DNA of 40,101 nt from Alphaproteobacteria bacterium. GTDB lineage: Bacteria; Pseudomonadota; Alphaproteobacteria; Acetobacterales; Acetobacteraceae. The position numbers were made by a program, and so were the translations under genes. Of the stretch, positions 1 to 40,101 are shown piece after piece (within the stretch, counting starts at the first letter, position 1; every line of letters begins with the position of its first letter). The stretch covers positions 1 through 40,101 of the forward strand of contig JAPLOH010000046.1 in assembly GCA_026400845.1 (NCBI GenBank), in the 5' to 3' direction. The notes under the pieces are model-generated. The model did not search any database. It saw nothing but the letters and a program-made list of their open reading frames with translations, and was not told the DNA's origin.

Positions 1-858
1 GCCTCGCGCCGCCAGGCCGCCTGGGGCGAGCGCTACCGGCTGTGGTGCAGTTTCCGCGCCAATGGTCTCGCCATGGGCGGGCTTATCGTCGTCGTCGTTA
101 TGGTGGTGTTCTCCCTCGCCGCGCCGCTGCTGGCCACGCATGACCCCGGGTTGCAGGAGCTTTCCAACCGCCTCGCCCGCCCCTCGGCCACGCATTGGAT
201 GGGCACCGACGAACTCGGTCGTGACGTGTGGTCGCGCATTCTCTACGGCGGGCGGGTGACGCTCGGCATGGTGGTTGCCGTGGTGATCCTGGTGGCACCG
301 CTCGGCCTCGCGGTCGGCTGCATCGCCGGCTATTTCGGCGGCTTCGCCGACCGCGCGCTGATGCGGGTGACCGACGTGTTCCTCGCCTTCCCGCGCCTGA
401 TCCTGGCGCTCGCCTTCGTCGCCGCCATCAAGCCCGGCATCACCTCGGCGATTTTCGCCATCGTGCTGACGGCCTGGCCGCCCTATGCGCGCCTCTCCCG
501 CGCCGAGACGATGACGATCCGCAATACCGATTTCATCGCGGCCGTGCGCCTCACCGGCGCCTCGCCGGCGCGGATCATCCTGCGCCATGTCGTCCCCCTC
601 TGCCTCGGCTCGCTGGTAGTGCGCGTTACGCTCGACATGAGCTCCATCATCCTCACCGCCGCCTCGCTCGGCTTCCTCGGCATGGGCGCCCAGCCGCCCT
701 CGCCGGAATGGGGCGCCATGATCGCGACTGCGCGCCGGTTCATCCTGGAGCAGTGGTGGGTGCCGACCATCCCCGGCATCGCGATTTTTGTCGCCTCGCT
801 GGCCTTCAACCTCCTGGGCGACGGGCTGCGCGACGTGCTCGACCCGAAGCAGCGATGA
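1..858 (+). CDS. DppC/OppC-type ABC transporter permease, 5' end cut by window
   Basis: Inner-membrane permease subunit of a peptide/nickel-class ABC importer. The frame is open from base 1. The residues before the first internal ATG (position 73) match the usual cytoplasmic leader of DppC proteins, so the true start lies upstream of the window and 285 residues are visible. A first membrane segment (LIVVVVMVVFSLAAPLLA) is followed by the periplasmic motif MGTDELGRDVWSRILYGGR, typical of this family. The ATPase-docking loop is seen as AAVRLTGASPARIILRHVVP. The gene belongs with the two ATPase genes downstream, but an unusual palindromic repeat (870-944) separates them. The substrate cannot be told from the permease; peptides, nickel, glutathione or opines are possible. 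Family call is firm. Confidence 0.93.
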   Translation, partial: ASRRQAAWGERYRLWCSFRANGLAMGGLIVVVVMVVFSLAAPLLATHDPGLQELSNRLARPSATHWMGTDELGRDVWSRILYGGRVTLGMVVAVVILVAPLGLAVGCIAGYFGGFADRALMRVTDVFLAFPRLILALAFVAAIKPGITSAIFAIVLTAWPPYARLSRAETMTIRNTDFIAAVRLTGASPARIILRHVVPLCLGSLVVRVTLDMSSIILTAASLGFLGMGAQPPSPEWGAMIATARRFILEQWWVPTIPGIAIFVASLAFNLLGDGLRDVLDPKQR

Positions 859-869
859 TGAAAATGAGT

Positions 870-944
870 AAAAGTTTTTTGCTTCTTTTTTTCAAAAAAG
901 AAGTGCTTTCTTTTTTTGAAAAAAAGAAGCAAAAAACTTTGCTC
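870..944. repeat. Dispersed A/T-rich palindromic element, copy A (double module)
   Basis: A 75-bp, almost GC-free stretch in a high-GC operon. Two modules lie back to back in inverted orientation: the left arm from 871 and the reverse complement of the right arm ending at 940 agree over about 29 bases (AAAGTTTTTTGCTTC and onward). Each arm can also fold on itself (GCTTCTTTTTT pairing with AAAAAAGAAG). It begins 12 bp after the dppC-type stop codon and ends just before the start of the next ATPase gene. It could act as an attenuator or RNA-processing site inside the operon. Related copies occur at 8238, 16199, 21309, 25974 and, degenerate, 31168. Confidence 0.9.
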
Positions 945-959
945 GTTTGGTGCTGAGTG

Positions 960-1787
960 ATGCGGGTCGAAATCGAGAACCTCACCATCGCCTTCCCGAC
1001 CGCGACCGGCATCAGCCACGCCGTGCGCGGGGTTTCGCTTGATCTTGGCAACGAGAAACTTGGCATCGTCGGCGAGAGCGGTTCGGGCAAGTCGCTCACC
1101 GCGCGTTCCATCCTCAAGCTGCTGCCGCGCTCCGCCCAGATCACCGCCGACAAGCTCAGTTTTGACGGCATTGACGTGCTCACCGCCAGCGAAAGCGCCA
1201 TGCGCGCCATTCGCGGCAAGCGTGCCGGGCTGATCCTGCAAGACCCGAAATACTCGCTCAACCCGGTGATGACCGCGGGCGACCAGATCGCAGAATCCTG
1301 GCGCATGCACCGCAAGGGCAGCGCGCGGGAAGCCCGCGAGGCGACAATGGACCTGCTCGCCCAGGTGAAAATCAACGACCCCGCCCGCGTCTTCGGCGCC
1401 TATCCACATGAGTTGTCGGGCGGCATGGGCCAGCGCGTGATGATCGCGATGATGCTGGCGCCCGATCCCGAACTGCTGATCGCCGACGAGCCGACCAGCG
1501 CCCTCGATGCCACCGTGCAGGCGGAAATTCTCCGCCTGATGGAGGATCTGGTGGCGCGGCGCGGCATGTCGCTCATCCTCATCAGCCACGATCTGCCGCT
1601 GGTTTCGCATTTCTGCGACCGGGTGGCGGTGATGTATGCCGGCCGCATCGTCGAGCAGCTTGGCGCAGGCGAGCTGGCCCAGGCCCACCATCCCTATACC
1701 CGCGGCCTGCTCGACTGCATGCCCGCGCTCTCCCAGCCCAAGTCGCGGCTGCCGGTGATGACGCGCGATCCGGCGTGGCTCCTATGA
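960..1787 (+). CDS. DppD/OppD-type ABC transporter ATP-binding protein
   Basis: Cytoplasmic ATPase that powers the peptide/nickel-class importer, 275 residues. Walker A GESGSGKS is at residues 38-45, the ABC signature reads LSGGMGQRVMIAMML, and Walker B plus D-loop reads LLIADEPTSALD. A GTG at 957 is directly in front of the ATG at 960; ATG is preferred although neither has a strong ribosome binding site, because palindromic repeat A occupies the space upstream. It overlaps the next ATPase by four bases (ATGA), implying translational coupling. At 275 residues it lacks most of the C-terminal oligopeptide/dipeptide extension found in longer DppD proteins. Function is secure at family level; substrate is unknown. 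Confidence 0.95.
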   Translation: MRVEIENLTIAFPTATGISHAVRGVSLDLGNEKLGIVGESGSGKSLTARSILKLLPRSAQITADKLSFDGIDVLTASESAMRAIRGKRAGLILQDPKYSLNPVMTAGDQIAESWRMHRKGSAREAREATMDLLAQVKINDPARVFGAYPHELSGGMGQRVMIAMMLAPDPELLIADEPTSALDATVQAEILRLMEDLVARRGMSLILISHDLPLVSHFCDRVAVMYAGRIVEQLGAGELAQAHHPYTRGLLDCMPALSQPKSRLPVMTRDPAWLL

Positions 1788-2521
1788 TCACTATCGAGAA
1801 CCTGCATGTCCGCTTCGGCAAGGTCCATGCGGTGCGTGGCATATCCTTCACCGTGCCGGCCGGCTCGTCGTTCGGCATCGTCGGTGAATCGGGCTCGGGA
1901 AAGTCCACCGTGCTGCGCGCGCTCTCCGGGCTCAACGATGACTGGACCGGGGCGATGCGCATCAAGGGCACGGCGCTGGCACCCGGCCGCGGCAAGGACT
2001 TCTTCCGTCGCGTGCAGATGGTCTTCCAGGACCCCTACGGCTCGCTGCATCCCCGCCAGACCGTCGATCGCGCGCTCTCCGAGCCGCTCGTGGTGCACGG
2101 GATGGATGACCACGAGGCCCGCATCCTGCGTGCCCTCTCCGAAGTCGCGTTGCCCGCCTCGGTACGGTTTCGCTACCCGCATCAGCTCTCCGGTGGCCAG
2201 CGCCAACGCGTCGCCGTCGCCCGGGCGCTGATGGCCGAGCCCGAAGTGCTGCTGCTCGACGAGCCGACCTCGGCGCTCGACGTCTCGGTGCAGGCCGAGG
2301 TGCTGAACCTGCTGGCCGACCTGCAGGAGCGCCGCGGCCTCACCTACGTGCTGGTGAGCCACAACCTCGCGGTGGTCGCCCATCTCTGCCCGGTGGTGGG
2401 GGTGATGCAAGGCGGCGAGATGGTCGAGATCGTCAGCCGCGATGATCTGCGCGCCGGCCGCACGGTGCATCCGCACACCACCGAACTGCGCCGGCTGAGC
2501 ACGGAGTTGGAGGAGGCCTGA
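1784..2521 (+). CDS. DppF/OppF-type ABC transporter ATP-binding protein
   Basis: Second cytoplasmic ATPase of the importer, 245 residues. Walker A GESGSGKS starts near residue 34, the signature is LSGGQRQRVAVARALM, and Walker B is EVLLLDEPTSALD. The ATG at 1784 overlaps the previous stop as ATGA; an in-frame GTG at 1775 would add three residues inside the preceding gene and is not favoured. It is shorter than the approximately 320 residues common for DppF and has almost no C-terminal extension. It ends with TGATG shared with the following gene. It should form a heterodimer with the 960-1787 product under the DppB/DppC permeases. Confidence 0.95.
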   Translation: MITIENLHVRFGKVHAVRGISFTVPAGSSFGIVGESGSGKSTVLRALSGLNDDWTGAMRIKGTALAPGRGKDFFRRVQMVFQDPYGSLHPRQTVDRALSEPLVVHGMDDHEARILRALSEVALPASVRFRYPHQLSGGQRQRVAVARALMAEPEVLLLDEPTSALDVSVQAEVLNLLADLQERRGLTYVLVSHNLAVVAHLCPVVGVMQGGEMVEIVSRDDLRAGRTVHPHTTELRRLSTELEEA

Positions 2522-3267
2522 TGCTTGGAATGGAGACGGTTCGACTTCAATGCTTCAGTTGCTGTCGGGAGACAAACCAAGAATGTCTTTGGCGAACAAT
2601 TCGAACTGAAGAATACGAAGCTGCTCGTGACGATCTTGATTGGGACGGCAAGCGCGTTTTTTTTCGCCGCCGCTATTCCGTAACGGCATGCAAGGGATGC
2701 GACAACATTAGATTAATCGCTGAGAGTGAAGGTGAATTCCACACGTCTTTACCAATATCTGGCGACTTCGAAACCCCTTCGTACCTTGATGAGCCTGACG
2801 AAGTGTTGGTGGAACGACGTCAGCGCATGCGAGCAATGCCGGTTTGGTGGAATGCGTTGCCGGACGCGGAAATGGTGCGATTTGGACATGAAGTCTACGG
2901 TGCTTTGGGCAATGGTTGGCTTCATCTGGCGTTTATGGGGATGCGAAGGATCGTCGAACGGATGATGGTTCGCTCGGTGGGGGATCAGGGGAGTTTTCAT
3001 AAAACCACGGCTGCGTTTTCTGACAAAGAGAACCTCGGCGCACGACCGAGAGATGCTATCAAGGCTCTGATCGCGTTCGGAAATGCCGCAACGCATCGAA
3101 AAGTCGAGACAGGCGATCCCGTATTGAATTCGAGCATCTTTGAAGTCTTCGAAGCGTTGCTATATCAGCACTATATCCTGCCTAACGTAACCGGCGAGGT
3201 CGAGAATGCCACATCCGCAAAGCCGGATAGACCGAAACCGCCCTCCATACCTGACGCCCCCGGTTGA
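2521..3267 (+). CDS. DUF4145-like protein with N-terminal zinc ribbon
   Basis: A 248-residue protein of unknown function. Paired cysteines C11/C14 and C57/C60 (CFSC and CKGC) look like a zinc ribbon. The C-terminal half is helical with a GNAATH motif at residues 187-192, the pattern I associate with DUF4145 proteins, some of which occur with restriction or defence genes. The start ATG overlaps the dppF-type stop (TGATG); an internal ATG at 2530 is an alternative. Base composition is clearly more AT-rich and codon use less biased than on either side (runs such as tttttttt near 2660), which suggests recent acquisition into the operon. The domain assignment rests on pattern memory, not on a search. 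Confidence 0.7.
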   Translation: MLGMETVRLQCFSCCRETNQECLWRTIRTEEYEAARDDLDWDGKRVFFRRRYSVTACKGCDNIRLIAESEGEFHTSLPISGDFETPSYLDEPDEVLVERRQRMRAMPVWWNALPDAEMVRFGHEVYGALGNGWLHLAFMGMRRIVERMMVRSVGDQGSFHKTTAAFSDKENLGARPRDAIKALIAFGNAATHRKVETGDPVLNSSIFEVFEALLYQHYILPNVTGEVENATSAKPDRPKPPSIPDAPG

Positions 3268-3352
3268 ACGGGGTCCCCAGGGAAATACTAACTAAGTCGC
3301 GAGGCCGCTGACATATGCGGTCGGGACAACAATGGGGGTACGAGGAGGCTTA

Positions 3353-5173
3353 ATGCGCGCTGGCAATAGGTTCTGGACCGAAAAAGTTCTCGCCCGCGAC
3401 GGCGTCGGCCTGGCCACCGACATCTATCTACCCGATGGCGCCGGCCCCTTCCCGGTGGTGCTGGAGCGCACCCCCTACGGGCGCGATCTCGTCAGCCGCA
3501 GCGAGCGCACGGCGGCCGACCCCAACCCCATCACGCGCGCCGATCTCGCCGGGTTTTTCACCGCGCATGGCTATGCCGTGGTGTTCCAGGATAATCGCGG
3601 CCGCCATGGTTCGGAGGGCGTATTCGTCAAATACCTCTCGGACGGCGAGGACGGCTTTGACTGCTGCGCCTGGATCATGGCGCAGGAGTGGTGCGACGGG
3701 CGCATCTGCACCATGGGCCTCTCCTATGCCGCCCATACCCAGGCGGCACTCGGCTGTCTCGATGCCCCGGGGGTGGTGGCCCAGGTGCTCGACAGCGGCG
3801 GTTTCGCCGATGCCTGGCGCGGCGGTATCCGCCAATGGGGCGCCTTCGAGCTGAAACAGGCGACCTGGGCACACAAGCAGGCCATCCTCTCGCCGGAGGC
3901 GCAGGCGGACCCGGTGATGAAGGCGGCGCTCGAGGCCGAGGATATCCGCGACTGGTTCACCCGCATGCCCTGGCAGCCCGGCCACTCGCCGCTGCGCCAT
4001 CACCCCGCCTACGAGGCCTATCTGTTCGACCAGTGGCGCCACGGGGCCTTCGACGGCTACTGGCAGCAGGTCGGCATCTGGGCGGAGGGGTTCCACCCCC
4101 GCTACAGCATGGCCGATTGCGTCCACATGTCGTCCTGGTACGACGCCTATCCGCTGACCGCGACGGGGAACTATCTCGGGCTGAAGAGCGCCGGGCGTGG
4201 CCCGCAGCGCCTCATCCTCGGCCCCTGGACCCACGGCGACCGCAGCGACACGGTGTTCGGTGATGTCGATTTCGGCCCTGACGCGGCGATCGACTCCTGG
4301 ACCGGTGACTGGCGGCAGTATCGGCTGCGCCACTTCGACAGCGTCATCAAAGGCATCCCCAACCCGGAACCGCCGGTGCGGCTGTTCATGATGGGCGGAG
4401 GATCGGGGCGCAAAACGGCGGACGGGCACCTCGCCCATGGCGGCCACTGGCTGCGTTTCGCCGACTGGCCGCCGCCCGCTTCGGTGCCGACCGCGTTTCA
4501 CCTCCACCCCGCCGGGCTGCTCGACCCCGCCGCCCCCGGCGAGGACGCCGAGCCGGTGTCCTTCGATTTCGACCCCGCGAACCCGGTGCCGACCATCGGC
4601 GGCACCCTCACCAGCATGGAGCCGGTGGCGTCCGGCGGCGCCTGGAACCAGGTCGAGGGCCGCGATTTCTTCGGCTGCAAACCGCCATATCTGCCGCTCG
4701 CCTCGCGTGCCGACGTCGTGGTGTTCCAGACCCAGCCGCTCACCGCCCCCGTCCGCGTCGCCGGGCCGCTGACCGCGACGCTTTGGGTCGCCACCGATGC
4801 GCCGGACACCGATTTCACGGCGAAACTGCTCGACGTCTACCCCGCCTCCGCCGATTATCCACAGGGCTACGCTTTGCTGCTGGCCGATGGCATCTGCCGT
4901 CTGCGCTACGCCGAGGACCCCGCCCGCCCGCGCCTGCGCAAACCCGGCGAAGTGGTGAAAATCACCGTCACCCTGTTCCCTACGGCGAACCTGTTCATGC
5001 CCGGCCACCGTATCCGGCTCGACATCTCGTCCTCCAATTTCCCGAAATACGACGTCAACCCCAACACCGGCGAGCCTGAGGGCGCGGCTCGGCGCAAGCG
5101 CATTGCGGTGAATACGGTGTTCATGGACGCGGGCCGGCCGAGCCATGTGACGCTGTTCCTGTTGGCGGGGTGA
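3353..5173 (+). CDS. CocE/NonD-family serine hydrolase
   Basis: A 606-residue alpha/beta hydrolase of the family of cocaine esterase and X-prolyl dipeptidyl aminopeptidase. The nucleophile elbow is MGLSYAAHTQAA (Ser124). The probable catalytic Asp is in SSWYD (Asp264) and His in LGPWTHGD (His294). The C-terminal part is the jelly-roll X-Pro DAP domain, with VRVAGPLTATLWVATDAPDT typical of it. The start at 3353 is chosen over 3332 because AGGAGG lies at 3343-3348, four bases upstream. No signal peptide is seen, so it is probably cytoplasmic. Beside a peptide-class ABC operon it may process imported peptides or esters, but substrate is inference. Confidence 0.88.
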   Translation: MRAGNRFWTEKVLARDGVGLATDIYLPDGAGPFPVVLERTPYGRDLVSRSERTAADPNPITRADLAGFFTAHGYAVVFQDNRGRHGSEGVFVKYLSDGEDGFDCCAWIMAQEWCDGRICTMGLSYAAHTQAALGCLDAPGVVAQVLDSGGFADAWRGGIRQWGAFELKQATWAHKQAILSPEAQADPVMKAALEAEDIRDWFTRMPWQPGHSPLRHHPAYEAYLFDQWRHGAFDGYWQQVGIWAEGFHPRYSMADCVHMSSWYDAYPLTATGNYLGLKSAGRGPQRLILGPWTHGDRSDTVFGDVDFGPDAAIDSWTGDWRQYRLRHFDSVIKGIPNPEPPVRLFMMGGGSGRKTADGHLAHGGHWLRFADWPPPASVPTAFHLHPAGLLDPAAPGEDAEPVSFDFDPANPVPTIGGTLTSMEPVASGGAWNQVEGRDFFGCKPPYLPLASRADVVVFQTQPLTAPVRVAGPLTATLWVATDAPDTDFTAKLLDVYPASADYPQGYALLLADGICRLRYAEDPARPRLRKPGEVVKITVTLFPTANLFMPGHRIRLDISSSNFPKYDVNPNTGEPEGAARRKRIAVNTVFMDAGRPSHVTLFLLAG

Positions 5174-5176
5174 GGT

Positions 5177-5221
5177 ATACTGTGATACTGTGAGACCATG
5201 AAGAACATCACAGTTTCTGTG
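5177..5221 (+). promoter_or_regulatory. Putative autoregulatory operator of the toxin-antitoxin operon
   Basis: The heptamer ACTGTGA occurs twice in tandem (5179-5185 and 5187-5193) as part of the perfect direct repeat ATACTGTG/ATACTGTG (5177-5192). Its inverse TCACAGT occurs at 5208-5214, inside the first codons of the antitoxin, where CACAG-TTT-CTGTG (5209-5221) also forms an inverted repeat. Such half-sites straddling the start codon fit autorepression by a ribbon-helix-helix antitoxin. Only 24 bp separate the upstream stop from the antitoxin ATG. Confidence 0.5.
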
Positions 5222-5443
5222 GACGACGAGACCTACCGCCGGGCGCGCGTGAAGGCGGCGGAGGCGGATACTTCGGTCTCAGCGCTGGTGCGTCGCTTCC
5301 TCGCCGATCTCGCCGGCGGTGAGACGGAGGAGGAGCGCTTTGCCCGACTGCTCCGGCTGGAACAGGAGGCACGAGCGCGGATCACCAATTTCAGTGCCGC
5401 CGACCGCCTCAGCCGGGATGAACTTCACGATCGCAGCCGTTGA
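5198..5443 (+). CDS. Ribbon-helix-helix type antitoxin (VapB-like)
   Basis: An 81-residue protein that should bind DNA and neutralise the PIN toxin encoded next to it. The N-terminus MKNITVSVDDETYRRARVKA is a typical ribbon-helix-helix beta strand and first helix. The acidic, Arg-rich C-terminal tail is the usual toxin-binding part. Its stop (TGA 5441-5443) lies just before the toxin start at 5449, in the usual antitoxin-first order. No good Shine-Dalgarno sequence is visible; repeated ACTGTGA half-sites overlap its start region. Confidence 0.85.
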   Translation: MKNITVSVDDETYRRARVKAAEADTSVSALVRRFLADLAGGETEEERFARLLRLEQEARARITNFSAADRLSRDELHDRSR

Positions 5444-5448
5444 GGCGC

Positions 5449-5856
5449 ATGCGTTTCGTCGACACCAACATCCTGCTCTATTCGGTCTCAACGGCGCCGG
5501 AAGAGGCGCCCAAGCGGCAATGCGCCGAAGCGCTGCTTCGATCCGGAGACCTCGCGGTGTCCGCACAGGTTCTGCAGGAATTCTTCGCCCAGGCGACCCG
5601 GCCGACCCGAAAGGATCGCGTGCCCGATGCCGACGCGCGGCAAATCGTACTGGGGCTGACCAGGCTTCCCGTGCAGCCAATGACCGTGGAACTGATATTC
5701 GCGGCGATCGACATCCGCGCCCGCCACGGCTTTTCCTACTGGGACAGCGCCATCCTCGCCGCGGCGCTCGCGCTCGGCTGCGACACCTTGCTGACCGAGG
5801 ACCTCAGCCATGGCCAGCGGATCGACGGCCTCACCGTCATCAACCCATTCCTGTAA
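5449..5856 (+). CDS. vapC: PIN-domain toxin (VapC-like ribonuclease)
   Basis: A 135-residue PIN-domain protein, expected to be a Mg-dependent ribonuclease held inactive by the antitoxin upstream. The acidic set is complete: Asp5 in MRFVDTN, Glu44 in VLQEFF, Asp99 in SYWDS and Asp118 in TEDL. The ATG at 5449 is preferred to a TTG at 5440, because VapC proteins normally start only a few residues before the first Asp. All active-site residues are kept, so it appears functional. RNA target unknown. Confidence 0.88.
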   Translation: MRFVDTNILLYSVSTAPEEAPKRQCAEALLRSGDLAVSAQVLQEFFAQATRPTRKDRVPDADARQIVLGLTRLPVQPMTVELIFAAIDIRARHGFSYWDSAILAAALALGCDTLLTEDLSHGQRIDGLTVINPFL

Positions 5857-5871
5857 CCCGGACAACCCGCC

Positions 5872-6549
5872 ATGCCGCAGCCCGACCACATCTCCGCCTT
5901 CGGCGTGCCCGACGCCGCCGCGCTCGACGACGACCTCAAGGCGATCTGGGCGAAATGCGTGGAGAAGCTGGGCTTCGTGCCCAACGTCTATCAGACCTTT
6001 AGCCTCAAGCCCCAGCGCCTACGCCATTTCATGGCGATGTATAACGACATCATGCTGGCGCCCTCCGGCCTGTCGAAGCTGGAGCGCGAGATGATCGCCG
6101 TCGTCGTGTCCTCGGCCAACCGTTGCTACTACTGCCTGGTCGCCCATGGTGCCGCGGTGCGCCAGCTCTCGGGCGATCCCGAGCTCGGCGAGATGATGGC
6201 GCTCAACTACCGCGTGGCGAAGCTCGACGCACGGCCGCGCGCGATGCTGGATTTCGCCTGGAAAATGACCACCACGCCCTGGCTGGTCGATGACGCCGAC
6301 CGCGCCGGCCTGCGCCTGCTCGGTCTCTCAGAGGCGGACCTGTTCGACCTCGGCGAGACCGTGGCGTTCTTCAATCTCTCCAACCGCATGGCCTCGGCGA
6401 GCGACATGATGCCGAACCGCGAATACCATACGGCCGCGCGCGGCGCGATCACGCCGCCGCCCGCTGCTGCCGTCGATCGCGCCCCCCCAGCCGGTCAGAG
6501 CGCGGTGGTACTGAAGAAAATGCCCGCGAAGCCGGGGATCAAACGTTGA
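5872..6549 (+). CDS. AhpD-like peroxidase-related protein (carboxymuconolactone decarboxylase family)
   Basis: A 225-residue protein of the CMD/AhpD fold. The redox motif CYYCLVAH supplies Cys85, Cys88 and His92, the pattern of alkylhydroperoxidase AhpD and of the peroxidase-related subfamily, so a thiol-dependent peroxidase or disulfide reductase activity is likely. A Pro/Ala-rich tail of about 35 residues follows the domain. It starts 15 bp after the toxin gene and may be cotranscribed with it. Its 3' end overlaps the convergent ychF gene by 11 bp (stops at 6547-6549 and 6539-6541), leaving no room for a separate terminator. Confidence 0.85.
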   Translation: MPQPDHISAFGVPDAAALDDDLKAIWAKCVEKLGFVPNVYQTFSLKPQRLRHFMAMYNDIMLAPSGLSKLEREMIAVVVSSANRCYYCLVAHGAAVRQLSGDPELGEMMALNYRVAKLDARPRAMLDFAWKMTTTPWLVDDADRAGLRLLGLSEADLFDLGETVAFFNLSNRMASASDMMPNREYHTAARGAITPPPAAAVDRAPPAGQSAVVLKKMPAKPGIKR

Positions 6550-7633
6550 AGCGGAACAGCAGCACGTCGCCGTCCTTGACCACGTATTCCTTGCCCTCGA
6601 CGCGCATTTTCCCCGCCTCCTTGGCGCCTGCCTCGCCCTTCAAGCCGACGTAGTCGTCGTAGGCGATGGTTTCGCAGGCGATGAAGCCGCGTTCGAAGTC
6701 ATTATGGATCACCGCGGCCGCCTGTGGCGCCTTGGTGCCCCGCACGATGGTCCAGGCGCGCGCCTCCTTCGGCCCGCAGGTGAAGTAGGTGACCAGGCCG
6801 AGCAGCGCGTAGCCGGCGCCGATCACCCGGTCGAGCCCGCTGTCGGCGAGGCCGAGACCGTCGAGAAATTCGGCGCGGTCCTCGGCCGGTAGCTGCGCCA
6901 CCTCGGCCTCGATCGCCGCCGACACCACCACGCACCGCGCGCCCTCCTCGGCGGCGCGCGCGGCGACCCGGGCGGAGAAGGCGTTGCCGGTGGCGGCCGC
7001 AGTCTCCTCGACGTTGCAGACATACAGCACCGGCTTGCTGGTGAGCAGTTGCAGCCGCCGCACCGCCTCCGCCTCGCCGGGCGGAATGGCGGTGCGGGCC
7101 GGCCGGCCGGCCTGCAGGGCGACGACGATCGGCTCCATCAGCGCGACCAGCGCGATGTTCTCCTTGTCGCCGCCGCGCGCCTTCTTCTGCGCCGCGTAGA
7201 GCCGCTTCTCCAGGCTGTCGAGATCGGCCAGCATCAGTTCGGTCTCGACCGTCTCGGCATCGCGGATCGGGTCGACGCTGCCCTCGACATGGGTGACGTC
7301 GCTGTCCTCGAAGCAGCGCAGCACGTGGACGATGGCGTCGACCTCGCGGATATTGGCGAGGAACTGGTTGCCGAGCCCCTCGCCCTTGGAGGCGCCGCGC
7401 ACCAGGCCGGCGATGTCCACGAACTCCAGGCTGGTCGGCACCGTCTTCTGGCTTTTGCCGACCCTGGTCAGCATGTCGAGCCGCGGATCGGGCACCGCGA
7501 CGCGCCCGACATTGGGCTCGATGGTGCAGAACGGGTAGTTCGCCGCCTGCGCCGCAACGGTGGCGGTGAGGGCGTTGAACAGGGTGGATTTGCCGACATT
7601 GGGCAGGCCGACGATGCCGCAGTTGAAACCCAT
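6539..7633 (-). CDS. ychF: Redox-responsive ATPase YchF (Obg-related)
   Basis: A 364-residue P-loop protein of the TRAFAC class that binds ATP rather than GTP and associates with ribosomes. G1 is GLPNVGKS (residues 9-16), G3 is DIAG (73-76), and the G4 position reads NVEE (207-210) instead of NKxD, as expected for an ATP-preferring YchF. A TGS domain closes the C-terminus. Start and length agree with the family. The ATG directly abuts the pth stop codon (TAGATG), so the two genes are translationally linked. Confidence 0.97.
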
Positions 7634-8212
7634 CTATTTGACATCCTGTGTGAGCAGCGCGACGCGCGTCATGAAATCCTCGGGCTTCCCCGATGCCAGC
7701 AGCGGCGCCGCGCCGGCCACCGCATCGAGCAAGGCCACCAGCCAATCGCGATCCACCTTGGCGAAATCGCCCAGCACATGCCCGGTCACCCGTGCCTTGT
7801 CGCCGGGATGGCCAATGCCGAGCCGCACCCGCCAATAATCCGGCGTGGCGAGATGGCGGTCCATGCTGCGCAACCCGTTATGCCCGGCCGCCCCGCCGCC
7901 CTTCTTCACCCGAACTTTGCCCGGCGTGAGGTCGAGTTCATCATGGAACGCGGTGATGGCGTCCGGCGTCAGCTTGAAGAAGGCGGCGGCGGCCTGCACG
8001 GAGGTGCCGCTGTCGTTCATGTAGGTCATCGGCTTGAGGCCCATCACCTTCGCGCCACCGATGGTCCCCTCGGCCACCAGCCCCTTGAAACGGGGGCGCC
8101 AGGGGCCGAAGCGGTGGGTGGCGGCAATGACATCAAGCGCCATGAAACCGATATTGTGCCGCTGCCGCGCCATCTGCGGCTCGGGATTGCCAAGTCCGAC
8201 CCATAGCAGCAT
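7634..8212 (-). CDS. pth: Peptidyl-tRNA hydrolase
   Basis: A 192-residue enzyme that cleaves the ester bond of peptidyl-tRNAs released by stalled ribosomes. Expected active-site residues are all present: Asn9 in GLGNP, catalytic His19 in RQRHNIGF, Asn66 in YMNDSG, Asp91 in FHDELDL and Asn112 in GHNGLRS. It is placed between rplY and ychF, a conserved order in alphaproteobacteria. A long palindromic element (8238-8365) lies in the interval between rplY and this gene and could influence its expression. Confidence 0.97.
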
Positions 8213-8237
8213 GGCTGGTCTCCAGCGGGAGGAGGAA

Positions 8238-8365
8238 GGAAGCGCTTCTTTTTGAAAAAAGAAGCAAAAACTTTTCTATCCGTTGGCACCGCACTCTCCG
8301 CGGAGAGTACGGAGCCAAACGGATAAAAGTTTTTTGGTTCTTTTTTTCAAAAAAGAACCGCTTCC
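8238..8365. repeat. Dispersed palindromic element, copy B (long, two modules plus spacer)
   Basis: A 128-bp imperfect palindrome between rplY and pth. The outer arms begin GGAAGCG (8238) and end CGCTTCC (8365). Inside each is a hairpin of the type GGTTCTTTTTT/AAAAAAGAACC followed by AAAACTTTT or its complement. The centre carries ATCCGTT..GGC and its inverse around a perfect 16-bp palindrome, ACTCTCCGCGGAGAGT. On the minus strand it starts six bases after the rplY stop codon. The whole could form a long stem or cruciform and may attenuate transcription into pth and ychF. Confidence 0.9.
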
Positions 8366-8371
8366 CAGGCC

Positions 8372-9019
8372 TTACTTCTTCTTCGCTGCCGCCTTGGCGG
8401 GCGCCTTGGTGCCGCCAGCAGTAGCGGCGCCCTCGGCCGGGGCATCGGCGCTCTTGGTCGGCGGCGCGATGGTGGCGATCACGAAATCGCCGTCGCCAAC
8501 GCTCGGGCGGATGCCGTCGGTGCCCGTGAGGTTCGACCAGCGCACGTTGTCGTTGATGTCGAGCGCGCCGAGGTCGGCATCGAAATGCGCCGGGATGTTG
8601 TCGGCGTCGCACAGGCACTCGACGGAGTGGCGCACCACGTTGAGCACGCCGCCGCGCTTGAGGCCGATCGAGGTGGCGTCGTTATGGAACACCACGGCCA
8701 CGGCCACGCGAATGCGCTCGCCGGGGACGAGGCGCTGGAAGTCGACATGCTCGGGCTGATCGGTGACGGGGTGGAACTGCACGTCGCGGAACAGCGCGCG
8801 GACGGTCTCGCCGCCGACGGCGATCTCGTACAGGCGCGAGCGCCAGCCGCTCTGGTGGAGTTCACGCATGATGACGCGCGGGTCGAGCGCGATAAGGGTG
8901 GGCACCTGCTTGGCGCCATAGATCACGGCGGGCACTTTGCCCTGCCGGCGAGTCGCACGTGCTGCCCCCTTACCTGCACGCTCGCGCGCCTCGGCCTCGA
9001 TGGTCACGAAATTGGCCAT
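8372..9019 (-). CDS. rplY: 50S ribosomal protein L25 / general stress protein Ctc
   Basis: A 215-residue ribosomal protein that binds 5S rRNA in the large subunit. The N-terminal L25 domain is recognised by EAEARERAGKGAARATRRQG and VPAVIYG; the longer C-terminal TL5/CTC domain follows and ends in an Ala/Lys-rich tail, as in other alphaproteobacteria. The ATG at 9019 has AGGAG just upstream on the minus strand. Gene order rplY-pth-ychF supports the call. An inverted repeat (9042-9065) lies in the leader. Confidence 0.96.
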   Translation of the reverse strand: MANFVTIEAEARERAGKGAARATRRQGKVPAVIYGAKQVPTLIALDPRVIMRELHQSGWRSRLYEIAVGGETVRALFRDVQFHPVTDQPEHVDFQRLVPGERIRVAVAVVFHNDATSIGLKRGGVLNVVRHSVECLCDADNIPAHFDADLGALDINDNVRWSNLTGTDGIRPSVGDGDFVIATIAPPTKSADAPAEGAATAGGTKAPAKAAAKKK

Positions 9020-9041
9020 GGTTCGCTCCTAAAACGGTAAA

Positions 9042-9065
9042 CGCCGGCCTCCAGGGGTGCCGGCG
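9042..9065 (-). terminator. Hairpin between the repeat-protein gene and rplY
   Basis: CGCCGGC (9042-9048) and GCCGGCG (9059-9065) form a 7-bp stem with a 10-base loop. On the minus strand the stem is followed by TTTACCGTTTT and then the rplY ribosome binding site. It can be read as a weak terminator for the upstream gene or as a leader structure for rplY; the sequence does not decide between them. Confidence 0.4.
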
Positions 9066-9135
9066 CGGGGCGCGATATAGCCCCCGCCGCCGCCGAGCGC
9101 AAATCCCTTGGCGCCGTGGCTGGCATGCGCCGGCC

Positions 9136-10722
9136 CTACAGGATGTTCGCGGTGGTAAGTCCGGTGAAGCCCTGGAAGGTGATGTGGGTGCCGTCGCTGA
9201 GCGTCAGCACCTCGGAGCCGGCGACCGTCTGTGCGCCGGCCAGCGCGGCGGCGGCCTCGCCGGTGCCGAAGTTGATGAGTGTGAGGTAGTCCTTCCCCGC
9301 GGTGAACCCCTGCATCACCACATCGGGGTGCCGGCCCTGCACGAAGGCGGTGAGCGAAATGCCTGCCCCGCTTGCCACCGCCGCGGCACCCGTGCCGGTG
9401 ACGATGGAGGTGTTCCAGTCGCCGGCCTGGATGAACTCCGGCCCCGACCCGGCGAAGAACAGGTTGATCGCCGTGCTGCCGGCGCCGGAAATGGTCTCGG
9501 CCCCGGCGCCGCCGACCAAGGCATTCGTGGCACTCCCATTATAGGGTGCGCCGATTGGGTCGGAACTCGACAGCACATCGCCAGCCGCCACCCCGAACAC
9601 CGTCGCATTTCCCGTCACGTTGATGTGGCTGTTGCCGCCGGGTGCGGCGAGGAACAGGCCGGACGCCTGAACCACATCGAGGCTGCCACCGATGCCCAGC
9701 ACCGTATCCGCGTCGCCGCCCTGCAAGGTCGTCCGCCCCTGGGCGAACAGCAGCACGTTGCCGCCGCCGAGGAAGAGCGACATGGCCCCGGCCGGATTGC
9801 CGACGACGGTGGAACTTCCGGAGTAGGCGTTGTAGCCGGTGGCGCCGGTGCCGGCGAACATCAGCATTCCTGGCCCGTGCAGCTGCGCCAGCAGGGTGCC
9901 GCTACCGCCGACCACGGTGCCCGCGCCGTTATAGATGTCGCTGCCCGATCCGGCGAAATAGACCGAAGAACTGTAGGATGCGGTGGAGATCGTGTCCGAA
10001 CCACTGGAACTGGCGATCGTCACCGCCGCACCATCGTCGTTCGATGCGAAGCTGTTGTTGCCGGACCCGAACAGCACCACGTCGGTTCCGGAGTTGGGCG
10101 TGAAGCTCAAAGACCCGTACAAGTTGTAGCCACGGTTGAAGACGATGTTTCCGGGCCCGCCCGTGATGGTGTTGCTGCTGCCCGCATCAACAAAGACGGC
10201 ATTCGTGCCGATGCCCAGGGAGAGCACATGGTTGCCATCTGCGCCATAGATGGAGTTGTTGCCGCCGATGGCATTGATGGTGGCATTGCCACTGGCGAGT
10301 TGCATTGCGCCGCCGGCCACACCGGGCGCCAGGTTCAGCACCGCGTCGCCATTGCCGGCGATCAGGTTGAAGAAACCGGCCCCCGCCGTGAAGTTGATGC
10401 CGCCATCACCGACGACGATGACGTCACCGCTGATCGCGCCGCTGGTGACGGTGGTGACACCCGTGGCATTGCTGAACAGGACGGCGGGCACCGTGTCCGG
10501 CAGCGAAATGGCGATGGGCAGCGTGTCATACACCACCAACTGCTTCCCGGCGGGAACCGCGGGTATCGGCGAGCCATCCACCGTGAACAGCACGGCGGTG
10601 CCGTTCGTGATCTCCTGCCCGACGCTGTCGGCCAGCGTGCCCGCGTAGTAGGATGGGAGGAAATTGGCGAATGGAATGGAAAAAGTGCCGCCCGCCGCAC
10701 CCATCACCGTCAGCACCGCCAT
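9136..10722 (-). CDS. Large beta-repeat, secreted-type protein (528 residues)
   Basis: A low-complexity protein rich in Gly, Ala, Ser, Thr, Asn and Val with short irregular repeats of the kind GGxGxNxxxxG. Cys is absent and Lys is rare. I expect a beta-solenoid or RTX-like fold. The C-terminus, containing LTLSDGTHITFQGFTG and ending TTANIL, has the look of type I secretion signals, and no N-terminal signal peptide is present. Its full length aligns with the last 510 or so residues of the 11637-14570 product (shared stretches such as VTTVTSGA, LFLAAPGGN, AGSGPEFI, HPDV). The start at 10722 is chosen because GGGAG precedes it and the homology begins there. Classical GGxGxDxxx calcium nonapeptides are not clear, so RTX membership is inference. 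Function is unknown. Confidence 0.85.
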   Translation of the reverse strand: MAVLTVMGAAGGTFSIPFANFLPSYYAGTLADSVGQEITNGTAVLFTVDGSPIPAVPAGKQLVVYDTLPIAISLPDTVPAVLFSNATGVTTVTSGAISGDVIVVGDGGINFTAGAGFFNLIAGNGDAVLNLAPGVAGGAMQLASGNATINAIGGNNSIYGADGNHVLSLGIGTNAVFVDAGSSNTITGGPGNIVFNRGYNLYGSLSFTPNSGTDVVLFGSGNNSFASNDDGAAVTIASSSGSDTISTASYSSSVYFAGSGSDIYNGAGTVVGGSGTLLAQLHGPGMLMFAGTGATGYNAYSGSSTVVGNPAGAMSLFLGGGNVLLFAQGRTTLQGGDADTVLGIGGSLDVVQASGLFLAAPGGNSHINVTGNATVFGVAAGDVLSSSDPIGAPYNGSATNALVGGAGAETISGAGSTAINLFFAGSGPEFIQAGDWNTSIVTGTGAAAVASGAGISLTAFVQGRHPDVVMQGFTAGKDYLTLINFGTGEAAAALAGAQTVAGSEVLTLSDGTHITFQGFTGLTTANIL

Positions 10723-10725
10723 GTC

Positions 10726-10764
10726 CACACTCCCGTGTGTTGAGGTCCCGCGGCGATTGCCGCG
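10726..10764 (-). promoter_or_regulatory. Two hairpins in the leader of the 528-residue repeat protein
   Basis: CACAC-TCCC-GTGTG (10726-10739) on the plus strand means the Shine-Dalgarno GGGA of the minus-strand message lies in the loop of a 5-bp hairpin. A second perfect stem, CGCGGC-GATT-GCCGCG (10749-10764), lies directly upstream. Together they could modulate translation; functional meaning is inference. Confidence 0.4.
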
Positions 10765-10875
10765 AAGATCTTGTAATAACGAAACGCTAACGGTCGGCGA
10801 CTGAACCGTCAACGTCACGTTTTTGTGTCCAGCCGAAGGCCGATTGGCAATTGACCGCGCCTGAATGCGCAGCAA

Positions 10876-10995
10876 ACTACAGGATATTTGCCGCTGTCAG
10901 CCCGGTTCAGCCCTGCATCGTTAAGTGGGTGCCGTTGTTGAGGATGGTGGTTTCGTTGCGGATGCCGGTCTGCGTCCCGGCCAGGGCCGCGGCGG
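10876..10995 (-). pseudogene. 3' remnant of a third repeat-protein paralogue
   Basis: The minus strand encodes PAAALAGTQTGIRNETTILN, then NGTHLTMQG, a stop, and TGLTAANIL. This matches residue by residue the C-termini of the two intact paralogues (AAALAGAQT, DGTHIT, QGFTGLTAANIL). The Phe codon of QGF has become TGA (near 10907). Similarity stops abruptly near 10995, where a fragment of an unrelated plus-strand gene begins. It is a dead fragment showing that a third copy once stood here. Confidence 0.85.
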
Positions 10996-11109
10996 GTGCT
11001 GGCGTTCCTCGGCCTGGGGCTGACGCTGAGCGGCCGCGCCGCCGCCTATCGCCGCTTCGTGCTGCCGGCGGCGGTTTCGCTCGACGATGAAGAATTTGCA
11101 CCTGGATGA
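10996..11109 (+). pseudogene. 3' end fragment of an unidentified membrane-protein gene
   Basis: From the breakpoint of the preceding remnant, the plus strand reads 37 codons with coding-like composition (VLAFLGLGLTLSGRAAAYRR and onward) before TGA at 11107-11109. One hydrophobic helix followed by a charged tail resembles the C-terminus of a membrane protein. There is no start codon of its own with a ribosome binding site. I do not recognise the family. Interpreted as a truncated gene end created by the same rearrangement that removed most of the third repeat-protein gene. Confidence 0.4.
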
Positions 11110-11179
11110 GAAATTTCGCTTGCAATGCTCGCGTCAGTTATTTAAAAGGACTGTTCCAACTAACAAGGACCGCACCGCG

Positions 11180-11536
11180 ATGACGCCCGCCCCGCCCGCA
11201 ACCGCCGCGCCGACTGCCAGGGAGACCGCACGCACGCTGCTCGCGGCGCTGGCCGTGCTGCTGCGCGCGCTGTTCGGGGAAGTGGCGGGTGTCGCCCCGC
11301 GCCGGGATCACCGGTCTCGCGAGGGTTGCATGGAGGTCGGTGGGGTGTTGGAGGCGTTCGATTTCGATCTTTATGACGACGTGGAATGGGTCGCCGTGCC
11401 CGCGCCTTGGCGCAACGGTTTCTGGCGGGTGAAGCCGCGCGCGCGGTGGCAATGCGCCGCCGCGCCGGCCCGCCGCGCTCCCTCTTCCGTGGCGGTGCGC
11501 GCGCCGCCTTGCCTGCCCTGCCCCGTTGTCGCCTGA
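11180..11536 (+). CDS. Hypothetical protein, 118 residues
   Basis: An open frame with high GC in third codon positions, starting ATG 11180 with AGGA about nine bases upstream and an AT-richer stretch (11100-11170) that could hold a promoter. The N-terminal part contains a hydrophobic amphipathic helix (RTLLAALAVLLRALFG). The middle has an acidic aromatic patch (EAFDFDLYDDVEWVAVPAPW), and the last 40 residues are Arg/Ala/Pro-rich and may be readthrough noise. No family recognised. Open frames also run on the other strand here, as usual in GC-rich DNA, so reality of the gene is uncertain. Confidence 0.35.
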   Translation: MTPAPPATAAPTARETARTLLAALAVLLRALFGEVAGVAPRRDHRSREGCMEVGGVLEAFDFDLYDDVEWVAVPAPWRNGFWRVKPRARWQCAAAPARRAPSSVAVRAPPCLPCPVVA

Positions 11537-11636
11537 ACTCTCGCATCGCCCCGCGCGATCGGCGGGCGCACACGCGCGCCCAATGCTCTTTCAATCGTGA
11601 ATCTGGCCCTCAGGCATCCGAGCCCGGCGCGGATGG

Positions 11637-14570
11637 CTACAGGATGTTCGCCGCCGTCAGCCCGGTGAAGCCCTGGAGTGTGATGTGGGTGCCGTCGCTG
11701 AGGGTGATGGTTTCGTTGCTGAGTGTGGTTTGCGCGCCGGCCAGGGCGGCGGCGGCCTCGCCGGTGCCGTAGTTGATGAAGGTCAGGTAGTCCTTATTGG
11801 GGTCGAAGCCCTGGATCAGCACGTCGGGGTGGTTGCCGTTGACGAAGGCGATCAGCGCGATGCCCTGGCCGCCGACGATGGTCTCGGCGCCAGTGCCGGT
11901 GACGATGGAGGTGCTCCAGTCGCCGACCTCGATGAACTCCGGGCCGCTGCCGGCGAAGAAGACGTTGATGGCAGTGCTGCCGACGCCCGAGATGGTCTCC
12001 GCCCCGGCGCCGCCGGCCAGGATGTTGGTCGCGGAGCCGTAGACCGGGTTGTACTGAAGGTCTGCCGCCGAGAGTACATCGCCGGCGGCGACGCCGAACA
12101 CCGTGGAGTCGGTGCTGACGTTGATGTGGTTGTTGCCGCCGGGTGCGGCGAGGAACAGGCCTCGCGCGCCCGAGGCGGTAATTGTTCCGGAAATGCCGAG
12201 TACGGTTGCGCTTCCGATCGGCGCGCCGGCGTTAACGCGAGACGCCTCAACGGTCGTCGCCCCCTGGGCGAACACCAACGCGTCGCCGTAGGACTGCGTT
12301 ACCACCATGTTGCCGGCGGGATTGCCGACCACGGTAGACGTGCCGAAGCCCGCGGTCACGCTGGTCGCCCCGGTGCCGACGAATACCAGGCTGGGGCTGT
12401 AAGCCAGGAGCCTGCCGCTGTTGCCAACGACGGTACCCGCCCCAGCGAAACTGCCGGCTGCAGTCCCGGCGAAATAAATCACCGATCCGGTGCCGTAGTT
12501 TCTGACGTCGTCAATTCCCGTACCCCCGGCGACAGTCGCTGAGCCGGCGGTGGTGTAAGAATTGGATCCAGATCCCATCAGGATGAGATCGCTGCCGGTG
12601 CCATCATGATAGATATTCGCGCCGCCCGGCCCGCCCATCACCGTGTTGCTGCCGGATGTCTGGACGTAGTTGTAGCCGATGCCGAGTGTGATGACGTGGT
12701 TGCCATCGCCGATATTCACGTTGCTGTTGCCGCCGATGGCGTTGATGGTGGCGTCGCCATCGCCCATCTGGAAATAACCGCCGCCAACCCCCGGGGCGAG
12801 GTTGATCGTCTTCTGCCCGCGGCCGGCGAAGGCGTTGAAAATCCCGAGCCCGGCGGTGAAATTCAGCCCCCCATCGCCGACCACGATGAGGTCAGCGTTT
12901 GCCGCGCCACTGGTGACGGTGGTGACGCCGGCCGCCTTGCTGAACAGCGATGCGGGCACCGTGTCCGGCAGGATGACCGATTGGCCGATCGTGTCATACA
13001 AAACGAGGCTCTGGCCGGCCGGCACATTCGGCAGCGGTGCCCCGGTGACGAGTGCGCGCGTGGTGAGGTTCTGCGCGATCTGGCCGCTCACGATGCTCGC
13101 GAAATAGGACGCGACTCCGGTATCGAAGATGGAGGCGTAGGGAATTGCGAATACCCCGCCGGTGGCTCCGGTGACCGTCACGACCCCGCCGACCGGGTTG
13201 GCGTTGGTGGTCACCTTGGTGCCGCCATTGCCGTCGGCGGCAAGGCTGAAGGTGCCACCGGCGAAGGCGGAGAGCGGATCGAGCGTGAGCGCCACGCTGC
13301 CGCTCGCGGTGGGGATGGCCAATTGGCCGGATGCGTCGATGGAGGCGGTGGCGGAAGTGGCAACGACGTTCTGGAGGTCGATCGTCTGGCCGATGCTGAA
13401 GCCGGAAATGCGGTTGGTGGGCATCACGGACCCAGCAATCGCCAGCATGCCCGGCTGAGTGGAGAAGTACAGGATGCCGCTTCCCGCCGCGGCAGGGGTG
13501 CCGAGTTCGAGCGTGCCGCCGTCGATGGTGATGTCGGCGGTGATGGTGTTGGCCGCCTGCAGATCCACCGTTCCAGCGCCCTGAACCAGCAGCGGAAGGC
13601 CGCGGAAAAAGCCACCGATGGTGTTATCATCCGCCAGCGAGTCCGCGATCGTGATCCGCTTTCCTTGCGGCGGCGCCAGGGTGATGGCGCCCGTGCTATA
13701 ATAAGGGGTGCCGTAATAGATGCCGCTTCCCGCCGCCGCACCGCCGCCCGCGCCGTTGGCCCCGCTGCCGCCGGCCACACTGCCGCCGGAGATACTGGCC
13801 GAGATGATGCTGAGTTTGGCACCGTAGGCCAGGAAAATAGCGCCGCCAGCGCCCAGACCGCCGCCTCCGCCGCTGTTCGCAACGTTGTTTCCGACGCCTG
13901 CGCCCCCCCCTTGACCAGGATGGGAGGAGCCGTAGCCGCCGCCGCCGCCGCCGGAGCCGCCGTATGAGGTATACCGGCCGCCGCCCGAACTGCCGCCGCC
14001 GCCATATCCGGCCCCGTTGACACCGCTGGCGCCTCGATAGTCACCAAGATATCCGCCCGGCAGACCGCTGCCGCCGCCCCGGCCAACCCCACCGGTGAAT
14101 GGATCCTGAGCGCCGCCATTGCCGCCAAGCCCGCCGCCACCGCCGAGGATGCCGGCGCCGCCATTACCGCCGATGGCGCTGTTATTGGTGAAGGTCACGC
14201 CATCGAGCACGACGCTGGCCTGCGACATCACCATCAGGCCGCCGCCGAGCCCAGCTCCGCCGCCACCGCCCGGCCCGCCATCGCCGCCACGCGCCGTCAT
14301 GTTGGCGATGGTGAGGTCCTGCAAAACCACAGTGCCAGACGAGACGAAGATGCCGCGCACCATCCCGTCGCCGTTCAGGGTCTCGCCATTGCCGATGATG
14401 GTGACGGTACCGGTGGCTTGGATCGCCGGGGCGTTGGCGGTGAGGCTCAGGATGCCGGACGGCGCCGCGAGGGTGATCGTATAGGCCTGGTAGCTGAGAG
14501 AATTGGCGTCGATCGCAAAAATCGCAGCATCCCATTCGGACTCGTTCGTTACCGTGAAGTTGGTCGTCAT
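11637..14570 (-). CDS. Very large glycine-rich beta-repeat, secreted-type protein (977 residues)
   Basis: The N-terminal part (residues 1-95) resembles parallel beta-helix proteins (ITLAAPSGILSLTANAPAIQ, TVTIIGNGETLNG). Residues 95-290 are extremely Gly-rich (GGDGGPGGGGGAGLGGG and many GGSG/GGGG runs), interrupted by VLDGVTFTNNSAIGG, a motif of beta-helical autotransporter-like surface proteins. Residues from about 462 to the end are homologous over their full length to the 528-residue neighbour, ending DGTHITLQGFTGLTAANIL. No signal peptide is visible, so type I export by the C-terminus is the best guess. Start 14570 has GGAGG upstream on the minus strand. Probably an adhesin, matrix or surface protein; function is not established. 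Confidence 0.87.
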   Translation of the reverse strand: MTTNFTVTNESEWDAAIFAIDANSLSYQAYTITLAAPSGILSLTANAPAIQATGTVTIIGNGETLNGDGMVRGIFVSSGTVVLQDLTIANMTARGGDGGPGGGGGAGLGGGLMVMSQASVVLDGVTFTNNSAIGGNGGAGILGGGGGLGGNGGAQDPFTGGVGRGGGSGLPGGYLGDYRGASGVNGAGYGGGGSSGGGRYTSYGGSGGGGGGYGSSHPGQGGGAGVGNNVANSGGGGGLGAGGAIFLAYGAKLSIISASISGGSVAGGSGANGAGGGAAAGSGIYYGTPYYSTGAITLAPPQGKRITIADSLADDNTIGGFFRGLPLLVQGAGTVDLQAANTITADITIDGGTLELGTPAAAGSGILYFSTQPGMLAIAGSVMPTNRISGFSIGQTIDLQNVVATSATASIDASGQLAIPTASGSVALTLDPLSAFAGGTFSLAADGNGGTKVTTNANPVGGVVTVTGATGGVFAIPYASIFDTGVASYFASIVSGQIAQNLTTRALVTGAPLPNVPAGQSLVLYDTIGQSVILPDTVPASLFSKAAGVTTVTSGAANADLIVVGDGGLNFTAGLGIFNAFAGRGQKTINLAPGVGGGYFQMGDGDATINAIGGNSNVNIGDGNHVITLGIGYNYVQTSGSNTVMGGPGGANIYHDGTGSDLILMGSGSNSYTTAGSATVAGGTGIDDVRNYGTGSVIYFAGTAAGSFAGAGTVVGNSGRLLAYSPSLVFVGTGATSVTAGFGTSTVVGNPAGNMVVTQSYGDALVFAQGATTVEASRVNAGAPIGSATVLGISGTITASGARGLFLAAPGGNNHINVSTDSTVFGVAAGDVLSAADLQYNPVYGSATNILAGGAGAETISGVGSTAINVFFAGSGPEFIEVGDWSTSIVTGTGAETIVGGQGIALIAFVNGNHPDVLIQGFDPNKDYLTFINYGTGEAAAALAGAQTTLSNETITLSDGTHITLQGFTGLTAANIL

Positions 14571-14729
14571 GGCGGCCTCCGGTCTGATCGATTCGGTAAG
14601 CTAAGAGTAACTCGGCGAGCTTGCCAAGGATCTCCTTTCCCGAAGATGCCCCGCAGCGGGGGGTGACTCGCGAGGCGAACCCGGTCTAGACTGACGTCCC
14701 CGGGTTCACAGAACAGAAAGAGGCGCAAC
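14571..14729. promoter_or_regulatory. Divergent intergenic region (repeat protein / aminotransferase)
   Basis: 159 bp separating divergently transcribed genes, so it must hold both promoters. The aminotransferase side carries AAGAGG upstream of its ATG; the repeat-protein side has GGAGG. A compact palindrome CCCCGC-A-GCGGGG is at 14649-14661. No convincing -35/-10 pair was identified. Confidence 0.4.
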
Positions 14730-16130
14730 ATGTCGCTCACCAACACCCCCGATCCAGAGGCGCGTGCCAAGGTTGTCAAGCAGGATCTCGACAGTGTCCT
14801 GCATCCGATCGTGCAGCATCGCGCGCTCGAGAAGGCCCAGCTCGTCATCACCGGCGGCCAGGGCTCGACCATCGTCGACGCCGACGGCACCACCTATCTC
14901 GATGCCATGGCCGGCCTGTGGTGCGTCAACATCGGCTACGGCCGCACCGAGCTCGCGCAGGTCGCCGCCGAGCAGATGCAGCAGATCGCCTATTATCCGC
15001 ACACCGCGATGAACCTGCCGGCCGCCCAGCTCGGCGAGCAGATCAACGGCCTGATGGGCGGCGGCTACCACACCTACTTCGTGAACTCGGGCTCCGAGGC
15101 CAACGAGGCCGGCTTCAAGATCGCCCGCCAGTACGCCAAGCACGAATTCCCCGGCCAGTTCCGCTTCAAGACCATCAGCCGCCACTACGCATATCACGGC
15201 ACCACGCTGGCCACGCTCGCCGCCGGCGGCATGGGCGATCGCAAGGTGAAGTTCGAGCCCTATGCCGGTGAGTTCAGCCATGTGGTGGCGCCGACCTGCT
15301 ATCGCTGCCCGCTTGGCCTGACCTACCCGTCCTGCGAAGTGGCCTGCGCCAAGGCATTCGAGGCCGCCATCCTCGCCGAGGGCCCGAACACGGTGGCCGA
15401 GGTGATCGTCGAGCCAATCATGTCCGGCGTCGGCATCGCGGTGCCGCCGGATGAGTATCATCCCATGGTCGAGGCGATCTGCCGCAAGTATGACGTGCTG
15501 CTGCACGTCGACGAAGTGATCAACGGCTTCGGCCGCACCGGCAAGATGTTCGGCCATCAGCATTACGGCATCAGCCCGGACATCATGGCCGTCGCCAAGG
15601 GCATCGTCTCGGCGTATCTGCCGATCGCCGCCACCGTGGTGAAGAACCGCGTGTTCGAGAGCTTCCTCGGCGAAGTCGCTGAAGAGAAGCAGGTCATGCA
15701 GGTCAACACCTATGGCGGGCATCCGGTGTCGGCCGCGGTCGCGGTGCGCAACATCGAGATCATGCTCGAAGAGAAGCTGCCGCAGCGCGCCGCCGAAATG
15801 GGCGCCTACCTGATGGCAGGGCTCAAGGAGCGGCTGTGGAAGCACGGCGTTTGCGGCGACGTCCGCGGCAAGGGCCTGCTCATCGGCGTCGAACTGGTCA
15901 CCGACCGTGACAGCAAGGTGCAGCTCCCCTCCGCGCTGGTGCAAGGCGTGGTGAACTTCTGCCGCAGCAACGGCGTCATCGTCGGGCGTTCCGGCGGCGG
16001 CGTGCGCCACTCCAACACCATCACCTTCTCGCCCCCGCTGGTGATCACCCGCAGCGAGTGCGACACGCTGATCGACGTGATGGACAAGGCGCTGTCGATG
16101 ACGGTGGCGACGATGGCCGGTAAGGCCTGA
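14730..16130 (+). CDS. Class III aminotransferase, taurine--pyruvate aminotransferase-like
   Basis: A 466-residue PLP enzyme of fold type I. It shows the phosphate-binding NSGSEANE (119-126), DEVINGFGRTGK with the pyridine-nitrogen Asp261, and the Schiff-base Lys290 in AVAKGIVSAYLPI. A four-cysteine cluster C190-x2-C193-x8-C202-x3-C206 (CYRCPLGLTYPSC) is a hallmark I associate with taurine-pyruvate aminotransferases, within the omega-amino-acid:pyruvate group. It would transfer the amino group of taurine or another omega-amine to pyruvate, giving alanine and an aldehyde. A strong terminator follows, so it is transcribed apart from the liv operon. Class is certain; taurine specificity is inference. 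Confidence 0.85.
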   Translation: MSLTNTPDPEARAKVVKQDLDSVLHPIVQHRALEKAQLVITGGQGSTIVDADGTTYLDAMAGLWCVNIGYGRTELAQVAAEQMQQIAYYPHTAMNLPAAQLGEQINGLMGGGYHTYFVNSGSEANEAGFKIARQYAKHEFPGQFRFKTISRHYAYHGTTLATLAAGGMGDRKVKFEPYAGEFSHVVAPTCYRCPLGLTYPSCEVACAKAFEAAILAEGPNTVAEVIVEPIMSGVGIAVPPDEYHPMVEAICRKYDVLLHVDEVINGFGRTGKMFGHQHYGISPDIMAVAKGIVSAYLPIAATVVKNRVFESFLGEVAEEKQVMQVNTYGGHPVSAAVAVRNIEIMLEEKLPQRAAEMGAYLMAGLKERLWKHGVCGDVRGKGLLIGVELVTDRDSKVQLPSALVQGVVNFCRSNGVIVGRSGGGVRHSNTITFSPPLVITRSECDTLIDVMDKALSMTVATMAGKA

Positions 16131-16153
16131 TCCTCAACAGCTTGCTGGACTGG

Positions 16154-16182
16154 AAAAAGGAGGGCGCGAGCCCTCCTTTTTT
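16154..16182 (+). terminator. Rho-independent terminator after the aminotransferase
   Basis: AAAAAGGAGGGC (16154-16165), tetraloop GCGA, then GCCCTCCTTTTTT (16170-16182): a perfect 12-bp stem with a GNRA loop and a built-in U tract. Because A-tract and T-tract pair, it should also work in the other direction. Confidence 0.93.
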
Positions 16183-16198
16183 ATTGAACAACGAGAAA

Positions 16199-16240
16199 GG
16201 AAGCGGTTCTTTTTTGAAAAAAAGAACCAAAAAACTTTTC
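16199..16240 (+). repeat. Dispersed palindromic element, copy C (single module)
   Basis: GGAAGCGGTTC, then TTTTTTGAAAAAAA, GAACC and AAAAAACTTTT. The stem GGTTCTTTTTT/AAAAAAGAACC is intact. It lies between the aminotransferase terminator and livK, in the same orientation as copy D after livF, so the two single modules flank the liv operon as direct repeats. Confidence 0.88.
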
Positions 16241-16333
16241 CCCCTAGCGGAGGCCGCCGCCACCATCCTATGTTCGCTCCAATTGCCGCCGGCGCGCCGC
16301 TGTGACGGTAAACCCATCAGGAGGAATTCGAGA

Positions 16334-17578
16334 ATGCAGCGGATGATTCGGCTGTTTGCCGGTCTGTGCGTCGCCCTTGCCGCCGTGCTCGGCGCGTCGG
16401 TGCAGGCCCAGCCCACCATCAAGATCGCCTATACCGACCCGCTCTCCGGTCCCTTCGCGCAGGTTGGCGATGCGAACCTCAAGCAGTTCAACTATATCCT
16501 CGACCACATCAATTCGACCGGCGGCGCACTTGGCCGCAAATTCGAGCTGGTGCCGTTCGACAACAAGTCCCAGCCGTCGGACGCGCTGATCGCGCTCAAG
16601 AGCGCCACCGACCAGAGCATGCCGTTCATCATGCAGTGCAGCGGTTCCAACATTGCCGCAGCCCTGATCGAGGGCATCAACAAGCACAATGACCGCAACC
16701 CCGACAACCGCATCATCTTCCTGAACTGCGGCGCGGTGGCTCCCGAACTGACCAACGAGCAGTGCAGCTTCTGGCATTTCCGCTTTGACCTCCATGTCGC
16801 CATGAAGGCCGAGGTGATGGCCCGCGCACTGCCCAAGGAAGTTACCAAGGTCTACATGATCAATCAGGACTACCTGTTCGGCCAGGCTGTCCAGCGCGAC
16901 GTCAAGGCGTTCCTCGCCAAGCTCCGTCCGGACGTTCAGGTGGTCGGCGACGAACTGATCCCGCTCGGCAAGATCAAGGATTTCTCGCCGTACATCACCA
17001 AGATCAAGGCTTCCGGCGCCCAGGCGTTGCTGACCGGCAACTGGGGCCCTGACATGAACCTGCTGATCAAGGCGGGCATCGATGCCGGTGCCGACCTCCG
17101 TTACTACACCTTCTATGCCCACCTCACCGGCGGTGCCACGGCGATCGGCCCGGCCGGCGAAAACAAGGTGTTCTCGGTGATGTCGTTCGGCGAAAACGTG
17201 GCCCCCGAGATCGGCAACAAGGAAGCCGAAATCTTCGGCAACGGGTTCCGCGCCAAGCACAACTTCGACTTCGCCGCTGGCACCTTCCGCACCATCTTCG
17301 AATACGTCCAGGCCGCGGTGATCAAGGCCGGCACGACGGACCCGACCAAGGTGGCCTTCGCCATGGAAGGCATGTCGCGCAAGGATTTCCTCGGCTACGA
17401 CACGACGATGCGCAAGGATGACCATCAGATCATCAGCGAGTACTTCGTCGGCGTGTTCAAGAAGGGCGTGAAATACGAGGCCGAGGGCACCGGGCTCGGC
17501 TGGGGCGTCGCCGCCACCATCCTGGCCAACCAGGTGGACCAGCCGAACACCTGCAAGATGAAGCGGCCGGCCATGTGA
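16334..17578 (+). CDS. livK: LIV-type ABC transporter periplasmic substrate-binding protein
   Basis: A 414-residue type I periplasmic binding protein. An N-terminal Sec signal peptide (MQRMIRLFAGLCVALAA, cleavage after ASVQA) precedes the mature start PTIKIAYTDPLSGPFAQVGD, typical of Leu/Ile/Val-binding proteins. The start is fixed by AGGAGG about nine bases before ATG 16334. The usual ligand range of this family includes branched-chain amino acids, amides, urea and other small organics; the residues visible do not settle it. It is first in a complete livKHMGF order and separated from livH by a strong hairpin. Confidence 0.93.
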   Translation: MQRMIRLFAGLCVALAAVLGASVQAQPTIKIAYTDPLSGPFAQVGDANLKQFNYILDHINSTGGALGRKFELVPFDNKSQPSDALIALKSATDQSMPFIMQCSGSNIAAALIEGINKHNDRNPDNRIIFLNCGAVAPELTNEQCSFWHFRFDLHVAMKAEVMARALPKEVTKVYMINQDYLFGQAVQRDVKAFLAKLRPDVQVVGDELIPLGKIKDFSPYITKIKASGAQALLTGNWGPDMNLLIKAGIDAGADLRYYTFYAHLTGGATAIGPAGENKVFSVMSFGENVAPEIGNKEAEIFGNGFRAKHNFDFAAGTFRTIFEYVQAAVIKAGTTDPTKVAFAMEGMSRKDFLGYDTTMRKDDHQIISEYFVGVFKKGVKYEAEGTGLGWGVAATILANQVDQPNTCKMKRPAM

Positions 17579-17584
17579 TCGCGC

Positions 17585-17613
17585 GCGCCGTCCCCGCAAA
17601 ACGGGGACGGCGC
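17585..17613 (+). promoter_or_regulatory. Intercistronic stem-loop between livK and livH
   Basis: GCGCCGTCCCCG (17585-17596), loop CAAAA, CGGGGACGGCGC (17602-17613): a perfect 12-bp GC-rich stem without a following U tract. Such structures after the binding-protein gene commonly protect its mRNA 3' end or attenuate readthrough, so that binding protein exceeds permease. That role is inferred from analogous operons. Confidence 0.75.
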
Positions 17614-17633
17614 AGCCGCCTGGAACGAAATCG

Positions 17634-18581
17634 ATGGAAGTATTTGTTGTCTCCCTGCTGAACGGGCTGGTCTACGGCATGCTGTTGTTCATGCTCGCCA
17701 GTGGCCTCACCCTCATCCTCAGCATGATGGGCGTGCTCAATTTTGCGCATGCCTCCGCCTATATGCTTGGCGCGTATTTCGCGTTCACGATCAGCATCTA
17801 TGTCGGCTTCTGGCCGGCGCTCATCATCGCCCCCATTCTGTGCGGTCTGGTGGGTGCTGCGATCGAGATGTGGGGGCTGCGCCGTGTCCACAAGAACGGA
17901 CACATCGCCGAACTGCTGTTCACCTTTGGCCTCGCCTTGATCATCGAGAAGGTCGTGCAGATGACCTGGGGCCTGATCCCGGTGCCCTACCGCGTGCCCG
18001 CCCTGCTCGATTTCCCGCTGTTCAGTGTCTACGGAACGCAATTCCCCGCCTATCGCGTGTTCATGCTGCTGATCTCCGGGTTGATGTTCGGGGCCATCTG
18101 GCTCGGCCTCACGCGAACCCGTATCGGCCTCGTCATCCAGGCCGCCCTCACCCATCCGGAGATGGCTGGCGCGCTTGGCCACAATGTGCCGCGCATTTTC
18201 ACCCTGGTGTTTGCGTCCGGCACGGCATTGGCCGGCCTCGCGGGAGTGATCGGCGGCAACTACCAGGTCACTGAACCGGCCATGGCCTTCACCATGGGGC
18301 CGATTGTGTTCGTGGTCGTCGTATTCGGCGGGCTCGGCTCGCTCACCGGCTGTTTCATCGCCTCGATCCTGATGGGTCTGATCCAGACCTTCGCAGTGGT
18401 GCTCGACTATTCGTTGGCTGATTTGTTGCGGGTATTCGGCGTCGTGGTGACCTCCAAGACGCCATTGGCCGAAGTATTGCTGGTCAGTCTGCCACGGGTT
18501 GGGGCCTTGCTGCCGTTCATTCTGATGGTGCTCATCCTGGTCTTCCGACCGCGCGGCCTGATGGGGACGCGTGAAGCATGA
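17634..18581 (+). CDS. livH: LIV-type ABC transporter permease LivH
   Basis: A 315-residue polytopic inner-membrane protein. The N-terminus (EVFVVSLLNGLVYGMLLFML then ASGLTLILSMMGVLNFAHA) is characteristic of LivH, as is GPIVFVVVVFGGLGSLTG near residue 222. It ends by overlapping livM with ATGA (18578-18581). It forms the transmembrane channel with LivM. Confidence 0.95.
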   Translation: MEVFVVSLLNGLVYGMLLFMLASGLTLILSMMGVLNFAHASAYMLGAYFAFTISIYVGFWPALIIAPILCGLVGAAIEMWGLRRVHKNGHIAELLFTFGLALIIEKVVQMTWGLIPVPYRVPALLDFPLFSVYGTQFPAYRVFMLLISGLMFGAIWLGLTRTRIGLVIQAALTHPEMAGALGHNVPRIFTLVFASGTALAGLAGVIGGNYQVTEPAMAFTMGPIVFVVVVFGGLGSLTGCFIASILMGLIQTFAVVLDYSLADLLRVFGVVVTSKTPLAEVLLVSLPRVGALLPFILMVLILVFRPRGLMGTREA

Positions 18582-19855
18582 GTTTTCTCCGACGCCACTG
18601 GCTGTGGTTCATCGCCATCGCCATCGCCCTGCTGATCCCCTTCCTGTTCTACGACTGGACCAAGGGGCGGCATTCCGGTTTCGCGTTGACGCTGATGAGC
18701 GAGATCGGCGTGATGGCGATTTTCGCCCTGTCGTTCAACATGCTCATGGGGCAGGCCGGGCTCCTGTCGTTCGGCCACGCCATCCTGTTCGGCCTCGGCG
18801 CCTACTGCACCGCACACGCGATGAACGCCGCCAAGACCGGGGCGATCTGGCTGCCGATCGAGCTCATTCCGCTGGTTGGCGGCCTCGGCGGGCTGGCGTC
18901 GGGCTACTTGTTCGGCTGGCTCGCCACCAAGCAGCGTTCGACCGCATTTGCCATGATCACCATGGGCCTGGGCGAACTTGTGGCCGCCGCGGCGCTGATG
19001 TTCATGACCTTTTTTGGCGGTGAGGGCGGCGTCACCACCGACCGGGTGATCGATACCAGCCTGTTCGGCGTGAGCTATGCGACGCCGTGGCAAGTCTATT
19101 GCCTGACGATCGGCTGGGCGGTGATCGCGATCGCGCTGATGCGGCTGCAAACCGCGACTCCACTCGGGCGGATGGCCAATGCCTCGCGCGACAATTTCGA
19201 ACGCGCCCAGTTCGTCGGCTACGATCCGCAGCGCATCCGGCTGCTGCAATTCACCCTCTCCGGCTTCTTCGCCGGTATCGCGGGGTCGCTTTACACCATC
19301 ATCTACGAGATCGTCACGTTCGATACACTGGCGGCGGGGAAATCCGCCAACGCCCTGCTGGCCGCCTATATCGGCGGGGCCGGCGGGTTCTTCGGCCCGA
19401 TTCTCGGCACCATCGTGGTGGTGCTGTTGCAAAGCGGAGTCAGCCTGCTGTCCAACGCGTGGCTGCTCTATGTCGGCGTGCTGTTCATCGTGATGGTGCT
19501 GTACGCACCGGGCGGGCTGCTCGGCCTCATCATGCAGCACGTGCCGATCCGGCGGACCGGGCGGATGGGTGAACTCGTGTTGCCGTATGTGAGGATCATC
19601 CTGCCCGGCATCGTGCTGATGCTCGGCTTCGTGCTGCTGGTCGAACTGGCCTCCTTCACCACCATCGGCGCCGCCCAGGGGAAGATCTTCAAAATCGGCG
19701 ACAACGTCATCAACACCCGTCTGGCGGCCCCATGGGTCGTCGGCCTGTTCTCCCTGGTCGTGGGCACGATATGGATGCGGTATGAGTTCCGCACCTTCAA
19801 GGTGACGTGGGATGCCCTGATGGACGATGCCAAGCGCCGGGGGCTCGTGCAATGA
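18578..19855 (+). CDS. livM: LIV-type ABC transporter permease LivM, C-terminally extended
   Basis: A 425-residue inner-membrane protein. The core includes FALSFNMLMGQAGLLSFGHA, NALLAAYIGGAGGFFGPILG and the usual terminal motif YAPGGLLGL (309-317). Unlike many LivM proteins it continues for about 105 residues past this motif, with two more hydrophobic segments (about 338-360 and 385-400) and a charged tail. The extension is in frame and ends with ATGA overlap to livG, so it is a genuine part of the protein. Confidence 0.93.
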   Translation: MSFLRRHWLWFIAIAIALLIPFLFYDWTKGRHSGFALTLMSEIGVMAIFALSFNMLMGQAGLLSFGHAILFGLGAYCTAHAMNAAKTGAIWLPIELIPLVGGLGGLASGYLFGWLATKQRSTAFAMITMGLGELVAAAALMFMTFFGGEGGVTTDRVIDTSLFGVSYATPWQVYCLTIGWAVIAIALMRLQTATPLGRMANASRDNFERAQFVGYDPQRIRLLQFTLSGFFAGIAGSLYTIIYEIVTFDTLAAGKSANALLAAYIGGAGGFFGPILGTIVVVLLQSGVSLLSNAWLLYVGVLFIVMVLYAPGGLLGLIMQHVPIRRTGRMGELVLPYVRIILPGIVLMLGFVLLVELASFTTIGAAQGKIFKIGDNVINTRLAAPWVVGLFSLVVGTIWMRYEFRTFKVTWDALMDDAKRRGLVQ

Positions 19856-20604
19856 GCGACGCCGCCATCCGCCTTACCGACGTGCGCAAAAGCTTCGGCC
19901 GCACCGAGATCATCCGTGGCGTCGATCTCGCGATTCCCCGCGGCGAACGCCACGCCATCATCGGGCCGAACGGGGCGGGCAAGACCACCTTGTTCAACCT
20001 GATTTCGGGCCGCTTCCCGATCACCGCAGGCAGCATCCAGGTGAACGGCAAATCCACCGCCGGGCTCCAGCCGCAGGAGATCAACCGCCTCGGCCTGTCC
20101 CGCAGCTTCCAGATCACCTCGATCTTCCCGCGCATGACGGTGTTCGAGAACATCCGCTGCGGCCTCCTATGGTCCCAGGGCTATCGCTATTCGTTCTGGC
20201 AACTGCTCGGCCGCCAGAAGCCGCTGAACGACCAGGTGGAGGTGCTGCTCGACCAGCTCAACCTCTCGTCGCGGCGCAATCTCATGGCCGGCCTGTTGTC
20301 CTACGCCGAACAACGGGCGCTCGAAATCGGCATCACCATCGCCGGCGGGGCCGATATCATCCTGCTCGACGAACCCACCGCCGGCATGAGCCACAGCGAG
20401 ACCGACTACGCCGTCGCCCTTATCCGCAAAGTCTCGGAAGGCAAGACGCTGCTGATGGTGGAACACGACATGGGGGTTGTCTTCGGCCTCGCCGACCGCA
20501 TCACCGTGCTGGTCTACGGCGAGGTGATCGCGTCCGACGTGCCGACCGCCATCCGCGGAAATGCCGCCGTGCGCGAAGCCTATCTCGGCACGGAGGCCGC
20601 GTGA
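19852..20604 (+). CDS. livG: LIV-type ABC transporter ATP-binding protein LivG
   Basis: A 250-residue cytoplasmic ATPase. Walker A GPNGAGKT is at 38-45, the signature region reads LSYAEQRALEIGITI and Walker B is IILLDEPTAGMS. The ATG at 19852 overlaps the livM stop (ATGA), and its stop shares TGATG with livF. It pairs with LivF, and since LivF has a modified Walker A, LivG may be the main hydrolysing subunit. Confidence 0.95.
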   Translation: MSDAAIRLTDVRKSFGRTEIIRGVDLAIPRGERHAIIGPNGAGKTTLFNLISGRFPITAGSIQVNGKSTAGLQPQEINRLGLSRSFQITSIFPRMTVFENIRCGLLWSQGYRYSFWQLLGRQKPLNDQVEVLLDQLNLSSRRNLMAGLLSYAEQRALEIGITIAGGADIILLDEPTAGMSHSETDYAVALIRKVSEGKTLLMVEHDMGVVFGLADRITVLVYGEVIASDVPTAIRGNAAVREAYLGTEAA

Positions 20605-21299
20605 TGCTCGAAGTTCGCGATCTGCACGCCTTCTACGGCAAAAGCCACATCCTCCAGGGCGTGGATCTCACGATCGGCCAGGGCGAAATCGTCAGCCTGC
20701 TCGGCCGCAACGGCGTTGGCCGCTCGACCACCTGCAAGGCCATCATGGGCCTGGTGCCGCCGGTCGGCTCGGTGAGCTTCAAGGGCCGCGCCATCGCCGG
20801 ACAACGGCCGGACCAGATCGCCCATGCCGGCATCGGCTATGTGCCCGAAGATCGCCAGGTCTTCCCCGGGCTCACTGTGCGGCAGAACCTCGAACTCGGC
20901 ATCAAACGCGCCGGCGTTTTCGGGCGCTGGAATTTCGAGGACGTCTACAAGCTGTTCCCCAACCTCGGCGAACGGCGGGACAACCAGGCCGGCGTGCTCT
21001 CCGGCGGCGAACAGCAGATGCTGACGATGTGCCGCACCCTCATGGGCGACCCGGACCTCGTCATCATCGACGAACCGACCGAGGGCCTCGCCCCCAAACT
21101 CGTCGAACAGGTCGGCCAACTCCTCGACGAGATCGCACGGCGCGGCGTTGCCATCCTGCTGGTGGAACAAAAACTCACCATTGCACTTAAAATCTCCACC
21201 CGCCTCTACGTCATGGGCCATGGACATATCGTGTTCGAAGGCACCCCCGCCGATCTTGCCGCCAACGAGGCCATTCGCAAGGAGTGGTTGGAGGTTTAG
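20604..21299 (+). CDS. livF: LIV-type ABC transporter ATP-binding protein LivF with Arg in Walker A
   Basis: A 231-residue ATPase. Walker A reads GRNGVGRST (residues 34-42): the invariant Lys is Arg40 (codon cgc at 20721-20723). The signature LSGGEQQMLTMCRTLM and Walker B LVIIDEPTEGLAP are normal. It starts at the TGATG junction with livG and ends the operon, ten bases before palindromic copy D. The substitution should weaken ATP binding unless the Arg is tolerated; I have an impression that some LivF-like proteins carry it, but could not check. Confidence 0.94.
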   Translation: MLEVRDLHAFYGKSHILQGVDLTIGQGEIVSLLGRNGVGRSTTCKAIMGLVPPVGSVSFKGRAIAGQRPDQIAHAGIGYVPEDRQVFPGLTVRQNLELGIKRAGVFGRWNFEDVYKLFPNLGERRDNQAGVLSGGEQQMLTMCRTLMGDPDLVIIDEPTEGLAPKLVEQVGQLLDEIARRGVAILLVEQKLTIALKISTRLYVMGHGHIVFEGTPADLAANEAIRKEWLEV

Positions 21300-21308
21300 G
21301 GCAGGGAA

Positions 21309-21359
21309 GGAAGCGGTTCTTTTTTGAAAAAAAAGAACCAAAAAATTTTTGTCCGTTTG
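21309..21359 (+). repeat. Dispersed palindromic element, copy D (single module with start of spacer)
   Basis: GGAAGCGGTTC, TTTTTTGAAAAAAAA, GAACC, AAAAAATTTTT and then GTCCGTTTG, which matches the beginning of the central spacer of the long copies. Nine bases separate it from the livF stop. The facing module present in copies B and E is missing. Confidence 0.88.
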
Positions 21360-21432
21360 ATGTCGGATCAATACTGGCGCGCGCATCCCATCCAAGCTTG
21401 GCGGGCGACACGGTCTCGCTTCGCCCACGGTT

Positions 21433-22338
21433 TCAGAAATACCCCTCCCGCTTCTTGCGTTCCAGCGAGCTGCCCTCCTCGCCGTCGCTCACCCGTCCCT
21501 GACGCTCGGAGTTCCGCGAAGCCAGCGTCTCGGCCATCACCGCGCTCAAATCAGCCGCGTCCGATCCGATGGCTCCGGTCACCGGCCAGCAGCCCAGCGT
21601 CCGGAAGCGCACCGCGCGCACCGCCGGCTGGTCCATCGCCTCCCATCGCATGCGCGGCGCGTCGTCGACTGCGATCAAGGTGCCGCCGCGTTCGACAACC
21701 ATCCGTGGTGCGGAGAAGTAGAGTGGCGCCAGCTCGACGCCGCTGGCCAAGGCGTAGTGCCAGATGTCGATCTCGGTCCAGTTGGACAGCGGAAACACCC
21801 GGGCCGACTGCGACGCCAGCAGGCGGGTGTTGTAGAGGCGCCAGAATTCCGGCCGCTGATCGCGCGGGTTCCAGGCGTGACCGGCGTCGCGCACCGAGAA
21901 GATGCGCTCCTTGGCCCGGGAACGCTCCTCGTCACGTCGCGCGCCGCCGAAAATAACGTCGTAGCCGCCCTCGTCGAGCGCCAGTTTCAACGGATCGGTG
22001 CGCATGACGCGGGTGTAGTAGTCGCCGTGGTCGAAGGGATTGATCCCCTCCGCCCGCCCGGCCTCGTTCGCCGCGACGATGAGGCGGAATCCGTGCTGTG
22101 TGGCGAAGCGGTCCCGGAATGCCAGCAGCGACCCGAACTCCCACGTCGAGTCGATGTGCAGCAGCGGAAATGGTGGTTTCGCCGGGAAGAAGGCCCGCAG
22201 CGCCAGATGTGCCATCACGGTCGAATCCTTGCCGGCGGAAAACAACATCACCGGGTTGCGTGCCTCGGCGACCGCCTCGCGCAGGATATGGACGGCCTCG
22301 GACACGAGGTGATCGAGGCGCGAACCGCGCGGGATCAT
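21433..22338 (-). CDS. cysD: Sulfate adenylyltransferase small subunit CysD, without cysN
   Basis: A 301-residue ATP pyrophosphatase-fold enzyme that forms adenosine 5'-phosphosulfate from ATP and sulfate, normally as a heterodimer with the GTPase CysN. PP-loop MLFSAGKDSTVMAHLAL, FGGARRDEERSRAKERIFS, VFPLSNWTEIDIW, RFRTLGCWPVTGA and the tail SERQGRVSDGEEGSS are all diagnostic of CysD. Start 22338 has GGAGGAG eight bases upstream and gives the family length; an ATG at 22374, sharing TGATG with the upstream transporter stop, would add 12 residues. No cysN or cysC is found on either side. CysN must be elsewhere, or this CysD works differently. Confidence 0.94.
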   Translation of the reverse strand: MIPRGSRLDHLVSEAVHILREAVAEARNPVMLFSAGKDSTVMAHLALRAFFPAKPPFPLLHIDSTWEFGSLLAFRDRFATQHGFRLIVAANEAGRAEGINPFDHGDYYTRVMRTDPLKLALDEGGYDVIFGGARRDEERSRAKERIFSVRDAGHAWNPRDQRPEFWRLYNTRLLASQSARVFPLSNWTEIDIWHYALASGVELAPLYFSAPRMVVERGGTLIAVDDAPRMRWEAMDQPAVRAVRFRTLGCWPVTGAIGSDAADLSAVMAETLASRNSERQGRVSDGEEGSSLERKKREGYF

Positions 22339-22373
22339 CGGCGAGGCTCCTCCGGCAGCCGCTTGCCCTGCCA

Positions 22374-23339
22374 TCACCGCACCGCCTCGGCGATGCCGAT
22401 ATAGAGTGGAATGCCGATCAGGAGGTTGAAGGGGAAGGTCACCCCGATAGACATGGTCAGCGCTACCGCGAGATTGGCTTGCGGCAGCGCGATCCGCAGT
22501 GCGGCGGGCACGGCGATATAGGACGCCGAGGCAGCCAGCGTCATCAGCACCACGGTGCTGCCGGCGGACAGGCCGAGCGGCAGGGCTAACCCCAGGCCGA
22601 GTAGCGCGCCGAGCGGCGGCATCAGCAGCGCGAAAGCCAGGATGCCCGGCGTCAGGCTCGCCCGCGAGTCGCGCAGTCCGCGCCCGGCGATCAGCCCCAT
22701 TTCGAGCAGGAACAGGCAGAGAAAGCCAGGGAACAGGTCGACCAGGAACGGTTTCACCGTCGCCGCGGCGCGCGGGTTCGCGACCGTGCCGACCACCAGG
22801 GCGCCGATCAGGACGACCACCGAGCCGTTGAGAAACACCTCGCGCAGCAGCTGCCTGCCACTGTGCCGCCTTGCGCCGCCGCCGCCTGCCAGCAGCAGGC
22901 AAGCAAGGATCGCCGGAGTTTCCATCGCCGCGGCGACGGCGACCATGAAGCCGTCAGCAGGTATGGCGAGTTGGCTCGTCACCACGAGGACCGCGGCGAG
23001 GGTGACCGCCGAAATCGAGCCGTAATGCCCGGCGACCGCCGCACGGTCGACCGGGCCGAGCCTGGTCAGCAGGCACAGCAGTCGCTCGGCCAGGAATGGC
23101 ATGGCGAAGGACAACAGCACGCCGGCGGCCAGGGTGCCGGCGAGCGTGGGGCCGACGCCCTGATGGGCGATTTCAAGCCCCCCGCGAAAACCGATCGACA
23201 TCATCAGATAAAGCGACAACAGGCGGGCGACCTGGTCGGGGACGGCGAGGTCGGACCGCGCGAAACTGGCCGCCGCACCGATGGCGAAAAACAACACCGG
23301 TGGCGAAGCGAGGTTTTGCAGGGCGATATCGAAAAACAT
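22374..23339 (-). CDS. SbtA-family sodium-dependent anion (bicarbonate-type) transporter
   Basis: A 321-residue hydrophobic protein with about ten membrane segments. The N-terminus places a short helix before LASPPVLFFAIGAAASFARS, and further motifs MMSIGFRGGLEIAHQG, HYGSISAVTLAAVLVVTS and FPGFLCLFLLEMGLIAGRGL are those of SbtA-like (former DUF897) permeases. SbtA of cyanobacteria imports bicarbonate with Na+. Immediate coupling to cysD (TGATG) suggests that here the anion may be sulfate or another oxyanion; that is inference. GGGAG precedes the ATG. Confidence 0.87.
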   Translation of the reverse strand: MFFDIALQNLASPPVLFFAIGAAASFARSDLAVPDQVARLLSLYLMMSIGFRGGLEIAHQGVGPTLAGTLAAGVLLSFAMPFLAERLLCLLTRLGPVDRAAVAGHYGSISAVTLAAVLVVTSQLAIPADGFMVAVAAAMETPAILACLLLAGGGGARRHSGRQLLREVFLNGSVVVLIGALVVGTVANPRAAATVKPFLVDLFPGFLCLFLLEMGLIAGRGLRDSRASLTPGILAFALLMPPLGALLGLGLALPLGLSAGSTVVLMTLAASASYIAVPAALRIALPQANLAVALTMSIGVTFPFNLLIGIPLYIGIAEAVR

Positions 23340-23437
23340 GGCGGGCTCCCGTTACCGGCCGCACCATAGGCGTCACCACATTTTGTGGAATTTGATAATA
23401 TGGCTACTTATGTTCAATAAAATTAAAGGTGATCGCC
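23340..23437. promoter_or_regulatory. Divergent promoter region of the transporter-cysD operon and lysR, with palindrome
   Basis: An AT-rich 98-bp intergenic region. CCACA-TTT-TGTGG (23376-23388) is a perfect inverted repeat and a candidate LysR-type operator. TAATAT (23396-23401) could be a -10 box toward lysR. The LysR product probably controls the sbtA-like/cysD pair from here. Confidence 0.5.
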
Positions 23438-24298
23438 ATGCCGCGTCCGCTGACCACACTCGATCTCGACCTGGTCCGCACCTTCGTCACCATTGCCCGC
23501 CTCGGCCGCTTCACCCGCGCGGCGACCCGGCTGGGGCGGCAGCAATCGACGATCTCGTTGCAGATCACACGATTGGAAGCGGCGCTTGACGTGCGGCTGA
23601 TGGAACGTTCGCCGCAAAGCCTGCGCCTGACCGATGCTGGCGAGCGCTTCCTCGCGCATGCCGAACGGCTGTTGGCGGTGAATGACGCGGCCGTGGCCGA
23701 ACTGCGCGAACCCGTGATGGCCGGCGTGGTTCGGCTCGGCACGCCCGAGGATTTCGCCACCTCGCGGTTGCCCGCGGTGCTGTCGCGCTTTACCCATGCC
23801 TATCCGGCGGTTGCGCTTGAGGTAACCTGTGACCTGACGCTCAATCTGCTGGAGGGGTTCGATGCCGGCCGGTTCGATATCGTTCTGGCCAAGCGCGAGC
23901 CCGGCACGCGATCGACCCGGCGGGGAGTGCGTGTGTGGCGTGAGCCGCTGGTGTGGGTGGGCGGCACGCAGGAGGCGGCAGAGGGCCGGCCGATCGGTCT
24001 CGTGGTTTCACCGGAACCGTGTGTGTATCGCAGGCGCGCCATCGATGCCCTGGAGCGGACGCGGCTGCCGTGGCGCATTGCCTATACCTGCGGCGCGCTG
24101 GCGGGCGCGCTGGCAGCGGTGAAGGCGGGTCTCGGTGTTGCCGGGCTGCCGCGCGACATGGTGCCGGCCGGGATCGACGTCTGCCGCGACCCACGGCTGC
24201 CGGTGCTTAAGGACACCGAAATCGCGCTGATCGACAACGGTGCCCTGAGCGTGCCGGCCCGGCGGCTCAAGGAGCACGTGGTGCGCGCGCTGGGGTGA
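23438..24298 (+). CDS. LysR-family transcriptional regulator
   Basis: A 286-residue DNA-binding regulator. The N-terminal winged helix is typical: LDLDLVRTFVTIARLGRFTR, AATRLGRQQSTISLQITRLE (recognition helix), then RLTDAGERFLAHAERLL. The remainder is the substrate-binding-like effector domain. ATG 23438 has AAAGG at a normal distance. It is divergent from the sbtA-like/cysD operon, the classical arrangement for a LysR regulator and its target. The effector is unknown; a sulfur signal would fit the cysD context. It ends convergent to the solute-binding gene with a shared hairpin. Confidence 0.94.
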   Translation: MPRPLTTLDLDLVRTFVTIARLGRFTRAATRLGRQQSTISLQITRLEAALDVRLMERSPQSLRLTDAGERFLAHAERLLAVNDAAVAELREPVMAGVVRLGTPEDFATSRLPAVLSRFTHAYPAVALEVTCDLTLNLLEGFDAGRFDIVLAKREPGTRSTRRGVRVWREPLVWVGGTQEAAEGRPIGLVVSPEPCVYRRRAIDALERTRLPWRIAYTCGALAGALAAVKAGLGVAGLPRDMVPAGIDVCRDPRLPVLKDTEIALIDNGALSVPARRLKEHVVRALG

Positions 24299-24340
24299 TT
24301 GCGCCCCAACGCCGTCCCAGCCGCAAGCCGTAGCGGGGTC

Positions 24341-24362
24341 CTAGGGGCCTTGAGGCCCCTAG
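24341..24362. terminator. Bidirectional hairpin between lysR and a solute-binding protein gene
   Basis: CTAGGGGCC (24341-24349), loop TTGA, GGCCCCTAG (24354-24362). A perfect 9-bp stem midway between convergent stops. No U tract in either direction, so termination efficiency is uncertain. Confidence 0.65.
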
Positions 24363-24383
24363 CCGGCGGAGCCTCTTGCTTCC

Positions 24384-25955
24384 TTACACTCGCCTGACAT
24401 TCCAAGGATACGGCGAAGGCCCGGTCAGCACTCCGGTGAGGGTGCGGCGAAAGGCGGTTTGCAAATAGAACTGGCCGAGCGGCACGCAGGAGACGTCCGC
24501 CATGGCGAGGCGGCCCATTTCGATGGCGATGCGGGTTTGGGTGGCGGGGTCGGCGGCGGCGAGCCATTCCTCCGCGAGGGTTTCGCTTTGCGGGTTGCGC
24601 CACCAGCCGAACCAGCCGGGCTCGCCGGGGCCGCGGACCAGGTAGTTGACCGCGGGGTTGGAGTAGGCGGTGGCGGAACCGGTGGTGTGGAACACGCTCC
24701 AGCCGCCTTTCTCCACCGGTTCGCGGCTGGCGCGGCGCTGCACCACGGTGCCCCAGTCGGTTTCGCGAAAATCGACGTTCATACCCAGTTTGACCAGCCA
24801 TTCATTGGTGATCTGGCCGAGCGGGCCGATATCGGGGAAGTCGGTGGGGTTGATGAGCACGAGTTTCTCGCCGGCGTAGCCTGAGGCATCGAGGAGTTTG
24901 CGGGCGGCATTGAGGTCGCCCGGCATCAGGCCGATGCCGGCGTCCTGGTAGTAGGGGGTGCCTTTGGGGAAGACACTGCGGCAGTCGGTCCAGAGTGCGG
25001 TATCGTCGCCGCGGGCGGCGCGCATGTAGTCCTCCTGGTTGACGGCGGCCATCATGGCGCGGCGGAGTTTCACGTTGTCGAAGGGTTTCTGCGCCATGTT
25101 CATGCGCATCAGGGCGAGGCGGCCGGCGGGGTCGGCGACTTTCACGGTGACGGAAGGGTTGCGTTGCAGCGATGGCACGAGATCCACCAACGGGCGTTCC
25201 CACCAATCGGCCTCGCCATTGCCGAGCGCCGAGGCGGCGGTGGAATGGTCGGGGATGACGATCCATTCGATGCGGTCGAAATGCGCAACCTTGCCGCCGG
25301 CCATCACGTCGGCCGGTTCCGCGCGGGGGGCGTAGCGCTCGAAGCGGGCATAGGCGGCGCGGGAGCCGGAGTTGTAGTCGCCGGGGAGAAAGCGGAAGGG
25401 GCCGGAGCCGGTCATTTCGCTGACCGGTTTGGTATGCTCGGTGCGGGCGAGGCGCTCGGGCATGATGAAGGCGGGGCCTTCGGGCTTGCCGAGCGCGTCG
25501 GCCAGCAGGGGGAAGGGGCGGGTGAGGCGGATCTCGATAGTGCGGTCGTCGAGCGCGCCATAGCGCTCGGTCGCGCGATCGAGCAGTTGGCCGAAGGTGT
25601 CGCGTTTGGCCCAGCGGGCGATCGAGGCGGCGCAGTCGCGCGCCAGGACGGGGGTGCCGTCGTGGAACCACAGGTTTTCGCGCAGCTTGATGCGCCAGAT
25701 CAGGCCGTCGGGCGAAACCTCGTGCCCTTCGGCCATTTGCGGCCGCGCCACCAGTTTGCTGTCGCAGCCGTAGAGCGTGTCGAACACGTAGTTGCCGTGG
25801 CCGTTGGTGACGGTGGCGGTGCCCCACACCGGGTCGAGCACGGTGAGGTTGGCCTGGGGGATGAAGCGCAGCGTGCGCGGGCGGGTATCCTGGGCGATGG
25901 CGGGGGCGGCCAGCAGGCTGGCGGCGGCGGCGAGGACGGCGCGGCGGCGGATCAT
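24384..25955 (-). CDS. Family 5 extracellular solute-binding protein (DppA/OppA-type), first copy
   Basis: A 523-residue periplasmic binding protein for peptides or related compounds. The Arg-rich signal peptide MIRRRAVLAAAASLLAAPAIA could be Tat or Sec. Family 5 motifs are clear: GNYVFDTLYGCDSKL, WRIKLRENLWFHDGTPVLAR, TGSGPFRF and LRRAMMAAVNQEDYM. Start 25955 has AGGA upstream; the frame stays open to 26057 only because it runs through palindromic copy E. It is paralogous to the gene immediately upstream. No permease or ATPase genes follow, so its transporter partners lie elsewhere, possibly a system like that at 1-2521. Confidence 0.92.
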   Translation of the reverse strand: MIRRRAVLAAAASLLAAPAIAQDTRPRTLRFIPQANLTVLDPVWGTATVTNGHGNYVFDTLYGCDSKLVARPQMAEGHEVSPDGLIWRIKLRENLWFHDGTPVLARDCAASIARWAKRDTFGQLLDRATERYGALDDRTIEIRLTRPFPLLADALGKPEGPAFIMPERLARTEHTKPVSEMTGSGPFRFLPGDYNSGSRAAYARFERYAPRAEPADVMAGGKVAHFDRIEWIVIPDHSTAASALGNGEADWWERPLVDLVPSLQRNPSVTVKVADPAGRLALMRMNMAQKPFDNVKLRRAMMAAVNQEDYMRAARGDDTALWTDCRSVFPKGTPYYQDAGIGLMPGDLNAARKLLDASGYAGEKLVLINPTDFPDIGPLGQITNEWLVKLGMNVDFRETDWGTVVQRRASREPVEKGGWSVFHTTGSATAYSNPAVNYLVRGPGEPGWFGWWRNPQSETLAEEWLAAADPATQTRIAIEMGRLAMADVSCVPLGQFYLQTAFRRTLTGVLTGPSPYPWNVRRV

Positions 25956-25973
25956 CTGGGTGTCCTTTCGCGG

Positions 25974-26102
25974 GGAAAGAAGGGCTTCTTTTTGGAAAAA
26001 GAAGCAAAAACTTTTTATCCGTTGGCTTTGCACTCTCCCGGGAGGGTTCGGTACCAATGGGCAAAAGTTTTTTGGTTCTTTTTTTCAAAAAAGAACCGCT
26101 TC
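25974..26102. repeat. Dispersed palindromic element, copy E (long, two modules plus spacer)
   Basis: A 129-bp copy between two solute-binding genes. The left module is GGGCTTCTTTTTGG/AAAAAGAAGC; the right module is GGTTCTTTTTTTCAAAAAAGAACC; the spacer contains ATCCGTTGGC and CTCTCCCGGGAG. On the minus strand its end GAAGCGG overlaps the stop codon TGA of the upstream gene (26101-26103), so the element forms part of that stop. Confidence 0.9.
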
Positions 26103-27687
26103 ACACGCGCCTTACATTCCAGAACTTCGGCACCCCGGGCAGCACCCCTTCGAGATCGGTCCGCCAGGCGGCCGGCTGAAGGGTCACGCCGCAGGGGGCG
26201 AGGGGGACGGATTGCAGGCATTCGAGCTGCAATAGCTCGGCATAGCGGCGGCGCTCGGCGGGGTCAGTGGTGAGCAGCGAGGCGGTGCGGAGTTCCTCGT
26301 AGCGCGGGCTGTCGTACCAGCCGGATTCCTCGGCGGCGACCCCGCGCAGGCGGGAATTGACCAGCGGCGAGGCAACCGAAAGGCTCGGCACGTTGAGGAT
26401 GTGGAGATGGAAGCCGCCTGATTCCGGCGCATCCTTCTTGATCACCCGCTGGGTCATGGTCGCCCAGTCCATGTAGATATTGTCGAGGTTGATGCCGATG
26501 CGCTTGAGCAGATCGGCCAGCACCTCGCTCGCCGCCTTCACGTTCGGGTAGTCGCCAGGCGAGACCTGGATGATCTTCTCGCCGCGATAGCCGGCCGCGG
26601 CGAGGGCGGCGCGGGCCTGCTCGGGGGTGAAACGCGGGCGGATGGCGGCGAGGCCGGCCTCGGTGGCGTCGGGCATGCCTTGCGGGAAAAAGCCGACGCC
26701 GGGGCGTTGCAGTTCCGCCTCGCCGCCGCCGACGGCGTTGACGAAATCCACCTGGTCGATCGCCCGCATGATCACCTGGCGCATCTCCGGCCGGTTGAAC
26801 GGCGGTTGCAGGTGGTTGAAGCGGACGAACATGTAGTTGCCCTCGGTCTCCAGCACCTGGCCGCGCAAATTGCGGTCCTTGCGGATGAGGGGAAGAATGT
26901 CCTGGGCGGCGTATTCCCACCAGTCCTGCTCACCCTTCTGCAGGGCGGCGAAGGCGGTGCCCTGGTCGGGCATGGTGGACCACACGACACGGTCGACATG
27001 GACGATCTTCGGCCCCGCGCCGCGGTCCGGCTGGCCCGAGGCGCGCGGCACATAGCCCTCGAATTTGGAATAGACGTTGCGGACGCCTTGCAGGCGCTCA
27101 TTGGCGACGTAGCGGAAGGGGCCGCTGCCGATCACCTCGGGGATCTGCTTGAACGGGTCGGTCATCGCCAGACGCTCGGGCATCATCGCCGGCATATAGG
27201 CGCCGGGCTTGCCGAGCGCCTCGTGCAGGCGCGGGAACGGGCGCTTGAGGCGGAACTGGATGGTGCGGTCGTCGAGCGCGCTGATCTCGTCGCTGATCGC
27301 CAGCACCTCGCGGCCCAGCACGTCCCGCCCACCCCAACGGCGCAGGCTCGCCACGCAGTCCCGCGCCAACACCGGCGGGCCATCATGCCAGCGCAGGCCG
27401 TCGCGCAAAGTGATCTTCCAGCGCTTGCCGTCATCCTCGACGACGTGCCCCTCGGCCATCTGCGGGTGCGCGACCGAAGCGCTGTCGGTGCCGTAGAGTT
27501 GGTCGAACACGAGCCCGCCATGGTTGCGGGTGATGTTGGTCATGCTGAAATGCGGGTCGAGGAAAACCAGGTCGATCTGCGGCATGAAGCGGATTTCCCG
27601 CGCCCGCTCCCCCACCGCGATGGCCGGGGCTGCCAGGGCCAATCCGCCCACCCCTCCCAGCACCGCCCGCCGGCTGATCCGCGCCAT
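26101..27687 (-). CDS. Family 5 extracellular solute-binding protein, second copy
   Basis: A 528-residue paralogue of the 24384-25955 product. MARISRRAVLGGVGGLALAA with SRRAVLGG looks like a Tat signal. Conserved motifs include GGLVFDQLYGTDSASVAHPQ, WHDGPPVLARDC, IGSGPFRYVAN and MRQVIMRAIDQVDFV. Start 27687 is preferred because GGGAG sits six bases upstream; ATG 27693 would add two residues. Two consecutive binding proteins may recognise different ligands for one importer. It follows the class V PLP enzyme gene in the same operon. Confidence 0.92.
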   Translation of the reverse strand: MARISRRAVLGGVGGLALAAPAIAVGERAREIRFMPQIDLVFLDPHFSMTNITRNHGGLVFDQLYGTDSASVAHPQMAEGHVVEDDGKRWKITLRDGLRWHDGPPVLARDCVASLRRWGGRDVLGREVLAISDEISALDDRTIQFRLKRPFPRLHEALGKPGAYMPAMMPERLAMTDPFKQIPEVIGSGPFRYVANERLQGVRNVYSKFEGYVPRASGQPDRGAGPKIVHVDRVVWSTMPDQGTAFAALQKGEQDWWEYAAQDILPLIRKDRNLRGQVLETEGNYMFVRFNHLQPPFNRPEMRQVIMRAIDQVDFVNAVGGGEAELQRPGVGFFPQGMPDATEAGLAAIRPRFTPEQARAALAAAGYRGEKIIQVSPGDYPNVKAASEVLADLLKRIGINLDNIYMDWATMTQRVIKKDAPESGGFHLHILNVPSLSVASPLVNSRLRGVAAEESGWYDSPRYEELRTASLLTTDPAERRRYAELLQLECLQSVPLAPCGVTLQPAAWRTDLEGVLPGVPKFWNVRRV

Positions 27688-27745
27688 GCTCATCTCCCTG
27701 ATTTCCTCCCGCCCGATCCCGGATCGCCGCGCGTCGCCAGAGGGA

Positions 27746-28876
27746 TCACACCACCTTTGCCAAGATGTCCGCAAGGCGTTCGAAATCAGCAATGTCATTA
27801 TATGCCTGCGCGGAAATCCGCAGCCAGGGCGCGCCGGACAAATTGCTGACCGGGGTATCGGTGCCGTGCGCCAGCAGGGCCTCGCGGAGTTCCATCGCGC
27901 GGGCGCCGTCGCCTGGCAGGCGGACCAGGCCCATGGCGCCCGACACCGCGTTGCCGCCGCCGGTCTCGGTGCCCAACCGGGCGGCCAGCAGGCGGGCGGC
28001 CTCGAAGGCCAAGGTCGCGTTACGGGCGCGAAGCGCGGGGCCGCCGAGCCGGGCGTGGAAATCGAGCGCGGCGGGAACGGAGAGATAGGCCGAGGGGTCA
28101 TAGGTGCCGAGCCAGTCGAACTCGGCGGTGAAACCCTGGCCGTAGCCGTGGGAGATCGTCACCGGATGCAGGTCCGCTTGGCGATCCGCCCGCGCCCACA
28201 GGAAGGCACAGCCCTTCGCGGCATTGAGCCATTTATGGCAATTGCCGGTGTACCAATCGGCATCGAGCGCCGTAAGATCGAGATCGACCTGCCCCGGCCC
28301 ATGCGCCCCATCCACCAGCACCGGCACCCCGCGCACATGGCAAGCGGCGACGATATCGGCGATCGGCAGCACCAAAGCGGAGGCGGACGTGATGTGGTCC
28401 ATCACCGCGATCCTGGTGCGCGGCGTGATGGCGGACGTCACCGCCTCGGTGATCGCGTCCGGCAGCGGGCGGGGAAACGGCATCGCCGCCTCCACCATCA
28501 CCGCGCCCGAGCGCTCGCACACGAAGCGCACGGTGTTGCGCACCGCGCCATAGACATGGGCGAGCACCAGGATCTCATCGCCCGGCGCGAGGCGGAGCGA
28601 ACGCAGCACCGCATTGCAACCGGCGGTGGCGTTCTCCGCGAAGGCAACATCCCCGGCCTGCGCGCCGAGGAAATCCGCCAGCTTCCCCGCCGCCGCGCGG
28701 ATCGCTTCGGGGTAGATGGCGCGGAAGAAGCGGCTCGGCTGCGCCTCCATCCTTGCCCGCCAGGCGTCCTGGGCAGCGAGCACCACGCGGGGGGTGGCGC
28801 CGTAGCTGCCGTGGTTGAGGGTGAGGAAATCGGCGTCGAGCCCCCATTCCCCCCGAATGGCACGGCCGTACTCCAT
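27746..28876 (-). CDS. Class V-type PLP enzyme (isopenicillin N epimerase-like)
   Basis: A 376-residue PLP-dependent enzyme of the aminotransferase class V fold. It shows LNHGSYGATPR near the N-terminus, AFAENATAGCNAVL (cofactor phosphate site), VLVDGAHGPGQ with Asp189, and the Schiff-base Lys215 in YTGNCHKWLNAAKG. This pattern is that of isopenicillin N epimerase-like proteins, a group of varied aminotransferases, desulfurases and epimerases. The ATG directly abuts the amidase stop codon (TAG then ATG). In this operon it probably acts on an amino acid released by the amidase. The specific reaction is unknown. Confidence 0.88.
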   Translation of the reverse strand: MEYGRAIRGEWGLDADFLTLNHGSYGATPRVVLAAQDAWRARMEAQPSRFFRAIYPEAIRAAAGKLADFLGAQAGDVAFAENATAGCNAVLRSLRLAPGDEILVLAHVYGAVRNTVRFVCERSGAVMVEAAMPFPRPLPDAITEAVTSAITPRTRIAVMDHITSASALVLPIADIVAACHVRGVPVLVDGAHGPGQVDLDLTALDADWYTGNCHKWLNAAKGCAFLWARADRQADLHPVTISHGYGQGFTAEFDWLGTYDPSAYLSVPAALDFHARLGGPALRARNATLAFEAARLLAARLGTETGGGNAVSGAMGLVRLPGDGARAMELREALLAHGTDTPVSNLSGAPWLRISAQAYNDIADFERLADILAKVV

Positions 28877-30240
28877 CTAGCTGGACATCGCCGGGCGGTG
28901 GCTGCGCCATTCGGTTGCCGTCTCATAGGCATGGGCGGCGCGCAGTACCGTGGCCTCCTGGAACGCCTTGCCGACCAGCTGGATCGACAGTGGCAGCCCG
29001 CCGGCGCCGAAGCCGGAACACACCGAAATCGCCGGCAGCCCGGTGAGGTTGAATGGCATGGTGAAGCCCGGCTTCTCCATGGTGCTCCATTTCGGGAACC
29101 CCTCGATCGGTCCGGCCTCGCTCGGCGCCGCGGTGGTGAGTAGCAGATCGACTTTTTCCATGGCAGCGGCGGTTTGCAGGCACAACTCGCGCCGACGCCG
29201 CAGCGCCTGGAAGTAGTCGGCCGCGCTCACCAGCCCGCCCAGCGCGAGCCGGTCGCGCAGCAATTCGCCGTAGTCGTTGTAGCGCGTCGTCATCCACGGC
29301 TCATGCACTGCATAGGCCTCGACGGTGAGAATGATGAACCCGGCGGCGCGGTACTCCTCAAGGCTCGGCAACACCACATCGCTGATCACCGCCCCCTCGG
29401 CGCGGAACAGCGCTATGGCGTCCTCGATCCCCTTTGCGACGGCGGGATTGGCCGGGTTGTCGGTCTCGTGGAAATTCCGCACCACGCCGATGCGCAGCCC
29501 TTTCGCACCCTTGTGCAGATCGGCGCTGAAATTCGCCACCGGGCGATCCCGGCCATCGCCTGCAGCAGCATGGCGCAATCTTGTGCCGTCCAGGCCATCG
29601 GGCCGGTATGGTCGAGCGTGAAGGACAACGGCAGCACGCCCGCCCGGCTGCACAGCCCATAGGTCGGCTTGATGCCGGCGATCCCGCAGAACGCCGCCGG
29701 CCCGCGGATCGATCCTCCGGTGTCGGACCCGGTGCCGCCGAGGAACAACCCCGCCGCCACCCCGGCGCCAGTGCCCGAGGAGGAGCCCGAAGGCATCCGC
29801 GAAACATCCCACGGGTTGCGGGCGGGCGGCCAGGGCAAGTCGAAACTCGGGCCGCCCATGGCGAATTCATGAGTGCTGAGCTTGCCCAGCATCACCGTGC
29901 CGGCCTCGGCCAGCAACGTGACGGTGCGGGCGTCGGTGTCCGGCACATGGTCCTTGAGCAGCTTGGAATGCGCCGTCGTCGGCAACCCCGCGGTGCAGTA
30001 GATGTCCTTGTGGGCGATCGGAATACCGTCAAGCGGCCCCCGCCCGCGGCCCTTCATGATCCGCGCCTCCGCCGCCCGTGCCTCGGTGAGTGCACGTTCC
30101 GGCGTATGCAGGATGAAGGCGTTGATCTTGGGGTCGAGCTGCGCCACCCGCCCGAGGCAGATCTGGGTCAGCTCCACCGGCGAGAGCTGCTTTGTCGCGA
30201 TCAGCGCCGAAGCCTCGGCGATGGTGAAATGCCGCTCCAT
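28877..30240 (-). pseudogene. Amidase-signature family amidase, frameshifted
   Basis: The 5' part (from ATG 30240) is a normal amidase-signature domain: Lys78 in GIPIAHKD, the Ser-rich SGSSSGTGAG (151-160) and nucleophile Ser177 in SDTGGSIRGP. The reading frame breaks at about 29540-29560. There the first frame reads LLQAMAGIARWRIS, whereas the second frame resumes as DRPVANFSADLHKGAKGLRI and continues with a normal C-terminus to 28877. The residues usually linking the two parts (about eight, of the kind HDPxDPxS) are missing, so a short deletion of 3n+1 bases is more likely than a single-base slip. A sequencing error or true inactivation are both possible. GGAGGG precedes the start. Confidence 0.88.
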
Positions 30241-30434
30241 CACGCGCCCTCCGGCGTGAAGACATGCGAAGGCTCGGCCGAACGCTCCCGCACCCCCGCC
30301 CGCACCATCTCGGTCAACTTCTCCATGATCGGCCAGGCATTGGCATGGATATCGGCAATCTGCGCCTCGCTGAGCGGCATGCCGGAACGGCGGACAAGCG
30401 CCTCGAAATCGGCGCGAGAGGTCTTTGGTTGCAT
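30240..30434 (-). CDS. GatC/AtzG-like small amidase partner
   Basis: A 64-residue helical protein whose stop shares TGATG with the amidase start. The sequence FEALVRRSGMPLSEAQIADI followed by HANAWPIMEKLTEMVR and an extended tail RSAEPSHVF resembles GatC and the AtzG-type small subunits that wrap around amidase-signature enzymes. By analogy it would stabilise the amidase next to it. AGGAG lies about ten bases upstream of ATG 30434. The similarity is by pattern and context; function is inference. Confidence 0.65.
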   Translation of the reverse strand: MQPKTSRADFEALVRRSGMPLSEAQIADIHANAWPIMEKLTEMVRAGVRERSAEPSHVFTPEGA

Positions 30435-30629
30435 CTGCGGGCACTCCTGCCAGACGGGGTGAACTTGGCGGCCCATGGTGGCGCGATTCGCGGCGGGGAA
30501 CCAGACGCAACCAGCCTCGCCGCCGACAAATCCAGAGACCCTGTTCCCCAATGCCCCGCACCACGCGTCGCCGCGCCGGCCGGGGCATGGCGGGCAAGGC
30601 CGCAAAGGACGAAATCCAGGGCGTATCGT

Positions 30630-31086
30630 CCAGTGAGCCAAGCGACTGCTGCGGCCAGTTGCACTGCGGCGAGGAAGTTCCCGGCGGTCTTGTCGTAGCG
30701 GGCCGCGATGGCACGGAGCTTTTTGATCGAGGAGAAAAAATTCGCGCCGAAGTGGCGCGCTTCGTGGGTGCCTTTGTCAAAACCTCGGGGCGCCCGCAAC
30801 CGTGCTGTCTATCATCGCGTATCCATTGTCGGCGTCTGCAGCGCGATGCGGAAATGCCCTTTGCCATACGCCAGATATTGCCCAACGACCGAACCGCCGA
30901 TGCACGTGTACACCATCGCCGAAACGCTCCGGCAGACCCCGCCAGGGAGCGCCTGCGCGGTAGCGAAACAGAACCGCCCGACGAACAGTTGGCTATCCTT
31001 TGCCGTGACACCCACAGACCCGCCTCGCCGAGGCAGAAGGTCTCAGATCCGGTCCCATTGGTCGTCACGAAGGGCGTAGCGGCGCA
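30630..31086 (-). pseudogene. IS5-family transposase remnant with internal deletion
   Basis: The minus strand starts ATG 31086 with MRRYALRDDQWDRI, the classic IS5-family N-terminus. After a stop and shifts it continues with GVTAKDSQLFVGR, RYRAGAPWRGLPERFGD, VHRRFGRW and YAMIDSTV in changing frames. It then jumps to GFDKGTHEARHFGANFFSSI and KKLRAIAARYDKTAGNFLAA, the C-terminal hallmark. About 130 residues carrying most of the DDE catalytic core are missing. It is a dead remnant of roughly half the expected length. Terminal inverted repeats were not located with confidence. Confidence 0.85.
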
Positions 31087-31167
31087 TCTGTCGGCTCCGG
31101 TCTGGCTGGCGTCCCATGAATCCGAGTTTGCGCCGCTCCGGAATCCCCTATTTGACGCCACGTCCCA

Positions 31168-31258
31168 GCAAGCGCTCCTGTTTGAAAAAGGGGAAGGAAA
31201 AACGTTTTGCACGTTGGCTTCGCCCTCTTGGCGGTTGCGCATGGTTCAGTTTTTGTTC
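31168..31258. repeat. Degenerate dispersed palindromic element, copy F
   Basis: AAGCGCTCCTGTTTGAAAAA, then GGAAAAACGTTTTGC, CGTTGGC, CCCTCTTGGCGG and a terminal CAGTTTTTGTTC align in order with the long copies B and E, with many substitutions. It lies just upstream of the IS5 remnant. A TGTCGGATCA decamer follows it (31266-31275) and also follows copy D (21361-21370). Confidence 0.65.
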
Positions 31259-31384
31259 TATGTGGTGTCGGATCACCACGATACCGCGAGCACTGCGCGG
31301 TGCGCGCCCCTGCATCGGAGTGGCGGGGATAGAAATTAACTCTTGATTGGCGGGACGGGTACGGGCAGATTAAGAACATAACGC

Positions 31385-31403
31385 GAACATCGCTTGGATG
31401 TTC
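31385..31403 (+). promoter_or_regulatory. Inverted repeat upstream of the small membrane protein
   Basis: GAACATC (31385-31391), spacer GCTTG, GATGTTC (31397-31403): a perfect 7-bp dyad ending 11 bases before the GGAGG ribosome binding site. It may be an operator or an mRNA hairpin controlling the small gene. Confidence 0.5.
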
Positions 31404-31426
31404 CATTTCAATCGGAGGGTTATGTC

Positions 31427-31645
31427 GTGCAAGTTTCGGTACTCGTCGGGCTGTCGGTGGCCTTGATCGCGATGTCGGTATTCTGGTCGTTCGCGTTCAC
31501 CGCAAACCGCGTCCGCTATCAGTCCTGCGGTTATCGGATGATCCGTGCGACCCGCAGCCCGGCGACGGTGATCGGCAACGGCTTTGGTGTCGGTGCGCTC
31601 GGCGGCCTTGGCATGGTGTTGCTCGTGATGGCATTGGCCGGCTGA
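31427..31645 (+). CDS. Small membrane protein, 72 residues
   Basis: Two hydrophobic segments (VSVLVGLSVALIAMSVFWSF and GFGVGALGGLGMVLLVMALA) flank a basic linker (ANRVRYQSCGYRMIRATRSP), predicting a helical hairpin in the membrane with the linker in the cytoplasm. Start GTG 31427 is chosen because GGAGG (31414-31418) is eight bases upstream; a TTG at 31394 would add 11 residues but lies in the inverted repeat. An ATG at 31422 is out of frame. No family recognised. It stands alone between decayed regions. Confidence 0.6.
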   Translation: MQVSVLVGLSVALIAMSVFWSFAFTANRVRYQSCGYRMIRATRSPATVIGNGFGVGALGGLGMVLLVMALAG

Positions 31646-32277
31646 CCTCCGCTCCCTCGACCGACGACATCGTCGATATGGGCATCGATCGACGCCACCA
31701 GGGCGAAGCCATCGATGCTGGCGCGGCAGGCAGCCTGAGGCGGATGAGGTCATGCCAGGGGGACGCAATCGTCAATCGCAGATTGCTGCCCACGGGTTCG
31801 CGTGCGCCCAACCTTTCGCCAACATCGTCGGGCGTCGCTTCAGCAGCATCGATATTGGCGAGAAGGGCCGCGACGGGATGGCTTTGCCGGGGATGACGAA
31901 GGGGGTTGGGTGGAGCAGGGGCGGGATGCTGGCGGTCAGGTGACGACGTTGTCGTGGCATTCTGGCCGTTGTTGCCTGCCCGATGTTGGGGATCAGCCTC
32001 AGATCGGGCCTGTCTGACAGGCGGCACAATACGCGTGTCCGATGCAGGCTCGCGTGGCCAAACTTGCGCTGACACAACGACCGTCATCCAGCCGGCGCAG
32101 TTCCAGACGTCTTCCTTAAGGGTCATCAAGGCCGAACGGGTGGTTCGGTGCCTATCGTGCCTCAGTGGTGGCCAAGGTGGTCGTTCATCGGGGGAATCCC
32201 GGATGAGCGTGCTGCCTTGCAGCCATCAGCGGACTGGAACGAAAAGATCGTATGCGGAATTTGCGGCTCCGCTGAGA
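31646..32277. other. 632-bp stretch without a supported gene
   Basis: Open frames on both strands lack ribosome binding sites, steady codon bias or recognisable motifs. A segment on the minus strand near 31660-31730 reads ASIDGFALVASIDAHIDDVV and could be a coding relic, and 31850-31930 resembles non-coding intergenic filler. I see no repeat, tRNA or convincing hairpin here. Confidence 0.55.
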
Positions 32278-33243
32278 TCATCTGGGGTTTGTTGCGCCCA
32301 AGCCGGTGATGCCGTGTTCGGCCATCGTCAGGATGAAGTCGCTATAGCGCCCGCGCCGCTCGCCGCCCCACGCCTCATACGCCAGCATCAGGGGGCGATG
32401 CCGCGCCTCCGACAGATTGAGGCTCGGCGGAAACAGCCAGACATCGGCCTCCCGTCGCAGTGGCATGAATTCCCAGCCGGCGCCCAGCGCCGTTGGCGCA
32501 ACCGGGCGGGCGAACAACAGCCGGTGCGCGTTGTCGTGGCGGATCGCCCGCAGATCGGCCGCACTCGGCCCGAGCCGCAGCACCCAGTCGAGCGTGGACC
32601 GATAGGTTTCATCGCGCCACAGCGCCACCGGCCACTCGCTGCCCCACACGATCCGCGACCAGCCGATCCGCTCGACCACGGCGCGCGCCCAGGCTTCGAG
32701 CGGCAAATGGCCAAGCGCCCCGTGGCGGGTGAACGCAACATGGAACCGCGGATGGCCAAACAGCCTGGCGACATCGGCATCGCTGTCGAGCAGACTGGGA
32801 TCGGCGGGGCCGGCAAAATGCCCAGCCAGCACGACCCGCTCCGGCCCCCCATCCAGAAAATCGGCGAGCACCCCAGCCGCGACCCGCAGCCCGGTCTCGC
32901 CGACCACCAGCGGGAAGGCGCCGCAAGCCGCCAGCAGGTCCAGCACATCCGGGTTCGCCGCGATGAACGCCGCTGGCAGACGCACCCCGGAAAACCCGCT
33001 GTCCAGTTGCGCGCTGATTCCAGCCCGCAATTTGGCCGGCGTCCGTCCGAGCGGCATGCCAACGGCACGGAAACGATCTGGATATGCGACAAGCGCGCGC
33101 GAAATCGTGTGCATGTCCGGGCACGTCTCAGCGGTGCTGAGCAGCGCTGCCGAAACGCCCTCCCGATCCATCAGGCGCAGCATATCCTCGATGGCGAGGA
33201 AACGCGGCAACGCGACATGTGCATAGGCGTCGATGATCGGCAT
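32278..33243 (-). CDS. Amidohydrolase_2 family TIM-barrel hydrolase with altered metal ligands
   Basis: A 321-residue protein of the family of lactonases and decarboxylase-type amidohydrolases. The N-terminal metal motif, normally DxHxH, reads DAYAH (residues 5-9), so the first His is Tyr7. The C-terminal metal Asp of WGSDWP is Glu203 in WGSEWPV. His142 in LAGHFAGP is present. A tail of about 80 residues (from GAGWEFMPLRREADVW) extends beyond the usual barrel end. Either the enzyme uses fewer or different ligands or it has lost activity. It follows the GntR gene with no gap (TAG-ATG) and may act on sugar lactones with the ABC module opposite. Confidence 0.82.
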   Translation of the reverse strand: MPIIDAYAHVALPRFLAIEDMLRLMDREGVSAALLSTAETCPDMHTISRALVAYPDRFRAVGMPLGRTPAKLRAGISAQLDSGFSGVRLPAAFIAANPDVLDLLAACGAFPLVVGETGLRVAAGVLADFLDGGPERVVLAGHFAGPADPSLLDSDADVARLFGHPRFHVAFTRHGALGHLPLEAWARAVVERIGWSRIVWGSEWPVALWRDETYRSTLDWVLRLGPSAADLRAIRHDNAHRLLFARPVAPTALGAGWEFMPLRREADVWLFPPSLNLSEARHRPLMLAYEAWGGERRGRYSDFILTMAEHGITGLGATNPR

Positions 33244-33708
33244 CTACGCTGGAACCTTTCTCGGCAACGCTTGTCTCGGCGCTATTTGGCGGATGGGCGC
33301 GATATCCGGATGCCATGTGTCCAGCAGCCGGTCGGCGGCGGCAGCGGCGGCCGGGTCACGTGCCCGGTCCGCCTCGCTATGGGCCGCCGGGTCGCCGATC
33401 GTCGCCCCCATCGCCGCGAAAGCCGCCGCGATCCGCCCGATCTGCGCCTCCGTCGCCGCCCGCGCCGTCTTCGGCCGGATCTCGACCATCCCCGTTGAGG
33501 CCAGCGTCTTCATCGCATCGCGAAATGTCGACCGGCTGACTTTGAAGTGCCGCACCAATTCGTCCTCGATCGGTAACCCATCGCCCGGCGCGAATTCGCC
33601 CCCCACGATCGCCCGACCGAGCTCATGCACCAGCATGCCGAACACTCCACGCCGCGGCGTGGAGCCATAGCGGCGTACAAACTCGTCGAAAGGCAAGGAG
33701 ACCAGCAC
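33244..33708 (-). CDS. GntR-family (FadR-type) regulator, shortened effector domain
   Basis: The N-terminal winged helix-turn-helix is complete: HELGRAIVGGEFAPGDGLPI, EDELVRHFKVSRSTFRDAMK, TLASTGMVEIRPKT. The C-terminal FCD ligand domain, normally about 150 residues, is reduced to about 80. RAATEAQIGRIAAAFAAMGA and GDPAAHSEAD match a piece of an FCD domain, but the segment before it (GTRV and RWNLLDPDVLAW in relatives) and the ligand-binding helices after it are missing. GTG 33708 is the only plausible start, as an in-frame stop lies at 33718-33720. It may bind DNA without normal effector response. Confidence 0.78.
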   Translation of the reverse strand: MLVSLPFDEFVRRYGSTPRRGVFGMLVHELGRAIVGGEFAPGDGLPIEDELVRHFKVSRSTFRDAMKTLASTGMVEIRPKTARAATEAQIGRIAAAFAAMGATIGDPAAHSEADRARDPAAAAAADRLLDTWHPDIAPIRQIAPRQALPRKVPA

Positions 33709-33761
33709 CGTTGCGTTTCATCCCGATCCAGCCGCACCCGCCCCGGTTCGAGGCCTAGTAG

Positions 33762-33777
33762 TCATATTTTCATATGA
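33762..33777. promoter_or_regulatory. Candidate GntR operator in the divergent promoter region
   Basis: TCATAT-TTTC-ATATGA is a perfect 6-bp inverted repeat in an AT-rich island between gntR (minus) and the solute-binding gene (plus). Its place and size fit a FadR-type operator controlling both directions. TTGACA follows at 33782-33787 and could be a -35 element toward the transporter genes. Confidence 0.5.
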
Positions 33778-33858
33778 TGATTGACAGGGCAACCCACCCC
33801 GACGAATGATCCGCGCCAACAGGCGCACCCAGCGCCGCAGCCCCGGAGGGATCGGACC

Positions 33859-35154
33859 ATGCACCACGGCACCACCACACGCCGCACGCTGCTCGCCAGC
33901 GCCGTTGCCGCACTGCCACTGACGGCGCACGCCGCCGTTCCCCCGCCGCCCCAGCCCCTTGCTTTGCGCGTCGCCACCAACTACGCCGGCGTCCACCCGA
34001 TGGCGAAAGTCGTCCGCGCCGTCCTCGCCGAATTCACCGCCGACTACCCCACCATCAGCGTCGCCGTCGAAGAAACCCCGGGCAACGACCACCAGACCAA
34101 GATCAAGCTCGACGCCAGCAGCGACCGCATGCCCGACGTCTTTAACTACTGGCGGCTCGACCCCGGCTTCGGCCTCGACCAGGTTGCCCGCGCCGGCAAA
34201 CTGGCCGACCTCACCGACTGGACGAAGTCCGACCCCGCCTTCCAGGCCCTGTTCGACGACTATTCGTGGCGCACCGCCAGCCTCGACGGTAAGGTCTACG
34301 GTGTCCCCGTCGTCATGTTCTACGTCCAGTTCCTCGCCAACCGCGCCGTCTTCGACCGCGCCGGCGTGCCCCTGCCGACCGATTGGCCGAGCCTGCTCGC
34401 CGCCGTCCGCGCGCTGAAAGCCAAGGGCGAACTTCCCTGGGCCATCTCCATCGGCAACGACAGCCAGGGTGGCCGCATCTACAACTACGTCGTCAACCGC
34501 ATGGTCGGAAACCCGCGCGCTTTGCGCATGCATTCCGGCCTCGAACCCATCAACGTCCCGGAAATGGTCACCGCCGCCACCATGCTGCACGACCTCGTGG
34601 TCGGCTTCACCCCCGCCGACGCCATCTCCATCAACAACGACGCCGTCTACGCCAAATACGTCAACGCCGGCCGCGGTGCCCTCGTGATCGACGGCTCCTG
34701 GATCACCCCAAACCTCCGCAAGGAGGTGCAGGACACCATGGAGGTCCTCTCCTTCCCCCTGCTCCCCGGCGGCGCCCAGACCGAAACCAACGTCGAGCGC
34801 GATCTCACATCGCTCTGGTACGCCGGCGCCAAGCCGATGCGCGACGACGCCCGCCGCCCATACATCCAGGAACTCATCCGCCGCCTGTCCTCCCGCGCCG
34901 CCGAAAAGCGCTACGCCGAGGAAGCCCAGCAGCCGATTCCCGCCCTCGGCGTCGATCTCGACCCCACCAAGATCGTCCGCATCGCCCGTACCGCCCAGGC
35001 GCTGGCGCTCTCCATGCCCGCCAATAAATGGATCCCCTCGGTGATGAAGCCCGCCCAGCGCTCGAAGTTCGAGCCCCTGCTGGGAGAATTCCTCGCCGGC
35101 GACCACCCCCCCGCCGCCTTCGTCGCCCGCCTCGCCACCATCTTCGGAGCCTGA
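33859..35154 (+). CDS. Family 1 extracellular solute-binding protein (sugar-type ABC)
   Basis: A 431-residue periplasmic protein. The twin-Arg signal MHHGTTTRRTLLASAVAALP suggests Tat export, with cleavage after AHA. Family motifs include LRVATNYAGVHPMAKVVRAV, MPDVFNYWRLDPGFGLDQVA, DGKVYGVPVVMFYVQFLANR and ALVIDGSWITPNLRKEV. GGAGGG eight bases before ATG 33859 fixes the start. Substrate is probably a sugar or sugar derivative. Codon choice strongly favours C-ending codons (CTC, GTC, CCC) compared with genes elsewhere in the window. Confidence 0.9.
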   Translation: MHHGTTTRRTLLASAVAALPLTAHAAVPPPPQPLALRVATNYAGVHPMAKVVRAVLAEFTADYPTISVAVEETPGNDHQTKIKLDASSDRMPDVFNYWRLDPGFGLDQVARAGKLADLTDWTKSDPAFQALFDDYSWRTASLDGKVYGVPVVMFYVQFLANRAVFDRAGVPLPTDWPSLLAAVRALKAKGELPWAISIGNDSQGGRIYNYVVNRMVGNPRALRMHSGLEPINVPEMVTAATMLHDLVVGFTPADAISINNDAVYAKYVNAGRGALVIDGSWITPNLRKEVQDTMEVLSFPLLPGGAQTETNVERDLTSLWYAGAKPMRDDARRPYIQELIRRLSSRAAEKRYAEEAQQPIPALGVDLDPTKIVRIARTAQALALSMPANKWIPSVMKPAQRSKFEPLLGEFLAGDHPPAAFVARLATIFGA

Positions 35155-35163
35155 TGCGCCCCC

Positions 35164-36801
35164 ATGGGCACGCTGCGCTTCCGCCCGTCTGTCCTGCTGT
35201 TCATGCTGCCGGCCGCCGCCCTCTACGGCCTGTTCTTCCTCGTCCCCTTCATCCGCACGGTTTGGGCGAGTCTCTACGACTGGAACGGCATGGACGACGC
35301 GGTCTTCGTCGGCCTCAAAAACTACGCCGATCTCGCGTCCGACACCCTGTTCCGCACCGGCTTCGCCCGCGTCGGTCTCTGGGCCGCCGCCGCCGTCGCG
35401 CTGAAGGTCGGCACCGCCCTCCTGCTCGCCAGCGCCCTGCGTGACCGCATCCCCGGCGGCCGCTTCTTCGAGGCCGCCTTTTTCGTCCCCGTCGTCATCT
35501 CGTCGGCTGCCATCAGCCTCCTCTTCACCCTGCTCTACGACCCCGACATCGGCCTGGTGAACGTCGCCCTGAAACTGGTCGGCCTCGGCCATCTCGCCCG
35601 CGCCTGGCTCGCCGAGCGCGACACCGCCCTCTACGCCGTCATTGCCGTGCCGATCTGGCACACCATCGGCTACTTCTTCGTCATCCTCCTTGCCGCCATG
35701 CGCGACATCCCCCGCGAATTATTCGAGGCTGCTCGCATCGACGGTGCTGGTGCGCGGATGACATTCATCCACATCACCGTCCCCTCGCTCTGGCCGGTCC
35801 TCTCCGTCTGCGCCATCCTCGCCGTCACCGCGGCCCTGAAAAGCTTCGACTACGTCTTCGTGATGACCCGCGGCGGCCCCGGCACCGCCACCGAAGTGCC
35901 GGTCACCACCATGTACAAAACCATCTTCGTCAACCTGCAAATCGGCTATGGCACCGCCATGGCAACAACGATCTTCCTCGTCGCCCTCACGGCCCGCCTG
36001 CTGATCTACACCGTGCTGACCACCCACGCCGCCCTCACGCTGTTCCCGTTCCTCTGGGTGCTCAGCAATTCACTGCGCGACAGCGATGCGATCCTGACCA
36101 GCATCACCCTCTGGCCCGAGCACGCCAGCCTCGCCAACTTCACCCACCTCCTCGCCACCACCAACATCCCCCGCGCCTTCTGGAACTCGGTCAGTATCAC
36201 CGCCGCCAGCCTCGCCCTCCTGCTCGCCGCCGCCGTCCCGCTGGCCTTCGCCATTGCCCGCTTCCGCTTCAGACTCGCTGAATACATCTACATCTTCTTC
36301 GCTCTCGCCGTCCTCGTTCCGGCCGTCTCCGTCCTCCCGATGACCTTCCGTTTATTTAATGACCTCGACCTCCTCGGCACCAAATACGGCATCGCCCTGA
36401 TCTACGCGACCGAACAACTGCCGATCTCCGTCTTCCTCCTCGTCACGTTCATGCGCGCCATCCCCCACGAACTCGACGAAGCCGCCCTCATCGACGGCTG
36501 CGGCCTGTGGAACCTCTTCCTCCGCGTCGTCCTGCCGCTCAGCCGCAACGGCATCGTCACCGTGCTGATCCTCGCCTTCGTCGCTATCTGGAACGACTAC
36601 CTCACCGCCCTCATCCTGCTGCCCGACCAACGCAACCGCACACTCTCGGTGGCCCTCGCCTTCGCCAAGGACGAATACCGAGTCGATTACGGCATGATGT
36701 CAGCCGCCATCGTCTTTGCCGTCGCCCCGATGCTGCTGCTCTATCTCGTGCTCAAGGAACGTATCGCCACCGGCATGGCCGCGGGCGCTGTCAAAGGCTG
36801 A
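35164..36801 (+). CDS. Fused MalF/UgpA-MalG/UgpE-type ABC permease
   Basis: One 545-residue ORF holds both permeases of a sugar-type importer. The first half (1-276) is MalF/UgpA-like and has the ATPase-docking motif ELFEAARIDGAGARMTFIHI (185-204). The second half (about 278-545) is MalG/UgpE-like with LFPFLWVLSNSLRDSDAI and its own docking motif ELDEAALIDGCGLWNLFLRV. The cytoplasmic C-terminus of the first and N-terminus of the second are absent. The junction ATTIFLVALTARLLIYTVLT is continuously hydrophobic, so an in-frame deletion is the likely origin. No ATPase gene follows. Start 35164 is in frame with MalF homology; ATG 35154 is out of frame. Confidence 0.88.
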   Translation: MGTLRFRPSVLLFMLPAAALYGLFFLVPFIRTVWASLYDWNGMDDAVFVGLKNYADLASDTLFRTGFARVGLWAAAAVALKVGTALLLASALRDRIPGGRFFEAAFFVPVVISSAAISLLFTLLYDPDIGLVNVALKLVGLGHLARAWLAERDTALYAVIAVPIWHTIGYFFVILLAAMRDIPRELFEAARIDGAGARMTFIHITVPSLWPVLSVCAILAVTAALKSFDYVFVMTRGGPGTATEVPVTTMYKTIFVNLQIGYGTAMATTIFLVALTARLLIYTVLTTHAALTLFPFLWVLSNSLRDSDAILTSITLWPEHASLANFTHLLATTNIPRAFWNSVSITAASLALLLAAAVPLAFAIARFRFRLAEYIYIFFALAVLVPAVSVLPMTFRLFNDLDLLGTKYGIALIYATEQLPISVFLLVTFMRAIPHELDEAALIDGCGLWNLFLRVVLPLSRNGIVTVLILAFVAIWNDYLTALILLPDQRNRTLSVALAFAKDEYRVDYGMMSAAIVFAVAPMLLLYLVLKERIATGMAAGAVKG

Positions 36802-36818
36802 ACCACAAGGACGCCGCC

Positions 36819-37673
36819 ATGTTCACCACATTCCCCCGCACCGGGGCCACCGTCACCCGCCTCGGCTATGGCGGCGCAGCCATCGGCCTCACCAACTATC
36901 TCGGCCCCTATGACGCCCACGCCCACCGCGCCACCGCCATCGCCGCCGTTCGCCGCGCCGCCGACGCCGGCATGACCTATTTCGACACCGCGCCCGGCTA
37001 CGGCGCCGGCCTGTCCGAGGAAATCTTCGGCGAAGCCCTCGAAGGCCGCACCGGCCTCACCATCGCCACCAAGGTCAAGGCCGAACCCGGCATCGACGTC
37101 CGCGCCTCCCTCGAAGCCAGCCTCACCCGCCTCCGCCGCCCCCGTATCGACCTGCTGCAGATCCACGGCACCAGCATCGACCGCCCCACCTGCGCCGCCA
37201 TCCTCGCAAAAGGCGGCATGCTCGACCAACTCGCCCGCCTGCGCGACGAAGGCCTCGTCGCCGCCATCGGCTTCACCTCCGAAGACAACAACCCGTCCAT
37301 CTACGACCTCATCGCCTCCGGCGGCTTCGACACCATGCAGATCGCCTACAACCTCCTCCTCCAACACCCCTACGAACCCACCCGCCCCTTCGGCAGCCTC
37401 TTCGCCGCCAAGGAAAAAGGGATGTTCACCATCGCCATGCGCACGATCACATCGAGCATTTTTCAGCGCTGGATCAAGCTCGCCAACCCCGCAGATACCT
37501 TCGACTACACCCCCGCACTCATCCAGTTCGTCCTCTCCAACAAATTCATCGACGTCGCCCTCGTCGGCATGCGCACCCACACCGACGTCACCTCCGGCAT
37601 GGCCGCCTGGCGAGACACCCGCTCCCGCATTGACATCGACGCGCTCTGGGGCCGCTATACAAACGTGCCTTAG
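36819..37673 (+). CDS. Aldo/keto reductase family protein
   Basis: A 284-residue NAD(P)H-dependent oxidoreductase with a TIM barrel. The catalytic tetrad is complete: Asp56 and Tyr61 in FDTAPGYG, Lys85 in IATKVK, His116 in LLQIHG. Near the C-terminus the family's FVLSN and VALVGMRT motifs are seen. Start 36819 has AAGG eight bases upstream. It is last in the module GntR/amidohydrolase/ABC/aldo-keto reductase, a combination known from sugar oxidation pathways where a sugar dehydrogenase and a lactonase act in series; this role is inferred. It ends eight bases before the IS630 fragment. Confidence 0.88.
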   Translation: MFTTFPRTGATVTRLGYGGAAIGLTNYLGPYDAHAHRATAIAAVRRAADAGMTYFDTAPGYGAGLSEEIFGEALEGRTGLTIATKVKAEPGIDVRASLEASLTRLRRPRIDLLQIHGTSIDRPTCAAILAKGGMLDQLARLRDEGLVAAIGFTSEDNNPSIYDLIASGGFDTMQIAYNLLLQHPYEPTRPFGSLFAAKEKGMFTIAMRTITSSIFQRWIKLANPADTFDYTPALIQFVLSNKFIDVALVGMRTHTDVTSGMAAWRDTRSRIDIDALWGRYTNVP

Positions 37674-37681
37674 TCAGGCGA

Positions 37682-37978
37682 ACCGGTATGGGTGCCCACG
37701 CCGTCCTGATTTGCGACGGCGCAGGCTGGCAGCAGCCCGGCGGCGGCCTCACGGCGCCAGATAACATGAGCCTGCTGCCACTGCCGTCCTATGCGCCGGA
37801 GTTGAACCCGATGGAAAACGTCTGGGAATACCTGCGGGCTGACAAGCTGTGCTCCCTGGTTTGGGACAGCGACGGCGAAATCGTCGCCGCCTGCAAAGCC
37901 GCGTGGGATTTCCTCATCAAAGGCCCGGATCGAATCCGATCAGTCGGTCAACGGGACTGGGCGTGTGTCAAAGCCTAG
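37682..37978 (+). pseudogene. IS630-family transposase, C-terminal fragment
   Basis: About 96 residues of the DDE domain: GAHAVLICDGAGWQQPGG contains the second catalytic Asp, LPSYAPELNPMENVWEYLRA contains the catalytic Glu, and IRSVGQRDWACVKA is the usual terminus. The N-terminal half with the helix-turn-helix and first Asp is absent. It abuts the aldo/keto reductase stop, so the deletion or insertion breakpoint is next to that gene. Confidence 0.9.
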
Positions 37979-38158
37979 GCGGGTTGGTATGATATCCAAA
38001 AAGTCAAACAAATCGACCGCCGCCCCGCATAGAAAATTCTCGGACAAGCTCCTAGTGTTCGAATGACGATTCGAGCCGGTCTCTTATACGAGTTTGTCTA
38101 TTGGCCCGCGCCTCGATTTGCCCTCGCCAGTGCCGAGCTAAAGCCGCAAGATGATCCC

Positions 38159-38887
38159 ATGAGCGAACCCCGGACTGACCCCGCCACTAACCCACCCGTC
38201 GGCCCCCTGGTCGACACCACGCCGCGCCCCCTGCCGACTCGCGCGCGCATCAAGGGCCGCTACGTCGAGCTCGAACCCCTGCACATTCGCCACGCCTCTG
38301 AGCTATGGCAGGTCATGCCGCCAGGCGATGCCCGTGCCGAGGCGAGCTGGGCCTATATGGGCTACGGCCCCTTCGCGTCGGAAGACGCGTTGACCCGTTT
38401 CGTTGCCGAATTTTCCACAACGCATGACCCGATCGCCTGGGCGATCCGTCCGGTGGCCACGGGGGTGGTGACGGGGTGGCTGACGCTGATGGAAATCCAG
38501 CCGAAAAACGCCGCCATCGAACTCGGCAACATCTGGTTCGGCCCTGCCCTGCAACGCACCCGCGCCGCCACCGAGGCGATGTTCCTGCTGCTGAAACTGG
38601 CCGCCGACGATCTCGGCTATCGTCGCTTGGTCTGGAAGTGCAACGCTCTCAATGCTCCCAGCAAACGCGCCGCCGACCGCCTCGGCTTTACGTATGAAGG
38701 TCGCAATCGCGCCCACCTCGTGGTGAAAGGCCGCATCCGCGAAACCGACTGGTATAGCATCGTCGACGACGAATGGCCGCGTTGCCGAGACGCGCTGCTG
38801 GCCTGGCTCGATCCCAGCAATTTCGACCCGGACGGTACGGCGCGGGCGGGGCTGGCGGAGTTGCGGGCGCGTTTGGAGGAGTCATGA
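38159..38887 (+). CDS. GNAT-family acetyltransferase (RimJ/RimL type)
   Basis: A 243-residue N-acetyltransferase. The fold shows RYVELEPLHIRHASELWQVM, GWLTLMEIQPKNAAIELGNI, FGPALQRTRAATEAM (acetyl-CoA pyrophosphate loop in this subfamily) and KCNALNAPSKRAADRLGFTY. ATG 38159 is favoured because homology starts soon after it; an upstream in-frame ATG at 38063 would add 32 residues without family character. No strong ribosome binding site is visible at either. Substrate may be an amino group of a protein or small molecule. Confidence 0.86.
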   Translation: MSEPRTDPATNPPVGPLVDTTPRPLPTRARIKGRYVELEPLHIRHASELWQVMPPGDARAEASWAYMGYGPFASEDALTRFVAEFSTTHDPIAWAIRPVATGVVTGWLTLMEIQPKNAAIELGNIWFGPALQRTRAATEAMFLLLKLAADDLGYRRLVWKCNALNAPSKRAADRLGFTYEGRNRAHLVVKGRIRETDWYSIVDDEWPRCRDALLAWLDPSNFDPDGTARAGLAELRARLEES

Positions 38888-38916
38888 TTCGTTGAAAGGA
38901 GGGACATGATGAAATT

Positions 38917-38975
38917 TTGTTAGTTCCTGCAACGACACTATAATGACGCACTCCCCCGCGCGCCCGATCGCGCGG
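38917..38975 (+). promoter_or_regulatory. Promoter-like sequence followed by a strong hairpin, no gene
   Basis: TTGTTA (38917-38922), 16-base spacer and TATAAT (38939-38944) form a near-consensus sigma-70 promoter. About 12 bases later CCGCGCG-CCCGAT-CGCGCGG (38956-38975) forms a 7-bp GC stem. No coding frame with a ribosome binding site follows before the mini-IS256 element. A short non-coding transcript is possible. Confidence 0.4.
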
Positions 38976-39152
38976 TAATCTGCAACGCTGGAACTGTATC
39001 GGCCTCCCCTAGGAATAGGGTTGCCAGAGAATGGCCTTGCACCCCCATCGCGTGAGGCGTTTGGATTTCACCTCCGGCTGGGGCCGCCCCTTGCGCGGCC
39101 GGCTCGACAAAGGTGGAACAGCTGTGAGGCCTCGGGTCGTGTCACCTGTGCT

Positions 39153-39516
39153 GGTGTAGGAGGCCACTGACCGCCCTGCCGGAGCGACCGCCACGAGCCT
39201 GGTGTAGGCAGGGCAGTCATCCGGCGCGGGTCTCCCAGTCACGGTCGCGGTAGCCCGTGCGCTGGTTGCGCCGGCTCTCGCTACGCTCGCCCTGGCCGGC
39301 CCCGCACAGTTCGCCCATCTCAAGTTGCATCAGCCGCTCGGCGGCAAAGCGGATCATCTCGCGCAGGAATGTTACGTCGGAGCCTTTCTCCAGAAGTGCG
39401 CGAAGGGTGATCTTGTCACTGGTCATCGTGGTGGTCCTCGGGTGAGAGGTGCGTCTCGCGACCCAACCCTACCCACAGCCATCGCTCCGGCAGGCCAGTC
39501 AACGGCCTCCTACACC
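39153..39516. mobile_element. Miniature IS256-family element with 35-bp terminal inverted repeats
   Basis: The left end GGTGTAGGAGGCC (39153 onward) extends through CCTGCCGGAGCGA to 39187. It is matched in inverse by TCGCTCCGGCAGG to GGCCTCCTACACC at 39482-39516, with few mismatches. Between them only the first 69 codons of a Mutator/IS256-type transposase remain. Total length is 364 bp against roughly 1.3 kb for a full element. An extra partial end-like GGTGTAGGCAGGG stands at 39201-39213, at the inner deletion border. No target duplication is evident in the flanks. Confidence 0.8.
39217..39426 (-). pseudogene. IS256-family transposase, N-terminal fragment
   Basis: 69 residues: ITLRALLEKGSDVTFLREMI, RFAAERLMQLEMGELCGAGQ and QRTGYRDRDWETRAG are the N-terminal domain of IS256/Mutator transposases. 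The next family residues (TVELRIPKLR) are replaced by a stop codon and end-repeat sequence. The catalytic DDE domain is gone. It lies within the miniature element. Confidence 0.88.
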
Positions 39517-39636
39517 GAAGTGGCGAACCCCCGGCCTTTCTTCCGAATGCGCCCTGCTCAGCAATCCCCGGCATAGCCCCTATCTCCCGGCGGCGTGGTC
39601 TGCTACCACGCCGCCGCCATCTCAGGAGCAGCAACC

Positions 39637-39885
39637 ATGGCCGCGGAAAAGACCTCCATTGAGCTCGACAAGACCGAGTTCGCTCTTATTGTCGGCGAGG
39701 AGGACGGGGAGATGTCCGTCCGCGTGGTCAGCGGTAGCGAGATTGCCGATGACGCGGAGGAGATGCCGGCGCCGGCCGAGATCGTTCTTGCGCTTGCCAT
39801 GCGCCTGCTGCGGGACCCCGATTTCCACGACGAGGTGATCGACTGGTACTACGAGCACCAGGACGAGATTGACGACGAGGACTGA
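39637..39885 (+). CDS. Small acidic hypothetical protein, 82 residues
   Basis: A strongly acidic protein (about 25 Asp/Glu; C-terminus HQDEIDDED). The N-terminal half looks like a short beta sheet (FALIVGEEDGEMSVRVVSG), the second half like helices (IVLALAMRLLRDPDFHDEVI, DWYYEHQDE). AGGAG precedes ATG 39637 at a normal distance; a more upstream start lacks one. No family recognised with certainty. Unlike its surroundings it has clean coding structure, so a real gene is likely. Confidence 0.75.
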   Translation: MAAEKTSIELDKTEFALIVGEEDGEMSVRVVSGSEIADDAEEMPAPAEIVLALAMRLLRDPDFHDEVIDWYYEHQDEIDDED

Positions 39886-39897
39886 TCCTGCCCGGCG

Positions 39898-40101
<204 letters not shown>

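Follow-up and report, generated by a model that had tools for sequence, protein, structure and literature searches.

MalF-like and MalG-like permease halves in a single open reading frame, probably joined by a 47-bp deletion, in a genome of the Acetobacteraceae

Permeases of the CUT1 type, such as the MalF-MalG, SugA-SugB and UgpA-UgpE pairs, are normally built from two subunits encoded by two genes. In the window (the whole 40,101-nucleotide stretch of DNA analysed here), homologues of both subunits instead share one chain of 545 amino acids, which raises the question of whether this chain is a working single-chain permease or the product of a recent accident. The fused gene and its parts are as follows.

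35164-36801, + strand: fused permease open reading frame, a single stop-free frame of 545 codons encoding 545 amino acids
35164-35994, + strand: MalF/UgpA-like (N) half, residues 1-277, 86-87% identical to the proteins of relatives G002 and G004 over residues 1-275
35725-35751, + strand: EAA motif of the N half in the translation, EAARIDGAG, residues 188-196, presumed docking motif
35992-36000, + strand: fusion joint A277-R278-L279, where 47 bp are absent relative to G002 and G004; breakpoint approximate
35998-36801, + strand: MalG/UgpE-like (C) half, residues 279-545 plus stop, 89-90% identical to the G002 and G004 proteins
36478-36498, + strand: EAA motif of the C half in the translation, EAALIDG, residues 439-445, presumed docking motif

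The initial annotation described this gene as two sugar-importer permeases in one polypeptide, with both docking motifs in the same frame and a nearly uninterrupted hydrophobic stretch at about residues 262-300. This description agrees with our analysis. A profile search matches Pfam BPD_transp_1 to the open reading frame twice, residues 11-276 match the NCBIfam UgpA/GlcT/MalF models and residues 280-545 match the GlcU/MalG/UgpE models (all below their equivalog cut-offs), and the nearest PDB sequences are SugB, SugA, MalG and MalF. Both EAA-type motifs are present, which we take to be docking motifs. The wording of the hydrophobic stretch is fair, because R278 is the sole charged residue and H288 the only histidine between residues 264 and 304.

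The two halves are separate genes in different frames in all five relatives that carry both, namely G002 and G004 of the same genus and G008, G130 and G018 of the same family, whose orthologues are 74-90% identical by half. The orthologous span comprises 1638 bases in the window versus 1685 in both G002 and G004, a difference of exactly 47 bp. The missing bases correspond to 13 codons of the N half (39 bases), the 5-base TGATG in which stop and start codons overlap, and one codon of the C half (3 bases); relative to the G002 and G004 proteins, the N half lacks its last 13 residues and the C half its first two. The stop/start overlap of the split genes is TGATG in G002 and G004, and ATGA in G008. 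Because the parental genes overlap in different frames, it is the loss of 47 bp that places the halves in one frame. The event had originally been called an in-frame deletion; comparison with the relatives upholds fusion by deletion, but 47 is not a multiple of three, and the deletion joins two frames. On the basis of these alignments, the fusion and a deletion as its probable cause are well supported. Overlapping subunit genes are described in PMC10666635 as common and translationally coupled, and a one-step fusion by a small deletion would therefore be easy.

The initial annotation also proposed looking for the same fusion in relatives, and none was found to carry it. A sixth relative, G329, has only the N half, which adjoins a contig end, and the best other match in the window's own genome is 39% identical. 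Across 71 loci, with duplicates and distant paralogues included, the only fused copy is that of the window. Within the genus, two of the other four genomes yield no permease match at E 1e-60. No further fusion was detected among 397 genomes of the family, seven of which have a match at this threshold (the window's own included), nor among the matches listed from 398 genomes of the phylum; at most three candidates were scored per genome, so that rare fusions could escape both surveys. Full-length matches with one internal stop in G021, G764 and G516 look like adjacent pairs in the same frame rather than fusions. Likewise, among the matches listed from the open-licence literature (titles, abstract openings and phrases), no report of a MalF-MalG fusion was found. 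The absence of the fusion from relatives favours a recent event.

The claim that the cytoplasmic linker has been lost is confirmed by comparison with natural single-chain permeases. Twelve of these were found with the PhnU2 model, eight scoring over its cut-off and four below. In the fusion, four residues with one charge, LTAR, separate A274 of helix 6 from L279, where helix 7 begins, whereas the same linker spans 34-37 residues with 6-10 charges in all twelve natural proteins. A G002 pair joined on paper would have 19 linker residues by count. The fusion has lost the basic tail with which the split N half ends (RRVTRFGRI in G002).

An AlphaFold2 model of the fusion, built from a 23-row alignment, has a mean pLDDT of 71.7 and a pTM of 0.69, and predicts a helix 6 of 18 residues (262-279) and a helix 7 of 16 residues (288-303), with pLDDT below 50 at residues 277-290. 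As a control, the orthologous pair at locus L051 (61-62% identical) was modelled after reading through its single stop with the natural spacer kept. This model (pLDDT 75.3, pTM 0.77) has corresponding helices of 33 (269-301) and 29 (317-345) residues, and its junction at 296-319 also falls below 50, so the fusion does not stand apart from the control in its low confidence at the joint. FbpB (9j4r_A) is the first-ranked Foldseek match of the fusion model (Z 26.2, rmsd 3.8 over 454 residues), and the control resembles the same structure (Z 25.8, rmsd 3.5 over 469 residues). These matches suggest that the overall 12-helix fold is compatible with the fusion, and in the models the hairpin between helices 6 and 7 is its weak point. 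Such models reflect the alignment on which they are built, and membrane strain lies outside what they measure. The initial annotation had left open whether the fusion works in an unusual way or is a recent loss of function; the relatives favour a recent event, and the predicted structure, with its fold kept and helices 6 and 7 shortened, decides neither.

The relationship to known systems is twofold. With CUT1 permeases, the fusion shares sequence homology of both halves, an EAA motif in each, and an adjacent gene for a solute-binding protein (33781-35154). From the neighbouring genes only, we infer a sugar as the substrate. No ATPase motif is present near the permease cluster; elsewhere, the genome has six OB_MalK matches, which make MalK-type ATPases available as candidate partners. 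With the FbpB/PhnU2 single-chain permeases (9j4r_A, TIGR03262), the modelled fusion shares the two-half, 12-helix fold in one chain. However, it belongs to another subfamily, scoring 61.8 bits against TIGR03262 PhnU2 where the cut-off is 593.25, its four-residue linker contrasts with the much longer one of the twelve natural proteins, and it arose separately, by deletion. Single-chain permeases are already known, and the fusion adds to them a sugar-branch variant with a minimal linker; 8 of 58 genomes of the class encode a natural one that exceeds the PhnU2 cut-off. The 12-helix FutB is described as a duplication in PMC3654945. Fused frames created by deletion are the subject of PMC12803068, although there distant gene fragments are joined, whereas here the fused genes are adjacent, overlapping subunit genes.

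The neighbouring genes bear on whether the system is still in use.

32278-33243, - strand: Amidohydro_2 hydrolase, assigned by Pfam and orthologues, perhaps a sugar lactonase
33244-33708, - strand: divergent GntR regulator of 154 amino acids, without C-terminal blocks of 46 and 56 columns
33781-35154, + strand: extracellular solute-binding protein (SBP_bac_1), with orthologues in five relatives; the start is perhaps the ATG at 33856
36819-37673, + strand: aldo-keto reductase (Aldo_ket_red), 80-82% identical in G002 and G004

The reductase and the hydrolase, together with a dehydratase of the relatives, suggest what we presume to be an oxidative sugar pathway, for example for fucose or arabinose. 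This enolase-type dehydratase gene lies beside the hydrolase gene in G002, G004 and G008 and is absent from the window; it is also absent from the searched stretch of G018, and the contig of G130 does not extend far enough to show whether it is present there. The GntR protein has 154 residues versus 255 in G002 and G004, with about 100 residues lost in frame. Measured from stop to stop, its frame spans 157 amino acids in the window versus 258-360 in all five relatives, and it is thus shortened in one of six genomes. A regulator without most of its C-terminal domain and a missing dehydratase suggest a system on its way out. Just beyond the reductase gene, a transposase fragment presumably of the IS630-like type occupies 37688-37978 (+ strand), and contig C262 of this genome carries a copy of 95% identity.

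Selection was assessed with a codon model of four genomes whose tree separates the window and G008 from G002 and G004; of three topologies, this one was the best for all five genes tried. The window branch has an omega of 0.012 versus 0.037 on the other branches for the N half, and 0.016 versus 0.027 for the C half. The corresponding values are 0.038 versus 0.021 for the binding protein, 0.028 versus 0.017 for the reductase, 0.078 versus 0.047 for the hydrolase and 0.101 versus 0.052 for the kept part of GntR. The largest likelihood gain (2dlnL 4.19) is that of the N half, and it points toward stronger, not weaker, constraint. Strong purifying selection on both halves implies either a recent event or a protein that still functions. 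Because synonymous sites are saturated, omega opposes long neutral drift and gives no date for the deletion.

We favour, at a probability of roughly 55%, a real, recent and lineage-specific fusion that arose by accident, left the permease with impaired or doubtful activity, and belongs to an operon that has partly decayed. The lack of a relative with the fusion, the missing loop and the damaged regulator together make a recent accident probable, and we infer that the event was recent and activity reduced. Under this explanation, the permease genes of a CUT1-type importer would have lost 47 bp, comprising the end of the MalF-like one, the TGATG overlap and a single codon of the MalG-like one. 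Translation would then run straight through the joint to yield a 545-residue chain of 12 helices, with its two halves arranged in the model as in FbpB and other natural single-chain permeases. Around R278, a turn of no more than a few residues would connect helices 6 and 7 in place of the usual basic cytoplasmic loop. The resulting permease may be impaired or idle, and may not have had time to accumulate stop codons or an excess of amino-acid changes. Against decay, there is no stop in 545 codons, omega is low on both halves, the genes for the binding protein and the reductase are both open frames, the losses from GntR and the permease fusion all left frames open, and the fusion model is as similar to FbpB as the control model is.

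These same observations bring in a different explanation, possible though doubtful, in which selection keeps a working single-chain permease. Its halves would pair as in FbpB, a tight hairpin at R278 would replace the loop, and each EAA loop would dock one ATPase subunit. The open frame with its conserved motifs, the low omega of both halves, the FbpB-like model, the natural single-chain permeases of the class and the six MalK-type matches all speak for it, but the fusion occurs in one genome only among the matches listed, its linker is far shorter than any of the twelve natural ones, helices 6 and 7 are shortened, and the regulator is damaged. That a sugar permease pair has just become a functional, almost loop-free single-chain permease, a fused transporter caught at birth, is a reading that we consider unlikely.

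If such a loop-less permease did function, the helix 6-7 linker, present in each of the twelve natural fused proteins compared here, would be dispensable. FbpB and other single-chain permeases must have had simpler precursors; as sister genomes here still show the split state and the change is precisely defined, the amount of linker that a single-chain importer needs becomes directly testable. If instead the protein is dead, the locus would be an ordinary example of a decaying operon, and would warn against taking an intact frame as proof of function.

An assembly or consensus error, by which the organism would retain the 47 bp and two separate genes, appears improbable. The genome is a draft of 369 contigs, its nearest relatives are metagenome assemblies, and several deletions fall in one part of one contig, all of which would suit an error; however, by eye the joint carries no repeat that could make an assembler skip 47 bp, the frames are joined exactly, and long stretches of the window align with relatives without such gaps. 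For this comparison, the genes of the window were aligned with the orthologous stretches of G001-G004 and searched for gaps of at least 12 bp. An amidase gene at about 28877-30500 (- strand), some 2 kb upstream and perhaps unrelated to the permease operon, carries a 28-bp frame-breaking deletion at 29548 relative to G001, G002, G003 and G004; subject to that reservation, it counts with the shortened regulator and the missing dehydratase among the signs of decay. The other gaps mostly lie between genes or close to their ends, at the 130-bp repeats or within a diverged repetitive gene, or are seen against only one or two relatives; examples are 18 and 12 bp in the amidase gene versus G003, 14 bp at 22360 versus G001, and 12-16 bp in the region where the binding-protein gene begins versus G004 and G002.

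It is very improbable that an internal GTG at 36013 still gives rise to a separate C half, so that two subunits persist, since, despite a GTG at this position in all aligned rows, inspection by eye reveals neither a ribosome-binding purine stretch upstream nor a stop codon to permit re-initiation, and a protein started there would be missing the initial residues of its first helix.

Several repetitive elements were observed elsewhere in the window. A repeat of about 130 bp at 8233-8365 and 25974-26102 has dozens of copies, about 82-95% identical, across the genome and the genus. Another repeat at 39221-39485 has copies of 87-92% identity in the same genome, G001 and G004, some of them at contig starts. 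Two large glycine-rich repetitive proteins are encoded at 9136-10875 and 11637-14570 (- strand), and their C-terminal parts are alike by eye.
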